A DNA stretch of 64,000 bases from Gammaproteobacteria bacterium (lineage in GTDB: Bacteria > Pseudomonadota > Gammaproteobacteria > Chromatiales > Chromatiaceae). Under the pieces are notes generated by a model. It ran no database searches, was not told the origin of the DNA, and worked only from the letters and a program-made list of their open reading frames with translations. The DNA lies in NCBI GenBank assembly GCA_030148485.1, contig JASBTJ010000053.1:62001-126000 (forward strand), given 5' to 3'. Made by a program: the position numbers and the translations under genes. This document shows, one piece after another, positions 1-64,000 of the stretch (position 1 is the first letter of the stretch; the number at the start of each line of letters is the position of its first letter).

Positions 1-1385
1 AGCAGCATGGCGAAGATGGACAGCGCCTTGGCCGGGTCCGAGATATCCGCAAAGCTCATGGCGACCCGCCCCAGCCCGGGACCGAGGTTGTTCAAGGTGG
101 TTGCGACGGCACCGAATGCGCTGACCTGGTCCAGTCCGGCGGTCATCATGCCCAGCATGAGCACGACAAAAGCCAACACGTAGGCGGCGAAGAATCCCCA
201 CACGGCCTGGACGACCTGCGGCGGCACGGGGTGGGCGCCGATCCGCACCGGGACCACGGCCTTGGGGTGAATCAGGCGCATGATCTCCCGCCAGCCCTGC
301 AGTACCAGCAGCTGGATGCGCAGCACTTTCATGCCACCGGCGGTTGAGCCGCCGCACCCCCCGATGAAACTGATGAATATCAGAAAAATCGGCAAGAACG
401 CCGGCCATAGGGAGAAGTCCGCCATGGAAAATCCGGTACTGGTGATCACGGAGATCACCTCGAAAGCACCCATGCGCAACGCTTGCAACGGGGTCTCGGC
501 AACCTTTTCGATATGCAGTACCAGCGCCGTGAGCAACGCGGCACCGACGATCACCATGAGAAAGGCGCGCACCTCCGGGTTACGGGCGTAGTAGCCCAGC
601 CGCTTGCCTTGCCACGCGGCAAGGTGGACGCTGAAGTTGATGGCGCCGAGGGTCATGAACACCATGGCGACCACCTCCACCTGGCCGTCGGCGAAGGCGG
701 CGATGCTGTCGTCACGGGTGGAGAACCCGCCCGTGGAGACCGTCGCGAAACTATGGCCGATGGCCTCGAACACGGACATGCCCGCCAGCTAATAGGCCAG
801 CGCGCAGGCTACGGTGATAGCCACGTAGACCCCCCACAGGAGCCGTGCGGTGCTGGTCAGGCGCGGGGTCAGCCGTTCGTCCTTCAACGGTCCGGGGGCC
901 TCTGATCGGTACAACTGCGAACCACCGATACCCAGCAATGGCAGGACTGCCACGGCGAGCACCACCAGGCCCATGCCGCCCAGCCATTGGATGTATTGGC
1001 GGTAGAACAACAACGACTTCGGTTGATCGGCCAGATGGGTGATCACCGTCGCCCCGGTGGTGGTCAGGCCGGAGGTGGCCTCGAACAGTGCATCCACAAA
1101 ACTCAACTGGCCGATGCGCACGAACGGTACCGCGGCGAGCAGGCAAAGCACCGCCCAGAACAGCGCCACCACCAGAAAACCGTCCCGGTTGCGCAGCATC
1201 AGCTTGCCGCGACCGCTTGCGGCCATCGCCACCCCCCCTGCCCCGACCGCCAAGGCGAAGGACATCAGGAACTGCATGACCTGTCCGTCCGAAAACCAGA
1301 GGGAAACCATCAATGGCACGATCAAGGCGGCACCGAATCCCAGGCAGAGGAAGCCGATCAGGCGCGTGATGGTGGCGAAATGCAT
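1..1385 (-). pseudogene. trkH: TrkH-type potassium uptake channel subunit, interrupted by an in-frame amber codon; 3' end outside the window
   Basis: This encodes the membrane subunit of the Trk K+ uptake system, which works with the cytoplasmic regulator TrkA. The start at 1385 gives MHFATITRLIG, matching the usual TrkH N-terminus. All four selectivity-filter segments are readable: TTTGAT before the stop, then STGGFST, STGFS and NLGPG after it. After 198 codons the frame meets TAG at 789-791 (complement of cta). The same frame then continues cleanly with LAGMSVFEAIGHSFATV through to base 1. In intact TrkH proteins a Trp usually sits at this position (ALAYW-LAGM), so one TGG-to-TAG change explains the break. 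No frameshift is needed and the downstream part has not decayed. It could be a recent null allele, a suppressed or read-through stop, or a base-call error. Confidence 0.85.
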
Positions 1386-1649
1386 TGTGGTTCGAATACT
1401 TACCGTGCGGATTGGCAATCCCGAGGACCGGATTCTGCCGAAATTTTGTCATCCGCGCTCGTACGTTTTTCATCCGCTCAGGCATATCGCCATCGCAGAT
1501 CAGGATATTCCCATGGCATTTGAATGATTCCCGGCGGATGCTGCTTGCCAGGAACGTGTCCCGAGTCTCAGCGTGCGCTGTCCGGCCTGAGCAGACTTAA
1601 ACGCATGACCGTGCCATGGCTCCGCTACTGTCTGGAAAGGATCACCGCC

Positions 1650-2291
1650 ATGCTCAACAACGTCTCCCTCTTCAGGGGATTGCCGCAGAGCGATCTGGAT
1701 ACCTTGGAGCGACATAGCGCGCACCGCACCTATCGCCGAAATACCGTGCTCATCGAACGCGGGGATGTCGGCAATTCGCTCTATGTGGTTACCGACGGCG
1801 CGGTCAAGGTTTATGTTGCCGATGCACTCGGTAAGGAAGTCATTCTGAACGAGCTGACGAAAGGCGCGTATTTCGGCGAGTTGGCCCTGCTGGGCGACGT
1901 GCCACGCTCGGCGTCGGTTGCCACCGTTACCGACACGACCGTACTCACGCTGACCAAACTGGCCTTTCAGCAGTGCTTGGCGGAATTCCCGTCCATTGCC
2001 TGGAACCTGATCGCCGCCTTGGCGGAGCGTACCCGCTATCTTACCGACGCCGTCAGCGACTTGGCGCTGCTGGACGTGTACGGTCGGTTGAGCAAACTGC
2101 TCAATGCGTCAGCGGTGACCCAAAACGGCCGCACGATCACCCCGCCCTTCACGCACCAGGATCTGGCGGACCGCGTTGCATCGTCCCGGGAAATGGTCAC
2201 CAAGATCCTCAAGGATCTCAAGCGCGGCGGGTACGTCACCAACGACGGCAAACGCTTGGTCATCGAACGCAAATTGCCCACCCATTGGTAG
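1650..2291 (+). CDS. Crp/Fnr-family transcription regulator with a cAMP-type nucleotide pocket
   Basis: The protein is 213 residues with the usual Crp layout: cyclic-nucleotide-binding beta-roll (about 10-115), long dimerisation helix (about 117-140) and C-terminal winged helix (about 165-205, recognition segment near SSREMVTKILKDL). The phosphate-binding cassette at 75-88 reads FGELAL..PRSA, keeping the Gly-Glu-Leu and Arg-Ser residues that hold the cyclic phosphate in cAMP receptors; there is no Fnr-type N-terminal Cys cluster. An open frame extends upstream, but AAGG about nine bases before ATG 1650 and the beta-roll alignment favour this start. It is divergent from trkH and lies upstream of a small exported protein and a class III cyclase, which makes cAMP or a related nucleotide a plausible ligand. 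Target genes cannot be read from the sequence. Confidence 0.85.
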   Translation: MLNNVSLFRGLPQSDLDTLERHSAHRTYRRNTVLIERGDVGNSLYVVTDGAVKVYVADALGKEVILNELTKGAYFGELALLGDVPRSASVATVTDTTVLTLTKLAFQQCLAEFPSIAWNLIAALAERTRYLTDAVSDLALLDVYGRLSKLLNASAVTQNGRTITPPFTHQDLADRVASSREMVTKILKDLKRGGYVTNDGKRLVIERKLPTHW

Positions 2292-2458
2292 GCACGCCGG
2301 GTCCCGTTGCACTCCCAATGTGAATATTACCGCCGTCGTCGGTTACTAGTTCCCTTCAGTCTGGTTTGCCACTGCGTAATCTGACCGCATGGCCGAGGAC
2401 ATGGCGACTGCATGCCCTGCCCGGTCGTACCCGCAACAGGCACATGGAGGCAGCCGTT

Positions 2459-2767
2459 ATGGAACCGCGATTTACCAGTTATCCGATTACCGCGATCGTG
2501 ATTGTAATCACGATCGTCACGTTGTGGCTGTCGGCCAACCGCGCAGAGGCCGATACGGCGACCAAATGGGAGCGTCATCAACTGCATCAGCCCTCACCCA
2601 AGTTGTTACAAATGGAGAAGCGCGGCCGGGTAACCATCTATGACGGATTGGACAACAGCGACGTCGACCGCGCCATGGACGAGCAATTCGATCGCATCGG
2701 CAGCATGATGTTCATCCACGTACGCACCAACGGCGACGAGCTCGACCTGGACGACGGTTGCGACTAG
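2459..2767 (+). CDS. Small exported or membrane-anchored protein of unknown function
   Basis: This 102-residue protein starts eight bases after a strong GGAGG (2446-2450). An N-terminal hydrophobic stretch (about residues 8-24, YPITAIVIVITIVTLWL) followed by SANRAEA could be a cleaved signal peptide or a signal anchor. The rest is hydrophilic, with an acidic C-terminal third ending DELDLDDGCD. I recognise no family. It lies between the Crp-type regulator and the CHASE2 cyclase on the same strand, so co-regulation is possible, but gaps of about 170 and 110 bases leave room for separate promoters. Confidence 0.65.
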   Translation: MEPRFTSYPITAIVIVITIVTLWLSANRAEADTATKWERHQLHQPSPKLLQMEKRGRVTIYDGLDNSDVDRAMDEQFDRIGSMMFIHVRTNGDELDLDDGCD

Positions 2768-2876
2768 GCGGCGCCTGGGCCTTGTATACGCCGATTGTCG
2801 TCGCCCTGTGGTCAGCGGCGATCTAAGATGACCGTCAGGAGCACATCACTCCCAAGGACGAAGGTGGACAAACACC

Positions 2877-5081
2877 TTGACTGCATGGCGGTGGCGACGA
2901 TTGGATGCGGCGGACGCTGGTGGCAAGTTGGCGACAGGCGTGCTGGTGGGCACGGCCTGCGCCTTGCTGGGCGTGCTGCTGTTCATCTCGCCTTGGGGTC
3001 GCGTCATTGAACAGGGCTGGGGACTGAATTGGCTGTTTCAATTGCGCGGCCCGGTGCCCGCCCCCCCGCACGTCGTGATCGTCAGTCTGGACCGCGGGTC
3101 GTCCGAGCGCCTCGGCGTCCGTCATCGACCCGACCACTGGCCGCGACGCCTTCATGCGGCGTTGATCCGACGTCTCCACGCAGCTGGCGCCCAGGCGATT
3201 GTGTTCGACCTGTGGTTCGACCGTCCCGGCCCGTTGGCCGACGACGCGGCATTCGCACGGGCAATCGGCGAGGCAGGCAACGTGTTGCTGCTCGAACGCT
3301 TGGCCAAGACAACCCTGTCCGGGCGTGGCGCATCGGAATTGGCACTGCACCAGCTGCATCCGCCGCATCCGCGTTTTGCCTACCACGCGCTGGCCAGCGG
3401 CCCGTTCACCCTGCCTAAGATCCCGGTCGCGGTAAGTCACTTCTGGACGTTCGACAAGGCTGCCGGCGACACCCCCAGCCTGGCCTCGCTGGCGCTGTTT
3501 GCCGCCTATCCTGATGCTCACGATGTGGTCCTGACGGACTGTTACCGCGGCGTCGAGCAACGGGCACCGCCCGACAATCTGCGCGGCACGGTGCAAAGCA
3601 CCTTTGCCAACCGCCAGCGCACCTGCGGCCTGGCCTCGGACACATCCGCGACCGCCCGTGTCACGACAGCGCCGTCGCCCGATCCGATGGTCGGGCGGCT
3701 ACGCGACATCTACACCGGACCGCAGAGTCGGGTACTCAATCTTTATGGACCGCCGCGTAGCATCCCCACCATCCCGTACTGGAAAATCCTGACCCCAGAC
3801 GCCGACGCGACGGCTCAGGCGACAGCCGCGCCAATCGCGGGCAGCATCGTGTTGGTCGGGATGTCGAGTCGTTCGCAACCGGACCAAGCGGACGCCTTCG
3901 TCACGCCCTACTCGGACCCGGTCAGCGGTCATGACATCGCCGGTGTGGAACTGCTGGCCACGGCGGTGGCGAACCTCGCGGACGGACGCAGCATCGCGCT
4001 ACCCGCACCAGGGTGGCAGATCGCCGCCGTGCTGCTGTTCGGGTTCGCGGTCGGCATGGTGTGCGGCGGCTTGCCGCCGATGCTCGCGGTATTGGCGACC
4101 TTGCTGGTCGGCGGTGGCTGGCTGGCGATTGCCATGATGGGCTTCACGGAGCACTACCTATGGTTGCCGCTCGCGGTGCCCCTGGCCGGTCAAATCCCGA
4201 TGGCGCTGGTGATGGGACTCGGCGTTCAGGCGGTTGCAAGCCGCTCGATACAGCGCCGCATGGGTGCTGCGGTCAGCCGTTACCTGCCGACGCACGTGGT
4301 GCGGCGCATGGGCAGGAAGGATTTTCATCCAGCCCACGAGCGCCAGGCCGTGTATGGCGTTTGTCTGAGCACCGATGCCGAGCGTTTCACCGATTTCGCC
4401 GAGGCGCTACCCCCGGACGAATTGGCCCGGCAGGTGAATCGCTACTACGCCGCCTTGTTCGCCCCGGTAACGCGCCATGGCGGCCATGTCTCGGACGTGG
4501 TGGGCGACGCGATGCTGGCCCTTTGGACCGGCCCCATGCCGTCCCTAACACTACGCCGGTCGGCTTGTCTGGCGGTGCGGGACATCCTGCAGGGCGACCC
4601 TGAGCCGCAGGTCCCAGCCCTGCTACGCACCCGCATGGGCCTGCATGCGGGCGAACTGGTGCTCTCCCACGTCGGTGCGGGTGATCATTTCGAATATCGT
4701 GCCGTGGGCGACACTGTGAACACCGCCGCGCGGCTGCAGGCCCTGAACAAGCCCCTGGGCACCTGCTGTCTGGCGTCCAGCGACGCCATGGCCGGACTGC
4801 CGGACGTGCCCGCTCGCCGACTGGGTCGCTTCGCGCTCAAGGGAAAACGTCGCCCCGTCACCGTGTACGCCCTGTGCCATGCACCGGACGCGGATTTCGA
4901 TCGCGCCTTGAGCGCACTCGAACGCCATGCGTGGCAGGCGGCATACGCCGGCTTTTCCCGGCTTGCCGCCGCCAATCCCGCGGACGGACCGGCACGATTC
5001 TTTGCCAGTCTCTGCGCCGATTACCGGGCATCGCCGCCCGCTGCTGACTGGCCCGGCGTTATCGCCGTAGCGCCTGACTGA
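2877..5081 (+). CDS. CHASE2-domain membrane sensor fused to a class III nucleotide cyclase
   Basis: The 734-residue protein has an N-terminal membrane helix (about 18-42), a periplasmic CHASE2 sensor (about 50-360), three membrane helices (about 378-455) and a cytoplasmic class III cyclase domain (about 485-650). The metal-binding aspartates D500 and D544 and the transition-state pair N615/R619 (VNTAAR) are present. The two residues that normally select adenine are not: the Lys three before the Gly-Asp is D540 (SDVVGD), and the usual Asp or Thr three before the later Gly is R608 (YRAVGD). The domain looks catalytically competent but the substrate is uncertain. The start is TTG, preceded by GAAGGTGG; no in-frame ATG precedes it. 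The gene ends 12 bases from a convergent lipoprotein gene and lies downstream of a Crp-type regulator. Confidence 0.88.
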   Translation: MTAWRWRRLDAADAGGKLATGVLVGTACALLGVLLFISPWGRVIEQGWGLNWLFQLRGPVPAPPHVVIVSLDRGSSERLGVRHRPDHWPRRLHAALIRRLHAAGAQAIVFDLWFDRPGPLADDAAFARAIGEAGNVLLLERLAKTTLSGRGASELALHQLHPPHPRFAYHALASGPFTLPKIPVAVSHFWTFDKAAGDTPSLASLALFAAYPDAHDVVLTDCYRGVEQRAPPDNLRGTVQSTFANRQRTCGLASDTSATARVTTAPSPDPMVGRLRDIYTGPQSRVLNLYGPPRSIPTIPYWKILTPDADATAQATAAPIAGSIVLVGMSSRSQPDQADAFVTPYSDPVSGHDIAGVELLATAVANLADGRSIALPAPGWQIAAVLLFGFAVGMVCGGLPPMLAVLATLLVGGGWLAIAMMGFTEHYLWLPLAVPLAGQIPMALVMGLGVQAVASRSIQRRMGAAVSRYLPTHVVRRMGRKDFHPAHERQAVYGVCLSTDAERFTDFAEALPPDELARQVNRYYAALFAPVTRHGGHVSDVVGDAMLALWTGPMPSLTLRRSACLAVRDILQGDPEPQVPALLRTRMGLHAGELVLSHVGAGDHFEYRAVGDTVNTAARLQALNKPLGTCCLASSDAMAGLPDVPARRLGRFALKGKRRPVTVYALCHAPDADFDRALSALERHAWQAAYAGFSRLAAANPADGPARFFASLCADYRASPPAADWPGVIAVAPD

Positions 5082-5093
5082 GGTCAACCGGGG

Positions 5094-5456
5094 TCATTCT
5101 TCCCAGCAGACCTCGAATTTCGCACCCCGGCTGTCGTAGAAGGTCTCGCAGATCGGGTTCACTTTCGAGCGGATCGCCACGATGGCCACGATACGCTGGA
5201 TCTCACCGCCCTTGCCCAGCCCGCGACACACCGGTGCAGAGCCCGTTTCCGAGGCCAGCCGACAGGGCGCCGCGCGTTTCAGGCCCGCGGTATCGGCGCC
5301 GACGATGTCACCCTCCGCATTGATATAGATGGCCGCGGTTGCGCCCAGGGGAAGTACCAGTGGCGGGCGATTCTTGTCTCCGGTATCGCAACCGGATACC
5401 GCGAAAGCGCTCAGCAGAACAGGTGTCGCCGCGCGACGCATTTGGAATCGGAACAT
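5094..5456 (-). CDS. Small putative lipoprotein, unknown function
   Basis: This 120-residue protein has a short charged N-terminus, a hydrophobic core and a lipobox (VSGC, lipidated Cys at 23), so export and lipid anchoring are likely. The mature part has four further cysteines (about 65, 77, 103 and 117) that could form two disulfides, and a central sequence AAIYINAEGDIVG. ATG 5456 is preceded by GGAGGT at six bases. It follows the FecR-TPR-barrel gene by 56 bases on the same strand and is probably cotranscribed with it. I recognise no family. Confidence 0.7.
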   Translation of the reverse strand: MFRFQMRRAATPVLLSAFAVSGCDTGDKNRPPLVLPLGATAAIYINAEGDIVGADTAGLKRAAPCRLASETGSAPVCRGLGKGGEIQRIVAIVAIRSKVNPICETFYDSRGAKFEVCWEE

Positions 5457-5512
5457 ATGACTACCTCCATGTTTATGACGGCCACGCACGGCCGGTCTTT
5501 CCAGAAACGCCA

Positions 5513-8500
5513 TCAGTTGAACGGCAGCGCCAGGCTCAGATACGTGGACCGGGCCGGTTGAATCTCCGGCGCCTGGGTGCCGCCTGCTGCAAAGTCCGTG
5601 TCCCGGAAATTGAAGGACCGGTCGAACAGGTTGCGGACCTGTAGGCTGACCATTCCACGCCGCTTCGGCAGGCGGTAACCGAGCTCGGCGTCGGTCAACC
5701 AGAAACGACTCTTTTCCGTATCCGGCGGTGTCAGGGTGCTGGTGTTGATACGACCATCCTGACGGTAGTAGGTCTGGGTCAGACGCGCGAACCAACCGCT
5801 CGGATGATGATAGGAGACACGGGTGGGAAAGCTGTGAGTGTTCAGCGCCAGCGGCTCATTGGCGGAGACCGAGGCACTTTGTCGCTTGCGTCGACCGTCG
5901 AACCGGTACCCGGTGGTCGCCGCGATCCGCGCCGTCGGCATCCAGGTCACATAAGCGTCGCCGCGGCGATTGATATGACGCTCTTCACCCTCCGGCCCTT
6001 GGATCGGCACATCAAGGCGCCGGTAGATCAGCTTGGCACCAATCGAGAAATCGGCGCCGATATCATGCGCGATGGCCGCCGCCACGGCCCGACTGTCGGT
6101 CCCCAGCGGATCGTCCCAGAACTGGGTAAACCCAGCCACCTGGGTCGGCTCCAGCGTCTGGTCGGACACCAGCGACCGCTGCAAGGTACGGAAGGCTGCG
6201 GCGCGAACCCGGGTTCGCGCCGACAGGTCCCACAACAACCCGAGCTTGGGATTGAACTGGTCTATCGCATAGGGCGTGGAGTCGAGCCGGTCGTAGCTGA
6301 GCCCGGCCACCAGTTGCCCTTGCCCGTGCAAGTCGAAGTAACCGTAGCCGTAGGCGTTGGCGTGGGTTTCGGTAATGTCGGTCAACACCGGCAGGGTCGC
6401 GACAACGTTCGGCCCCAAGGTAATCCGGGTGATGATGTTGTCATAGACATCATTCTCGTAATATCCACCACCCATCACCCACGGCCCGGTTGGTGCCGGG
6501 CGCAGGTACTGAAATTCCGTCAGGTAGCCCTGGTTGTCGTAGCTATGCTCACGGGTGGATACGTAGGGCGTCGATGGCAGCGGCGCGGAGCTGGCGTCGT
6601 CGCCCGATTGATCGACACGAATGACCGAGCCGAGTAGCAATCCGCCTCCCGTCAGTTGGTGGCGGATACCAAGGCGGATACTGTCCTCCTGGAGATTCTC
6701 CCGTCGATTCGCCGAGAAGGCCGTCGGATCGAAACGCAGGCCGACATCCCCCCGTTCCTGTTCGTGTCGACGCAGCTCCACCTGCACACTGGTGGCAGGA
6801 CTCAGACGATGCTGCAGAAACAGGGTGTAGATGTCTTCCGCCACGTCGCTGTTTTGCCGGAAGCCGTCGGTTTGGTAATGGAACTGCCCGGCGCTTAACG
6901 CCCAGTCGCCCTGGAGGGCCCCCACCAGGACTTCATCGCCGAGCAAACCGTCCGTGCCCGCCACCCCGGACAACTGCAACACCGTTTGGTCGCGCACGAA
7001 CAGCGGCGTGTACTCGTTGATGCCGATGGTCTGCGGCCCGGCATGGTTGAGGATATTCAGATTCGACTGAGCCAGCGCTGGGGGCACCGGGTAGAGGTTC
7101 AATGGCTGAAGCAACTGGGACTGCAGGACCTCACTGGCGCGCGCGAGCGCCTGGTGACGGTCCGCTTGCAGGGTGTCGGCACGAAACCGGTGTGCCGCGT
7201 AATCCGCCGGATCGGTACTCAAGGCGCTGGCGATGGCCTCGTCAGCCTGTTGATCGAAACCCAATTCCGCATAGATACGGGCGATGGCCGCGTTGCGCGC
7301 AGCCAGGTCCTGATCCGCGGCCAGGCCGGAGCGGTAGACACCGCGTTTCGCATTGCGCGCCAGCGCCGCTTTCAGCTCGCGCGGCGCGGCAACCGGCCGA
7401 TTGGTCGCCTGCAACAGCAGTGCGTCATAGAAATATGCGGTGGGATCCTGCGGGTCGAGCTGTTTCGCCAAGGCATATTGCACCCGGGCACGCTCGGTGC
7501 GGTTTTCCGCATCGTAGGCTTTTCCCAGATAGCTGCGCACCACGGCATTGGCCGGGGCAAGCCCGATCGCGATCTCCAATTCCCGCCGTCCGGCAGCCAG
7601 CTCACCCCGTCGGATGAGGGCAATGCCCCGGCCCAGGCGCGGCATGGCGTCGGTGGAATCAAGCGTAATGGCACGGTCGAAGGCGGCGAGGCCGGCCGTC
7701 ACCTTGCCGGATGCCAGGGAGGCGAAGCCCATCAACGTATGCCCCCGCGCGGTCCTGGGCGCCAGTTGCACTGACCGTCGGGCCGCTTGCCCGGCGGCAG
7801 CGGGGCGGCCGGTCGCAAGTGCCAGCTCGGCCTGCCTGGCCCACAGCAGCGCGTTTTTTGGGTGCAGATCGACCGCCTTTTGCACCGTGTCACGCGCCGC
7901 TTCCAGGTCGTGGTTGGCTTGCTGTGCATAGCTCAGGGCTAGCAGCCCGTCACCGCTGAATGGTTGCAGACGCACCGCGGCCTTGGCATGGGCCAGTGCC
8001 TGTGCGCGCCGATTCTCCACCACCGCAATCACCGCCAACAGCGCCTGGGCCGCACCCTGCGCCACGGCGTCCGCCGGCGCACGGGTGAGATGGGCGCGGG
8101 CCTGATCGACGTGACCCAGCTGCAACGCGGCTTGTGCCGAGCGTAACCAATCGCCCTGCCCCGCGGGACCGCCCAGCAACGGGAAATGCAAGGCCCATTG
8201 CACGCTGTCCACCGTGGTCACCGGCACTGTCAGCACTGGCGCGCGATCGGCCGGGCTCAGGGCGGACTCGCCGCTTCCCACCCGGACCAGCCCGTCAGGG
8301 TTGCGCAACGCAACCTGCCCCTCGATGACATCCAGGCGGGTCGTGCGCTCGAGAACCCGCAGGACGAACTCCGTGCCTTCCAGCCCGGCGGTACCATAGG
8401 GTGTGCGAATCTCCAGCTGTGTGGAAACCCGGCTGATCAGGTGTATGACACCATCGATCAGTTCGACCCAGAATCCCCCGCTGGGGGGTGCCTCCGGCAG

Positions 8501-8803
8501 CACCAAGGTGGTGTACTGATCGAGCCGCAACACGGTGTGATTGAACAACGCCAGCGAGGCGCGGCTGTCGCCGCCGACCCGTATCACGTCCCCGCGGCAG
8601 AAGGTGTCGTTCAAATGGGCGGGCTGCCAAGCCCCTTGGCTACCACGCTTGACCGCCAGTTCGCCCTGCAAGGACACGACGCGCGCACTCCAGACAGCGC
8701 ACGAAACCGGGCTGGAAAGCGCTGGAAACGGCGGGATACATCCCAAAAGGATCGCGAAAACCGTCCATCGCAGACGACGCGGATACTCGTCCAATGCCGA
8801 CAC
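5513..8803 (-). CDS. FecR domain - TPR repeats - outer-membrane beta-barrel fusion protein
   Basis: A 1096-residue exported protein. A signal peptide (to about 31) precedes a FecR-like domain (about 35-195, with the RTPYGTAGLEGTEF core), an array of TPR helices (about 215-560) and a C-terminal beta-barrel (about 575-1096) of TonB-receptor type with alternating aromatic strands and a late NLFDRSFNFRDTDF motif. There is no plug domain or TonB box ahead of the barrel. FecR domains normally read outer-membrane signals and TPRs bind partners, so this looks like a periplasmic scaffold tethered to its own barrel. The GTG at 8803 is only one base after GGAG; the TTG three codons later (8794) has better spacing and may be the true start. 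It runs convergently to the CHASE2 cyclase, with the lipoprotein gene between. Confidence 0.85.
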   Translation of the reverse strand: MSALDEYPRRLRWTVFAILLGCIPPFPALSSPVSCAVWSARVVSLQGELAVKRGSQGAWQPAHLNDTFCRGDVIRVGGDSRASLALFNHTVLRLDQYTTLVLPEAPPSGGFWVELIDGVIHLISRVSTQLEIRTPYGTAGLEGTEFVLRVLERTTRLDVIEGQVALRNPDGLVRVGSGESALSPADRAPVLTVPVTTVDSVQWALHFPLLGGPAGQGDWLRSAQAALQLGHVDQARAHLTRAPADAVAQGAAQALLAVIAVVENRRAQALAHAKAAVRLQPFSGDGLLALSYAQQANHDLEAARDTVQKAVDLHPKNALLWARQAELALATGRPAAAGQAARRSVQLAPRTARGHTLMGFASLASGKVTAGLAAFDRAITLDSTDAMPRLGRGIALIRRGELAAGRRELEIAIGLAPANAVVRSYLGKAYDAENRTERARVQYALAKQLDPQDPTAYFYDALLLQATNRPVAAPRELKAALARNAKRGVYRSGLAADQDLAARNAAIARIYAELGFDQQADEAIASALSTDPADYAAHRFRADTLQADRHQALARASEVLQSQLLQPLNLYPVPPALAQSNLNILNHAGPQTIGINEYTPLFVRDQTVLQLSGVAGTDGLLGDEVLVGALQGDWALSAGQFHYQTDGFRQNSDVAEDIYTLFLQHRLSPATSVQVELRRHEQERGDVGLRFDPTAFSANRRENLQEDSIRLGIRHQLTGGGLLLGSVIRVDQSGDDASSAPLPSTPYVSTREHSYDNQGYLTEFQYLRPAPTGPWVMGGGYYENDVYDNIITRITLGPNVVATLPVLTDITETHANAYGYGYFDLHGQGQLVAGLSYDRLDSTPYAIDQFNPKLGLLWDLSARTRVRAAAFRTLQRSLVSDQTLEPTQVAGFTQFWDDPLGTDSRAVAAAIAHDIGADFSIGAKLIYRRLDVPIQGPEGEERHINRRGDAYVTWMPTARIAATTGYRFDGRRKRQSASVSANEPLALNTHSFPTRVSYHHPSGWFARLTQTYYRQDGRINTSTLTPPDTEKSRFWLTDAELGYRLPKRRGMVSLQVRNLFDRSFNFRDTDFAAGGTQAPEIQPARSTYLSLALPFN

Positions 8804-9283
8804 TCCATTGCAGCATGTGGGGCAGACCGTATTCGGGCTTGTTCTGTATTTACGATCGCCCGATGAAAGTTATCGCTGCGATTCCGCCCCTGGGTGGAAT
8901 TTCGAGCCTAGGCCTGCCGGAAACATCGGTCAAGGTCCACCGAGCGACCCCGTTCCCAAAAAAGCGGTGCGTCCCTGCTCCGCATAGCTGTCGGGTAGAC
9001 CGGGCGATCACAGGTGCGGCATACCGCAATCACTTACCCTGGACACGTCCTTGTGACAGGAAGGCTAGGCCGTTCCGGCATCCCCTTGAGGTAAATAGTA
9101 CGCGGGCGCCCGGGTAATTTTCACTTGTGTGTGAAACGGGAGGACGCGTTGAAAATGCCGGGGTCTTGCGGGTCGCGCCGGGCGCACGGCAATTTCCGCT
9201 GCCGACTTTGCCAGCGGGCGGGAGCACGTGATTTGCGCCTCGATTGTCCGGCTGCTGATCGGTCAGCGCTTTGCCCAGAACTG
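8804..9283. other. Intergenic region, no confident gene
   Basis: About 480 bases separate the FecR-TPR-barrel gene (leftward) from the 3' end of the methylthioinosine phosphorylase gene (also leftward), so it should hold the promoter of the former and the terminator of the latter. Visible structure includes the 10-base palindrome CGGGCGCCCG (9103-9112) and the inverted repeat TTTCAC-N6-GTGAAA (9119-9136). GGGAGG follows at 9138-9143, then a possible rightward reading frame of 58 codons (TTG 9149 to TAG 9325) with five cysteines that runs antisense into the phosphorylase 3' end. I do not call that frame a gene. No riboswitch or tRNA is recognisable by eye. Confidence 0.5.
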
Positions 9284-10033
9284 CTACGAAGTCTCCGACG
9301 GGTCCGGGGCCGACAAATGGCGTAGTACCTGTTTCGCCTGCGCGATACTGGTCTTCAGATTACGGCCGATTTCTTCCATGGTGATCGGTCCATCTTCCTT
9401 GCCTGCGGCCCAGTTGACGATCATCGCGCAACAGGCGTAACTGAGGCCCATCTCCCGGGCGATGCCAGCCTCGGGCATGCCGGTCATGCCGACGATATCG
9501 CAGCCGTCCCGCTCGAGCCGGGCGATCTCGGCGATGGTTTCCAGCCGCGGCCCCTGGGTGGCGCCATAGGTCCCCCCATCCACCACCTCGATGCCTGCGG
9601 CGCGGGCGGCCAACAGCACACGGTGCCTCAGGGTTACGCAGTAAGGCAAAGAGAAATCGATGTGTTCCACCTGGTCGCGTTCGAAAATCGTGTGTTCTCG
9701 ACCCCAGGTGTAATCGATGATCTGGTCCGGCACACACATGACCTCAGGCGCCATGCGCGCGGTGATCCCGCCGACCGCGGCCATGGCAATCACCTCCGTG
9801 ACCCCGGCTTCCTTGAGCGCCCACAGGTTGGCGCGATAATTAATCAGATGCGGCGGAAACGCATGCCCTGGGCCATGACGCGGCAGAAACACCATGTCCT
9901 GGCCGTCGTATCTACCGAACAACAAGGGCCCGGAAGGTTCGCCGTACGGCGTCGCCATCACCTCGCGGTGGGTGATGTGCATGCCTTCGAACTGGTCGAG
10001 TCCGGAACCGCCGATGACGCCCAAACCGCTCAT
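9284..10033 (-). CDS. S-methyl-5'-thioinosine phosphorylase (MTAP/PNP family)
   Basis: A 249-residue member of the trimeric PNP/MTAP family. The N-terminal GVIGGSGL phosphate loop, the RHG..H segment, the AVGGI motif and the GMTGMPEA region are all in place. At the base-recognition site it reads MIVNWAAG: Asn as in 6-oxopurine phosphorylases, rather than the Asp of adenine-specific MTAP. This matches the methylthioinosine phosphorylase type described in Pseudomonas. The expected reaction is methylthioinosine plus phosphate to hypoxanthine plus methylthioribose-1-phosphate. Its start overlaps the stop of hpt by four bases, so the hypoxanthine made can be salvaged by the adjacent gene product. 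Purine nucleoside phosphorylase activity cannot be excluded. Confidence 0.85.
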   Translation of the reverse strand: MSGLGVIGGSGLDQFEGMHITHREVMATPYGEPSGPLLFGRYDGQDMVFLPRHGPGHAFPPHLINYRANLWALKEAGVTEVIAMAAVGGITARMAPEVMCVPDQIIDYTWGREHTIFERDQVEHIDFSLPYCVTLRHRVLLAARAAGIEVVDGGTYGATQGPRLETIAEIARLERDGCDIVGMTGMPEAGIAREMGLSYACCAMIVNWAAGKEDGPITMEEIGRNLKTSIAQAKQVLRHLSAPDPSETS

Positions 10034-10584
10034 GCCGATGCACCTTCGGCGTAGATGCCGGGCGCGTTGCGCCAGTATCCCTTGTAGTCCATGCCATAGC
10101 CGAACACGTATCGATCCGGCAACGTCAATGCCACGTAGTCCGCCTGAAGACCCACGCCGCGGTCGTGCAGCTTATGGCTGAGCACCGCGCTACGCACCTC
10201 CGCCGCGCCCTGGTTGCGCACGTAATCGAGAATCGCCGCCAGGGTATGTCCTTCATCGAGGATGTCGTCGACGACAAGCACCGTCCGCCCGGACAACGCC
10301 ATCTCGTGGTGCTTTTTCCACTGCAGATCGGTCCCGGTGGTGCGCTCGCGATAGCGGGTGGCATGCAGGTAATCGACCCGTAGCGGAAAACGCAGGCGGG
10401 TCATCAGCATGGCGGTGGGCACCAGGCCGCCGTTCATCACGCACATCAAAATGGGATCGCGGTCGGACAGGTCCTCGGCGATTCGCTCCGCCATGCGATC
10501 CATAGCCGCCTCGACGGCAGCTTGATCGTACAGGCAGTCGGCATGTTGCAGGGCGATGGCGGCCTGGTCAGCGGTCAATGCCAT
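10030..10584 (-). CDS. hpt: Hypoxanthine-guanine phosphoribosyltransferase
   Basis: This 184-residue type I phosphoribosyltransferase converts hypoxanthine or guanine plus PRPP to IMP or GMP. The PRPP-binding signature VLVVDDILDEGHTL is intact, as are the N-terminal MNGGLVP loop and the base-binding C-terminal segment near DRYVFGYGMD. ATG 10584 follows GGAG at five bases; a longer open frame upstream lacks family similarity. It lies between nagZ (28 bases upstream) and the methylthioinosine phosphorylase (4-base overlap), indicating one transcript for purine and cell-wall salvage. Confidence 0.92.
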   Translation of the reverse strand: MALTADQAAIALQHADCLYDQAAVEAAMDRMAERIAEDLSDRDPILMCVMNGGLVPTAMLMTRLRFPLRVDYLHATRYRERTTGTDLQWKKHHEMALSGRTVLVVDDILDEGHTLAAILDYVRNQGAAEVRSAVLSHKLHDRGVGLQADYVALTLPDRYVFGYGMDYKGYWRNAPGIYAEGASA

Positions 10585-10612
10585 GGTTACTCCGGTTCGG
10601 CTTGCTGGCCGG

Positions 10613-11665
10613 TCAGGCCAGATTGAGGGGTTGATCGGCCAGTTCGGCCTCCGCCGTGGCGAGCATCTGCACCGCGTCGCGCCAACGCGGCGACTCGTGC
10701 AGTTGCGCCAGGGTGGGTTCATGGCGGCCGTGCAGCCGCACCAAGCGCGTCTGCGCGACCGGGTCGTGGTAGTCGCTCAGCGCCTGCAGGACTTCGTCGG
10801 CACCGGCGGGATTGTTGCACACCAATACCATGTCGCAACCGGCATCCAGCGCCTGGCGCGCGCGATCGGCGTAACCCCCGGCGACGTGCGCTGCCTCCAT
10901 CGACAGATCGTCGCTGAAGATCACCCCCTGGAAGTTCAGCTCGTCCCGCAGCAGTGACTGCAACCAGCGCGATGAGAAACCGGCCGGGCGCTCGTCCACC
11001 TGCTCATAGATCACGTGTGCGGGCATGATCCCGGCCAGCCCGTTGTCGATGAGGTGGCGAAAGGGACGGATATCCTGATTCCAGATCTCGTCCAGGCTGC
11101 GCTTGTCCACCGGCAACGCCAGGTGGGAATCCTCGCGCACGCCGCCATGCCCGGGATAATGCTTGCCGACCGAAACCATCCCGGCCTCCTTGGCACCGCG
11201 CGCCCACGCGTAGGCCAGGGCCCCGATCGTCTCGGGGTCCGCAGCGAAGGCGCGATCACCGATCACGCCGCTGAGCCCAATATCCAGATCCAGTACCGGC
11301 GCGAAACTGAAATCCACACCACAGGCGCGCAACTCGCTGGCCATCACCCAACCCGCCTCCTGGGCCAGCTTCAAGCCCCGTTTGCGGTCGGCTGCATAGG
11401 CCTTGCCATAGCAGGCGGCAGACGGCAGGCGGCTGAAGCCATCGCGAAAGCGCTGCACCCGCCCGCCTTCCTGGTCGACGGCCACCAACAATTGTGGGGA
11501 ACGAAGCTCATGAATTTGGCGAATCAGCCGATTAACTTGTTCGGGAGACTCATAGTTACGGCTGAACAGGATGACACCACCGGTCGCCGGATGCCGCAGG
11601 CGTTCGATGTCGGCGGCGGTGAGTGCGGGACCTTCCAGGTCCAGCATGACAGGGCCGTGGCTCAT
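10613..11665 (-). CDS. nagZ: Beta-N-acetylhexosaminidase (GH3)
   Basis: NagZ, 350 residues and cytoplasmic, removes N-acetylglucosamine from anhydro-muropeptides during peptidoglycan recycling. It shows the family landmarks in order: LDLEGPALT start, AVDQEGGRVQR, VGKHYPGHGG with the catalytic His loop, and the nucleophile Asp in FSDDLSMEAA. Length and N-terminus match the Gram-negative single-domain form, and there is no signal peptide. It is the first gene of the nagZ-hpt-phosphorylase operon and is divergent from the FliL-like gene. Its recycling role connects logically with the YkuD/peptide-permease operon 0.4 kb away. Confidence 0.95.
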   Translation of the reverse strand: MSHGPVMLDLEGPALTAADIERLRHPATGGVILFSRNYESPEQVNRLIRQIHELRSPQLLVAVDQEGGRVQRFRDGFSRLPSAACYGKAYAADRKRGLKLAQEAGWVMASELRACGVDFSFAPVLDLDIGLSGVIGDRAFAADPETIGALAYAWARGAKEAGMVSVGKHYPGHGGVREDSHLALPVDKRSLDEIWNQDIRPFRHLIDNGLAGIMPAHVIYEQVDERPAGFSSRWLQSLLRDELNFQGVIFSDDLSMEAAHVAGGYADRARQALDAGCDMVLVCNNPAGADEVLQALSDYHDPVAQTRLVRLHGRHEPTLAQLHESPRWRDAVQMLATAEAELADQPLNLA

Positions 11666-11726
11666 GGATCTTTACGTTACCGGCTGAAAAAGAAGAACGG
11701 CCCTTATACCAGAACGGAACCGCACG

Positions 11727-12119
11727 ATGCGCAACTTGTTGTACACAGCCCTACTCTGCCTGCCCCTGCTCGCCTACGCGGGAGAAGACGAAGAGGCGCC
11801 GCCGCTACCCCCGGTATACGTGGAATTGAAGCCGTCCCTGGTCACCAATCTGAACGGCGGCCCCAAATATATCCGATGCGAAATCCAGCTGATGGTACGC
11901 GGTGACGAGAACAAGGCCTTGGTGGAAAAATACGAACCGGCGCTGCGTCACGAGCTGTTTCTGCTGTTTGCCGACCAGGATGGCGCCGCGTTGCAAACCC
12001 ACGAAGGGAAAAAGGCCCTGCGGGAAACGGCGCTGAATGCCTTGCGGGCGCGAATGGAGGCCGAAGTGAAGGCGCCGGTGATCGAGGACCTTTACTTCAC
12101 CAGTTACTACGTCCGCTAA
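11727..12119 (+). CDS. FliL-like periplasmic protein
   Basis: A 130-residue protein with a signal peptide (MRNLLYTALLCLPLLAYA) and a FliL-type domain: the YVELKPSLVTNL strand, the RCEIQLMV strand, a helix KYEPALRHELFLLF, and the C-terminal EDLYFTSYYVR that in FliL supports flagellar motor function. Unlike classical FliL it has a cleavable signal rather than a membrane anchor, and no flagellar gene is nearby. It may act outside the flagellum or as a soluble paralogue. Its last 23 bases overlap the convergent permease gene. Confidence 0.75.
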   Translation: MRNLLYTALLCLPLLAYAGEDEEAPPLPPVYVELKPSLVTNLNGGPKYIRCEIQLMVRGDENKALVEKYEPALRHELFLLFADQDGAALQTHEGKKALRETALNALRARMEAEVKAPVIEDLYFTSYYVR

Positions 12120-12885
12120 GGCGGTCCTGCAACACGTCGCCCAACCGATTGGCGGCAAACACCACCAGACACAGGGCCACCCCCGGCGCCAGCACCAGGT
12201 GGGGCGCCGTCAACATGTAGCGCACGCCGTCCCGGATCATGCTGCCCCAGGAGGCGGCAGGTGGCTGGACGCCAAGCCCAAGGAACGACAACCCCGCTTC
12301 CGCCACCACCACGCCGGCAACGCTGAAACTGGTCTCCACCAGCAAAGGCGCCAGCGCCAGCGGCAGCAGATGCCGAATCAGGATACGCCGCTGGCTGCAG
12401 CCCAACGCGATGGCCGCCTGTACATGGTCACGCTCCCGCAATGACATCGCCTGGGCGCGCGCCAGGCGCGCAAAACCCACCCAGCCCATGAGCGCCAACG
12501 CCAGTACCAGGTTATCCAGACCAGGACCGAGGGCCGCGGCCAGGGCAATGGCCAACAAGATGCCCGGAAACGCCAGAAAGACATCGATCAACCGGCCGAT
12601 CACCCTATCGAGCCAACCGCCCCAGTAGCCTGCCGCCAGGCCCAGCGTCGTGCCGACGCTCGCCGAAATGCCCACCACCAGCAGCGACACCCACAGCGCC
12701 GTACCGGCGCCTGCCAGCAGCCGGGCGAGCACATCGCGGCCCAGTTCGTCCCGCCCCAACCAGGCCGACGCATCCGGGGCTGTCAGTATGCCCGGCAACC
12801 AGACCTGCACCGACGACGCCTGAAACCACGGACCCAGCGCGGCTGCGAGCAACCACAACCCGAGTATCGCCAGCGCTAGCCTCAC
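12097..12885 (-). CDS. Peptide ABC transporter permease, DppC/OppC type
   Basis: This 262-residue inner-membrane permease has five or six hydrophobic segments and the EAA-type cytoplasmic loop (HVQAAIALGCSQRRILIRHLLP) that docks the ATPase. The periplasmic TDELGRD-type motif typical of DppC/OppC proteins appears as LGRDELGRDVLARLL. GTG 12885 overlaps the TGA of the preceding permease gene, which decides the start and implies translational coupling. It is the last gene of an operon beginning with a CYTH protein. No ATP-binding subunit is encoded in the operon, so the pore must borrow ATPases from another locus. Confidence 0.9.
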   Translation of the reverse strand: MRLALAILGLWLLAAALGPWFQASSVQVWLPGILTAPDASAWLGRDELGRDVLARLLAGAGTALWVSLLVVGISASVGTTLGLAAGYWGGWLDRVIGRLIDVFLAFPGILLAIALAAALGPGLDNLVLALALMGWVGFARLARAQAMSLRERDHVQAAIALGCSQRRILIRHLLPLALAPLLVETSFSVAGVVVAEAGLSFLGLGVQPPAASWGSMIRDGVRYMLTAPHLVLAPGVALCLVVFAANRLGDVLQDRLSGRSNW

Positions 12886-13802
12886 GACAGCCGCCTGGTG
12901 CGAGGATCCAGCCAACCGTAGGCTGTATCGGTCAGCGCGTTGATCACGACATAGGACGCGCTGATCAGCAGCACGCAACCTTGTACCAACGGATAATCCC
13001 GCTGGCGTATGGCGTCGATGAGCAGGCTACCGAGCCCAGGCCAGGCAAATATCGTCTCGGTGATGACCGCGCCGGCGAGCAGATGTCCCAGTTGCAGACC
13101 CAGCAAGGTCAGCACCGGCAGGGCGGCATTGGGCAGTGCGTGGCGAACCAGTGCCGCGATGGGACTCAGGCCTTTGGCGCGGGCGGTGCGGACAAACGGC
13201 TGGTCCAGCACTTCCAGCAGGCTCGCACGCACCATCCGGGTATTGATGGCCGCCAGCGACATGCCCAGTGTCAATGCAGGAAGTATCAGGCTGCCCCAGC
13301 CTTCGTCGCCGCTGACCGGGGTCAGCCCCAGGCCGATGGAAAACACCAGGATAAGCACCGGACCGAGCCAGAAATTCGGGATCGACAAGCCGATCAATGC
13401 GACCGAGCTGGCCACCCGATCCGGGGAGCGCCCGGCGAACCGGGCCGCGACCACGCCCAACGGCAGCGAGATCAGCAGCGCGAAGACCAGAGCCGCGCCC
13501 GCCAATTGCAGGGTTGCAGGCAGCCGGTCGAGCAGCAGCCGGGTGACCGGTTGTCCCTGGTGCAAGGAGGCGCCCAGATCCGCTTGGGCCAGCGCGGCGT
13601 AATAATCCAGCAGTTGCACGCTGATTGGCTGGTCCAGCCCCAGACGGGCGCGCAGCGCGGCGCGATCGGCGGCATGGGCGGACTCGCCCAGCATCACGTC
13701 CACAGGATCACCGGGAATCAGGTGGATCAGCGCGAACACCAGTCCGGCCACCAGCAGCAAGGTCAACGAGGTATCCGCCACGCGTCTGAGCAGGGCGGTC
13801 AT
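12882..13802 (-). CDS. Peptide ABC transporter permease, DppB/OppB type
   Basis: The 306-residue inner-membrane permease starts with the usual DppB first helix (RRVADTSLTLLLVAGLVFALIHLIPGDPVD) and ends with LTDTAYGWLDPRTR, both hallmarks of the family. The EAA loop FVRTARAKGLSPIAALVRHALPNA is intact. ATG 13802 lies one base after the stop of the YkuD gene. It should pair with the downstream DppC-type permease and the upstream binding lipoprotein to import peptides. Substrate class is inferred only from family and context. Confidence 0.9.
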   Translation of the reverse strand: MTALLRRVADTSLTLLLVAGLVFALIHLIPGDPVDVMLGESAHAADRAALRARLGLDQPISVQLLDYYAALAQADLGASLHQGQPVTRLLLDRLPATLQLAGAALVFALLISLPLGVVAARFAGRSPDRVASSVALIGLSIPNFWLGPVLILVFSIGLGLTPVSGDEGWGSLILPALTLGMSLAAINTRMVRASLLEVLDQPFVRTARAKGLSPIAALVRHALPNAALPVLTLLGLQLGHLLAGAVITETIFAWPGLGSLLIDAIRQRDYPLVQGCVLLISASYVVINALTDTAYGWLDPRTRRLS

Positions 13803-13803
13803 G

Positions 13804-14292
13804 TCAGCGCAGGATCTCCACCACATCACCACGGCGCAGCTGATCGAACAACGCGATCACATCGTGATTGCGCATGCGCACGCAGCCATGCGAAAGCGGT
13901 ACACCCATCGGCTCGCTGTCCGGCGTGCCGTGGATGTAGATGAAGCGCCGCAGGGTGTCGCAGGCGCCGCCCCGGTTGTAGCCGGACTCGCAGCCGGTCA
14001 ACCACAGGATCCGCGACAGCACCCAGTCCCGCTCCGGGTGTTCGGCCGCCAAGGCGGGACTGTAGACCTCACCGGTCGGGCGGCGCCCGACAAAAACCGT
14101 ACCGGGTGCGCAGCCGTCGCCAATGCGGATACGCACGCGATGCACGCCGAGCGGCGTACAACCCGAGTGCTGTCGCTGCCCGCTGCCGTTCAAGGCACTG
14201 GAGACCGGCCAGCTGTCCGTGACACGCCCGCCTTCGGCCAGCAATTCCAGCTCCTGGCGAGCGATATGGATACGGACACGGGGTTCAGTCAC
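13804..14292 (-). CDS. Leaderless YkuD-fold protein, putative cytoplasmic L,D-carboxypeptidase
   Basis: The 162-residue protein is a bare YkuD domain: GCTPLG at 45-49, H121 in IHGT, and the catalytic SHGCVRM with H135 and C137. It has no signal peptide or membrane segment, unlike cell-wall L,D-transpeptidases, so it should stay in the cytoplasm. Leaderless YkuD enzymes from Acinetobacter (ElsL) and Vibrio (LdcV) are L,D-carboxypeptidases that trim imported murein tetrapeptides, and that activity fits here. It lies between a peptide-binding lipoprotein gene (8-base overlap) and two peptide permeases, so enzyme and transporter should be made together. The alternative is an L,D-transpeptidase exported by an unrecognised route. 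Confidence 0.8.
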   Translation of the reverse strand: MTEPRVRIHIARQELELLAEGGRVTDSWPVSSALNGSGQRQHSGCTPLGVHRVRIRIGDGCAPGTVFVGRRPTGEVYSPALAAEHPERDWVLSRILWLTGCESGYNRGGACDTLRRFIYIHGTPDSEPMGVPLSHGCVRMRNHDVIALFDQLRRGDVVEILR

Positions 14293-15787
14293 GGCCGATG
14301 GCTCCAGGTCGGATGGTCACGTCGGACAATCCATCATAGGCACCGTCCCGTCGCAAGCGGTAGCCTTGTACGCGTGGACCGACGATTGCCAGCTGATCCT
14401 CGTACCACAGCGGCACATAGACCAGGTCGTCGTGGACCTGGGCCTGTACCGTGCGATAGGCCTGCGCCAGGTCATCCCGGCTACCGCCACGCCCGGCGGC
14501 GTCCAGGGCCAGATCCACCAACGGCGAGCGATACCGGCCCCGGTTGGCGCCGCCGGGCGGCAACGACCGGGAATGGAACATATGCCGGAGCGCATCGGGT
14601 TCCTTGATACCCACCCAGGCCAGCGAATAAAGCTGGAAACGACCGGCCTTGATATCCCCGTAAAAGGTCCCCCAGTCGAAACTCTGGATGGCCATCGCGA
14701 TGCCGACCTCGGCCAACTGTGCCTGGATGGCGGCCGCCAGACGCAAACGGAACGGATCGGCGGAGGTCTTGTAGGTCAAGCGTAGCGGCGTTGCCGGACC
14801 GTAGCCCAACGCCGTCAGGATGCGGCGGGCACGGGCCGGGTCATGGACAACCGGCTGCAGCGCGGGATTTCCGGCCCAGTGATCGGGCGGCAGCACCGAT
14901 TCGGCCGGGCGGGCGGCACCGTGAAACAGATAGCGTATCAGCGCGGCACGGTCTATGGCGTGGGCGATGGCGAGCCGTACCCGCCGGTCGCCGGTCGCCG
15001 GGTCGAGCATATTGAAACCGAGATACGCAAAGGTGTCGCCCGGCGCCTTGATCACCCGCACACCACGACGCTCGGCCAACCAGGCGATCTGCTCCGGCGG
15101 CAGATCGTTCTGCATCAGATCCAGTTCACCGCGCACCAGCTTCAGTGCACGTACGGTCGGGTCGGCAACCGTCAGGAAACGGATCATCAGCCCGTCGGCG
15201 CGCCGGCGTAAGCGCAGATCGCCTGGGTCGTGGTGCGCGACGACGAAGGGACCAGTGCCGAGTGGTCGGGCAAGGCGGTTGGGATCGTGTGCTTGCCGGG
15301 CGGGCAGGATGCCAAGGTTCAATCGTCCGGGAAACAGGCTGTCGGGCTCGGCCAGCTCGAACACGACGGTATCCGGGTCGGGTGCAGCGACGACCCGGAT
15401 GGCCTTGAGGGTTTCCCGATGCGGAGAGCCGGTCGCCGGGTCCAGCACCGATTGGTAGGTGGCGACCACGTCGGCACTGGTGAGCGGGGCACCGTCGGCG
15501 AAGGTCGCACGATCCGCCCGTAGGCGAAAACGGTAATGGGTGGCATCGCGCTGCTCCCAGGTTGCCAAGGCGGGGATCACCCGGCCCTGCGCATCGTGAT
15601 CGGTCAAACCGGTAAACAGCAGGCGGGCGATGCGCTCACCGGCGGCATCGGTGGCGAACCGGGGGTCCAGCGTCAATGGCGAACTGCTCAGGCCGAAACG
15701 CACGCCGTCCGGCGGCGGCCCTTCGCAGCCGAGCAGGACCAGCCCCAGCACCGCCCAGACCATCACGCGCCAGTGCTTGCCCATCAC
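14285..15787 (-). CDS. Peptide-binding lipoprotein of an ABC importer (SBP family 5)
   Basis: The 500-residue protein has a lipobox (VLLGC, Cys 21), a short linker and a full-length DppA/OppA-type binding domain. Family landmarks include LDPRFATDAAGERIARLLFTGL near the N-terminus, the FRLRADRATFADGAPLTSADVV block and the FAYLGFNM segment. As a lipoprotein it would be anchored at the periplasmic membrane face and deliver peptide to the two permeases encoded downstream. ATG 15787 overlaps the CYTH-gene stop (ATGA). The neighbouring YkuD enzyme suggests murein peptides as cargo; this is inference. Confidence 0.9.
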   Translation of the reverse strand: MMGKHWRVMVWAVLGLVLLGCEGPPPDGVRFGLSSSPLTLDPRFATDAAGERIARLLFTGLTDHDAQGRVIPALATWEQRDATHYRFRLRADRATFADGAPLTSADVVATYQSVLDPATGSPHRETLKAIRVVAAPDPDTVVFELAEPDSLFPGRLNLGILPARQAHDPNRLARPLGTGPFVVAHHDPGDLRLRRRADGLMIRFLTVADPTVRALKLVRGELDLMQNDLPPEQIAWLAERRGVRVIKAPGDTFAYLGFNMLDPATGDRRVRLAIAHAIDRAALIRYLFHGAARPAESVLPPDHWAGNPALQPVVHDPARARRILTALGYGPATPLRLTYKTSADPFRLRLAAAIQAQLAEVGIAMAIQSFDWGTFYGDIKAGRFQLYSLAWVGIKEPDALRHMFHSRSLPPGGANRGRYRSPLVDLALDAAGRGGSRDDLAQAYRTVQAQVHDDLVYVPLWYEDQLAIVGPRVQGYRLRRDGAYDGLSDVTIRPGAIGRD

Positions 15788-16251
15788 CAGCTGCGGTAAG
15801 GGCGCTCGCTGAGCTGGCTGTTGAAATAGCGTGCGTCGGTGGACACCTCCCGACCAAGCCAGTCGGGCTTGTCGAACGCTTCGTCAACGGCGGACAACTC
15901 TATCTCGGCAACCACCAGGCCGGCATTTTCCGCGTGGAACTCGTCCACCTCCCAGGTATGTATGCCCTGCGGGATCAGATGGCGTGTCTTGTCGATGAGG
16001 GGACGCGCAGCCACCTGATCGAGCAAGGTACGCGCGTCGCCGATGGGGATTTCGTACTCGAACTCCAGGCGCCGCACACCGTCGATGTTCTTCTTGATGT
16101 TCAGCCAAGCGCGCTCCCCTGCCAACCGTACCCGGATGGCGGTGTCCGGGCCCCGCTGCAGATACCCCTGGGTCATGCGGACGGATGACGTGACCTGTTC
16201 CCGCCAAGTATCGCCCGTGGTCAGGAATTTACGCTCGATCTCCGTCGCCAT
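15784..16251 (-). CDS. CYTH-domain protein, probable triphosphatase
   Basis: At 155 residues this is a stand-alone CYTH domain. The signature EIERKF (residues 4-9, ExExK type) opens a beta tunnel lined by alternating charged residues such as IRVRL, LNIKK and EFEYEI. CYTH proteins act on triphosphates with divalent metal, mostly as inorganic or thiamine triphosphatases; class IV adenylate cyclases share the fold. Nothing here points to cyclase activity over triphosphatase. It is first in the operon with the peptide importer and two bases after rlmD. Confidence 0.85.
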   Translation of the reverse strand: MATEIERKFLTTGDTWREQVTSSVRMTQGYLQRGPDTAIRVRLAGERAWLNIKKNIDGVRRLEFEYEIPIGDARTLLDQVAARPLIDKTRHLIPQGIHTWEVDEFHAENAGLVVAEIELSAVDEAFDKPDWLGREVSTDARYFNSQLSERPYRSW

Positions 16252-16253
16252 GC

Positions 16254-17585
16254 TCAGGCCTTTTCGAACAGCGCGATGGATTCCACGTGTGCGGTGTGGG
16301 GAAACATGTCCATCACGCCCGCGGCGCGTAGTCGGTAGCCGTGCTTGTGCACCAACTCGCCGGCATCCCGCGCCAAGGTGCCGGGATAGCAGGACACGTA
16401 GACGACCCGCCGTGCTCCCAGTTTCGGTAGCTGGTCCAGGATCTCGAGCGCACCGCTGCGTGGCGGGTCCAGCAGCACCTTGTCGTAGCGCTCACCCAGC
16501 CAGGGCGGACGTTCCAAGTCGGCGTACAGATTGGCGACATGAAAACCGACATTGTCCAGGTTGTTCCTGATCGCATTGCCGCGCGCGCGCTCCACCAGGC
16601 CCGCATCGCCCTCCACGCCCACCACCCGGGCGGCGCGGGTCGCCAGGGGCAAGGTGAAATTGCCGACCCCGCAGAACATATCCAGTACATGGTCCTGTGG
16701 TCCCACGTCCAGCAGATCCAAGGCATGACGGATCATTTGTCGATTGATATCCGTATTCACTTGGGTGAAGTCGGACGGCAGAAAGCCCAATCTCAGATCG
16801 AAGTCGGGCAAGGCATACGCCAGGTCGGCGGGGGCGTCCAGGGGCGCGATGGTGTCCGGGCCGCCGCTTTGCAGATAGACGAACACGTCATGATCCGCTC
16901 CGAAAATCCGCAACGCTGCCAGGTCGTCGTCGGACGGCGCATCGAGAACGCGGAAGATCAGCACCAGCTGATCGTCGTCCATCGCAACTTCGACTTGCGG
17001 CACACGATCGCGGATATGCAACGCGTCCACCAGCACGGACAGAGGCGTCAGCAGCGCTGCGATACGCGGATGCAGCACATGACACTCGCTCAGATCGGTG
17101 ACATAGGGCGTGCCGCGCTCCCTGAAGCCCACCAGGACCTTGCCCTTCTTGGGAACGTGTTTGATCCCCAGGCGGGCCTTGCGTCGATAGCCCCACGGCG
17201 TCCGGTTACGCAGCGGGTCGAGCACGCGGCCCGGTTCGACCTTGCCGATATGCTTGAGTGCGTCCAGTAACGCTTGTTGCTTGGCGGCGACCTGCGCTTC
17301 CGGTGCCTGATGCTGCAGGCTGCACCCGCCGCAGACGCCGAAGTGGGCACAGCGGGGCACCACCCGCTCGGGGCTGGCAGTGACGATCTCCAGCGCATCT
17401 CCCTCATCGTGGCTCTTGTGCGTCCGAGTGATTCGGGCATGGACCCGTTCGCCAGCCAGGGCACCGTGCACGAAGACGGTTTTCCCCGCCTCGTTCCGGG
17501 CCACTCCCCGCCCGTCATGGCTTAGCGAATCGACCTGCAACACCACTGGCTCGGTCGGTAGCGGCTTACGGCGACGGCGACCCAC
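16254..17585 (-). CDS. rlmD: 23S rRNA (uracil-1939 C5)-methyltransferase
   Basis: RlmD, 443 residues, uses SAM to methylate U1939 of 23S rRNA. It has an N-terminal TRAM domain (about 12-70), a 4Fe-4S site formed by CAHFGVCGGC (about 78-87) plus a Cys near 165 (LSECHVLHP), the SAM motif LDMFCGVGNFTLPL, the LLDPPRSG motif and the catalytic Cys in VYVSCYPGTLARD. The GTG start overlaps by one base the TAG of the preceding gene and has GGAGGG just upstream. The order cysM, exonuclease homologue, rlmD, near barA, resembles the Pseudomonas gacS-cysM-rlmD region. Confidence 0.95.
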   Translation of the reverse strand: MGRRRRKPLPTEPVVLQVDSLSHDGRGVARNEAGKTVFVHGALAGERVHARITRTHKSHDEGDALEIVTASPERVVPRCAHFGVCGGCSLQHQAPEAQVAAKQQALLDALKHIGKVEPGRVLDPLRNRTPWGYRRKARLGIKHVPKKGKVLVGFRERGTPYVTDLSECHVLHPRIAALLTPLSVLVDALHIRDRVPQVEVAMDDDQLVLIFRVLDAPSDDDLAALRIFGADHDVFVYLQSGGPDTIAPLDAPADLAYALPDFDLRLGFLPSDFTQVNTDINRQMIRHALDLLDVGPQDHVLDMFCGVGNFTLPLATRAARVVGVEGDAGLVERARGNAIRNNLDNVGFHVANLYADLERPPWLGERYDKVLLDPPRSGALEILDQLPKLGARRVVYVSCYPGTLARDAGELVHKHGYRLRAAGVMDMFPHTAHVESIALFEKA

Positions 17586-18280
17586 TAGCCCTCCAGCCGT
17601 TCGGCAAAGGTCCGCAAATGCTCGCTGGCGCTGACCGCGAGCTTCTTGCGCAGCGCTTGAATACCGTTACGGGCATGGATCGGCGTCAAGCGCCCCTGCG
17701 CCACCGCGACCTTATGGGACAACTGCCAGGTATTGAGCGCGCGCAACTCCGCGCAGGCCTGTACCGCGTCATGATCGCCGCCATGCCAAGCCTCCCAGAT
17801 GTCCGCGCATTCCGTGTCGCCCAGACCGGGCAGGCCCATCAGCCGGGCCGCCTCGCCCAAGGGCGTCTCACCACCCCAGTTCGCCGCCAGATCGACGTGT
17901 TCGTCGTGCCAGAGGCGCGGCAACGCCACCCCCAAATGGGTGGCGCGCAGTCGTAACACCGCCAACTCCGCGCCCAGGCGCCAGCCCGCCAATCTGCCGG
18001 TGCCGCCCAGCGCCTCGCCGAGATGGCGCAGAATCGTCGCCTCATCATCACTGGCAGTGGACAAGGTCACTAGCTGCGGATGTTCCGGCTCACCGTGTAC
18101 CAGGGATAGCAGCGCGATGCGCTGTTGGTCAGGACGCAGATCGTTACGGCCGTTCTGCTGCTTGCGCCGGTGATACATGATCTTGGCGACGCCGTCGTCG
18201 TCGAGACCCTCCACATCGTAGAGACGACGTGCAGCGGCGACATTGGGCACGCAGCACAAGGCAAAAGCGATCAGATTCAT
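17585..18280 (-). CDS. PolB-type 3'-5' exonuclease homologue with lost catalytic acids
   Basis: The 231-residue protein aligns from end to end with the predicted PolB-like 3'-5' exonuclease family: RRLYDVEGLDDDGVAKIM near the N-terminus and IWEAWHGGDHDAV..LNTW near the C-terminus. The DEDD active site is largely gone. The family's FDIET becomes FALCC (A7 and C9 replace Asp and Glu), the FDLPVL motif becomes AELAVL (E105 for Asp), and ETDVLNTY becomes ELRALNTW (R180 for Asp). Only an Asp in HVDL (130) remains. The frame is intact and coupled to rlmD, so the gene is kept, presumably as a non-catalytic nucleic-acid-binding protein. Family motifs are recalled from memory. Confidence 0.75.
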   Translation of the reverse strand: MNLIAFALCCVPNVAAARRLYDVEGLDDDGVAKIMYHRRKQQNGRNDLRPDQQRIALLSLVHGEPEHPQLVTLSTASDDEATILRHLGEALGGTGRLAGWRLGAELAVLRLRATHLGVALPRLWHDEHVDLAANWGGETPLGEAARLMGLPGLGDTECADIWEAWHGGDHDAVQACAELRALNTWQLSHKVAVAQGRLTPIHARNGIQALRKKLAVSASEHLRTFAERLEG

Positions 18281-18318
18281 GGTTCAACTACCGGCAAAGA
18301 GAACAACGTCCGGCGGGG

Positions 18319-19218
18319 TTACGCGCCGCCGGCTGGGAATACGCCCGTGGAAAGATAACGGTCCCCACGGTCGCAAATGATCGCCACGATCACGGCATTT
18401 TCAACCTGCTCGGACAGTTTCAGCGCTGCGGCGACGGCGCCGCCCGACGAGATACCGGCGAAGATACCCTCTTCCGCGGCCAGGCGCCGGGTGATGTCTT
18501 CGGCCTCTGCCTGACCGATGTCCATCTCCCGATCCACCAGCGCGGGATCGAAAATGCTCGGCAGGTATTCCGCCGGCCAGCGCCGAATCCCGGGAATGCT
18601 CGCACCCTCCGCCGGTTGCACACCGATCACCTGCACAGCGGGGTTCTTCTCCTTCAGGAAGCGCGCGGTGCCCATGATTGTGCCGGTAGTGCCCATGGCA
18701 CTGACGAAATGCGTGATCTTACCGGCGGTATCCCGCCAGATTTCCGGTCCAGTGCCTTGGTAGTGGGCCAATGGGTTGTCCGGATTGGCGAATTGATTCA
18801 GTACCTTGCCCTCGCCTTGCGCCGCCATCCGATCGGCCAGGTCGCGTGCGCCCTCCATGCCCGACTCCCGACTGACCAAGACCAGCTCGGCGCCATAGGC
18901 GGCCATGGCGGCCCGCCGCTCCGCGGTCATGTTGTCCGGCATAATCAAAATCAGCCGATAGCCCTTGATGGCCGCCGCCATGGCCAGGGCGATACCTGTG
19001 TTGCCGCTGGTCGCCTCGATAAGGGTGTCGCCGCGTTTGATCTCGCCGCGGGCTTCGGCTTGTTGGATCATCGACAGCGCCGGCCGATCCTTCACCGAAC
19101 CGGCCGGATTGTTGCCTTCGAGCTTGACCAGAATGGTATTGCCGCCGTTCCGGGGCAGACGCTGCAACCGGACAAGCGGGGTGTTTCCGACGAAGTGCTC
19201 GATGGTGGGGAATTCCAT
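18319..19218 (-). CDS. cysM: Cysteine synthase B (O-acetylserine sulfhydrylase)
   Basis: CysM, 299 residues, is a PLP enzyme that makes cysteine from O-acetylserine and sulfide or thiosulfate. The PLP lysine lies in EGNNPAGSVKDRPAL, the phosphate-binding loop is SGNTGIALA, and the glycine-rich GTTGTIMG loop is intact. ATG 19218 gives MEFPTIEHFVGNTPLVRLQRL, matching CysM N-termini; a TTG six codons upstream is less likely. It is divergent from the TonB receptor gene, with a gap of about 110 bases holding both promoters. Confidence 0.94.
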   Translation of the reverse strand: MEFPTIEHFVGNTPLVRLQRLPRNGGNTILVKLEGNNPAGSVKDRPALSMIQQAEARGEIKRGDTLIEATSGNTGIALAMAAAIKGYRLILIMPDNMTAERRAAMAAYGAELVLVSRESGMEGARDLADRMAAQGEGKVLNQFANPDNPLAHYQGTGPEIWRDTAGKITHFVSAMGTTGTIMGTARFLKEKNPAVQVIGVQPAEGASIPGIRRWPAEYLPSIFDPALVDREMDIGQAEAEDITRRLAAEEGIFAGISSGGAVAAALKLSEQVENAVIVAIICDRGDRYLSTGVFPAGGA

Positions 19219-19331
19219 GGCGCGCAGTGTACTCAATCGCCATCATCAAGACGAGCTTGGTAAAATGCTCCACGCATAACATCAAAAACCGGTATCGCAG
19301 TGGGTCGCAGTGCTCCCGGGGATCGAAACGT

Positions 19332-21341
19332 ATGGCAATACATTCAGGGCAGCGACGCGGCGCACTGGCGGCGTTGGTCGGCTTTGCCGTTATTTACGCC
19401 CACCCTGCCCATGGGGTGAGCGAATCCGACTTTCTCGCTGAGCTACCCGTGGTGCTCAGCGCCTCGCGCCTGGAACAACCGAAGCATCTGGCGCCCGCGG
19501 CGGTCACCGTCATCGACCGAGCCATGATCGACGCAAGCCCGGCGCTGACCATACCCGACCTGTTGCGCCTGGTGCCGGGATTCCAGGTCGGCAGCTGGAG
19601 CGGCAGCGAACGGACCGTCGCATCGCACGGGATGGCGGATCAGCTAGGGCGGCGTATGCAGGTGCTGGTGGACGGTCGGTCGGTGTACGACCCCGTGTTC
19701 GGTGGTGCGCTTTGGCAATCGCTGCCGGTCGCCTTGACCGATGTCGAACGCATTGAAGTCATCCGTGGGCCGAACGCGGCCATTGACGGCGCCAATGCCT
19801 TCGTCGGCACCATCAACATCACTACCCGAGCCCCAGCTGCCCACGACCGGGGGCAGGCGCAGCTGACGGTCGGCAGCTATGGACGACGCCAGGTGGACGT
19901 CGCGGAAAACTGGGCCGCCGCCAATGGCCGACATCGTCTGGAGGTACGCGCCGGGGCTGAGCACGATGATGGCTTCCGTCAACGTCACGACACGCTGTCG
20001 TCGCGCAGACTCAGTACCCGCTACCGCTTCCAGGCGACCCCCAGGGATCGAATCGACGTGCAGCTGGGGCTGCGCAGCAGCGATGTGGAGAAAGGGTTTC
20101 CCGGCGACGACGCGCAACCGCTGCGCGATACCGCCCTGGCGCACCACTATCAGCAGATTTCCTGGCAGCACCTGATGACCGGCGGCTCGGACCTGTCGTT
20201 TCAGTTCTATCACAGCTACCAGAGCAACAAGGACGCCTTCGACTATGCCCCCTACCCCGGGGCGTTCCTGGATTTCGGTTTTACGGCAAGCCGTTACGAT
20301 GCTGAGGTGCAATGGCGCGGCTCCCCGGTGCCTGGCGCTCGCCTGGTGGTCGGCAGCGGCTGGCGACTCGATGAAGCGAGCGCGGACTACGCGCTGGCCC
20401 GCGACGCGAATATCTCAGTGCAGCAGCTGCGCCTGTTCGTCCACGGGGAGCAGCAATTGTCGGACGATTGGCTGTTGCAGGCCGGGGCGATGGGTGAGGA
20501 CTTCGAAGGTGTCGGGCAATATCTGTCGCCCCGTATCTCGCTCAATCACACCTTCCTTCCCCGCCACGCCTTGCGGCTGTCCGCCGCCCGTGGCTATCGG
20601 ATCCCTGCACTCTACGAACAACATGCGCGATTCGGTATCTACAGCCGCAGCGACGGCAGCGAGATCTTCATTGCAGAAACCTCGCCCAACCGGGTTCGCC
20701 CCGAATCCATTATCGCCTACGAGATCGGTCTGGTCGGCGAAGCGGCGTTTTGGCATACCCGCTACGATCTAAAGCTGTTTCGTCACCAGATAGAGGATGT
20801 CATCGACCCCGTGGAAATCGATCGCGTGCTGGTGGTCCCCCCGGATGGATATGCATCCGTTTGGGAGTTCCGCAACAGCGGCAAAATGGACTTGCGCGGC
20901 ATCGAGTTGCAGGTCGACACCAAGCCGACAGCACGTACCGACCTGCATTTCACCTGGAGTTTCGCGGATGCCAACGGTAGCCGCCTGAAAAGGGAGCGTC
21001 CCGGCTTGACCGTGTACGCCGGTATGCGCGGGAACGTGCCACAACACAGTTTCAGCGCCCTGCTCCGCCACCGTTTCCAGCACGGCTGGCACGGCAGCCT
21101 CAGCTGGTTCTACGTCGACCCCATGGTTTGGGGCGGAGAAGGCGACGGGCAAAAGGCGACCAACCGCTTCGACCTGAAGGTGGCCCGTGACTGGCGACAC
21201 TCGGGAAGCCGGATACGACTGGAGTTTCTGGTGCAGAACCTGTTCAATCGTCGTTACTACGACTTTTATGTCCCGAACGACTCCCGTACCGGCAACCTGT
21301 TCGACAGACGCCTGTACGCGCAACTGGTCGTTCGACACTGA
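19332..21341 (+). CDS. TonB-dependent outer-membrane receptor
   Basis: The 669-residue receptor has a signal peptide (RRGALAALVGFAVIYAHPAHG), a likely TonB-contact segment (ESDFLAELPVVLSASRL), a plug domain (about 50-165, with VDGRSVYDPVFGG and ERIEVIRGPNAAIDGANAF) and a 22-strand-type barrel ending in an NLFNRRYYD motif. Ligand is unknown; the plug is of the general siderophore/vitamin type. ATG 19332 begins a good signal peptide; an upstream in-frame extension lacks one. The next gene is a periplasmic binding protein 23 bases downstream, followed by an overlapping BarA-type kinase gene, so the three may form one relay. Confidence 0.9.
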   Translation: MAIHSGQRRGALAALVGFAVIYAHPAHGVSESDFLAELPVVLSASRLEQPKHLAPAAVTVIDRAMIDASPALTIPDLLRLVPGFQVGSWSGSERTVASHGMADQLGRRMQVLVDGRSVYDPVFGGALWQSLPVALTDVERIEVIRGPNAAIDGANAFVGTINITTRAPAAHDRGQAQLTVGSYGRRQVDVAENWAAANGRHRLEVRAGAEHDDGFRQRHDTLSSRRLSTRYRFQATPRDRIDVQLGLRSSDVEKGFPGDDAQPLRDTALAHHYQQISWQHLMTGGSDLSFQFYHSYQSNKDAFDYAPYPGAFLDFGFTASRYDAEVQWRGSPVPGARLVVGSGWRLDEASADYALARDANISVQQLRLFVHGEQQLSDDWLLQAGAMGEDFEGVGQYLSPRISLNHTFLPRHALRLSAARGYRIPALYEQHARFGIYSRSDGSEIFIAETSPNRVRPESIIAYEIGLVGEAAFWHTRYDLKLFRHQIEDVIDPVEIDRVLVVPPDGYASVWEFRNSGKMDLRGIELQVDTKPTARTDLHFTWSFADANGSRLKRERPGLTVYAGMRGNVPQHSFSALLRHRFQHGWHGSLSWFYVDPMVWGGEGDGQKATNRFDLKVARDWRHSGSRIRLEFLVQNLFNRRYYDFYVPNDSRTGNLFDRRLYAQLVVRH

Positions 21342-21364
21342 CCTGGTGCGCAGGGAATCCGCTG

Positions 21365-22351
21365 GTGACCATGGTACGTTCGCATAGGTGTCCCAGATCC
21401 CGCCTGATCCGCGGCGTTTTCGCTGCGCTCGCCTTATCGACCATCATGCCCACGGGACAGGCTGCGCCCCGGCTGGAATTGCTGCTCAGCCACGAAGGCG
21501 ACGAATACCGGGAACTGGCGGAGACCTTCCAGGCCGAGTTGGCTCGCGGTTGTGCACTCCGTTGCACGGAATCGCCCGAGCTGCAGATAAGCACAATCCG
21601 GAACTGGCAGCCCAAGCATTCGGCGGACCTGTTGATCGCCGTCGGCAACAAGGCGGCGATTCATGCCCTGGTCAGCCAGCCCCGTCGACTGTTGTACGGA
21701 TTGATTCCCCGTACCACCTGGGAGAATCTGACGCGTCTGTACCCCTCCGCCAACAGCCGGCAGAATGCGGTGTATCTGGATCAACCCCTGGCGCGCCAGT
21801 TCGACCTGATTGCCCTGACCCTCCCTGCGGACAAGCGTCGGGTAGGGGTGATCCTGGGGCCGGAGTCATCGGCCTACCGGCCGGCCCTCAGGGCCCAAGC
21901 GGCCAATCACGGCGTCGAGTTGATAACCGAACAGGTACTGAACCACGATGAGGTCGGCCCGGCTGTCGAACGCCTGAGCGCGCGTATCGACATTCTGCTT
22001 GCCCTGCCCGACGCCGAGGTGTTCAACCGCGAAACCCTGTACGGCATTCTGTTGACCAGTTACAGCGCCCGCGTCCCGGTGGTCGGCTACTCCGCCGCAC
22101 TGGTGGAAGCCGGCGCGATGATCGCCGTCTACACACCGGTTTCCGTGATCGCGCGGGACTTGGCACGCGCCAGTGTCGCATTCGTCGCCGACGGCGACTT
22201 GCCCGAGGCCGGCCCCAGCCGCAGTTTCGCGGTGGCCATCAACCACAATGTGGCACGGTCGCTCGGTTACGATCTGCCCGATTCCGTGCTGATGCACAAG
22301 CAGTTGACCGCATTGGAGGGCCGCGATGCTGCTGCGCAGGCTGCACAGTAA
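21365..22351 (+). CDS. Periplasmic substrate-binding protein of the ABC_sub_bind type
   Basis: This 328-residue exported protein has a signal peptide ending near [12 protein letters not shown] and a two-lobed periplasmic-binding fold: [40 protein letters not shown] and [22 protein letters not shown], as in the ABC_sub_bind/TrpX-like family. No permease or ATPase is adjacent. Instead it sits between a TonB receptor and a hybrid kinase, whose start it overlaps by 26 bases, so a sensory role is more likely than transport. The start is GTG 21365 (AGGGAA about ten bases upstream) or ATG 21371; the difference is two residues. Confidence 0.8.
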
Positions 22352-25043
22352 GATCCTGCTGATGGCGCTGCTGCCGGCGACGGCGTTGGCGTTGCTGCTC
22401 AGCGCCTACATCATCAGCAGCCGCTTGGCCGACCTGGATGCAGCGGTCAGCGGGCGGGGACAAGCGGAAGTCCAGCAATTGGCGAACGCGGCATTCTACG
22501 GATTGTTCACCGGCAATCGCGATCATTTGCGCCGCCTCGCCGAATCGGCCTTGGCGCGCAACGGCGCGATTCATGAGGTGACGATCCGTGACGCCCTGGG
22601 CAATGATCTGTTTACACTTACCCGGCCGGGCACGAGCCCGAGCGCCGGCCGCGTGTACCATGCGCCGGTCAGGCCGGTGGAGGTCGCCGCCGGGGATCAA
22701 GGTAGCAACTGGCACAGCACGCTCGGCGCGGTGCTGATACGCATGGACGACATGGGCCTCACCGCGGAACGCCAGCGGATCGTGGTCAACACCAGCGTCC
22801 TGTTGGCCGTGGGGTTGCTGCTCACCGCCGTATTCGCCATCGCCGTCAGCCGCCGTCTCAGCCGTCCGATTACCGAGCTGACCGGTGCGATGCAACGCCT
22901 GCGCGATGGCGATCTCGACGTCCGGGTACCCTTGGATTCGGATGGCGAGATCGCTTCCCTGCAGCAGGGTTTCAACGCCATGGCCGGGGAACTGGACTCG
23001 GCAAACCAACGCATGCAGGCACAGATCGAGCAGGCGACCTCTGATCTGCAGGAAACCATGGAGGCGCTCGAGATCCGCAACGTCGAACTGGATCTCGCGC
23101 GAAAACGGGCCATCGAGGCCAACCGGGTGAAGTCTGAATTCCTGGCCAACATGAGCCATGAGATTCGCACCCCGATGAATGGCATTGTCGGCTTCGCCAA
23201 CCTGTTGAAGAAAACCAACCTGGACCCGGCGCAACGCGATTATCTGGACACCATCACCAAGTCGGCCAACCACCTGCTGGCGATCATCAACGACATCCTC
23301 GATTTTTCAAAACTCGAATCGGGCAAGATGGTCCTCAACCGGCAGCCGTTCCGGTTACGCGACGCCGTCGAAGGAGTACTGGCGCTGCTCGCGCCCCAAG
23401 CGCATGAGAAAGGCCTGGAACTGGTTGGCCTTATCTACGACGACGTGCCGGACGAACTGATCGGCGATGAACTGCGCTTGGGCCAGATACTTGGCAATCT
23501 ACTCAACAACGCAATCAAGTTCACCGATCACGGCGATGTGGTTTTACGCGTCATGATGGACGATCAATGGGAAAATCACGTCCAGCTGACCCTGACCGTG
23601 ACCGACACGGGAATCGGCATTGCACCCGAAGAGCAGGAGCGCCTCTTCGCCGCCTTCAGTCAGGGGCAAGTGAACAGCAAACGCAGCTATGGCGGGACCG
23701 GGCTGGGCCTGAGCATCTGTCGCAGCCTGGTCAAAACCAGCGGTGGGACCATCGGGGTCACCAGCAAACCCGGTCAGGGCGCCAGCTTCCAGGTGACACT
23801 GACCTTGGAGATGGACGGTTCCGCGGCCGCATCCGGCCACCGGCAGCTGTTCAACGGCCGGCGGGCGCTGCTCATCGAACGTCACCGCCTGACGCGGATC
23901 GCGCTACGCAATGCGCTGTTGGCAGAAGGCATGGAGGTCGAAGACCTGGAAAGCTGGCCACCCGAACCGCCCCAGCCAAGCCCGGACGTGGTGGTGCTGG
24001 GGTGTCCGGCCGGTACCCGGCTGGTGGAAGTGCAGCACCAGGTCAGACTGTGTCAGGCGCAATGGCGAGTGCCGGTGATCCTGGCGACCACCGATCACAA
24101 CCGCGATCCCGAAAGTCAGGCGGACGGCGCCCTGACCACCGTCGTGCTCGCCAAGCCGGTCAGGCGCGAACAGCGGCGTAAGGCGGTTAGCCAATGCATC
24201 GGCGTCGATTACGTACAACCCGATTACCGCGACCCGGACACCGCCATGGGTCTGGAAGGCGATCTCTGGCTCCAGGGGCGAAAATTTCTGGTCGCCGACG
24301 ACAATGCGGTCAATCTGGATCTCATGAAGGCGTTGCTGACCTTTCACGGTGCGTCGGTGGACGCCGTTACCGATGGCGAAGACGCGGTCAAAGCAGCACA
24401 GCAAACCGCCTACGACATGATCTTCATGGATATCCACATGCCGAAACTGGACGGTTTGGCCGCCAGTGAACAGATCCGCACCAACGGCACGCCCGACCAC
24501 CGCCCGATCATCGTCGCCCTGACCGCCGACGTGTTGCGCAAGAACGCCGATGCCGCCACGCGCGCCGGACTGGATGCGTACCTGATCAAACCCTTGGAAG
24601 AACACAAATTGCGCCGGGTACTGGGTCAGTACCTCAATCTGTTCCCGCCGGAGGATACGCCTGGAAGCGAGCTGTTGGTCACCCGCACGTCCCCTGAACT
24701 GCCGGTACGTGACTTGCCGCAGGCGCTACGGGTCGCCGGCGGGCAACGAGGAATTGCCGATAAACTGTTTCAGCAATTCGTCACCGAATTGCCGGATGCC
24801 TTACGGCAGGTCCATCTCAGCAATCAGGAACAGGATTGGCCAGCCCTTTGGCAACACGCGCATCGTCTGCATGGCGCGGCCGCTGTTTGCGGCGTCCCGG
24901 CATTGCATCGGGCGTTGGACCAGCTTCAGCAAGCGGTGCGCGCGGAACAACCCGGCCTGATAAGCGATCAGCTAGCCGAAGTGGACAGCCAGGTCGCCCG
25001 CTTATTGGCCCAACATGGCGATCAGAACAGCGCTACCGGTTAG
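22326..25043 (+). CDS. barA: BarA/GacS-type hybrid sensor histidine kinase
   Basis: The 905-residue kinase has a first membrane helix (about 8-30), a periplasmic sensor (about 31-155), a second helix (about 158-178), HAMP (about 180-232), a coiled segment, HisKA with H278 in [12 protein letters not shown], an ATPase domain (about 385-500), a degenerate receiver (about 515-635, no phospho-Asp), a functional receiver with D702 in IFMDIHMP, and a C-terminal HPt domain with H846 in AHRLHG. This is the BarA/GacS phosphorelay, which signals through UvrY/GacA to Csr small RNAs. GGAGGG precedes ATG 22326, inside the end of the binding-protein gene. Proximity to cysM and rlmD matches the gacS region of Pseudomonas. 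Confidence 0.9.
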
Positions 25044-25056
25044 GGAAGCTCTGGAT

Positions 25057-25091
25057 AAGTCCATCCTGGACTTCTCAGCGCACGCTGCGCT
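25057..25091. repeat. Two adjacent perfect inverted repeats between convergent barA and pdxJ
   Basis: AAGTCCA-TCC-TGGACTT (25057-25073) is a perfect 7-base stem with a 3-base loop, followed four bases later by AGCGCA-CGC-TGCGCT (25077-25091), a perfect 6-base stem with a 3-base loop. They start 14 bases after the barA stop, between convergent genes, a usual place for bidirectional terminators or REP-like elements. There is no U-run after either stem, so intrinsic termination would be weak. Confidence 0.6.
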
Positions 25092-25180
25092 GCAAACGCG
25101 GTTTTGGCGGCACCTCCCTGTGCCGCGGACAACATCCAGCGGCGGGCGCCCTCCATCGCCCTATAAGGTCCCGCGTGCGC

Positions 25181-25921
25181 TCAAGCAGCGCCGGGCTGGA
25201 TCAGACGCTTCATTTCCCGCACGGCTGGGGCCAGACCGCTGAACAACGCGCGACAGACGATGGCATGGCCGATGTTCAGTTCCTTCACGCCCGGGATCGC
25301 GGCGATCGCTTTCACGTTGTGATAATCGAGACCGTGCCCCGCGTTGACCTGTAGCCCCAACGCGCGGCCGTGCTCCACGCCGGCCGCGATGCGTGCGAAC
25401 TCGCGGGTCCTCGCCGCGCCGGTCAGGTCCGCGTAATGCCCGGTATGGATCTCCACCACAGGCGCGCCGACGGCCGCCGCGGCATCCAGTTGCTTGGGGT
25501 CCGCATCGATAAACAGCGAGACACGCACCCCGGCCTCCGCCAAGGCAGCACAATAGTCCTTCAGGCGGTCCTGGCTGCCGAGCACGTCCAGCCCCCCCTC
25601 GGTGGTCAATTCCTCGCGTCTTTCCGGTACCAGGCAACAGTCCGCTGGGCCGATGCGTCTGGCAATGGCAAGCATCTCGTCCGTGGCCGCCATTTCCAGG
25701 TTCATGCGGGTCTGCAGGATATCGATCAACATCTCGACGTCCCTGTCCTGGATGTGACGACGGTCTTCACGCAGGTGCAGCGTGATCGCATCCGCCCCGG
25801 CCTGTTCGGACACCAGGGCCGCCTGGACCGGCTCCGGATAGCGTGTCCCACGTGCTTGGCGCAGGGTCGCCACATGGTCGATATTGACGCCCAGCAGGCG
25901 CTCGTCGGTATTCACTGTCAT
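25181..25921 (-). CDS. pdxJ: Pyridoxine 5'-phosphate synthase
   Basis: PdxJ, 246 residues, joins 1-deoxyxylulose-5-phosphate and aminoacetone phosphate to form PNP in vitamin B6 synthesis. Family motifs are intact: [51 protein letters not shown] and LNIGHAIV. Its start overlaps the recO stop by four bases. acpS, which often follows pdxJ in other gammaproteobacteria, is absent here; the gene ends against convergent barA. Confidence 0.96.
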
Positions 25922-26631
25922 GGTTTGTCCAGGGGCATGGTTTGAAACAACTCACGGCTTTTGAGCGGTCGGTTTCCCAGGTGATGGGCAAGCACGCGGC
26001 GCAACAGGTCCCGTGCCTCGCGCCGATAGGGCTCTGGCAATGTGTCGTGCCGCGCCAAGCGCAACAAGGTCTCTCCGCTGATGGCTTGGCGGTCATCGCC
26101 GTCGGCCAGCGCCGGTCCGCCGTCGGCGGACACGCGGTAGCGTCCACCCGGTTCCACCGGCGTCTGTCCATCCGCGGTGACCGTCAGGTCCGCGGCCGAT
26201 CCGAGCGCTTGCAATAGCGTCAGTTCAAACCGCCTGAGCACGGGGTCGATATCCTCGCCCGCTGCGAGTGACGCCAGCGCATGTCCGTATTGTGCGAACA
26301 ATTCCAATTGTGCATCCTGGCGCTGGCAGAGCCGCAACAACAATTCGTTCAGGTAGAAACCGCAGTAGAGCGTTTTACCGGCTAGTCCAAGCGCGCCACC
26401 GGCCTGCTCCACGCTTGTCAAGGTCGATACTTCGCCACGCCCGCGCCACGCTGCCAAAATCGGCACGAACGGCTGCAACAAGGCCGCACGACCACCTCGG
26501 CCCGACAGCGCGCCCTTGGCGATTGCGACCACCCTGCCCTGCGATTGACTGAACAGATCCACCAGCAGACTACTGTCGCCATATCGACGGCGATGCAGTA
26601 CGAAGGCCGGCTGCAGCCCGGGATCGGACAT
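25918..26631 (-). CDS. recO: DNA repair protein RecO
   Basis: This 237-residue protein matches RecO: N-terminal OB-fold ([33 protein letters not shown]), a basic surface and a helical C-terminal domain. RecO binds SsbA and single-stranded DNA and loads RecA with RecR in gap repair. No zinc-binding Cys cluster is seen, as usual in gammaproteobacteria. It sits in the rnc-era-recO-pdxJ block, four bases after era. Confidence 0.92.
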
Positions 26632-26635
26632 GACC

Positions 26636-27523
26636 TCAGTCGCCGTATCCCAACTGGTTCAATGCGTTCTCGTCAGCGGACCAACTCGACTTGACCTTCA
26701 CCCAGAGTTCCAGGTGGACCTTGATCCCGAAAAACCGCTCCAAGGCCTGGCGTGCCGCGGTGCCCGCCGCCTTCAATGCCTCACCCTGCCGGCCGATCAA
26801 TATGCCACGCTGACTGTCCCGCTCGACCCAGATCACCGCGTGTATGACATACACGTTGGGCTTTTCTTCGAACTTTTCGATGCCCACCGACGTCGCGTAG
26901 GGCAACTCCTTGTGATAGCGCCGGATAAGCTGTTCACGGATGAGTTCGGCGGCAAAGAAACGGCTCGGACGATCGCTCAACTGATCGTCCGGGAATATTG
27001 CCTCACCCTCGCTCAGCAGCGACAGCACCTGGTTCTCGAGGACATCGCAATTGTCGCCATGGCGGGCCGACGCCGGAATCACCGCCGCAAAATCGTGTCG
27101 TTTGGACAGGTCGTCCAAGAAAGGCAGCAAGGCATCCTTTCGAGTCACCGCGTCCACCTTGTTTATCACGGCGATCACCGGGCGGGCAGCCCGAGCGGCA
27201 GCTTCCAATACCGCCGCGTCATCATCCGTCCACTGCCCTGCCTGAACCACGAACAACAACACATCAACGTCCGACAACACCGTTTTATCGGTGCGATTGA
27301 GCACCTTGTTCAGGGCTTTGGTACCGCCTTGATGAATACCCGGGGTATCGACATAGATGATCTGGCCATCATCCCGGGTCTGAATACCCAGTATGCTGTG
27401 GCGGGTGGTCTGCGGCTTATGGTAGGTGATGGCCAACTTCTGTCCGATCAGCCGATTGAGCAGAGTTGATTTGCCGACGTTCGGTCGCCCGACCAAGGCA
27501 GCATAACCGGTACGGAAACTCAT
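26636..27523 (-). CDS. era: GTPase Era, 30S ribosome assembly factor
   Basis: Era, 295 residues, binds 16S rRNA and the 30S subunit during maturation. The G domain shows G1 GRPNVGKST, G3 DTPGIH and G4 NKVD, and the C-terminal KH domain ends with VKVKSSWSADENALNQLGY. Its ATG overlaps the stop of rnc by four bases, matching the coupling of these two rRNA-processing genes in other species. Confidence 0.97.
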   Translation of the reverse strand: MSFRTGYAALVGRPNVGKSTLLNRLIGQKLAITYHKPQTTRHSILGIQTRDDGQIIYVDTPGIHQGGTKALNKVLNRTDKTVLSDVDVLLFVVQAGQWTDDDAAVLEAAARAARPVIAVINKVDAVTRKDALLPFLDDLSKRHDFAAVIPASARHGDNCDVLENQVLSLLSEGEAIFPDDQLSDRPSRFFAAELIREQLIRRYHKELPYATSVGIEKFEEKPNVYVIHAVIWVERDSQRGILIGRQGEALKAAGTAARQALERFFGIKVHLELWVKVKSSWSADENALNQLGYGD

Positions 27524-28221
27524 GCGGCACCTTCACCCAGTTGAGCCAGCATGGCGTCCGCCGCCTGCTGCTCGGCCTTGCGGCGACTGCTGCCTTCGCC
27601 TTCACTGCGCAGTTGCAGATCGGGCAAAGCGCAGGCGACGCGGAAATGCTGTTTGTGTGCCTCACCGGTCACGGCGAGCACGTCGTATTCAGGCAAGCGG
27701 TACTGGCGTCCTTGCAACCATTCCTGCAATCGGGTCTTCGGGTCCTTGCCATGCCGCTCGGGGGAAGCCACCGCGATGCGATCGGCGAGCAATCGATCGA
27801 CCAGACCGGCGGCAGCACCCATGCCGCCGTCCAGGTAAACCGCTGCGATGACGGCTTCGACGGCGTCGGCCAACGTGGAACCACGACTGTGGCCACCGGT
27901 ACGCAGTTCCCCTGGCCCCAACTGCACCCATTGGTTGAGATTGAGTTCCTTACCGACCTTGGCCAGGGTGTCGCGTTTGACCAAGTGGGCGCGCATGCGG
28001 CTCAGCGAACCTTCGTCGGCATCCGGATGCATCTGGAATAGGCGTTCGGCGACACGAAAACCCAGGATCGCATCGCCAAGAAACTCCAATCGCTCGTTGT
28101 TGCTTGCGCTCGCACTACGATGGGTAAGCGCCTGTTGAAGCAGACCGATGTCGCCGAACGCATGCCCAAGCTGCTGTGCCAGGCGCTCGAATTCCGTCGC
28201 TTCAGTCACTGACGGCATCAT
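27520..28221 (-). CDS. rnc: Ribonuclease III
   Basis: RNase III, 233 residues, cleaves double-stranded RNA in rRNA and mRNA processing. The signature NNERLEFLGDAILGF carries catalytic Glu and Asp; DAVEAVIAAVYLDGG supplies the second metal-binding acids. A double-stranded-RNA-binding domain occupies about 158-228. Two tandem ATG codons open the frame; the gene overlaps the end of the DUF4845 gene by 20 bases. Confidence 0.96.
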   Translation of the reverse strand: MMPSVTEATEFERLAQQLGHAFGDIGLLQQALTHRSASASNNERLEFLGDAILGFRVAERLFQMHPDADEGSLSRMRAHLVKRDTLAKVGKELNLNQWVQLGPGELRTGGHSRGSTLADAVEAVIAAVYLDGGMGAAAGLVDRLLADRIAVASPERHGKDPKTRLQEWLQGRQYRLPEYDVLAVTGEAHKQHFRVACALPDLQLRSEGEGSSRRKAEQQAADAMLAQLGEGAA

Positions 28222-28576
28222 CGAAATGCACCACCAGATCCACGTTGCCCAGCATCGGCTTGCGAACCTCGTATTTCACGCGGACGGTGACCTTGCCTTT
28301 GTCCCGCTCGACCAGCACGTTGTCCTTCACATTGAAGTCGTATACGCCATTGATCTTGAGCCGCTTTTTCATGAGCGTGCGAATCTCGCCGGTGGACTTT
28401 TTCGACAAATCCCGATCAAGTTCAAACTGGGCAAGCACATGTCTGATGGAATAATGCTCCATGTAGACCGGCAGCAACTTCAGGGTGACGGCCGCGAAGA
28501 ACCCGACTAAGCCCAGTACGATCAACCAACTGATGAAGGTCATCCCCCGTTGTCGTTTCCGCTGCGCGATCGCCAT
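28202..28576 (-). CDS. DUF4845 small membrane protein
   Basis: A 124-residue protein with a basic N-terminus, one membrane helix (about 14-34, TFISWLIVLGLVGFFAAVTLKLLPVYMEH) and a small cytoplasmic or periplasmic domain. It matches the DUF4845 family often found between lepB and rnc in gammaproteobacteria; its function is unknown. The N-terminal layout (RQRGMTFISWLIVLGL) resembles a prepilin-like anchor but lacks the conserved Glu. ATG 28576 follows GGAG at seven bases. Confidence 0.85.
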   Translation of the reverse strand: MAIAQRKRQRGMTFISWLIVLGLVGFFAAVTLKLLPVYMEHYSIRHVLAQFELDRDLSKKSTGEIRTLMKKRLKINGVYDFNVKDNVLVERDKGKVTVRVKYEVRKPMLGNVDLVVHFDDAVSD

Positions 28577-28601
28577 GCTCGGTCTCCGTGTTCGCCAATG
28601 A

Positions 28602-29447
28602 TTAGTCAATGATAGTGCCCAGGCGATCCCACGCCACCACGCCGGAGCGGGCCGTGTCCCAACTCATCCAGATCATGAACGCCTTTCCTACCAGATTCTG
28701 TTCCGGCACCACGCCCCAGCAACGGCTGTCGTTGCTATCGTCACGGTTGTCGCCCATGACAAAGTAATGATTGTCGGGGACGGTGAACTCCCCGTTACGC
28801 AGCACATTGCAGCCGGGTGAAAAATCCGGGACGAACGGATTGACCAACACCTGATGTTCGACGCCATCGAGGTTCTCAGTCGCTTCTATGAAGCCATTGG
28901 CACGCCCGCCGGAACCCTCCGCCTGGTATTGACCGATGGCGGACATCGGCTGCGGCTCGCCATTGATGAAAACGGTCTTGCGGAAGTAGCGGATCTTGTC
29001 GCCCGGTAGGCCAACCACACGTTTGATGTAGTCCTGCTTGGGATTCTCAGGGTAACGGAACACCACGACATCGCCACGCGCCGGCTCGTTGTTGTCCAGT
29101 ACCTTGGTACGCACCACCGGCAGCCTGATGCCGTAGGTGAACTTGTTCACCAGAATGAAATCGCCGACCAACAGGGTCGGCATCATGGAACCCGACGGGA
29201 TACGGAACGGTTCCACCACGAAGGAGCGCAGCACCAGGACCACCAGAAAGATGGGGAGGAAGCTACGCGCATAGTCGACCGCCAACGGTTCCTGGTCGCG
29301 CTTCTTTCCACGCCCGACGAACAGCGCATAACCAGCCCAGACGAGCGCACATAGCAAGGTCGCGGCCGCCAATGCGGTTTCGATCCCCTGATCGAAAATA
29401 AGCCAGACCAGTACCGCACCTACTGCAACAATGCCGAAGAACTGCAT
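28602..29447 (-). CDS. lepB: Signal peptidase I
   Basis: LepB, 281 residues, is the inner-membrane protease that removes signal peptides from exported proteins. It has two N-terminal membrane helices, the catalytic Ser87 in PSGSMMP, the general base Lys142 in DYIKRVVGLPGD and the box E motif GDNRDDSNDSRCWG. Length and order (lepA, lepB, DUF4845, rnc) are typical. Confidence 0.97.
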   Translation of the reverse strand: MQFFGIVAVGAVLVWLIFDQGIETALAAATLLCALVWAGYALFVGRGKKRDQEPLAVDYARSFLPIFLVVLVLRSFVVEPFRIPSGSMMPTLLVGDFILVNKFTYGIRLPVVRTKVLDNNEPARGDVVVFRYPENPKQDYIKRVVGLPGDKIRYFRKTVFINGEPQPMSAIGQYQAEGSGGRANGFIEATENLDGVEHQVLVNPFVPDFSPGCNVLRNGEFTVPDNHYFVMGDNRDDSNDSRCWGVVPEQNLVGKAFMIWMSWDTARSGVVAWDRLGTIID

Positions 29448-29476
29448 GCCGTATCCTTTATTGATGGGTTGTTGGG

Positions 29477-31282
29477 TCAGTTGTCCTTACCGACATTCAA
29501 TACCGCCAGGAAAGCCTCCTGGGGAATTTCCACGCTGCCGACCTGTTTCATACGTTTTTTGCCGGCCTTCTGCTTTTCCAACAATTTGCGTTTGCGACTG
29601 ACATCGCCGCCATAGCATTTTGCCGTCACGTTCTTACGCAACGCCTTTACCGAAGAGCGCGCGACGATCTTGGCACCGATGGCGGCTTGGATCGCCACCT
29701 CGAACATCTGCCTGGGGATCAGTTCCTTCATCTTGTCGGTCAATTCGCGTCCACGACTTTCGGCATAATCCCGATGCACGATGATCGATAGCGCGTCGAC
29801 CTTCTCGCCATTGATGAGAATATCCAGTTTGATCAGGTTGGCCGGCTGGAACCGCTTGAATTCGTATTCGAAGGATGCGTAACCGCGGCTGGTTGACTTG
29901 AGTCGATCGAAGAAATCGAGCACGACTTCGTTCATCGGCAGTTCGTAGGTAAGTTGCACCTGACCACCGAGGTACTGCATGTTTTTCTGCACACCCCGTT
30001 TTTCCACGCACAAGCTGATCACATTTCCCAGATGTTCCTGGGGAACCAGAATGTGGGCTTCGATGATGGGCTCGCGGATTTCTTCGAACTTGTTCGGATC
30101 CGGCAGCGCGGCAGGGTTATCCACCAAGACGATGGCGCCGTCCTTGAGTTCAACCTCGTAGATGACGGTGGGCGCCGTGGTAATCAGGTCCAGATCATAT
30201 TCGCGCTCAAGACGCTCCTGGACGATCTCCATGTGGAGCATCCCGAGGAAGCCGCAACGGAATCCGAACCCCAATGCCTGGGAGGTCTCCGGTTCGTAGT
30301 GCAAGGCTGCGTCGTTGAGCCGCAGTTTGGACAGCGCCTCGCGAAAGGCCTCGTAGTCATCCGTGCTGACCGGATACAGGCCGGCGAATACGCGCGGGCG
30401 CATCTCCTTGAAGCCCGGCAATTGCTTGCTCGCCTTATTGTCCACCAAGGTGACGGTGTCCCCCACCGGCGCACCGTCGATGTCCTTGATGCCGGCGATG
30501 ATAAACCCGACCTGGCCGGTCTCCAGGGTCTTCTTGTCCAGTCGCTTGGGTGTGAACACGCCGACCTTTTCCACCTGGTAGGCGCGCCCTGTGGACATGA
30601 TATGGATCTTGTCCTTGACACTGACCTGGCCGTTCATCACCCGAACCAGCACGAATACACCGACATACGGGTCGAACCAGGAATCGATGATCAGCGCCTG
30701 CAACGGTCCGTCGACCTCACCTTGAGGTGGCGGGATCTTCGCCACCAGGCTCTCCAGTAACTCGGGAATACCAATACCGCTTTTGGCGCTGACGCGCAGC
30801 GCATCCTGCGCCTCGATGCCGATGATTTCCTCGATCTCCGTTATCACCCGATCCGGCTCGGCCGAGGGGAGATCGATCTTGTTCAGCACCGGGACCACTT
30901 CCAGGCCTTGATCGATGGCGGTATAGCAGTTGGCCACACTTTGCGCCTCAACGCCTTGCGCCGCGTCCACCACCAGCAGTGCACCCTCGCAAGCCGCCAG
31001 CGACCGGGAAACCTCGTACGAAAAGTCCACATGGCCGGGGGTGTCGATGAAATTCAGCTCGTATATCTCGCCATCGGCGGCCTTGTAGTTGAGCGTCACG
31101 CTCTGGGCCTTGATGGTGATGCCTCGTTCCCGCTCGATATCCATCGAGTCGAGCACCTGGGCGGCCATCTCCCGTTCCGTGAGCCCCCCGCAGACCTGGA
31201 TGAACCGGTCGGCGATGGTGGACTTGCCGTGGTCGATGTGGGCGATGATGGAAAAGTTGCGGATGTGTTTGAGATCGGTCAT
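29477..31282 (-). CDS. lepA: Elongation factor 4 (LepA)
   Basis: LepA, 601 residues, is a ribosome-binding GTPase that acts on stalled or initiating ribosomes. G motifs are canonical ([25 protein letters not shown]), followed by EF-G-like domains II, III and V and the LepA-specific C-terminal domain ([22 protein letters not shown]). It lies upstream of lepB, as in most proteobacteria. Confidence 0.97.
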
Positions 31283-31352
31283 TTAGGCGTGCGCCGGCGA
31301 GCGATGCAACCGGGTCACACCCCGACGATCGGGGGGCCCTGCAAGGGGCGAA

Positions 31353-31610
31353 TCATACCGGATTACGGGGTGCCCCGAAAACCGCCTGCAGCCGGACCGG
31401 ATCCGGCGCCAGATCACACACTTCGGCGCCGTCTGCGACCAGCACCGGCACTCTGAGTCCGTAGCGAGCCGCCAGCGCCGGGTCACGGTCGACGTCGATC
31501 CAACGCAGCTGGTCCAGCCGATCCGGCCAACCTCGATACAACAGCGCTGCCATCTCTTCACAGAGATGACAGCCCTCCCGATAGTACAACCGCAGATCGG
31601 CCTGGCTCAC
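31353..31610 (-). CDS. Glutaredoxin-like thiol protein (DUF836 type)
   Basis: The 85-residue thioredoxin-fold protein has a CHLC redox motif at about 14-17, a cis-Pro loop (LRVPVLV) and a compact alpha/beta pattern. It belongs to the short glutaredoxin-like family seen near mucD or lepA in gammaproteobacteria. Substrate unknown. Its start overlaps the mucD stop by four bases, so it is the last gene of the rpoE-muc operon. Confidence 0.85.
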   Translation of the reverse strand: MSQADLRLYYREGCHLCEEMAALLYRGWPDRLDQLRWIDVDRDPALAARYGLRVPVLVADGAEVCDLAPDPVRLQAVFGAPRNPV

Positions 31611-33031
31611 TTGTCCTCGGCCGGCGGCGTGCGCAGTGCCAGGAACATCGGCCCTGAGCGACGCTGGATGAGCACTGCAATGGTCTTGTCGGCAGGCAAT
31701 TCGTCGACCACCTTGGCGTAGGTCTTGATGTCCGGCACATGATGACCGCCCAAGGTGACCAGGACATCGCCCGGCCGGATACCCGCCGTCTTGGCTGGGC
31801 CTTGACCGACCTGACGCACCAGCACGCCGGCAACGTCGTCGATACCCAAGCGCTTACGATCCTGCTCGGTCAAATCGCCGACCACCATGCCCAACTTGCC
31901 CTGCTGCGGCTTGGCGGGCTCCGCTTGTGCCATCGCCTGTTCCGGCGGAAGTTCCGCCAGCTCGACCTTCAGGGTCAGTTCCTTGCGGTTGCGCAGGATC
32001 ACCAGATCGGCTTTACCGTTGACCGAACTGGCGCCCACCAGGGGAGGCAACTGCGACGAATTGAGCAAGGAATGACCATTGAAGCTCAGAATGATGTCGC
32101 CCTCCTTGATCCCTGCCTTGGCCGCCGGGGAATCCGGCATGACCTGTGACACCAAAGCACCCTTCGGGTGACTCAGCCCGAAGGATTCCGCCAACTCGCG
32201 GGTGACGTCCTGGATGAGCACGCCGAGGTAGCCACGGGACACGTGACCGGTGGTACGCAATTGATCGGCAACATCCATTGCCAACTCGATGGGGATGGCG
32301 AAGCTCAAGCCCATGAAACCGCCGGTGCGGCTGTAAATCTGCGAATTGATTCCGACGACTTCGCCGTCCATGTTGAACAGCGGGCCACCGGAGTTGCACG
32401 GGTTGATCGCCACGTCAGTCTGGATGAAGGGCACGTAGTTTTCGCTCGGCAGGCTACGCCCCTTGGCGCTGACGATACCGGCCGTGACCGTGTGATCGAA
32501 GCCAAAAGGCGAACCAATGGCGAGCACCCATTCGCCTACCTTCAGCTGTTGGCTCTTACCGATCTTCACCGTCGGCAGCCCGGTCGCGTCGATCTTCAGC
32601 AGGGCGACATCGCTGGCCTTGTCCGAGCCGATGATCTTGGCGTCGAAACTCTTGCGGTCGGCAAGACGAACGACGATCTCATCCGCGCCATCGACGACAT
32701 GATGATTGGTCAGGATGTAGCCGTCCTCGGACACGATGAAACCGGACCCGAGCGACTGGGCGTCATGCTCCGGCATGTCCTGACCGTCGCCGAAGAAACG
32801 GCGAAAAAAGTCGTTGAACGGACTGTCTTCCGGTAGATCCGGCATCTGCAGCCCGTGCGGGAGAGCCCCCCCGCCCTTGATGTGCTGGGTGGTGCTGATG
32901 TTCACCACGGCGGGCGCGCTCGCTGCTACCAGATCGGTAAAATCGGGCAGACTCGATGCCTGGACCAAAGGCGCCAGCAAAGCGACAGCCAACAACACAA
33001 GCACCCGAGCGGGGTCAGCAAAGTGTTTCAT
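31607..33031 (-). CDS. mucD: DegP/MucD-type periplasmic serine protease
   Basis: The 474-residue Do-family protease has a signal peptide (to about 25), a trypsin-like domain and two PDZ domains (about 265-365 and 375-465). Catalytic His (TNHHVV), Asp (SDVALLK) and Ser214 are in place. The active-site loop reads NPCNSGGP instead of NPGNSGGP: Cys212 replaces the Gly two residues before the Ser, an oxyanion-hole position. The codon is TGC at 32396-32398 on the complement, one base from GGC. It degrades misfolded envelope proteins and restrains the sigma-E/AlgU response, and closes the rpoE-mucABC set. Confidence 0.93.
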   Translation of the reverse strand: MKHFADPARVLVLLAVALLAPLVQASSLPDFTDLVAASAPAVVNISTTQHIKGGGALPHGLQMPDLPEDSPFNDFFRRFFGDGQDMPEHDAQSLGSGFIVSEDGYILTNHHVVDGADEIVVRLADRKSFDAKIIGSDKASDVALLKIDATGLPTVKIGKSQQLKVGEWVLAIGSPFGFDHTVTAGIVSAKGRSLPSENYVPFIQTDVAINPCNSGGPLFNMDGEVVGINSQIYSRTGGFMGLSFAIPIELAMDVADQLRTTGHVSRGYLGVLIQDVTRELAESFGLSHPKGALVSQVMPDSPAAKAGIKEGDIILSFNGHSLLNSSQLPPLVGASSVNGKADLVILRNRKELTLKVELAELPPEQAMAQAEPAKPQQGKLGMVVGDLTEQDRKRLGIDDVAGVLVRQVGQGPAKTAGIRPGDVLVTLGGHHVPDIKTYAKVVDELPADKTIAVLIQRRSGPMFLALRTPPAEDK

Positions 33032-33052
33032 CAGAACTCCGACAAAAGACGA

Positions 33053-33517
33053 TTAAGATGAACCGACGTTGAAACCGGCAAGGCTCACGCTCGTTGCCGA
33101 CACCCGTCGCAACAGTACCGGATGGAGGTCTTCGCCTCTCCCGGTTACCCAGCGCAGGTAACCGAACCCGATCACGATGCCCAACAGACCCGCGGCAATG
33201 GCCATGGGTTCCGAGCCACCCCAACGATCACCCAAAGCCGCGCCCACCAACAGACCGAGCAACGGGATCCCATAGAGCCGCAGCGAGGCACGCTGCAACC
33301 CCGCCTCCGGCAATCCGATGATGACACGGTCGCCTGCCTTGGCCCCGATGGGATTGGCCAGACGCAGTTCCTGCCGACGTTGGGGAAACAAACTGCTGAC
33401 CACGGATGTACCGCAACCCGATTTGGCCTTGCAACTACCGCAAGCGGACTGCTTGACGATGCTGATCACCGCGTGATCCGCATCGGCACGAACGACTTGA
33501 GCTTCCTGCTCGATCAT
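33053..33517 (-). CDS. rseC: RseC/MucC-type sigma-E regulator
   Basis: This 154-residue inner-membrane protein has an N-terminal cytoplasmic Cys cluster (SACGSCKAKSGCG), a beta-rich segment and two membrane helices (about 80-98 and 104-122). RseC/MucC proteins modulate the sigma-E stress response and are linked to redox proteins. Its start overlaps the mucB stop by four bases and mucD follows after 21 bases. Confidence 0.9.
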   Translation of the reverse strand: MIEQEAQVVRADADHAVISIVKQSACGSCKAKSGCGTSVVSSLFPQRRQELRLANPIGAKAGDRVIIGLPEAGLQRASLRLYGIPLLGLLVGAALGDRWGGSEPMAIAAGLLGIVIGFGYLRWVTGRGEDLHPVLLRRVSATSVSLAGFNVGSS

Positions 33518-34479
33518 GGTTCCCCCGAGGCGGGCTGGATACCATCCAAAAAGCGTCCCAAGGTGCGTTCGGGGACCTCGCCGACTGCGGTCACTTGATG
33601 ACCGGGGATCTCCTTGCTCAGTGCCACCACGGCACCCAGGCGGGATAGGCCGGGGCGGAAGTCGGGGTCGCGATCCTGCTCGATATACACCGACACCGTT
33701 GCCAGGCCGTCGCTGAAGACAAAATGTTCGACGGCATGTCGGTCGTTACCCATGATTCGACGTCGGTAACGTGTCTCGACGAATCCACCGGGCAGGTCGC
33801 GGAACTGCCAGCGGGTATTGGACTCGCCATCGGATGCGGCTGCAGGCGTGACCCAGCGGGTGATCTCACCGTGGGTCCCCAGTCCCTGCGGAGGGTGACG
33901 GCTGACCGGACCGACCTGGAGTTCGGTGAACAACAACTGGGATATCCGATTACCGGCGGCATCCAAGGTGGCTGCCGCCAACGGCAGCCCGGTGTCCTGA
34001 TCGAGCAGCAACCAATAGCCGTAACGCAAATCGTCTTGCGGGAGGATCGAGATCGACTGCCCCAGACGGTCCGCCACCCGTTGCGTATCGCCCAGTTCGA
34101 ACCGGTAATAATGCGACAGCCGATCCGGGCGGATCGGCTGGACAGGGGACAGTTGAACGGTGTCGCGCGGACGACCCGTATCCGGAGATACGCGCCCCGC
34201 CACCAGACAGACCACGCCATCGGCGTCGCGAACGACCTCCCTTGGCAGGCCGGTTAGCGAAATCAGTCGTTCACGCTCCTGTCCGTGCTCAACCTTGTGG
34301 GACAGGTACATCGCCTCCAGCGTATTGCCGTGCTGATAAACGAACCGCCCTTCGTAGTCCAGGGTATGCAGTGCCTGGTTCATGCGTTCCAGCCACTGGT
34401 CTGCGCTTGCCGATGCAATCGCCGGTAAGGCGACCGCCGCCCAGACAATCGCGCGTAACGCGTTATTTTTCACCGTCAT
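33514..34479 (-). CDS. rseB: RseB/MucB periplasmic regulator of sigma-E
   Basis: The 321-residue exported protein has a signal peptide (NALRAIVWAAVALPAIASASA) and the two-domain MucB fold: a lipid-sensing N-terminal domain (LHTLDYEGRFVYQHG..LEAMYLSHKVEHGQERERL) and a smaller C-terminal domain. It binds the anti-sigma factor MucA and shields it from DegS until lipid or LPS fragments displace it. ATG 34479 opens the signal peptide and overlaps mucA by 17 bases; ATG 34497 is an alternative. Confidence 0.92.
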   Translation of the reverse strand: MTVKNNALRAIVWAAVALPAIASASADQWLERMNQALHTLDYEGRFVYQHGNTLEAMYLSHKVEHGQERERLISLTGLPREVVRDADGVVCLVAGRVSPDTGRPRDTVQLSPVQPIRPDRLSHYYRFELGDTQRVADRLGQSISILPQDDLRYGYWLLLDQDTGLPLAAATLDAAGNRISQLLFTELQVGPVSRHPPQGLGTHGEITRWVTPAAASDGESNTRWQFRDLPGGFVETRYRRRIMGNDRHAVEHFVFSDGLATVSVYIEQDRDPDFRPGLSRLGAVVALSKEIPGHQVTAVGEVPERTLGRFLDGIQPASGEP

Positions 34480-35041
34480 AGCTGACGAAACTGGCATAAG
34501 GCACAATGCCGGGCATCCCGGTTTGACTGGCGGCCTCGGAGTGGTCGGCCAGATAGGTGGTCAAGCGGCTTTCCTGAACCGGCTCACTGTGACTCCACTG
34601 GGTGTCGGTCGCGGATACGAACACCGGCGAGGCCACCGGCACACCAACCACCTGTACGCTGGCCGGCGCCGCGTCCGGCGCATCGCCGATCAGGCGCGGC
34701 ACCAGACCGACCGCCAACAACGCGACCGAGGCTGCGATGGCCAGCCCGGCGGCGGGTTGCCACCAGCGCGGGATGCGGGGCACGGCCCGCGCCGGGTGGG
34801 GCGCCAATACCACCGGCTCCCGCTGCAGGCGGTCACGGACCCGATCGGCCATCCCCAACGCATCCACGCGGGTGTCTTCACCACGCAGCGCGTCGCCGAT
34901 GAGCCGATAACGCGCCAGACGCGCTCGGGCATCGCGGTCGTCGGCCAGATCGTCCAGCAGGGATTTGTGCATCGCGGCGTCCGTTTCGCCGTCGAGCAGT
35001 TCGGAGAAGGCTTCCAGTCTTGTATCTGTTACGTCGCTCAT
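34463..35041 (-). CDS. rseA: Anti-sigma factor RseA/MucA
   Basis: The 192-residue single-pass membrane protein has a cytoplasmic sigma-binding domain (about 1-85; EAFSELLDGETD), one membrane helix (about 93-113) and a periplasmic tail that MucB binds. Regulated cleavage by DegS and RseP would release sigma-E. It follows rpoE by 12 bases. The sequence is intact; no truncating mutation like the mucoid alleles of Pseudomonas is seen. Confidence 0.92.
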   Translation of the reverse strand: MSDVTDTRLEAFSELLDGETDAAMHKSLLDDLADDRDARARLARYRLIGDALRGEDTRVDALGMADRVRDRLQREPVVLAPHPARAVPRIPRWWQPAAGLAIAASVALLAVGLVPRLIGDAPDAAPASVQVVGVPVASPVFVSATDTQWSHSEPVQESRLTTYLADHSEAASQTGMPGIVPYASFVSYDGEK

Positions 35042-35053
35042 AGCCTGACTTCC

Positions 35054-35632
35054 TCAAGGTTCCAGCAGGGGCTTGAGGCGATTGTCGATCGCCTCCCGGG
35101 CCCTGAAGATGCGGGATCGCACGGTTCCGATCGGGCAGTCCATGGCCTGGGCGATCTCTTCGTAGCTCAATCCTTCCAACTCCCGCAGGGTGATGGCGAC
35201 CCGTAATTCCTCGGGCAAGTCATCCACCGCGGCGCGGATGGTTTCCGCGATCTCGGCCTCCAGCAGCATGTGTTCCGGCGTGGCGTACTCCTTGAGCCGC
35301 ACCCCGACGTCCAACTGCTCCGCCGTTTCCGCCTCAACATCATCGCTGGGCGGGCGCCTTCCCTGGGTGGCCAAGTGGTTCTTGGCGGTATTACTGGCTA
35401 TGCGATACAGCCATGTGTAAAAAGCGCTGTCACCCCGAAACTTCGGTAAGGCCCGGTAAGCCTTGATGAAGGCCTCCTGGGTGACATCCAGCGCCTCGGC
35501 CGGATCGCGTACGAAGCGGGACACCAGGTTGACCACTTTCTGCTGATACTTGAGCACCAGCAGATCGAAGGCCTTCTTGTCGCCCCGTTGCACCCGCTCG
35601 ACCAGCTGTTGGTCTGCCTCTCGGCTGGTCAT
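35054..35632 (-). CDS. rpoE: Extracytoplasmic sigma factor RpoE/AlgU
   Basis: The 192-residue ECF sigma factor has region 2 (DLLVLKYQQKVVNLVSRFVRDPAEALDVTQEAFIKAYRAL..FRGDSAFYTWLYRIA) and region 4 (LRELEGLSYEEIAQAMDCPIGTVRSRIFRARE), nearly identical in pattern to E. coli RpoE and Pseudomonas AlgU. It directs the envelope-stress regulon. ATG 35632 follows GGAG at eight bases; upstream in-frame codons lack family similarity. It is first of rpoE-mucABCD and divergent from nadB, the Pseudomonas arrangement. A candidate autoregulatory promoter lies just upstream. Confidence 0.96.
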   Translation of the reverse strand: MTSREADQQLVERVQRGDKKAFDLLVLKYQQKVVNLVSRFVRDPAEALDVTQEAFIKAYRALPKFRGDSAFYTWLYRIASNTAKNHLATQGRRPPSDDVEAETAEQLDVGVRLKEYATPEHMLLEAEIAETIRAAVDDLPEELRVAITLRELEGLSYEEIAQAMDCPIGTVRSRIFRAREAIDNRLKPLLEP

Positions 35633-35681
35633 CGCGGGTGCTCCACGGCCAGCAAGGCTTGCGATCGCTTCCATGTCTCGT

Positions 35682-35708
35682 ATGGACTTGGGGTTCGATA
35701 AAAAGTTC
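35682..35708 (-). promoter_or_regulatory. Candidate sigma-E-type promoter of rpoE
   Basis: On the complement, GAACTT (35703-35708) is followed after 16 bases by TCCAT (35682-35686), near the sigma-E/AlgU pattern GAACTT-N16-TCTGA. Transcription would start roughly 40-45 bases before ATG 35632. Autoregulation of rpoE is established in E. coli and Pseudomonas; the -10 element here is imperfect. Confidence 0.55.
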
Positions 35709-35900
35709 GCGCTCTGGGATGCTTTTTCGTACTGGCGGCGTCCGGGGGCTGACACAGGGGCATGGTTCTCGTCACGGGGGTATCTGGGCTAGGATGCGGG
35801 CTGCGGTATCTGTCGCCGGGTGTCAGCCTGCCTTTGTGCTGCGTGCCGGGTCTGCCGCGATTATGAACACAAGGCCTGCGTGCCGCAATTGAAGTCCGTA

Positions 35901-37526
35901 ATGACCCAACCTGTCCCATATGACGTCCTGATCATAGGAAGCGGTGCCGCCGGCCTGAGCCTGGCGCTGCAACTGCCTGAGTCCCTGCGCATCGCCGTGG
36001 TGGCGAAACGCGATTTGTGTGAAGGCAACACCTTGTACGCCCAGGGCGGCATATCCGCCGTACTCGATGCCAACGACTCCCTGGAATCGCACGTTGCCGA
36101 CACCCTCGACGCCGGCGGCGGGCTGTGCGACGAAGCCGCCGTGCGGCGGGTCGTCGAACATGGCCCGGAGTCCATCGGTTGGCTGCTCGAACAAGGCGTC
36201 GAGTTCACGCGCACGCCGGCCACCGGCACCGCCGGTTACCACCTCACGCGGGAGGGCGGTCATACCCACCGACGGGTCATCCACGCTGCCGACGCAACTG
36301 GCCGGGCCGTCGAAACCACCCTCGCCGATCGTCTTCACGCGCGGAGCAATACCGATATTCTGGAGCGCCACATCGCCGTCGACCTGATCACCAGCGACAA
36401 GCTCGGACTCACCGGGCCGCGGCGCTGCGTAGGCGCTTATCTGCTGAATTTGGACGCCGGTCACGTGCGGTCGATTCCGGCCAAATGTGTCGTCCTGGCC
36501 ACCGGCGGTGCGGCCAAGGCGTACCTTTACACCAGCAACCCGGACGTGGCGACCGGGGACGGCATCGCCATGGCCTGGCGTGCCGGGTGCCGGGTCGCGA
36601 ACATGGAGTTCATCCAGTTTCACCCGACCTGCCTCTATCACCCCGACGCCAAGGCGTCATTGATCAGCGAAGCGGTACGGGGGGAAGGCGGCCGGCTGTT
36701 GCTGCCCGACGGCACCCGCTTCATGCCGGCGTTCGACGAGCGCGCCGAGCTGGCACCCCGTGACATCGTCGCCCGGGCCATCGACCACGAGATGAAAAGG
36801 CTCGGTATCGACTGTGTGTTGCTGGACATCAGCCACAAGGACGCCGATTTCGTTCGCGGACACTTCCCGACCATCTACGAACATTGTCTGGCGCTGGGCT
36901 TTGACATGACCAAGGAACCCCTGCCGGTGGTGCCTGCGGCCCACTATACCTGCGGGGGGGTCATCACCGGCGCCGATGCCCAAACCGATCTGCGGGGACT
37001 CTATGCCATCGGCGAGACCGCCTACACCGGGCTGCACGGCGCGAACCGCATGGCCAGCAATTCGTTGCTGGAGTGTCTGGTGTTCGCCAATCTCGCCGCG
37101 CGGGACATCATGGCGCGCATCGATGCACTGACCGCGCCACCCGCCCTGCCAACCTGGGACGAAAGCCGCGTGACGAATTCCGACGAAGAGGTCGTGGTCG
37201 CCCACAACTGGGACGAATTGCGGCGCTTCATGTGGGATTACGTCGGCATCGTGCGCACCGACAAGCGCCTGCAGCGGGCCAAAAGGCGGGTGAATCTGCT
37301 ACGCCAGGAGATCGCCGAGTACTACGGGAATTTCCGTGTCACCAACGATCTGCTGGAACTGCGCAACCTGGTGGACGTGGCGGACCTGATCATCTGTTCC
37401 GCACAACGCCGCAAGGAAAGCCGCGGCCTGCACTACACCCTGGACTACCCGAGACCGGATGAATCCCAGCGCCACCCCACGATTCTGATCCCTGATCACT
37501 ACGTGCCGGCCAGCGGCCGATCCTGA
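35901..37526 (+). CDS. nadB: L-aspartate oxidase
   Basis: NadB, 541 residues, is a flavoenzyme that oxidises L-aspartate to iminoaspartate in NAD synthesis. The FAD-binding motif [17 protein letters not shown] opens the protein; [25 protein letters not shown] and the C-terminal succinate-dehydrogenase-like domain ([20 protein letters not shown]) follow. ATG 35901 is the family start. It is divergent from rpoE and overlaps the convergent ygfX gene by 28 bases. Confidence 0.96.
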
Positions 37527-37975
37527 TCGACATGCCGCCCCGGCTGCAAGCCTCGCAGCCGGACGCGCAAGCGCCGCAACACCTCGGCGTCGGCGCTGTC
37601 GGCCGCGAGCACCAGCGTGCGAGGCCTGCATTTCGCGCCGCCGAGTTCAACCAGGATCAACCAGGGGTGGGCCATGCGCACAAGCACGTGGGTGTATCGG
37701 TGCATCCGCCCGTCGCCCGCCAGTACCCGCCACGCCCCGTCCGCCTGCCAATGCAAGGCCTTGACCCCTGCGGCGCCCCGCTGAAACGCCCTTCCCCGCA
37801 CACACCAGGCACCGTGGAACGTCAGCCCGACTGCGGCGGTAACGAGCGCCCAAGCCGGCAGCGGCGTCGGAAACAGCGCGGCAAACGCCAGGGCGTGCAG
37901 CACCCCGATATATGCCGCCAGTATTCGGGACGGTCGGGTGTTGAACCAGATCGGGGCGGGGATTCGATGTGCCAT
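37499..37975 (-). CDS. YgfX/CptA-like membrane protein
   Basis: This 158-residue protein has two close membrane helices (about 17-35 and 39-57) and a soluble C-terminal domain, as in YgfX. In E. coli YgfX is encoded with SdhE (YgfY) and was described as a membrane toxin affecting FtsZ/MreB. The similarity is modest and rests on topology, length and its position beside nadB. No sdhE-like gene precedes it; the upstream neighbour is tatD, 31 bases away. Confidence 0.6.
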
Positions 37976-38006
37976 CTGACCTCCGTGTCAGTGGGCGGGC
38001 GGCGCA

Positions 38007-38792
38007 TCACGCCGGTGGTGTGGCGGCCGCGAACAATCGGTAGAAGTTGTCACGCGTGATCCGCGCCAGTTCCTCCGGCTCGATGCCACGCAGTTCGGCG
38101 ATCAGTTCACACACCTTGCCCACGTATTTCGGCTCGTTGGGTTTTCCCCGGTGGGGTACCGGCGCCAGATAAGGCGAGTCCGTTTCGATCAGCATGCGAT
38201 CGAGCGGAACCTGGCGCGCCACGTCACGCAGTTCGTCCGCGTTCTTGAAGGTGACGATACCCGAGAAAGACACATAGAAGCCGAGCGCCATACCGGCCTG
38301 GGCCATCTCCCAGCTTTCGGTGAAGCAGTGCAGTACGCCACCGACCTCGTCGGCGCCCTCTTCCTTGAGAATCCGGATAGTATCTTCCCGCGCTTCCCGG
38401 GTATGGATGATCAGCGGCTTGCCGGCAAGCTTGGCGGCCCGGATGTGGCAGCGAAAGCGTTCCTGCTGCCAGCGCATATCGCCGTCTTCCCGAAAATAAT
38501 CCAGGCCGGTCTCACCGATGGCGACATTCTGGGGATGAGCGGCCAACTCCGCCAGCGCTTCCGGGCTGGGCTCATGGCGATCCCGGTCGTTCGGATGCAC
38601 CCCGACGGAAACGAAAACGTCACGCCGCCCTTCCACCAAGCCCAACATGCGGGGATAGGACTCCAGATCGATGGAAACGCACAGCATGGACTCGACCCCG
38701 GCTTCGTGCGCCTGGGTCAACAATTGTGAGATGTCGCCTTGATACGGCGCCAGATCGATCAGGTCGAGGTGACAGTGGGAATCTACCAACAT
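38007..38792 (-). CDS. TatD-family metal-dependent hydrolase (DNase)
   Basis: A 261-residue amidohydrolase-fold nuclease. The N-terminal metal site MLVDSHCHLD, the Glu in IGETGLDYF, PLIIHTREA, LHCFTES and the C-terminal ETDSPYLAP motif match TatD/YcfH-type DNases. The position after holB-pilZ matches YcfH of other gammaproteobacteria. ATG 38792 gives the canonical N-terminus. Confidence 0.92.
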   Translation of the reverse strand: MLVDSHCHLDLIDLAPYQGDISQLLTQAHEAGVESMLCVSIDLESYPRMLGLVEGRRDVFVSVGVHPNDRDRHEPSPEALAELAAHPQNVAIGETGLDYFREDGDMRWQQERFRCHIRAAKLAGKPLIIHTREAREDTIRILKEEGADEVGGVLHCFTESWEMAQAGMALGFYVSFSGIVTFKNADELRDVARQVPLDRMLIETDSPYLAPVPHRGKPNEPKYVGKVCELIAELRGIEPEELARITRDNFYRLFAAATPPA

Positions 38793-38819
38793 GATGACAA
38801 CGGCGACCGCCAAGCGGTC

Positions 38820-39179
38820 CTACATGGTATGGGTGGGCTTGTCCGACTTGAGTGCGCCAGCCAGATAGGTTTCGATCTTGTTGCGCGCGCTACCACCATC
38901 CTGGTCCGAGAACTGCACGCCGATACCCGCCGCGCGGTTGCCTTCGGAGCCCACCGGCGTGACCCAGATGATCTTGCCGGCCACCGGCAGACGCTCGGTT
39001 TCCTCCATCAGACTGAGCAACATGAACACCTCGTCACCGACCTGGTATTTCTTGGTGGTGGGGATGAACAGCCCGCCGTTCTTGACGAACGGCATGTAGG
39101 CCGCGTAGAGGGCATTCTTGTCCTTGATGGTCAGCGACAGGATGCCCTGCCGCGCCTTGGGCGCATTCGCCGCAGACAT
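38820..39179 (-). CDS. pilZ: PilZ-domain protein
   Basis: This 119-residue protein is a single PilZ domain of the type-IV-pilus class: ILSLTIKDKNALYAAYMPFVKNGGLFIPT and GKIIWVTPVG with a C-terminal helix. The N-terminal RxxxR c-di-GMP motif is not seen, as in PilZ itself, which works with PilB and FimX rather than binding c-di-GMP. It sits between holB (5-base gap) and tatD, the usual pilZ location in Pseudomonas. Confidence 0.9.
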   Translation of the reverse strand: MSAANAPKARQGILSLTIKDKNALYAAYMPFVKNGGLFIPTTKKYQVGDEVFMLLSLMEETERLPVAGKIIWVTPVGSEGNRAAGIGVQFSDQDGGSARNKIETYLAGALKSDKPTHTM

Positions 39180-39184
39180 AATCG

Positions 39185-40201
39185 CTAAGGTGTCCTTGCG
39201 GTAAGACGGGTCCAGTCCAGCAAGACTTTCTCCAGTGCCAACAAGCTGTTGATATTGCTCGTAAGACGGCGACGGAGTTCGTACAGGCAATCAAGAAACC
39301 CGTGTAGGTCTCTGCAGTCTAGCCGGTTGGCCAGGGTTTGGAAACGCGCAACCGCTGCGGGATCGAAACGCGGCACACTCCCCGGGGCTGCCTGCAGACG
39401 TATCAGATCGAGCGTCCAGACAATCAGCCAATCGAGCAGTCCGGCCAGGTCGTCAGCGTCCCAGCTGGCGGCCAGCGCGACCGGGTCGCCCCGACCGTCC
39501 GCCAAACGCTCCAACTGACGCCACTGCTCATCGAGCTTCGCCAATTGCTCGGTCGCAGCGCCTTGCAGTGCCGCAAGCGGTGCGCCGCCATACAAACCCA
39601 GCAAGCGTGTGGACTGATCCGCCGGCAACCCCTGAGCCACCAACCAGGCTTGGCCGTCGGCGGGCGATGGCGGCGCCAGCACGACCGGTTGGCAGCGGCT
39701 TCGGATGGTCGCCGGCAGGCGGTCGGAATTTGCGCTGATCAGGATCAGTACAGCCCCACCGACGGGTTCTTCCAGGGTTTTCAGCAACGCATTCGCCGCA
39801 GCGCCGTTCATGCCGTCGGCAGGATCGATGAGAAATACCGATCGCCCGCTGCCACCCACGGTCAACACACTGGCATCGGTCAAGGCACGTATCGCCTCCA
39901 CTTTGATGACTCGACTGCCCTCTTCCGGACGATACCAATGGATGTCCGGATGATGCCCCACCGCACTGAGCCGGCAGCTGCGGCACGAACCGCAGGGGTC
40001 TCCGCTGGGCAACGGTGTCTGGCAGACCAGGGCATTGGCCAGATGCTGCGCCAGGACCGCCTTGCCGACCCCGGCGACCCCGCTGAAGAGCAAACCATGC
40101 GGAAGCCGGTCATCCCGCAGCGCAAGACACAGGCGCGCCCAAGCCGCGTCGTGCCAGGGCAGGCGACGCTGTGCCGTGGCAGCATCAGCGGACGCGTTCA
40201 A
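39185..40201 (-). CDS. holB: DNA polymerase III delta' subunit
   Basis: The 338-residue clamp-loader subunit has a P-loop-like [11 protein letters not shown], the zinc-binding [17 protein letters not shown] segment, the ALLKTLEEP motif and the SRCQPV sensor region. It loads the beta clamp with delta and gamma/tau. Its start overlaps the end of tmk by 17 bases. Order tmk-holB-pilZ-tatD is typical. Confidence 0.95.
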
Positions 40202-40820
40202 GAAACGCCTCCACCTCGGCGGCGATGGCTGCGCCTACTTCCCCCAGATCCCGGCCGGCATCGATGACCTTCACCCTGGCCGACGCATTACGGGCAATGG
40301 TCAGATAGGCTTGGCGCACCCGTTCGAAAAACACCTGTTGTTCGGACTCGAAACGATCTGGCGCGGAGCGTTTGCCGGCTCGCTCCAGGCCAACGGCCAC
40401 CGGCAGGTCCAGGAGCAATGTCAGGTCGGGACACCGCGTGCCTTGAACCCAGGTTTCCAGCTGCGCGATACGCTCGCGTGCCAGTCCGCGGCCGCCGCCC
40501 TGGTAGGCGTAGGTCGCATCGGTAAAGCGGTCGCACAACACCCACCGCCCTGCCGCCAATGCCGGCTCGATGACTTGGTGCAGGTGTTCGGCACGGGCGG
40601 CAAACATCAGTAATAGCTCGGTGTCATCCGCCATGCCGGTATGTTTGTGGCCCAACAACAGCGTGCGCAGATCCTCGCCGAGCGCCGTGCCGCCCGGCTC
40701 ACGGGTGACCACGACATCCAGGCCTGTACCCTCGAGCAGTTCCCGGACCCGCTCCAGCGCAGTGCTTTTACCGGCACCTTCGACGCCCTCCAGGGTGATG
40801 AACCGACCCGGCATGCTCAT
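40185..40820 (-). CDS. tmk: Thymidylate kinase
   Basis: Tmk, 211 residues, phosphorylates dTMP to dTDP. It has the P-loop GVEGAGKST, the DR(F/Y) motif [18 protein letters not shown] and a lid region rich in Arg. ATG 40820 overlaps the mltG stop (ATGA), and a second ATG lies two codons later. Confidence 0.96.
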
Positions 40821-41821
40821 TTGCGCCGCCTCAGCTGGTAACGCCTCACCGCCGCGTTGTGCTCGGCTAGGGTCGCGGAGAACTGATGGCTGCCGTCACC
40901 CTTGGCGACAAAATACAACGCCCGGCCCGCGGCCGGATGCAGTGCCGCTTCGATGGCGGCCCGACCCGGCATGCAGATCGGGGTCGGCGGCAGGCCGGCC
41001 CGGGTATAGGTATTGTAAGGGGTGTCGGTACGAAGATCGCGACGCCGCAGATTGCCATCGAACGTATCGCCTAGGCCATATATGACCGTCGGATCGGTTT
41101 GCAGCAGCATGCCGCGCTTGAGTCGCCGCACAAACACCCCGGCAATCTGCGCTCGCTCGCCGGCGCTGCCTGTCTCTTTTTCGATGATCGATGCCAGGAT
41201 CAATGCCTGTTGCGGGGTTTTCAGTGGGAGCCCCTCATCCCGGGCCGCCCATGCGTCGGCCAGCACCTGGCTCATGCGGGCATGGGCTCGGCGCAGGAAA
41301 TCCAGATCCGTGGTGCCGCGGGGGAAGTGATACGTATCGGGAAAAAATCGCCCCTCCGGATGCTGATCGGGATACCCAAGCGCCGCCATGATTTGCGCGC
41401 CATTGGCATCGGTCAGGGTCTGAATCAGCACCGGGTCGGCCGCGATGGCCTGGCGAACCTGTTGAAAGCTCCAGCCCTCCACCAGGGTCAATTGGTACTG
41501 GACCGTCTGGCCGGATTGCAACAGGTCCAGCAGGGTGCGTGGCGTCAGCCCGGGCATCAGCCGGTACTCCCCCGCCTTCAGTCTGGCTGCCAGGCCGGAC
41601 TGACGGGCATGGATACGCAGATAGAGCGGTTTGCGCAGGATACCGCTGTCAGCCAAGTCGCTTGCCAAACGTCCCACATGGCTGCCGGGTTCGAACAGAT
41701 AAACACGCCCGTCATCGGGCAGCGTCAACGGCGTGTCCAGATACGCCTGATAATCGCGCCACAGCCCGAACGCGGCCAGCCCGGCGAGCAGGATCAGAAT
41801 GCCGAGGATGCGATACCACAT
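40817..41821 (-). CDS. mltG: Endolytic murein transglycosylase MltG
   Basis: The 334-residue inner-membrane protein has one N-terminal helix (about 5-22), a LysM-like segment and the YceG catalytic domain with Glu in [11 protein letters not shown] and the [12 protein letters not shown] motif. It cleaves nascent glycan strands and sets their length. It lies between pabC and tmk as in E. coli. Confidence 0.94.
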
Positions 41822-41870
41822 AGGCGAATTTCAGACGGGTGAGGACAAGCGAGACATGGGCGGCACGGTA

Positions 41871-42707
41871 TCACGGCTGGCGACAGCGCTCCACGACCCG
41901 GGCAAACAAGTCACGGGGCCAGTGGGTCGGGTCATAGGTACGGCCAGCCAGTTCCGCCACCGGCCATACGCCAATCAGCGCATTGGTGAGAAACACGGCA
42001 TCGGCGTTCAACACCGCCTGCCGGTCGAGGGGCGCCATCGACACCGGCAGGGCCAGTTGCCGCGCAGCCGCCAGGACCTGATCCCGCGCAATGCCGGCCA
42101 CCCCGCACCGATCAAGCGCCGGCGTCTGCAATGCGCCGTTCGAAAAGACGAACAGATTGGTCATGGTGCCCTCGATCACCTGACCGGACTCGTCACACAT
42201 CAGTCCTTCGGCGACCGCCGGATCGTCCCACTCGGAACGTGCCAACACTTGGTCCAGCCGGTTGCAGTGTTTGAGGCCGGCCAAGCGGGAATTCGCACTG
42301 AGCGGGGTATCACACCAACGTACCCGGACCCCGTGCTCGCCAAACGCCTCCGGGTACTCAGGCCAGTCATGTAGTGTGACGATGCGACGCGGTTGGGCCG
42401 ACGCCGGCGGTCGGTAGCCGCGCCCGCCCTGTCCACGCGTGACCAACACCTTGAGTACCGCTCGCTCACAGCCCTGAGTCAGCTGCGCCGCATCGTCCCG
42501 GAGCGCATCGGCATCGGGCGCCGCGAATCCCAGCCGCGCACAGCCTTGGCTAAGGCGCGCGATATGCGACTGCCATAAACAGGGCTGTCCAGCAAACACG
42601 GCGATGGTCTCGAATAGACCATCGCCGTATTGCAGGCCGCGGTCGAGCACCGACACCGCGTCATTGGGACGCCCGTCGATCAGCGACCGGAGCGGATCAG
42701 CCGACAC
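41871..42707 (-). CDS. pabC: Aminodeoxychorismate lyase
   Basis: PabC, 278 residues, is a PLP enzyme of fold type IV that forms p-aminobenzoate for folate. Landmarks are DRGLQYGDGLFET, the PLP Lys in LAGLKHCNRLDQVLA and EGTMTNLFVF. It sits between fabF and mltG, the conserved gammaproteobacterial position. Confidence 0.93.
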   Translation of the reverse strand: MSADPLRSLIDGRPNDAVSVLDRGLQYGDGLFETIAVFAGQPCLWQSHIARLSQGCARLGFAAPDADALRDDAAQLTQGCERAVLKVLVTRGQGGRGYRPPASAQPRRIVTLHDWPEYPEAFGEHGVRVRWCDTPLSANSRLAGLKHCNRLDQVLARSEWDDPAVAEGLMCDESGQVIEGTMTNLFVFSNGALQTPALDRCGVAGIARDQVLAAARQLALPVSMAPLDRQAVLNADAVFLTNALIGVWPVAELAGRTYDPTHWPRDLFARVVERCRQP

Positions 42708-42716
42708 TGCCAGGAA

Positions 42717-43961
42717 TCAGTCCTGGTAGCGTCGGAACACCAGCGTGCCGTTGGTGCCGCCGAACCCGAATGAATTGGACAGCGCGACGTCCAGATCCAG
42801 CTTACGTGCCTCGTGCGGCACATAATCCAGATCACAACCTTCGTCGGGGTTGTCCAGGTTGATGGTCGGCGGTGCGACCTGGTCTCGAATCGCCAGCACG
42901 GTGAACAGCGCTTCGGCGCCACCTGCGGCGCCCAACATGTGGCCGGTCATCGACTTGGTGGAGCTGACGCACAACTTGTAGGCGTGATCGCCGAAGGCGC
43001 GCTTTACGCCTTGGGTCTCGGCAATGTCGCCGGCGGGCGTGGAGGTGCCATGGGCATTGATGTAGCCCACCTGCTCCGGCGCCACGCCTGCGTCCTGCAA
43101 CGCCAGCCCCATACAGGCAGCGGCACCTTCGCCATTGGGTGACGGGCTGGTCATGTGATAGGCATCGGAGTTCATCGCCGAACCGACCAGTTCGCAATAG
43201 ATCTTGGCGCCGCGCGCCTTGGCATGTTCGAGTTCCTCGATCACCACCACGCCGGCGCCGTCGGACAGCACGAAACCATCGCGATCCTTGTCCCAGGGGC
43301 GACTGGCGGCTTGCGGATCGTCGTTACGGGTGGACAAGGCGCGGGCAGCAGCGAATCCGCCCAGTCCCGTGGGGGTGGTTGCCATTTCCGACCCGCCGGC
43401 AACCATCACGTCCGCCTCGCCGTACTGGATCATGCGCATGGCGGCACCGATATTGTGCGCACCGGTGCTGCAGGCCGAGACAATGGAAATGTTCGCGCCC
43501 TTGAAGCCGTATTTGATCGACAGATTGCCCGCCACCATGTTGATGATGTTGGCCGGCACGAAGAACGGCGAAATCTTTCTCGGGCCACCTTTCAGGTAGG
43601 CACCGTAGCCCTGCTCGATACCGCCGATACCGCCGATACCGGAACCGACCGCAACGCCAATGCGCGCAGCATTGTCGTCGGTGACCTCCAGGCCGGCATC
43701 CTCCACGGCCTGGATACCAGCCGCATAGCCGTAGTGAATGAACGGATCCATCTTCTTGGCGTCTTTCTTGGAGACATATTTCTCCAGATCGAAACCATAG
43801 ATTGGACCACCGAACCGCACGCTGAACGGCTCGATATCGAAATGGGTGATGGGCTGAATCCCGCTTTTGCCGGCCAGGATATTGGCCCAGCCTTCTTCGA
43901 CGGTCTGCCCGACGGGCGAAATCAGACCCAGTCCGGTCACTACGACCCTACGTTTGGACAT
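42717..43961 (-). CDS. fabF: Beta-ketoacyl-ACP synthase II
   Basis: FabF, 414 residues, condenses malonyl-ACP with growing acyl chains. The nucleophile Cys is in [12 protein letters not shown] (near 164), with His in [11 protein letters not shown] and His in [13 protein letters not shown]. It follows acpP after about 108 bases. Full length and canonical. Confidence 0.97.
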
Positions 43962-44069
43962 CGAGGACGTTCCTCTTCGCTTACGACGACGCCCGTAAAG
44001 GCGCTGCTAAATCAAAAAGCCGCCTCTCCAAGCCGGATGGGCGGCTGGCACAACTGACCGCCGAGCGGA

Positions 44070-44303
44070 TCAGCTGTTGGCGTTGATGTAGTCGATCGCC
44101 TGTTGCACGGTGGTGATCTTTTCGGCCTGCTCGTCCGGGATCTCGGTCTCGAACTCTTCTTCCAGTGCCATCACCAGTTCCACGGTGTCCAGCGAGTCGG
44201 CGCCAAGATCATCGACGAAAGAGGATTCGGCCTTCACTTCGTCCTCTTTGACCCCCAACTGCTCAACTACGATCTTCTTAACGCGCTCTTCGATGGTGCT
44301 CAT
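44070..44303 (-). CDS. acpP: Acyl carrier protein
   Basis: AcpP, 77 residues, carries acyl chains on a phosphopantetheine attached to the Ser in [28 protein letters not shown] precedes ATG 44303, fixing the start within a longer open frame. It has its own strong candidate promoter in the 155-base gap from fabG, consistent with the high demand for this protein. Confidence 0.98.
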
Positions 44304-44355
44304 GTTTAACTCTTCCTCCGGTATTGCGTGAACAGGCGTCACGCGGTGACGCCGT

Positions 44356-44383
44356 ATTGTATTCCCAAACCCCGCGGGGTCAA
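44356..44383 (-). promoter_or_regulatory. Candidate sigma-70 promoter of acpP
   Basis: On the complement TTGACC (44378-44383) and TACAAT (44356-44361) are separated by 16 bases, close to the sigma-70 consensus. The start point would be near 44349, about 45 bases before the acpP ATG. An acpP-proximal promoter inside the fab cluster is known in E. coli. Confidence 0.6.
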
Positions 44384-44388
44384 AGTAA

Positions 44389-44411
44389 AAATGTGAACGT
44401 TGCTCACATTT
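44389..44411. promoter_or_regulatory. Inverted repeat AAATGTGA-N7-TCACATTT upstream of the acpP promoter
   Basis: The 8-base arms are perfect (44389-44396 and 44404-44411) around ACGTTGC. The half-sites match the Crp consensus TGTGA/TCACA, but the spacer is 7 rather than 6. It ends five bases upstream of the -35 element, a position that could be an operator or a hairpin in read-through RNA from fabG. Confidence 0.45.
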
Positions 44412-44437
44412 ATTTACACTAAAAATCAGTAGCTTGC

Positions 44438-44456
44438 GATTTCTTTTTAAGAAATC
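44438..44456 (-). terminator. Weak hairpin after fabG
   Basis: GATTTCTT-AAA-AAGAAATC on the complement forms a perfect 8-base A/T-rich stem with a 3-base loop, two bases after the fabG stop. There is no U-run after it, so it is at best a partial terminator or an RNA processing site between fabG and acpP. Confidence 0.4.
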
Positions 44457-44458
44457 AC

Positions 44459-45199
44459 TCAAGCCATGTGCATGCCGCCATTCACGTGAATGGTCTCGCC
44501 AGTGACATAAGCCGCCAGCGGCGACGCCAGGAATACCACCGCGTTGGCAATGTCTTGCGGCGCACCCAGCCTGCCCAGCGGAATACCGCTGAGCAGGGCT
44601 GTCCGCTGCTCGTCGCTCAGTTCGCGGGTCATGTCGGTATCGATGAATCCGGGCGCGACCGTGTTGACGGTGATATTGCGACTGCCCACTTCCCTTGCCA
44701 TGGATTTGGCAAACCCGACCATGCCTGCCTTGGCGGCAGCGTAATTGGTTTGGCCCGGGTTGCCCGTCGCCCCAACCACGGAGGAGATATTGACGATCCG
44801 GCCGCGCTTGGCCTTCATCATGCCGCGTAGCACCGCCTTGCTCATCTTGAACACCGAGGTCAGATTGGTCTGGATGATGGCGTCCCAATCGTCGTCCTTC
44901 ATACGCATCAACAAACCGTCGCGGGTAATACCGGCGTTGTTCACCAACACTGTTATCGCGCCGAACTCGTCACCGATCGCCTTGATCAGGGCCTCAATCG
45001 CGTCGCCGTCGTTGACGTCCAGGCACATGCCCTTGCCCTTGATACCGGCCTCGGCAAAGGCCGCGGATATCGCCGCGGCGCCCTTGTCCGACGTCGCGGT
45101 ACCGATGACGGTCGCACCTTGCGCGCCCAACCCCAATGCGATGGCCTGGCCGATACCTCGGCTGGCGCCGGTGACGAGTGCGATTTCCTGATCAAGCAT
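44459..45199 (-). CDS. fabG: 3-oxoacyl-ACP reductase
   Basis: FabG, 246 residues, reduces beta-ketoacyl-ACP with NADPH. The Rossmann motif [16 protein letters not shown], and the catalytic Ser-Tyr-Lys in NISSVVG and NYAAAKAG are intact. Its start overlaps fabD by eight bases. Canonical length. Confidence 0.97.
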
Positions 45200-46133
45200 T
45201 GGCGGCCTCCAGAGCAGCGTCGAGCCCGGCCGGATCGGTGATCGGCAGGGTCGTCAGTTCTTTGTTGATACGTTTCCCCAGCCCGCTGAGCACCTTGCCG
45301 GGACCGGCCTCGATCACCAGTTCGACCCCCCGCTCCGGCAGGGCCTGCACCGTCTCTACCCAGCGCACTGGACTGAACAGTTGTCGCGCCAGCAGATCAC
45401 GCAATTCGTCGGCGTCTCCGGCTTGTGCCACGTTGACGTTGTGCAACACCGGGAAGGCGGCAGACGCAATGGTCAGCGCCGAAAGATCCACCGCGAGCTT
45501 GTCCGCCGCCGGGCGCATCAAGGTGCAGTGGGAGGGCACGCTGACCGGCAGCAACAGGGCACGCTTGGCACCTTTTTCCTTGGCCAGCGCAGCGGCGCGC
45601 TCGACGGCCGGCTTGCTGCCCGCAATCACCACCTGGCCCGGGGAATTGTAGTTGACCGGCTCGACGACATCGCCATCGGCCGCATCCTGGCACACGGCGC
45701 GAACTTCGTCGTCGGTCAATCCGAGAACCGCCGCCATGGCGCCCTGGCCTTCCGGCACGGCCTCCTGCATGTAACGCCCACGCCGTGCCACCAACGGGAT
45801 GGCATCGGCAAAATCCACACACCCGGCCGCCACCAGCGCCGTGTATTCACCCAGGCTATGGCCAGCTGCGACGGCGGGTGCCGGCCCACCTTCAGCCTGC
45901 CAGGTCCGCCAAACCGCGACGCCCGCCGCCAGCATGGCCGGCTGCGTGTTGTCGGTACGGTTCAGCTCGGCCTCCGGGCCGGATTGGGACAATGTCCAAA
46001 GATCCAGCCCAAGCGCATCGGACGCTTCTTCGAAGGTGTGACGTACCACCGGACGGGCCTTGGCGAGGTCGGCAAGCATACCGACCGACTGGGAGCCCTG
46101 GCCGGGAAAAACGAAACAAAGCTTATGGGTCAT
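45192..46133 (-). CDS. fabD: Malonyl-CoA:ACP transacylase
   Basis: FabD, 313 residues, transfers malonyl from CoA to ACP. The oxyanion motif FPGQGSQ, catalytic Ser in AGHSLGEYTALV and catalytic His in VPSHCTLM are present. It follows fabH after 26 bases in the plsX-fabH-fabD-fabG order. Confidence 0.97.
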   Translation of the reverse strand: MTHKLCFVFPGQGSQSVGMLADLAKARPVVRHTFEEASDALGLDLWTLSQSGPEAELNRTDNTQPAMLAAGVAVWRTWQAEGGPAPAVAAGHSLGEYTALVAAGCVDFADAIPLVARRGRYMQEAVPEGQGAMAAVLGLTDDEVRAVCQDAADGDVVEPVNYNSPGQVVIAGSKPAVERAAALAKEKGAKRALLLPVSVPSHCTLMRPAADKLAVDLSALTIASAAFPVLHNVNVAQAGDADELRDLLARQLFSPVRWVETVQALPERGVELVIEAGPGKVLSGLGKRINKELTTLPITDPAGLDAALEAANA

Positions 46134-46159
46134 GGGCGCTCGAAATAAATGGATCGTGA

Positions 46160-47131
46160 TCAGAACTTGAGTAACACGGAGCCCCAGGTGAAGCCGCCAC
46201 CAAAGGCTTCCAGCAGCAGGGTTTCACCGCGCTGGATACGGCCGTCACGCACCGCGGTGTCCAGCGCCAACGGCACGGATGCCGCAGAGGTGTTGCCGTG
46301 TTGATCCACGGTCACCACCACGCGCTCCATCGGCATGGCGAGTTTTTTCGCCGTCGCGCTGATGATGCGGATATTGGCCTGATGGGGAACCAACCAATCA
46401 ATGTCGGATTTCTCCAGACCATTCGCCTCCAGCGTCTCGTCGACAATGCGTCCGAGGGTATTCACTGCCATGCGGAAGACCTCGTTGCCCTTCATCTGGA
46501 TGAAACCGGGATCGCCTTCCAGCGGCCCAGGCTTACGCGAGACCCCACCCGGGACATGCAATAACTTTTCGTATTCGCCGTCAGCGTGCAGATGACTGGA
46601 CAGGATGCCCGGTTCGTCGCTGGCCTCCAGTATCGCAGCCCCGGCACCGTCGCCGAACAAGACGCAGGTGGTGCGGTAGGTCCAGTCGACGATCCGCGAC
46701 AGCGTTTCGGCACCCACCACCAGGGCGCACTTGGCGCCACCGCCACGGATGAATTTGTCGGCAACACCCAACGCGTACACAAAGCCGGTACAGACCGCCT
46801 GGATATCGAATGCCGCACACCCGTGCACGTCCAATCGGGCTTGCAGCAGACAGGCGGTGCTGGGGAATATCTTGTCCGGGGTGGTGGTCGCGACGATGAT
46901 CAGATCAATATCGGCGGCGGTCTTGCCGGCCGCTTCCATGGCGCGGCGCGCAGCCTGCTCCGCCAGGTCGCAGGTGGTTTCATCGTCACTGGCGATATGG
47001 CGCACGGCGATGCCGGTGCGCTCACGTATCCACTGATCGCTTGTATCTACCGTGTTTTCCAGATCGTGGTTGGTAACGGCCTTCGCGGGCAGATAACTGC
47101 CCGTGCCGGTGATACGCGCAAAACAGTTCAC
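46160..47131 (-). CDS. fabH: Beta-ketoacyl-ACP synthase III
   Basis: FabH, 323 residues, starts fatty-acid synthesis from acetyl-CoA and malonyl-ACP. The catalytic triad is readable as C114 ([13 protein letters not shown]), His in VPHQANIRI and Asn in HGNTSAAS. Its start overlaps the plsX stop by four bases. Confidence 0.97.
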
Positions 47132-48174
47132 AGACTTACCTGCTCCGCCGCGCCGGGATCGCTGTCCGGGTCCAGAAGCTGCTCGACACGGGCGGTGATG
47201 CGCGAGGCCAGATCCGCCTGGATTTCCTTCTTCGCGATGGCAATGGCATTGGCGAAGCCAACCGCATCGGTACCGCCGTGGCTTTTCACCACCACACCGC
47301 GCAACCCAACCAGAGGCGCGCCGTTATAGCGACGCGGATCGATGCGGCGCCGCAGACTACGCAGCACCGGCAACGCCACCAAGCCGGCCAGGCGGGTCAG
47401 CGGATTGCGGGTGAACTCCGCCTTCATGAAATGCCGGATCATCTTCGCCACGCCTTCGCTGCTCTTGAGCGCCACGTTGCCCACGAACCCGTCGCAGACC
47501 ACGATATCGACATCACCGGTATAGATGTCGTCGCCCTCCACATAGCCGATGTAATTGAGCGGGCTCGCTGCCAGCAGGCGATGGGCCTGCTTGATTTGAT
47601 CGCTCCCCTTGATTTCCTCCTGCCCGATATTCAGCAGGCCGACACTCGGGTTGTCGACGCTTTCCACCGCCGTGACCAGTTCGGTGCCCATGACCGCAAA
47701 CTGAAACAGGTGGTCCGCCGAACAATCGACATTGGCCCCCAGGTCAAGCACCCAGGTACGGCCGGATTCGGAGTGCAACACCGACATGATCGCGGGCCGA
47801 TCCACATGCGGCAGGGTCTTGAGCACGAACCGCGCTGTCGCCATCAGCGCCCCGGTGTTGCCGGCACTGACGCAGGCGTCGGCCACGCCTTCGCTGACCA
47901 GATTGATGGCGACACGCATCGACGAGTCCTTTTTGCCACGCAACGCACGCGACGGCAGCTCATCCATGCCGACTTCTTCGCTGGCATGTTGGATGCTTAG
48001 ACGGTCCGGCAAGTCGCCGGCGGGAAGATGCTCACGAATCGCTTCCTCGCGACCGACCAGGATCAAATCGACCTGGGGATCGTCCGAAAGATAATTCAGG
48101 GCGGCGGGGACGACCACGGAAGGACCGTGGTCACCTCCCATGGCATCAAGTGCAATGGAAAGCGTATCGCTCAC
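47128..48174 (-). CDS. plsX: Phosphate acyltransferase PlsX
   Basis: PlsX, 348 residues, makes acyl-phosphate from acyl-ACP for phospholipid synthesis. Family motifs include [33 protein letters not shown] and [17 protein letters not shown]. It follows rpmF and precedes fabH, as in most gammaproteobacteria. Confidence 0.97.
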
Positions 48175-48249
48175 TCGGGTAACCGGGCGGAGTCGCGGAA
48201 AGAAAAAGGAAGGGATTGCGCCCCGGGCAACGGGGCGCTAAGACGCAAA

Positions 48250-48426
48250 TCAGTCCGCTTTGTCGACCACCTTACGGCCACGATAGAAGCCATCGGGCGT
48301 AACGTGGTGACGCAGGTGGGTCTCGCCGGAGGTGCTGTCGATGGACAGGGTTTCTCCGGTCAAGGCATCGTGGGAGCGACGCATGCCACGCTTGGAAGGG
48401 GTCTTGCGATTTTGTTGGACCGCCAT
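48250..48426 (-). CDS. rpmF: 50S ribosomal protein L32
   Basis: A 58-residue basic protein reading [20 protein letters not shown] at the N-terminus, then [19 protein letters not shown] and a GRKVV tail: the standard L32 sequence. It is the cysteine-free form, so it needs no zinc. It lies 25 bases after yceD and precedes plsX, its universal position in this group. Confidence 0.97.
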
Positions 48427-48451
48427 CTGGGGTATCTCCTAAAAATTCGGT

Positions 48452-48985
48452 TCAGTCGTCTTTTTTGGACCCCTTGAGGTCCGCCAAAACAGCAAAGGGA
48501 TTTTCCCGTTGCAACGCCGTTTCCGGCTCTATTTCCGACATTGACCAGTCGGCGGGGTCTTCCCGGCAATCCTCGGCGGGATGCAGGGGAGCCACCGGCA
48601 AGGCCAGTATCAACTCGTCCTCGATCACGCTCGCCAGCCGCAACCTCGGCTCTTCCAGCAACAGCGGATCGTATGCGTCCGGCAGCTGGGCTGCCTGTTC
48701 CTCGCTGGTCACGATACCCAACTGGAACGCCACGCTGACCGGCAATTGCATCGGGCCCATGCAGCGTTGGCAGGTGACCACCAATTGCGCATCGGCCGTT
48801 CCGCGAATGCGCGGTCGGCGCTGTTCGTCCCGATCACAATCGATGCGGTAACCGACGTCGCCGTCCGGTGCCGCCAAAGTGCTGGCCAGCCGTGGCAAAT
48901 CGGCCAGTTTCAAACGCCCCTCGAACGACTGCGCGGCATCGCACAATCCAAAGGGGTCCACACGCTCCGGCAATTCGGACGACAT
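48452..48985 (-). CDS. yceD: DUF177 protein YceD
   Basis: The 177-residue protein has the DUF177 core with CQRCMGPMQLPV and a C-terminal NPFAVLADLKG motif. YceD is tied to 23S rRNA accumulation and is cotranscribed with rpmF. In E. coli it is next to yceF; here oadGAB separates the two. Confidence 0.9.
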   Translation of the reverse strand: MSSELPERVDPFGLCDAAQSFEGRLKLADLPRLASTLAAPDGDVGYRIDCDRDEQRRPRIRGTADAQLVVTCQRCMGPMQLPVSVAFQLGIVTSEEQAAQLPDAYDPLLLEEPRLRLASVIEDELILALPVAPLHPAEDCREDPADWSMSEIEPETALQRENPFAVLADLKGSKKDD

Positions 48986-49062
48986 AAGCGCGGAATGGTA
49001 TTGAATTCACCGTGTTAAGTCAAAGACAGGATGCGTTAATGTGCGGGCCGTCCGTTTGCGGA

Positions 49063-50199
49063 TCAACCCCCGACCACGGCAAGCAAAACCCCTGCTGCGA
49101 CGGCGGACCCTATCACCCCCGCGACGTTCGGGCCCATGGCATGCATCAGCAGGAAGTTGTGGGGATTGGCGTCCAGCCCCACCTTGTTGACCACCCGCGC
49201 CGCCATTGGTACCGCGGAGACGCCGGCGGCGCCGATCAACGGGTTCACCTTGCCTCCTGAGACACGGTGCATGGCCTTCCCCATCAGTACCCCGCTGGCA
49301 GTCCCGATGCAGAACGCGAAGGCGCCCAGCGCCAATATCCCTAAGGTTTCGAGGGTCAAAAACTTGTCCGCGGAAAGTTTCGACCCCACCGCGAGCCCCA
49401 GGAACAAGGTGACAATGTTGATGATTTCATTTTGCGCCGCCTTGGACAGCCGCTCCACCACCCCGGCCTCGCGTAGGAGATTGCCGAAGGTCAGCATGCC
49501 GATCAACGGTGCGGCGGATGGGAGAAAGGCGACGCACAGTGCCAGTACGGTGAACGGGAAGAGGATTTTCTCCGTCCGCGTGACCGGCCGCAATTGACTC
49601 ATCTCCACCCGACGCTCCCGCTCGGAGGTAAGCAAGCGCATGATGGGCGGCTGGATGATGGGCACCAGTGCCATATAGGAATAGGCCGCCACCGCGATCG
49701 CACCGAGCAGATCCGGCGCCAGCCGCGACGCCAGAAAAATCGCCGTGGGCCCGTCGGCACCACCGATGATGGCGATGGCGGAGGCGTCGGCCAGCGTGTA
49801 ATCGAATCCTGGTATCGCATTGAGCGCCAGGGCCCCGATCAAGGTGACGAAAATACCAAACTGGGCAGCGGCACCAAGTAACAAGGTGGAGGGCCGGGCA
49901 ATGAGCGCGGAAAAGTCCGTCAGCGCACCCACCCCCATGAAGATCAGCAGCGGGAACACACCGGTTTCGATACCGACATGGTAAATGTAGCCCAATAACC
50001 CCTCAGGACCGGCAATGCCCGCCACAGGGATGTTGCTGAGGATGGCGCCGAAACCGATGGGCACCAGCAACAGGGGCTCGAATCGCCTGGCCACCGCCAA
50101 CCACACGAGCAGACAGCCGACGAGCATCATGAACAACTGGCCCCAGCCGAGGTTGGCGATCCCCATGGACCGCCAAAGTGCGTCGAGACTGCCGTCCAT
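49063..50199 (-). CDS. oadB: Na+-transporting oxaloacetate decarboxylase, beta subunit
   Basis: OadB, 378 residues, has about nine membrane helices and carries out carboxybiotin decarboxylation coupled to Na+ export. Family motifs [35 protein letters not shown] and [18 protein letters not shown] are all present. The ATG overlaps the oadA stop (TGATG). A Na+ gradient made this way would couple oxaloacetate catabolism to transport or motility. Confidence 0.95.
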
Positions 50200-51974
50200 C
50201 AGGCGAGGGTCAACAGGGCGTCGCCGACCTGGACGGCATCCCCTTCCTTGACGTGCACATCACCGACAGTCCCGTCGGACGGCGCCCGCACCTCGGTTTC
50301 CATCTTCATCGCCTCGAGGATCATGATCACGTCACCGGCACGCACCGGCCGCCCCTTTGCCACATGCACCTTGAAGATGTTTCCCGCCAGCGGCGCCGGC
50401 ACGACCTGCCCGGTCGATGAGGCCGAAGCACCGCGTACTGGCGCAGAACCCGGCTCGATCCGGGCGACCGCACCACCGGGGGCGACCGTCACGCTATAGG
50501 CGTGTCCGTCAACGATGACCTGATAGTTCTCCGGCGCAGCGGCCGCTGCCGTCGCAGCCGGTTCGATTCCGGATTCCTCGTCATTGGGCAGCGGCTCGAA
50601 GGCGTCCGGGTCATGTCGATTGGCCAGGTACTTCAAGCCCACCTGTGGAAACTGCGCGTAGATCAGCACATCCTCCACCAAGCGGTCGGACAACTCGATG
50701 CCCTGCTCCGCGGCTGCGGTGGTCAGCGCGTGTGTAAGCTTGTCCATTTCCGGCGGCAACAGATCGGCAGGCCGACAATCGATCACCTGGCCGCCGTCTG
50801 TAAGCGCGCGAGCCTGCAACTGCTTGTCCACCGGCGCTGCCGTCGCACCGTACTCACCGCGCAACACGCCCGCCGCCTCTTTGGTCAGGGTCTTGTAGCG
50901 CTCGCCGGTAAGCACATTGATGACCGCCTGGGTGCCAACGATCTGTGAGGTGGGTGTGACCAGCGGGATGAAACCGAGGTCCTGACGCACCTTGGGTATC
51001 TCTGCCAGCACCGCGTCCATCTTGTCGCCCGCGCGCTGTTCACGAAGCTGGTTTTCCATGTTCGTCAACATGCCGACGGGGACCTGGGCGACCAGGATGC
51101 GCGAATCCACGCCCCGCAGTGCACCCTCGAATCGGGCGTATTTCTTCCGCACCTTGCGAAAATACGCCGCGATATCCTCCAGCGCATCGAGATCCAATCC
51201 GGTATCGCGCTCGGTACCCTGCATGATCGCCACCAGGGATTCGGTGGCTGAATGCCCATAGGTATGGGACATGGACGAAATCGCGGTATCGACACCATCG
51301 ACGCCCGCTTCCGCCGCCTTGAGGGCGGTTGCGGTACTCATGCCCGTGGTGGCATGGGAATGCAGGTGCACCGGGATGCCACAGTCGTCCTTCAAACGAC
51401 TGACCAGTTCAAAGCCGACGTACGGTTTGAGCAACCCCGCCATATCCTTGATGCAAATGGAATGGCAGCCCATGTCCTCCAAACGCTTGCCCATGTCGGC
51501 AAACCCCTGCACGGAGTGCACTGGGCTCTCGGTAAAGCAGATGGTGCCTTGCGCGTGTTTGCCCACGGCCAGCGTGGCCTTCACCGCAGTCTGCAGATTG
51601 CGCACGTCGTTCATGGCGTCGAAGATGCGGAACACGTCCATGCCGTTTTCGGCCGCCTTCTCGACGAAGGCCTCCACCACATCGTCGGCATAATGCCGGT
51701 AGCCAAGCAGATTCTGACCACGCAACAGCATCTGTTGCCGGGTATTCGGCATGGCGGCCTTGAGCTGCCGGAGACGCTCCCACGGGTCCTCGCCAAGAAA
51801 CCGGATGCACGCATCGAAGGTGGCACCACCCCAGGACTCGACCGACCAGAAACCCACCTGATCGAGCTGTTCCGCAATGGGCAGCATATCGGCAGTGCGC
51901 AGACGGGTTGCGAACAACGACTGATGCGCATCCCGCAGCACGACCTCGGTCAGGGCAAGTCTTCCAGCCGTCAT
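50199..51974 (-). CDS. oadA: Oxaloacetate decarboxylase, alpha subunit (biotin-containing)
   Basis: The 591-residue subunit has an N-terminal carboxyltransferase TIM barrel ([19 protein letters not shown], the metal-binding [10 protein letters not shown]), a conserved PYC_OADA helical domain, an Ala-rich linker (near 490) and a biotinyl domain with Lys557 in EAMKMETE. It transfers the carboxyl group from oxaloacetate to biotin. ATG 51974 follows GGAG at seven bases. Confidence 0.95.
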
Positions 51975-52005
51975 CTGTCTGCTCCAACCCGCCACGGACG
52001 GGGTT

Positions 52006-52251
52006 TCAGTTGCGATGTTCAGCCCGATAGCGGGCCACTGCGGCACTGACCACCGCGATCAGGGCACGGTCCACCCCGACAGGCCTCGCGGCAGGCGGCT
52101 CGGAGACCGATGACTCCTCCCGGTGGATACGCTGGGACATCCAGGACATGACCTTGACTGCCAGCACCAAAAGGATCAGGAAGCTGAACACGATACCCAT
52201 GCCCAACAGCAGCAGTTCCCCACCCATGGCGAGCAGATCCACCAGCGGCAT
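52006..52251 (-). CDS. oadG: Oxaloacetate decarboxylase, gamma subunit
   Basis: OadG, 81 residues, has one membrane helix (about 12-33, [20 protein letters not shown]) and a short polar tail; gamma subunits join alpha to beta. AAGGAG six bases before ATG 52251 decides the start. It is first in oadGAB and divergent from maf/yceF. Confidence 0.88.
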
Positions 52252-52446
52252 TCGCAGCTCCTTGGCCCGTTGGCCGGGTAAGTCCCTGTCGCCTTGAAAC
52301 GGCGCACAAAACACCATGATTTCTACCGAGGCGCAGGCATTTTGTCAAGAAAATGTAGTACTTACGTGAGGCATAGGCACCGCCACGCTGGCCGGTCTGG
52401 TAGACTGGATGCATTCCGTAATCCTCGCGTAAGGCGCCGACCCCGC

Positions 52447-53028
52447 ATGACCCGTTCCCTGGTACTCGCATCGACTTCGCCGTTCCGACGGGGTTTGCTG
52501 GAAAAGCTTCATCTACCGTTCGACGTGTGCGCCCCGCAAGTCGACGAATCACGGCTACCGGATGAACCCGCTGCGGAGCTGGTGGTTCGCTTGGCGCGGG
52601 CCAAGGCTCGTGCCTGCGCCGGCGGCCATTCCGATGCGCTGATCATCGGTTCCGACCAGGTCGCCTGCGTAGATGGTCGGATCCTGGGCAAACCCGGCGA
52701 CCGCGAACGGGCCATCGAGCAATTGCAACATGCGGCCGGCAAGGTGGTGACCTTCCATACCGGGTTATGCCTACTGGACGCACGTGATGACCACGAACAG
52801 TGGGTATGCGAACCCTACCGGGTCCACTTTCGCCAGCTCGACCCGGCACGGATCGCCCGCTATGTCGATCGGGAAAAGCCCTTCGATTGTGCCGGGAGCT
52901 TCAAATCGGAAGGCTTTGGTATCACCCTGTTCAAGCGTCTGGAAGGCGACGATCCCAATGCGCTGGTAGGGCTGCCAGTGATCCGACTGGTCGCCATGCT
53001 GGAACAACGCGGCGTCTCGCTACCCTGA
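52447..53028 (+). CDS. yceF: Maf-family nucleotide pyrophosphatase (YceF type)
   Basis: The 193-residue Maf protein opens with LVLASTSPFRRGLLEKL and has the DQVACVDGRILGKPG motif and the SFKSEGFGITLF C-terminal segment. YceF hydrolyses 7-methyl-GTP. In E. coli it is divergent from yceD-rpmF; here oadGAB lies between. It is convergent with xrtA, two bases apart. Confidence 0.92.
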   Translation: MTRSLVLASTSPFRRGLLEKLHLPFDVCAPQVDESRLPDEPAAELVVRLARAKARACAGGHSDALIIGSDQVACVDGRILGKPGDRERAIEQLQHAAGKVVTFHTGLCLLDARDDHEQWVCEPYRVHFRQLDPARIARYVDREKPFDCAGSFKSEGFGITLFKRLEGDDPNALVGLPVIRLVAMLEQRGVSLP

Positions 53029-53030
53029 GT

Positions 53031-54578
53031 TCAATCGCCGTAGGGAGCATCCAGCGCAGCGACGATATCGGGCAGGGCCTGCGCGGCGAATGACTGCAGG
53101 GTCGCATCCGGCGTGGCCCCGTCACCACCTTCGCGCGTGACGATCATGATAAAGGCGCCGTCCCTGCGACCATCCGTCAACAGGGCCAACGCCTGATACC
53201 ACTTGCCGACGTACTCGTTCACTGCGCTGAGATCGCCGAGTCGATACCAGAACGCACCGCGCAGCTGCTCGGATGCCTCGCCCAACAGCGACATCTGCGT
53301 GCGGGCGATACGGGCGACGGGGACCTCAAACGCGCGGCCATCGACGCTCAACGGGATACGGTGATGACCCACGATGCGCCAGTGCTCGTCGGCACGGCGG
53401 TCGAGCAACCGGTTTTCGCTGCTGATCACTTCATGCCCCTGCCGTTGCACGAAATATATGCCCAACACCAGGCTGACACGCTGCCCTTGCTTCACGTAAT
53501 CCACATGCAGGGCCTGATCGGCACCACCCAATGCCAGCGGCCATCGCAGCGTCGGCTCACCGTCAAGGCGCCATCCACCGGCCTCGACCGGCAGCACCAC
53601 TTGCGCTTGGGTCGCCGATACCGCTGACAATGCGCCCGTGGTGGTGCGGGCACCGACAAAGATCACTACCGTCGCCAGGAACACAGCGGCAGCCGCAACC
53701 GACGAGCCACCACCGCTGGAAACCGCCCCGCTCTGATCGGGTTCCGTCGCGGCCGTATCCTGCTCGACCCAGAAATTGCCCAGCCAGAACAACAAAAACA
53801 TCACCAGGCCAAAGAACACCCAACCGTAGATCAGATGATCCACACCGACCGCCAGACGCATGTCGCTGAGGTGCCCGATCATCACGATCATGTAGGCGCG
53901 CAGCCCGTTGGCGATAATCGGCACGATAATCGCCAACGCAATGAATAGCAGGCGGCGCCATAGTGATCGGTAAGTCAGATAGGCATACAGCAAGCCCAGG
54001 GTGAACGAGGCGATCAGATACCGCACACCACTGCACGCCTCCACGACCGACCAATTGCCGCTTGGAATCACGAAAAACAGGCCTTCCCGGTACACGGGGA
54101 CCCCGGTGAGTTCCAACAGCCAAACCGTGAAGTCCGCGGTGAAATCCATCATCGGCGGAACCAGGCTATCGCCCATGGGCACCATCAGGAACAGGAACGC
54201 CAGGGGGAACGCCAGCACCCGCGCCGCGCGATGCCCGATCAATGCCCACAAGGCCGATGTCCACAACCCGATCAACGCCAGTTGTTCGCCAACCTGCACA
54301 CCCAGCAACCGACTCATGATCCATAACCCGGCCGCGATCACGGTGAACAGCAGCACCGGGATCGCTGGAACCGGCACAATGGCCTCCAGCCGTGCCCGCT
54401 CCCGCCACACCAGCCAAAGACTGATCGGCGCGATGAGAAACCCGTGACTGTAGGTTTCGATATCCGCCCAGGTATCGACCATGGTGCTGAAGGTGGGCCA
54501 GAACAGCCCCAGCACGGCCAATGTCACCAAGCCACAGGCGACGGCTGTCTCCCGCCACGCCGAAGTCAGCCGGATCAC
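53031..54578 (-). CDS. xrtA: Exosortase A fused to an EpsI domain
   Basis: The 515-residue protein has an exosortase membrane domain of about eight helices with catalytic Cys182 (EACSGVRY), Arg227 (NGLRAY) and His248 (DHLIYGW), then a C-terminal EpsI domain (about 315-510). Exosortase A cleaves and sorts PEP-CTERM proteins and is found with exopolysaccharide genes. GTG 54578 overlaps the stop of the upstream glycosyltransferase. No PEP-CTERM substrate is encoded in the window. Confidence 0.93.
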   Translation of the reverse strand: MIRLTSAWRETAVACGLVTLAVLGLFWPTFSTMVDTWADIETYSHGFLIAPISLWLVWRERARLEAIVPVPAIPVLLFTVIAAGLWIMSRLLGVQVGEQLALIGLWTSALWALIGHRAARVLAFPLAFLFLMVPMGDSLVPPMMDFTADFTVWLLELTGVPVYREGLFFVIPSGNWSVVEACSGVRYLIASFTLGLLYAYLTYRSLWRRLLFIALAIIVPIIANGLRAYMIVMIGHLSDMRLAVGVDHLIYGWVFFGLVMFLLFWLGNFWVEQDTAATEPDQSGAVSSGGGSSVAAAAVFLATVVIFVGARTTTGALSAVSATQAQVVLPVEAGGWRLDGEPTLRWPLALGGADQALHVDYVKQGQRVSLVLGIYFVQRQGHEVISSENRLLDRRADEHWRIVGHHRIPLSVDGRAFEVPVARIARTQMSLLGEASEQLRGAFWYRLGDLSAVNEYVGKWYQALALLTDGRRDGAFIMIVTREGGDGATPDATLQSFAAQALPDIVAALDAPYGD

Positions 54579-55804
54579 GCGCTTGCCTCCCCGCGGTTCG
54601 GCTCCAGGGCTTCCGACACGCGGGACAGACTGGCATCCCAACGGAAGTCACGCTCGACCAAGTGTCGTGCCGTCCGCCCGATACGAGCGGCAAGTTCGCG
54701 GTCGTCGATCAATCGACCGATCGCGGCAGCGAATGATTCTGCCGCGTCCGCCACCAGCAGATGCTGTTCCGGGTGGGCGTCGATGCCTTCCAGCGCCGCG
54801 GGAGAGACCACAACGGGTTTTCCAATGGCCATGGCCTCGAGCACCTTGTTCTGGATGCCGCGCGCCACCCGAAGCGGGGCCACTGCCACCGTGGCATGTT
54901 GCAGCCATGGGCGCACGTCCGGGACACGCCCGGCCAGTGATACGCCTGGCTGACGCGCCAGTTCAACGAGTGCAGGTCCGGCACCGCCACCGACGATATG
55001 GAGATGAGTCCGCGGATGGCGACTACGCACCAACGGAAGCACCTCCCGAACAAACCACTGCACCGCATCGATATTGGGCCAGTAGTCCATTGCACCGGTG
55101 AACACCAACGGCACCTGTTGCCCGTCATACGGGTTATCAAACGTCGGCTTCGCGTTGAAAAACTCCAGATCGACACCGTTGCTTGCATGATCGACCCGGT
55201 CGGCCTGACGCGGCGCCAGGGACTTGAACAGATCCGCTTCGGCCGCCGAGACGAACATGCTGGCATCACACGCCGCAGCAACGCGACGCTCGAAACACAA
55301 CAAGCGCCGGCCTTCACGGCGATACAGCCAGGACATGGGCCAGCGGTGACGGGTGGCGTACTGGCGCCATTTGTCGGAGTCCACGTCGACGAAATCGACG
55401 ACGCGAACCAGACCTCGATGTGAGTCGGCAAGGACGTACTGGGCCATCGCGCCGGAGAATATCAACACGCGACTGATATCGTGTTCGGCAACCACCCGGT
55501 CCACCCAGGCCTGCATCGCGTCGTCCCGGTAATAAGGTACGGTCAACGGCTGCCCGCGCAGCAACCCCGTCAGGCTGCGCAACTTCGCCAACCTGGGCGA
55601 CAACGGTCTGAGAAACTTGCCTGTGCAGTAGTCGTCCAGCACGTCCGCATGGGCTGCATCGGCAGGATCGTCGACGAAGGCGCCCAGGTAGATGCGGTAC
55701 CCTGAGGCAAGGTGTTTGAGCAGGTTGAAGGACCTGATCTTGTCACCCTTGTTCGGGGGGTACGGGATGCGGTGTGCGAGAAACAGCAAGGCCGGGCGTG
55801 TCAT
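54575..55804 (-). CDS. Glycosyltransferase of the XrtA exopolysaccharide locus
   Basis: The 409-residue GT-B enzyme has the N-terminal HRIPYPPNKGDKIRSFNLL segment of the PEP-CTERM-associated sugar transferase family and a GT1-like donor site (VFTGAMDYWPN, IVGGG, APLRVARGIQNKVLEAMAIGKPVV). It would add a sugar to the repeat unit. It overlaps xrtA by four bases and lies four bases after the FemAB-like gene. Confidence 0.88.
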   Translation of the reverse strand: MTRPALLFLAHRIPYPPNKGDKIRSFNLLKHLASGYRIYLGAFVDDPADAAHADVLDDYCTGKFLRPLSPRLAKLRSLTGLLRGQPLTVPYYRDDAMQAWVDRVVAEHDISRVLIFSGAMAQYVLADSHRGLVRVVDFVDVDSDKWRQYATRHRWPMSWLYRREGRRLLCFERRVAAACDASMFVSAAEADLFKSLAPRQADRVDHASNGVDLEFFNAKPTFDNPYDGQQVPLVFTGAMDYWPNIDAVQWFVREVLPLVRSRHPRTHLHIVGGGAGPALVELARQPGVSLAGRVPDVRPWLQHATVAVAPLRVARGIQNKVLEAMAIGKPVVVSPAALEGIDAHPEQHLLVADAAESFAAAIGRLIDDRELAARIGRTARHLVERDFRWDASLSRVSEALEPNRGEASA

Positions 55805-55808
55805 CGAA

Positions 55809-56840
55809 TTACCCGAGGTACGGTGACAACCGCGGACCGATCAGGTTGGCCAGCGGCAACGGCAGGCGTTTCCAAGCATCGATGAAGAGTCGGTACTTGG
55901 GGTTGTTCGGGTTGACTTCCGGCATCCGCTGAGCCGTGACCAGATGGTACTCGTAGGCGAGCGCTTGCGGTTCAAACCCCCAGTTCTTTTTGAAGCTGAA
56001 GGCCCCGGTACCGGACTTGCTGCGACCAAAATCGAAAACCCTGGCACCCCGTTTGACGGCCTCCTGCATGAGCGCCCAGTACATGAAATCGTTACCCGCC
56101 ACCGCGCGGGCCTGGATGCGGCTGCCGCCGTAGTAAGGCAACACCTGGTCGCGGAACCAAAAGCTCATGACGGCGGCGATTTCCTGGCCTTCGTGCCGCA
56201 CATGCAGCAGATCGCAGCGATCGCCGAAGACCTCCTTGAGCATGCGGAAGTATCGCCGCGGAAACACCGGCGTGCCCAGATTGCGGACGCTTTCGGCATA
56301 GACGTCGAAAAAGGCGTCCACGTCATTGTCGACATGGGCTTGCAGACCCGCCTTGATACCCTTGCGCACCATGGCCCGCTGCTTTCGGGGGATGGCCTTG
56401 AGGTTGTCGTCATCGTTGTCCGCGATGTCTTTTCGGAACGTGACGTACAAGTCCTTGCGCGGCCATTCGGCGTTGGTCTGATGCTGGTAGCGTATCTCCA
56501 GCGCGTCGACTCTTAACCGCTCCGCCAGATCGCAGGCATGGCGCTGGAGCGCATTGGCAACCTGCTGGTCGACGCCCAACGGGCCGCCATAGACAGCGAA
56601 AGGCAGCGATGTCAGGGTGTCGCCGAACAATCGGCTGCGGACGCGCACCACGGGCATCACGCCGAGCACCTTGCCTGCGTCTTCCGCGATCAGATAGTGC
56701 ACCGGATGTTTGAAGGCCCGTGTGATGACCTCGCGCCACCCCCAAAGATGGAAGAAGGTGGCATCGGCATGGCCGGCAACGAACTCATCCCATGCCGCGC
56801 CGTCGGCGTCGGAAACCGTGCGAATAACCGCTTCCGTCAT
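55809..56840 (-). CDS. FemAB-like acyltransferase of the XrtA locus
   Basis: This 343-residue protein has the GNAT/FemAB fold: an N-terminal WGWREVITRAF segment, SLPFAVYGGPLG, and a C-terminal FDFGRSKSGTGAFSFKKNWGFE motif. PEP-CTERM-associated FemAB-related proteins recur in exosortase-linked loci; the acceptor is unknown. ATG 56840 overlaps the deacetylase stop (ATGA), which sets the start. Confidence 0.88.
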   Translation of the reverse strand: MTEAVIRTVSDADGAAWDEFVAGHADATFFHLWGWREVITRAFKHPVHYLIAEDAGKVLGVMPVVRVRSRLFGDTLTSLPFAVYGGPLGVDQQVANALQRHACDLAERLRVDALEIRYQHQTNAEWPRKDLYVTFRKDIADNDDDNLKAIPRKQRAMVRKGIKAGLQAHVDNDVDAFFDVYAESVRNLGTPVFPRRYFRMLKEVFGDRCDLLHVRHEGQEIAAVMSFWFRDQVLPYYGGSRIQARAVAGNDFMYWALMQEAVKRGARVFDFGRSKSGTGAFSFKKNWGFEPQALAYEYHLVTAQRMPEVNPNNPKYRLFIDAWKRLPLPLANLIGPRLSPYLG

Positions 56841-57706
56841 GTCACTGTCGCTCGGGCGGGCTCGTAGAGCACTTGATCCATACGTCCCCAGGAAAAGTCC
56901 CGCAACAACCGGGCAAGTCGCGACTCGGTGCGGGACAGATTCAGATAATGACGAAACCGGGTACGGGCATCCAGTCCGTCCCGACGCGGTTGATCGGGAT
57001 CGATTTCCCACGGGTGGAAGTAGAAAATCGCGCTCTGCCCCTCACGACGGTTGACGCGGCGCAGCGCCCAACGGGTGACTCCGTAAGGTAGCAGTCTGAA
57101 CCACCCGCCACCGGCGCAGGGAAAATTGCGCGACCCCAGCTTGACCGTGGTGACAGGAAACTCCCAGAAGTCATCCTGGTGTGGACGAAACCCGAACCGT
57201 GGCGCGCCGGGCATGCCATACAAATCGTGCTTGATGGGAAAAATGCTCGAACTGTAGTGGTATCCGGCGTCCTGAAGCACCTTCAATGCCCACAGATTGG
57301 ATTCGCCGATGGAGTAACTGGCGGCACGATAGCCTTTGACCTGCACGCCGCTAACGTCCTCCAGCAGCGCCTTGGTACGGGCCACGTCGGCCGCAAAATC
57401 GTCCGGCCCCTGTTCCGTGACCCGCACGTGGGACCAACCGTGGCTTGCCAGCTCGTGACCCTCCTCGACCAACCGACGCACAAGCTGCGGGTAGCGTTCG
57501 GCAACCCAGCCCAAGGTAAAAAACGTGGCATGTGTATCGTTGGCCGCGAATAGGTCCAGGATGCGATGCATGTTGGCTTCCACACGGCATTCCTGACTAT
57601 CCCACGCCGCCTTGTCCACATACCGCTCGAACGCGGAAACCTGGAAATAATCCTCGACATCCACGGTCATCGCGTTTTTCGGCGCCATCGCGTCAGTCAT
57701 CGACAT
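56837..57706 (-). CDS. Polysaccharide deacetylase of the XrtA locus (DUF3473 type)
   Basis: The 289-residue NodB-fold enzyme has the first catalytic Asp in MTVDVEDYFQV, the metal-binding HGWSHV segment, GYRAASYSI and the C-terminal FYFHPWEID motif of the DUF3473 extension. It would remove acetyl groups from the exopolysaccharide. Lacking a signal peptide, it would act in the cytoplasm. It overlaps the ATPase gene by 14 bases. Confidence 0.9.
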   Translation of the reverse strand: MSMTDAMAPKNAMTVDVEDYFQVSAFERYVDKAAWDSQECRVEANMHRILDLFAANDTHATFFTLGWVAERYPQLVRRLVEEGHELASHGWSHVRVTEQGPDDFAADVARTKALLEDVSGVQVKGYRAASYSIGESNLWALKVLQDAGYHYSSSIFPIKHDLYGMPGAPRFGFRPHQDDFWEFPVTTVKLGSRNFPCAGGGWFRLLPYGVTRWALRRVNRREGQSAIFYFHPWEIDPDQPRRDGLDARTRFRHYLNLSRTESRLARLLRDFSWGRMDQVLYEPARATVT

Positions 57707-58682
57707 CGCCCTCGACTTGCAGCATCAGCAGTTTTTTGAGGAGCTGTGCATGCTTGCGTTGGCGATCGGCAACCCGTTTGACAGACGCCTCCAGGCTGGC
57801 CAGGCGATCCTGGGTTTCCACCGCGTCCTCGTCAGCCAACTGCACCGGCTGGGGCATGAGCTCGCCGCCCAGCTCCGACTGTACTTCCGCGGCCACGGTT
57901 TCGGCTTGCGATCTGGTGATCCGGGTCAGCTCCTCGATCGCCCCGAATAGCAGCAGACGATCGACCAGGGTGTTGACCCGCCGCGGGATGCCCCCGGTAG
58001 CGTCCAACAACACCTCGTAGACGCCGTCATCAAGTTCGGGATTTCCCTTCCAACCGACACAGGACAGACGATGCTCGACATAGGCACGCAGTTCGTCAAT
58101 GTCCAGTGGCTCCAGATGACAGGCGGCGATGATGCGCTGACGGACCTGTTCCATTTCGGCACGCTGGATGGTGTCCTTGAGCTCCGCCTGACCCAACAGA
58201 AAGCTTTGCACCAGCGCCCGACCCTGATCGTCCTGGTAGTTGGACAACATGCGCAGCTCTTCGATGGTCCTCGGTGGCAGATTCTGTGCCTCGTCCACGA
58301 CGATCAGCACCCGCTTGCCTTCGTCCTTCCGGGCGCGGAAAAAGGCTTCGAGGTTGCGCAGCAGGGCCGCCTTGGTGAGGTGCTCGTGCTGTAAACCGAA
58401 CGCGGCATTGATCAGTCGCAGGATATCGTCCGCCTCGACCTGGGTGGACACCAGCTGAGCGGCGACCAGTTCGTCGTGCGGCAGCTCGGCGAACAGGTTG
58501 CGCGCCAGCATGGTCTTGCCGGTGCCGATGCCACCGGTGATGACGATGAAGCCCTCGCGCTGGCTCAGGCCATACCGTAGGTAGGCCATGGCGCGGTGAT
58601 GCGCCCGACTGTCGAAAAAGAACCGGGCATCCGGGCTCAACTGAAACGGCTTGCCGGTGAAGCCGTAATAATCCTGGTACAT
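57693..58682 (-). CDS. XrtA-associated ATPase (ExeA/GspA-like AAA protein)
   Basis: The 329-residue AAA-type ATPase begins MYQDYYGFTGKPFQLSPD, typical of the family, with Walker A GGIGTGKTML and Walker B VLIVVDEAQNLP. A C-terminal coiled segment with Arg/Gln-rich helices follows. Members are thought to energise export or assembly in PEP-CTERM loci. It starts four bases after the barrel gene. Confidence 0.9.
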   Translation of the reverse strand: MYQDYYGFTGKPFQLSPDARFFFDSRAHHRAMAYLRYGLSQREGFIVITGGIGTGKTMLARNLFAELPHDELVAAQLVSTQVEADDILRLINAAFGLQHEHLTKAALLRNLEAFFRARKDEGKRVLIVVDEAQNLPPRTIEELRMLSNYQDDQGRALVQSFLLGQAELKDTIQRAEMEQVRQRIIAACHLEPLDIDELRAYVEHRLSCVGWKGNPELDDGVYEVLLDATGGIPRRVNTLVDRLLLFGAIEELTRITRSQAETVAAEVQSELGGELMPQPVQLADEDAVETQDRLASLEASVKRVADRQRKHAQLLKKLLMLQVEGDVDD

Positions 58683-58686
58683 GGCT

Positions 58687-60108
58687 CTAAAACATCCGCG
58701 TCGTCAGCACCAGTCCAATACGGTGTTCGGTAAAATCCACCGCGGCGTTGTCGCCCGTGCGTTCCACCCGCGACAGATCCAGTGCCAGCCGCGTGTTACG
58801 CCCCAGCGATTTCGACGCGCCAAGGGAATAGCGCAGATATTCGCTGTCGCCGGACAAATCGGATTGGATATCCTGATAGCTCAGGCTGGCGTTGCCGGTG
58901 ATCCCACCGCCCATCTGGCGCCTGACCAACAGCCTCACAGTCGTGATGTCCTGCACACGCCGGGTAATCTCGTAGTCGCGCTGCTGGAGCCTGCCGGTGA
59001 GCGTTACCGTGGTGCGATTCCCATTCAGGCTCAGGCGACCGCCGACGCTGGTATTGAGATAATCCTCGGCCACGGTGCCATTCAGCGCAATGATCTGGTC
59101 GGGGTCCAACTGGGCGAGTTGTTCCGGGGTCAACACGTCGGCAAAATCGGCCGTGGTGTAGTTCAACAACACTGCGCTGCGCGTATTGGTGATCTCTCGT
59201 CGGGTATCCAAAGACCAACTGACACGTTTGAGCTGATGGCGCACCTCAATCCGCCAGAAGGTACCGAAGTATTGTCGTCCCGCTTCAGCCTCGACGGACA
59301 AGCGCGGGTTCGGCGTCCAATATAGCGTACCCGCGTAAGTCGCGCCGGAGGTCGAGGAACGGGATGTACTAACATCGTAGTTCTGGTAGCCGATCTGGCC
59401 GCCCACACGCCAACTGCGGTCGAGCCGATACCCCAAGGTGGCATCGACGCGATCGCGGCGATCGTCACGGGTGTCGTAGCTCGTTGCCCGGTGGGACGCG
59501 CCCAACGACCAGGGCAAGCGTCCGAAGCTGTTGCCACTGGCCAAGGTCACGCTGGCGGAATAGGCAGTGGAATTGATCGCGCCTGCACCGGAAGCACCCT
59601 GCACCGTATCGACGCCGACGCGTCCCAAGAGGATCGCGTCCCGCCCAAAGCGATGCTGCGCATAGGGAGACAATGAAAATCCGTAGGTTTGGCGGGTATT
59701 TCGGTCGTTGGCTATATCGCCACCGTCACCATTGGCCACACCGGAGGTATCGACCATACGGGCGGACGCGGCCGCATCCATGAATAAGCGGTGCTTGATC
59801 AGCGTGCTGTTCAGGTCGGCGCGCAGGGTCTGATTGATACCTCCTCCCGGTGCATCGCTTCCGAACGCGGTGTGCAGTACCGGGGCATAGGACAACTGCC
59901 CGTTGAGCCGCGCCCCACGCCCTATCAGGCCGATACGAGGGGTGACCGAAACCACAGCGCCGCTGCTGCCGTTTTCCCGTTGCGAAACGTTGTCGGTGAG
60001 ATAGGTCTTCAGACGAATGCTGTTGCTGGTCTCCCAGTCGCCGGCAAGCGCCGCACCAGGTAAAACCGCAACCATCAGGAAGGCAGATTTCAAACCCGCG
60101 TGAGACAT
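58687..60108 (-). CDS. Outer-membrane beta-barrel protein of the XrtA locus
   Basis: The 473-residue exported protein has a signal peptide (SHAGLKSAFLMVAVLPGAALA) and a repeated pattern of amphipathic strands ending in EHRIGLVLTTRMF, whose terminal Phe is the usual BAM signal. It corresponds to the PEP-CTERM-locus surface barrel family and likely forms the outer-membrane passage for the polysaccharide. ATG 60108 follows AGGGA at nine bases; a GTG seven codons upstream is less likely. Confidence 0.85.
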   Translation of the reverse strand: MSHAGLKSAFLMVAVLPGAALAGDWETSNSIRLKTYLTDNVSQRENGSSGAVVSVTPRIGLIGRGARLNGQLSYAPVLHTAFGSDAPGGGINQTLRADLNSTLIKHRLFMDAAASARMVDTSGVANGDGGDIANDRNTRQTYGFSLSPYAQHRFGRDAILLGRVGVDTVQGASGAGAINSTAYSASVTLASGNSFGRLPWSLGASHRATSYDTRDDRRDRVDATLGYRLDRSWRVGGQIGYQNYDVSTSRSSTSGATYAGTLYWTPNPRLSVEAEAGRQYFGTFWRIEVRHQLKRVSWSLDTRREITNTRSAVLLNYTTADFADVLTPEQLAQLDPDQIIALNGTVAEDYLNTSVGGRLSLNGNRTTVTLTGRLQQRDYEITRRVQDITTVRLLVRRQMGGGITGNASLSYQDIQSDLSGDSEYLRYSLGASKSLGRNTRLALDLSRVERTGDNAAVDFTEHRIGLVLTTRMF

Positions 60109-60134
60109 GCGTTCATTTCCCTGTGACACGACAC

Positions 60135-61223
60135 TCAGTTGTCGCCCTGGCCGTATCCATAGCCATAGCCGTATCCATATCCGTAGCGATACCCGTAGCC
60201 GTAACCGTAGCCCCCAAGGAACAGATCCGGCTTACACTTGTTCAGAATCAACGAGACGTTGTCCGTGTTCGCCAACTGATTGAGGGCGTCCTTGACCAGA
60301 TATTGCGGCGTCACCGTGGATTCGACCACGAGACAGATCTGGCCCATTTGCTGCGCCAGCACACTGGCTTCGCTGGTGGCGAGCAGCGGCGGCGAATCAA
60401 ATAGCACCACCCGATCCGGGTAGCGAAGCGCCAATTCGTCAAGCAACGCCCGCATATTGTTGCTGGCCAACAACTCCGTGGAACGCCGATGCCGTCGACC
60501 GGCCGGCAGCACGGTCAACTTGGGCACGTCGGTGCGCAACAACAGGTCTTTCAGGTCCAGATCATCCTGGATCAAGCGGTCGGTAAGGCCAGGACGGTTG
60601 TTGACGTTCAGCACGCGTGATAGACCCGGTTTGGCCAGGTCGGCGTCAACCAACAGCACGGTGCGGTCCATCTCCATGGCAATGGAGATCGCCAGATTCA
60701 ACGAGGTGAAGGTCTTGCCCTCACCCTCCACCGAGCTGGTACACATGATCAGGTTACGGTGTGCGACCGTGGAACCGACACCGGAGAACGCGCGCGTGAG
60801 CAACGGACGCTTGATCATCCGATACTCTTCCGCACTCCGGCTACGCTCGGCGTCGGGTGTCAGCACACCTTCCCGGGCCAGATTGCTGATCGCTATCACA
60901 TGCTCGTTGGTCAGATCGTCATCCGGATCGCCTCCTGTCTGCGGGGGGATATCCGGCTCCATCCGGCCCAACGGCTGGGGCTCAACACGGGCGGCTTCGA
61001 CCGCCGCGACGGAGTCCGTCGCGGGCGTCGATTGCGGGTCCACGGGCTTCTCGACGGAGACCGGCGGTGGCGCGGCATGATTCACCGACTCGACGGCGCC
61101 GGCGACGGCGGACTGCGCCTCGGCATTGTCCACCGTTTCATTCGAGACCGGCGCGGCGGAAGCCGGATCACCCGGTTTCTTATCTCCCAACAGCTTTTCG
61201 ACGGCTTTTTCGATGATATTCAC
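60135..61223 (-). CDS. Exopolysaccharide tyrosine autokinase (BY-kinase)
   Basis: The 362-residue cytoplasmic BY-kinase has a Pro/Ala/Val-rich N-terminal region (about 1-130), Walker A SSVEGEGKTFTSLNLA, Walker A' VLLVDADLAKPGLS and Walker B VVLFDSPPLL. The C-terminus is an unusually regular Gly-Tyr run with ten tyrosines. BY-kinases cycle phosphorylation on such tails to control polymer length with the Wzz partner encoded next. It has no fused membrane domain. Confidence 0.92.
   Translation of the reverse strand: MNIIEKAVEKLLGDKKPGDPASAAPVSNETVDNAEAQSAVAGAVESVNHAAPPPVSVEKPVDPQSTPATDSVAAVEAARVEPQPLGRMEPDIPPQTGGDPDDDLTNEHVIAISNLAREGVLTPDAERSRSAEEYRMIKRPLLTRAFSGVGSTVAHRNLIMCTSSVEGEGKTFTSLNLAISIAMEMDRTVLLVDADLAKPGLSRVLNVNNRPGLTDRLIQDDLDLKDLLLRTDVPKLTVLPAGRRHRRSTELLASNNMRALLDELALRYPDRVVLFDSPPLLATSEASVLAQQMGQICLVVESTVTPQYLVKDALNQLANTDNVSLILNKCKPDLFLGGYGYGYGYRYGYGYGYGYGYGQGDN
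60138..60215 (-). repeat. Gly-Tyr low-complexity coding tail of the tyrosine autokinase
   Basis: The last 26 codons encode two glycines, then ten tyrosines alternating with glycine and one arginine, then QGDN. Codons vary among TAC/TAT and GGC/GGA/GGT/GGG, so the pattern is selected at the protein level rather than recent slippage alone. Confidence 0.9.
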
Positions 61224-61224
61224 G

Positions 61225-62817
61225 TCAAGTCAGCTCCAGGGACTTGGCAAGCCGCGGCAGCAGGTCGATGTCCAACTGGTACAGTGCCAGCACCGCGCCG
61301 AAGATCAACACCAAACCGGTCAGCGAAAACACGAAACTGACGTTTCGGACCTTGCGGGCGCGGATCTGATCCGGCGTCCAAACCATGTTCACACTGCCGA
61401 GCACCGGTAGGCCGAGGACATCGTTCATCACCTGCCGCTCGTCGAAGGTCGGGCGAATCTGGGACATCACGAACGCGACCACGAAGCCGGCGCCCAAGCC
61501 AACCAGCAACACCAGGGTGCTGAAGAACACCCGGTTGGGGCCTGCCGGCTTGCTGGGCGCCCGGGGCGGGTCGATAACCCGGAATTGCACGGTATCGCTG
61601 CTGGTATCGGCCTTGCGGGCCAGCTTCGCCGATTCCAGCCTGCTAACCAGCGAATCGTGATTCTTTTTGAGCACCTGGTAATCGCGGGTCATCTGGCGCT
61701 GCTCGGCCTCCACGCGCAGCACCTTCTCGATATCGTCCGTCAGTCCCTTCGCCCGGGTGTCGTATTCCTCCACCAACACCTTCTTGGCGGCAATCTCGGT
61801 TTCCGCTTCTGCAAGCGAGATCCGCATCTGCTGGACGTAAGCGCTTTCCTGGGTATTGGAATACTCGGGCAGCTTTTCCAACTCCTTACGGGCCGCGGCA
61901 ATCTCCTGACGTCGCTGACGCTTGAGATCATTGATCATGGCGCGAGTGGTGACCACATCCGGATGCTTGTCGGTATAACGGAACAGCAGATCGTCCAGCC
62001 GTTTTTCCGCGGCGCTGATCCGCCCATCGATCTGCGAGGTGTCGACCTGCACGTCACGCGCTTGCGGCCCGACGCCGAAGCTGGGCTGCTCACCGCCGAT
62101 CTGGGCCTGCAGGGTCGCGGCGCGATCCTCGGCAACCTTCAGATCCAAGGCGGCCTGTTCGCGTTGCGCCTTGAAATTGCGGATACGTTCGTAATAACCG
62201 CCGGTCTCGTTGGGCAGATAGCCGAGATTGCGCTGTTTGAAGCGGGTCATGTTCTCCTCCATGTCCCGCATGCGACGCTCGTAGTCGGCGATTTGCTGCT
62301 CGAGAAACTGGGTTGCCGAGTCCTGGTCTTTGCGCACCTCGCCCAGGTTGCTTTCCATGAACAGTGTGAGCAGCGACTTGACCACCAGTTTGGCGATCTC
62401 CGGGGATTCGTCCCGGTACGAGATGGTGTAGAGGTTTTCCCGGCGCGTACCACGCAAGGAAATCTTGCTGCGAAGGGAGCTGATCATCTCTTCCTTCTGG
62501 GCCTCAGTCTGCGCCTTCAGGTCCAGGTCGGTCATGCGCAGGACCTTTTCCAGATTCGGCTGACTGAGCAAGGTCCGGGTCATCAACAAGACCTTGCGGT
62601 CAGTATCCCCGGTGCTGATGGTCAAGCCACGCAGGAACGGGGCAAGAACGGATTGGGTGTCCACGTAGACCCGCGCTGATGCCTGATACTGATCCGGCAT
62701 GCGCGCCACGATGATCCAACCGGCCAGGCAGATCACCCAGGCAATACCCAACATCCACCAGCGGTATTGCCAGATGCCCCTGGCATACCGCATCAACTGA
62801 ACCATTACGTCATGCAT
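61225..62817 (-). CDS. Wzz-type polysaccharide chain-length determinant of the XrtA locus
   Basis: This 530-residue inner-membrane protein has two membrane helices (about 20-40 and 430-450) flanking a long periplasmic region with predicted coiled coils (about 160-390; DYERRMRDMEENMTRFKQ), plus a second C-terminal helix near 505-522. It sets polymer length and, with the BY-kinase encoded one base downstream, forms the export co-polymerase. Confidence 0.93.
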   Translation of the reverse strand: MHDVMVQLMRYARGIWQYRWWMLGIAWVICLAGWIIVARMPDQYQASARVYVDTQSVLAPFLRGLTISTGDTDRKVLLMTRTLLSQPNLEKVLRMTDLDLKAQTEAQKEEMISSLRSKISLRGTRRENLYTISYRDESPEIAKLVVKSLLTLFMESNLGEVRKDQDSATQFLEQQIADYERRMRDMEENMTRFKQRNLGYLPNETGGYYERIRNFKAQREQAALDLKVAEDRAATLQAQIGGEQPSFGVGPQARDVQVDTSQIDGRISAAEKRLDDLLFRYTDKHPDVVTTRAMINDLKRQRRQEIAAARKELEKLPEYSNTQESAYVQQMRISLAEAETEIAAKKVLVEEYDTRAKGLTDDIEKVLRVEAEQRQMTRDYQVLKKNHDSLVSRLESAKLARKADTSSDTVQFRVIDPPRAPSKPAGPNRVFFSTLVLLVGLGAGFVVAFVMSQIRPTFDERQVMNDVLGLPVLGSVNMVWTPDQIRARKVRNVSFVFSLTGLVLIFGAVLALYQLDIDLLPRLAKSLELT

Positions 62818-62829
62818 AGCTCGGGTCGC

Positions 62830-63477
62830 TTAGAACCATGCTTCGGGGATGATCAGGATATCTCCTGGCTGCATGTCCACATTGGCCGTGATGTCGCCAT
62901 CACGGATGAGGCTGTCGAGCCGCACCCGGTATTCCTTCTGGGCACCGTCTTCGACTCGTACGAGGGTGGCCTGATCGCCATCGGCAAACTTGGTAAGACC
63001 GCCGACGGCGACCATGACATCAAGCAGGGTCATCGCGTCACGATACAGTAGCGCCTTCGGCGTCGAGGCCTCACCCACCACACGGATCTGCTGGGTATAG
63101 GTGCCTGCAAACCCGGCGACGATCACGGTGACCAACGGATCGCGCAGATAAACCCCGAGTTTCTCTTCGATATCCCGCGCCAACTCGCTCGGTGTCTTGC
63201 CGGCGGCCGGCAATTCCTCGAGCAAGGGCGCCGACAACAGTCCGTCGGGCCGGACCGGTACCGTTGTCGACACATCCGGGTTTCGCCAGACGAAGATCTG
63301 CACCGAGTCGCCTGGGGCGATTCGATAGCGGGTCGTGTAATGGGCTTCGCCGGTGGCGGTCTGTAGTTGCGGACGCGCGTCCTGGGTATGAACGCAGCCG
63401 ATGGTGGCAAGCGCGACAGCGCCTGCGGCTATCAGTCGGCCCATCCTGGTTACCGACACGAGTATGTTCCGGTTCAT
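62830..63477 (-). CDS. Polysaccharide export lipoprotein (Wza/XrtA type)
   Basis: The 215-residue lipoprotein has a lipobox (LATIGC), a Poly_export domain (YRIAPGDSVQIFVWRNPDVSTTVPVRPDGLLSAPLLEE) and a SLBB domain (RVVGEASTPKALLYRDAMTLLDVMVAVGG). It would form the periplasmic/outer-membrane export channel. It is the first gene of the XrtA locus and is divergent from cysZ; ATG 63477 starts the signal peptide. Confidence 0.93.
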   Translation of the reverse strand: MNRNILVSVTRMGRLIAAGAVALATIGCVHTQDARPQLQTATGEAHYTTRYRIAPGDSVQIFVWRNPDVSTTVPVRPDGLLSAPLLEELPAAGKTPSELARDIEEKLGVYLRDPLVTVIVAGFAGTYTQQIRVVGEASTPKALLYRDAMTLLDVMVAVGGLTKFADGDQATLVRVEDGAQKEYRVRLDSLIRDGDITANVDMQPGDILIIPEAWF

Positions 63478-63621
63478 TGTTCTCTGTCTTTCCTTAGGTT
63501 GAGACGTGCCCGCCGGCGGCACGACGCCTGGGATTCTACTGAAATCTGCGCCAAAATGCCTTCGATTCCCACGCCGGCCCCGAACGACCTGCGGCCCCAT
63601 CATCCCACAGAGCCTTCCACA

Positions 63622-64000
63622 ATGCTGCACGCATTCGTATTACCGTATCAAGCGTTATCGAAACTGACACATCCGGCGTTGCGTCGTTTCGTGCTGATAC
63701 CGCTGCTGATCAACATAGCCCTGTTCTCGCTGGCGATCTGGGCAACGCTGCACTACTTCGAGAACGTACTGGACAGCTTTCTGCCTGCCGACAGCTGGCT
63801 CGACTGGCTACGGTGGCTGGTGTGGCCCTTGTTCGCCGTGGCCTGGGCGATCACTGTTTTCTATTTGTTCACCGTAACGGCGAACCTTATCGGTGCGCCA
63901 TTCAACGGCATTTTGGCGGCCCGCGCTGAGTTGCTGATCACAGGTCGAACACCGCCGGAAACACCCCAGTCCGGCGTCCGAGCGATCCCTGCCGCGCTGA
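63622..64000 (+). CDS. cysZ: CysZ/EI24-type membrane protein (partial, 3' end outside window)
   Basis: At least 126 residues are visible before the window ends. The start MLHAFVLPYQALSKLTHPALRRFVLIPLLIN and the later LFTVTANLIGAPFNGILAAR segment match CysZ, the sulfate-uptake membrane protein of the EI24 family. Two membrane spans are visible at about 22-44 and 65-90. No in-frame start improves on ATG 63622. Confidence 0.85.
   Translation, partial: MLHAFVLPYQALSKLTHPALRRFVLIPLLINIALFSLAIWATLHYFENVLDSFLPADSWLDWLRWLVWPLFAVAWAITVFYLFTVTANLIGAPFNGILAARAELLITGRTPPETPQSGVRAIPAAL

Follow-up and report, generated by a model that had tools for sequence, protein, structure and literature searches.

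A first-pass annotation of the 64,000-nucleotide stretch analysed here (the window) had named five genes between positions 1650 and 8803, and all five were found there. The genes and their features are the following:

1650..2291, + strand: Crp-family regulator, 213 aa (Pfam), whose orthologues adjoin the cyclase gene in 25/38 genomes
2459..2767, + strand: small exported or membrane-anchored protein, 102 aa, a lineage-specific accessory with one homologue
2493..2516, no strand: perfect 11-bp inverted repeat with the CRP-like spacing GTGA-N6-TCAC inside the small gene, a possible Crp site
2877..5081, + strand: class III nucleotidyl cyclase with a CHASE2 domain, 734 aa, whose TTG start is uncertain
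2973..4055, + strand: CHASE2 sensor region of the cyclase, residues 33-393, periplasmic by topology and followed by transmembrane helices (Pfam, model, hydropathy)
4371..4868, + strand: catalytic domain of the cyclase, residues 499-664, with metal Asp500/Asp544, Asn615 and Arg619 intact
4494..4496, + strand: Asp540, at the adenine-specifying lysine position (sequence comparison)
4698..4700, + strand: Arg608, at the second base-specifying position, which is Asp/Thr/Ser in adenylate cyclases (sequence comparison)
5094..5456, - strand: small lipoprotein of 120 aa, encoded on the same strand as the barrel gene and 57 nt downstream of it
5513..8803, - strand: FecR-TPR-outer-membrane barrel protein, 1096 aa, a remote full-length homologue of S. 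meliloti NsrA
5519..6988, - strand: predicted plugless beta-barrel with 22 strands, of the TonB-dependent-transporter type, residues 606-1095 (model)
7070..8215, - strand: TPR superhelix, residues 197-578 (Pfam and model)
8228..8698, - strand: FecR domain, residues 36-192 (Pfam 72-164; model)

Pfam identified the Crp-family regulator (cNMP_binding, 2.5e-24; HTH_Crp_2, 3e-11), the CHASE2 cyclase (CHASE2, 8e-29; Guanylate_cyc, 2e-6) and, in the large protein, a FecR match (9e-12) together with many TPR matches. The barrel was not called by Pfam, its best matches lying under the cut-off, and was seen in an AlphaFold model. The lipoprotein starts at 5456 and has a lipobox-like 'FAVSGC', and the small + strand gene has a homologue. 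The Crp, small-protein and cyclase genes lie on the + strand and the barrel and lipoprotein genes on the - strand, convergent with the cyclase gene; as the annotation had recognized, they do not form one operon. Since most relatives carry the order Crp(-) / cyclase(+) barrel(+), which is the commonest, the window locus is a rearranged copy of the usual arrangement. No Rfam RNAs were detected in the window.

Co-occurrence and conserved gene order, the survey that the annotation had proposed, were examined for the barrel, cyclase and Crp families across 369 genomes of the class, 38 of which encode the cyclase subfamily of the window. This analysis revealed a strong association on both counts. 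The barrel protein was present in 38/38 cyclase-subfamily genomes versus 9/331 others (Fisher P = 1.5e-43), and its gene adjoined the cyclase gene in 31/38. The Crp subfamily was present in 34/38 versus 43/331 (P = 2.6e-22) and adjoined the cyclase gene in 25/38; it was thus missing from four genomes with the cyclase and found in 43 genomes lacking a window-type cyclase. A set of 80 named loci came from Sedimenticola, Thiodiazotropha, Nitrosomonas, Nitrosospira, Marinobacterium, Desulfobacterota, Nitrospirota and Rokubacteria records, and those with full flanks (n = 52) contained the barrel in 43 and Crp in 32 cases. The grouping of barrel, cyclase and Crp therefore exceeds mere proximity. No additional widespread operon partner, such as a phosphodiesterase, was found next to the barrel gene in 46 locus groups, the commonest other neighbour families reaching 5-6 of the 46. 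In one relative (G023, locus L091) a CHASE2 histidine kinase lies beside the same barrel type, in the cyclase's place. Pairing of CHASE2 with FecR persists with another output both there and in a Burkholderia LysM-FecR / CHASE2 kinase operon (PMC5192318).

The two small genes differed in their conservation. Of 75 barrel genes, at least 40, that of the window among them, are directly followed by a gene of the lipoprotein family, which was found nowhere else. The window lipoprotein matched the family profile with an E-value of 0.011 in 6012 ORFs, a score that none of 2000 shuffles reached, and matched the G165 member by BLASTP (E = 1e-8, a single comparison). It belongs to no Pfam or NCBIfam family. 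The lipoprotein family is a hyper-divergent, fast-evolving and previously unrecognised component. The small protein at 2459-2767 shares 43% identity over 80 aa with a protein encoded beside the Crp orthologue of G031, and this homologue next to a relative's Crp marks it as a real gene. It had no match in the 80 named loci and is, judged on sequence, not a conserved module part; the view that all five genes make up one module was accordingly not borne out.

The predicted structure of the large protein (mean pLDDT 85.7) places 22 strands in residues 606-1095. Structure comparison matched the FecR region to the FecR-type anti-sigma factor 4m0n (Z 17.9, 132 residues, rmsd 2.1) and the barrel to TonB-dependent receptors (Z 17.4-19.7), with FpvA, FptA, FecA and PirA among the matches. 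Only 27 residues separate the last TPR helix from strand 1 in the model, with no N-terminal plug domain, and the prediction is a plugless barrel of TonB-receptor type with 22 strands. FecR, TPR and outer-membrane barrel are thus combined in one exported protein, in the same order as in S. meliloti NsrA. Profile-profile comparison aligned the two proteins over 1038 columns (E = 9e-50, ~18% identity), and plain BLASTP was strong only across FecR. The cyclase likewise aligned with S. meliloti CyaK over 570 columns (E = 8e-54).

The cyclase combines CHASE2 with a class III domain carrying the metal Asp pair and Asn/Arg, as expected of a CyaK/CyaD-type receptor cyclase. Its base-specifying pair, Asp540/Arg608, differs from the Lys plus Asp/Thr/Ser of ATP-specific adenylate cyclases. 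In guanylate cyclases Glu replaces Lys and a small residue or Cys occupies the second position (PMC4215837), and the Asp and Arg of the window cyclase do not follow this rule either. The Asp/Arg pair was shared by 72/80 named loci; most other CHASE2 cyclases carry Lys/Thr or Lys/Ser, CyaK being Lys/Ser. The Crp protein keeps the phosphate/ribose cassette (equivalents of G71, E72, R82, S83 and R123) with altered base contacts (T127 to L, S128 to T). These changes were found across its main cluster, with L at 127 in 50/51 and T at 128 in 47/51, and a second Crp in the same genome keeps both T127 and S128. An acidic residue first placed at S128, resembling the cGMP-binding Asn-Glu pair of XC_0249 (PMC3770947), was dropped when it aligned at position 129 of E. 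coli CRP. In the helix-turn-helix R180/E181 are kept and R185 is K. A CRP-box search around the window genes revealed no clear Crp site; the GTGA-N6-TCAC palindrome at 2498-2511 was not above chance, with ~1 expected per window. Near-perfect TGTGA-N6-TCACA sites (9-10 of 10) occurred upstream of 6/59 relatives' barrel genes versus 0.5 expected from mononucleotide shuffles only, a suggestive excess found mostly at Nitrosomonas-type loci.

In S. meliloti, NsrA, CyaK and Clr form a genetically demonstrated cAMP pathway (PMC7529298, PMC13001267): NsrA and CyaK are both needed for the signal response, output of the CHASE2 cyclase rises through NsrA, and Clr is the receptor (PMC7529298, PMC13001267, PMC10127613). 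We consider it probable, at roughly three chances in four, that the module described here is an envelope-to-transcription relay of the NsrA/CyaK type. This reading builds on the observed gene content, domain anatomy, co-occurrence, adjacency, remote homology to NsrA/CyaK and intact catalytic and cNMP-phosphate residues. The barrel would lie in the outer membrane, with the TPR and FecR domains of the protein facing into the periplasm. Contact between FecR/TPR and CHASE2 would alter in response to a surface ligand or to a change in how the barrel is occupied, which the lipoprotein might set; the inner-membrane cyclase would then change its cyclic-nucleotide output, and the linked Crp would bind the nucleotide and switch target genes. 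We infer the physical FecR/TPR-CHASE2 contact, the role of the lipoprotein, the ligand and the identity of the nucleotide. The barrel most likely controls the cyclase; in S. meliloti the outer-membrane protein is needed for cyclase- and Crp-dependent gene expression (PMC7529298, PMC13001267). Outer-membrane state, which the annotation had proposed as the input, was not supported, the precedent NsrA being a receptor for an extracellular ligand. Points counted against the relay are the ~18% identity to NsrA, the 4/38 genomes without Crp, the Crp in 43 non-cyclase genomes, the convergent genes and the lack of a clear Crp site near them.

The messenger may not be cAMP, given Asp/Arg in the cyclase where Lys/Thr would be standard and the absence from the Crp of the Thr127 found in CRP. 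The annotation's view of the messenger was not supported in the form given, as the base-specifying residues of both proteins depart from the cAMP standard. A bolder proposal, which we advance tentatively and think somewhat improbable as a whole, is an insulated channel in which another cNMP (e.g. cGMP or a pyrimidine cNMP) would be read by the Thr127-less Crp, an ordinary Lys/Asp-type cyclase and an ordinary CRP also being present in that genome, and in which the lipoprotein would serve the plugless barrel as a removable plug or as a gate specific to the ligand.

It is unlikely that the barrel serves chiefly as a pore for transport or export, either as a PgaA-type TPR-barrel porin or as a TonB-dependent importer, with cyclase and Crp merely regulating the barrel or substrate metabolism in response to something else. 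Its fold is that of the TonB-dependent transporters FpvA, FptA, FecA and PirA, and TPR and barrel also occur together in PgaA, to which NCBIfam gave a weak match across the TPR part only; however, the modelled barrel has no plug, its homologue NsrA is a receptor, no widespread transport partner is adjacent, and its constant neighbour, also where the output is a histidine kinase, is a CHASE2 protein, which fits an input role. Alternatively, cyclase and Crp could be a self-sufficient one-step sensor with CHASE2 detecting a small ligand in the periplasm and the barrel linked by history or another function. The Crp subfamily does lie beside other CHASE2 cyclases too (e.g. in G010, G143, G259 and G358), but the barrel is tied more tightly to the cyclase than Crp is, FecR proteins are likewise found near other CHASE2 cyclases, and we regard this explanation as quite unlikely. 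FecA/FecR-like surface signalling for iron (or another metal or siderophore), with siderophore-like ligand specificity and the cyclase replacing the sigma factor, would suit a FecR domain and TonB-dependent-receptor-type barrel in one chain but is very unlikely given the missing plug, the absence of an ECF sigma factor among the eight genes in and around the module (Pfam) and the reported NsrA ligand, which is a protein, ribosomal uL2 (PMC7529298).

Under the relay reading, the route from outer-membrane receptor to CHASE2 cyclase that was established in a legume symbiont belongs to a widespread class, which sulfur-oxidising symbionts, ammonia oxidisers and other bacteria of the environment share, usually with the transcription factor alongside. 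The NsrA/CyaK/Clr kind of pathway is already known; new here are the plugless barrel prediction, the lipoprotein family, the Asp/Arg pocket with a Thr127-less Crp, and the kinase-swapped relative. The lipoprotein and the conserved non-standard nucleotide pocket make messenger identity and signal crossing of two membranes directly testable.

Among known systems, RcsF-OMP-IgaA uses a small lipoprotein and an outer-membrane barrel to signal to an inner-membrane regulator; here a role for the lipoprotein is suggested by its position. In Fec/Fpv (FecA-FecR-FecI) a FecR domain and a TonB-dependent-receptor-type barrel likewise relay a signal across the envelope, whereas here both parts stand in one TPR-joined chain without a plug and the output is cyclase/Crp, not an ECF sigma factor. 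The Burkholderia BiofilmReg operon (PMC5192318) also pairs an exported FecR-domain protein with a CHASE2 inner-membrane sensor, with LysM-FecR in place of the barrel and a CHASE2 histidine kinase and response regulator in place of cyclase and Crp. The Campylobacterota CHASE2 adenylate cyclase cluster (PMC9239204), in the available text, has a phosphodiesterase and carries its TPRs in a separate protein, unlike the module here, and is described without a linked Crp or lipoprotein. Unlike in NsrA/CyaK/Clr, the Crp gene here is usually cyclase-linked, a lipoprotein gene follows the barrel, the base residues of the cyclase are Asp/Arg (Lys/Ser in CyaK), identity is low and no plant host is implied. 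In both, a FecR-TPR-barrel gene adjoins a CHASE2 class III cyclase gene, overlapping it by 1 nt in S. meliloti nsrA and cyaK, a Crp-family protein is the receptor, and barrel and cyclase are each full-length remote homologues of their counterparts.

All five genes that the first-pass annotation had grouped as a signalling module were found in the window, at the following positions:

1650-2291, + strand, Crp-family regulator (above the Pfam cut-off)
2459-2767, + strand, small exported protein
2877-5081, + strand, CHASE2 cyclase (CHASE2 and cyclase above Pfam cut-offs)
5094-5456, - strand, lipoprotein
5513-8803, - strand, FecR-TPR-barrel protein (FecR and TPR above Pfam cut-offs)

A single homologue of the small exported protein (43% over 80 aa) was found, encoded next to the Crp orthologue in genome G031, and none in the 80 loci returned by a scan of named genomes; this suggests an accessory protein shared by a few close relatives. 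At 1-1418 (- strand), an in-frame TAG stop at 789-791 interrupts a gene identified by eye as a TrkH-like potassium transporter; the stop is either a nonsense mutation or a sequence error.

For the cyclase, barrel and Crp genes, the proposed grouping, originally based on proximity, was upheld by co-occurrence and adjacency across 369 genomes drawn evenly across the class. Of these, 38 had the cyclase subfamily (at least 450 bits; the next class of CHASE2 cyclases scored 290 or less), 47 had the barrel family and 77 had the Crp subfamily. Cyclase genomes carried the barrel in 38/38 cases compared with 9/331 others (P = 1.5e-43) and the Crp subfamily in 34/38 compared with 43/331 (P = 2.6e-22), P values that ignore shared ancestry among genomes covering many families. 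The barrel gene lay within 1.5 kb of the cyclase gene in 31 of the 38, and Crp in 25. Among the 80 named loci, which include Sedimenticola, Candidatus Thiodiazotropha, Nitrosomonas, Nitrosospira, Marinobacterium, Desulfobacterota, Nitrospirota and Rokubacteria records, 52 had enough flanking DNA, and these contained the barrel in 43 cases and Crp in 32. The usual arrangement was Crp(-) / cyclase(+) barrel(+); in the window the barrel gene is oriented the other way round, which is why the genes there do not look like an operon. Perfect TGTGA-N6-TCACA sites upstream of barrel genes, between cyclase and barrel, at three Nitrosomonas-type loci (L124, L136 and L143) suggest that the barrel gene may be under Crp control there. 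In the window, positions 9091-9135 contain a GC-rich palindrome and, after it, the inverted repeat TTTCAC-N6-GTGAAA, approximately 300 nt upstream of where the barrel gene starts.

The barrel part of the 5513-8803 protein fell below the Pfam cut-off. An AlphaFold model built from 43 homologues (mean pLDDT 85.7, pTM 0.84) predicted that a signal helix is followed by a FecR domain of beta structure (about 40-192), a superhelix of TPRs (197-578) and, at 606-1095, 22 beta-strands. The modelled barrel matched the TonB-dependent receptors FpvA, FptA, FecA and PirA (Foldseek E down to 6e-16, VIA-align Z to 19.7), and the modelled FecR part matched the FecR-type anti-sigma factor 4m0n (Z 17.9). True TonB-dependent transporters have a plug domain before the barrel; in contrast, the model leaves no room for one, since its last helix and first strand are only 27 residues apart.

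Eight small proteins whose genes directly follow the barrel gene seeded a profile that recruited 33 over three rounds; the final profile matched 47 ORFs among 8679 (E < 0.05), each of them downstream of a barrel gene and no more than about 700 nt from it. Since the profile was built from proteins at that position, what counts as evidence is that the 8679 ORFs searched gave no hit away from barrel genes. Of 75 non-redundant barrel genes, at least 40 had a member, a count that takes in loci L088 and L188, where the longer ORFs called exceeded the automatic distance limit. Most members start with a lipoprotein signal and share, roughly, the core I..N.eG.l...D..Gk...PC ... I..I..I....kGS.C......G....CW. 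Judged by sequence, the window lipoprotein belongs to this family (BLASTP E 1e-8 and Smith-Waterman z 13.8 against the G165 member; profile score reached by 0/2000 shuffles); it matched none of the families in Pfam or NCBIfam. The lipoprotein also follows the barrel beside a histidine kinase, and therefore tracks the receptor rather than the nucleotide. It is a fourth, previously unlisted component of the system. At L089 4885-8562 (G019) and L094 6910-10140 (G016), a different secreted protein of 266-290 aa replaces it downstream of the barrel.

The window cyclase retains its metal residues (Asp500/Asp544) and Asn615/Arg619, and its base-specifying positions are Asp540 and Arg608. At these positions Sinorhizobium meliloti CyaK has Lys/Ser, and among the other CHASE2 and class III cyclases in the surveyed genomes most have Lys/Thr. 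Asp/Arg was found in the window and in 72/80 named loci, a count biased by one scan pattern that contained the Asp, and in 30/31 profile-found sequences (window included) obtained without that pattern. The pocket residues pose a sharp biochemical question. A G019 cyclase orthologue (L089 8767-11016) has divergent pocket motifs (VQVTEFRAD, FVYSIVGDSANT) and possibly changed specificity or activity. The window Crp keeps the phosphate/ribose cassette and HTH contacts R180 and E181, with Lys at R185; in its subfamily Leu replaces T127 in 50/51 sequences and Thr replaces S128 in 47/51. Because the same genome encodes elsewhere a second Crp that retains T127/S128, as well as a Lys/Asp cyclase, the module may form a separate signalling channel; counting against this, the aligned Crp subfamily has Leu127 even where an Asp/Arg cyclase is absent.

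In the relay judged most likely, the barrel would sit in the outer membrane with its TPR and FecR arms in the periplasm. A change dependent on a putative ligand, or perhaps on the lipoprotein, would lead to contact with CHASE2 and alter cyclic-nucleotide synthesis, and the nucleotide would in turn act on Crp-dependent transcription.

The closest known system is that of S. meliloti, comprising the outer-membrane barrel receptor NsrA, the CHASE2 adenylate cyclase CyaK and the Crp protein Clr. There, according to published work, NsrA and CyaK are needed for signal perception, a ribosomal protein sensed via NsrA increases CHASE2 cyclase output, and Clr is the cAMP/cGMP receptor (PMC7529298, PMC13001267, PMC10127613). 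The path first proposed for the window is therefore of an already known kind. It was supported in part, through its linkage, its anatomy and its homology to NsrA/CyaK; the contact, ligand, direction, messenger and lipoprotein role are what we infer. NsrA of S. meliloti AK21 pSymB combines FecR, TPR and barrel in 1224 aa; the nsrA and cyaK genes overlap there by 1 nt. In profile comparisons, the alignment of the window's barrel family with the NsrA family covered 1038 columns at 18% identity (E 9e-50), and that of the cyclase family with CyaK covered 570 columns (E 8e-54). In S. meliloti B399 pSym (L082 8905-11441), nsrA runs 761 aa before a stop and a 649-aa cyaK frame begins about 250 nt later, a deletion, truncation or assembly difference relative to full-length AK21 nsrA. 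On Rhizobium sp. BG4 plasmid pRPC2 (L086 7178-7717), a divergent gene annotated as a Pycsar-system effector family protein adjoins an NsrA/CyaK-type pair. In G023 (L091 10123-12321), the gene after the barrel encodes a CHASE2 histidine kinase rather than the cyclase, a swap of output module. Together with a Burkholderia operon pairing LysM-FecR with a CHASE2 kinase (PMC5192318), and with FecR genes near other CHASE2 cyclases, this suggests that the conserved coupling is FecR-CHASE2 and that cyclase and kinase are interchangeable outputs.
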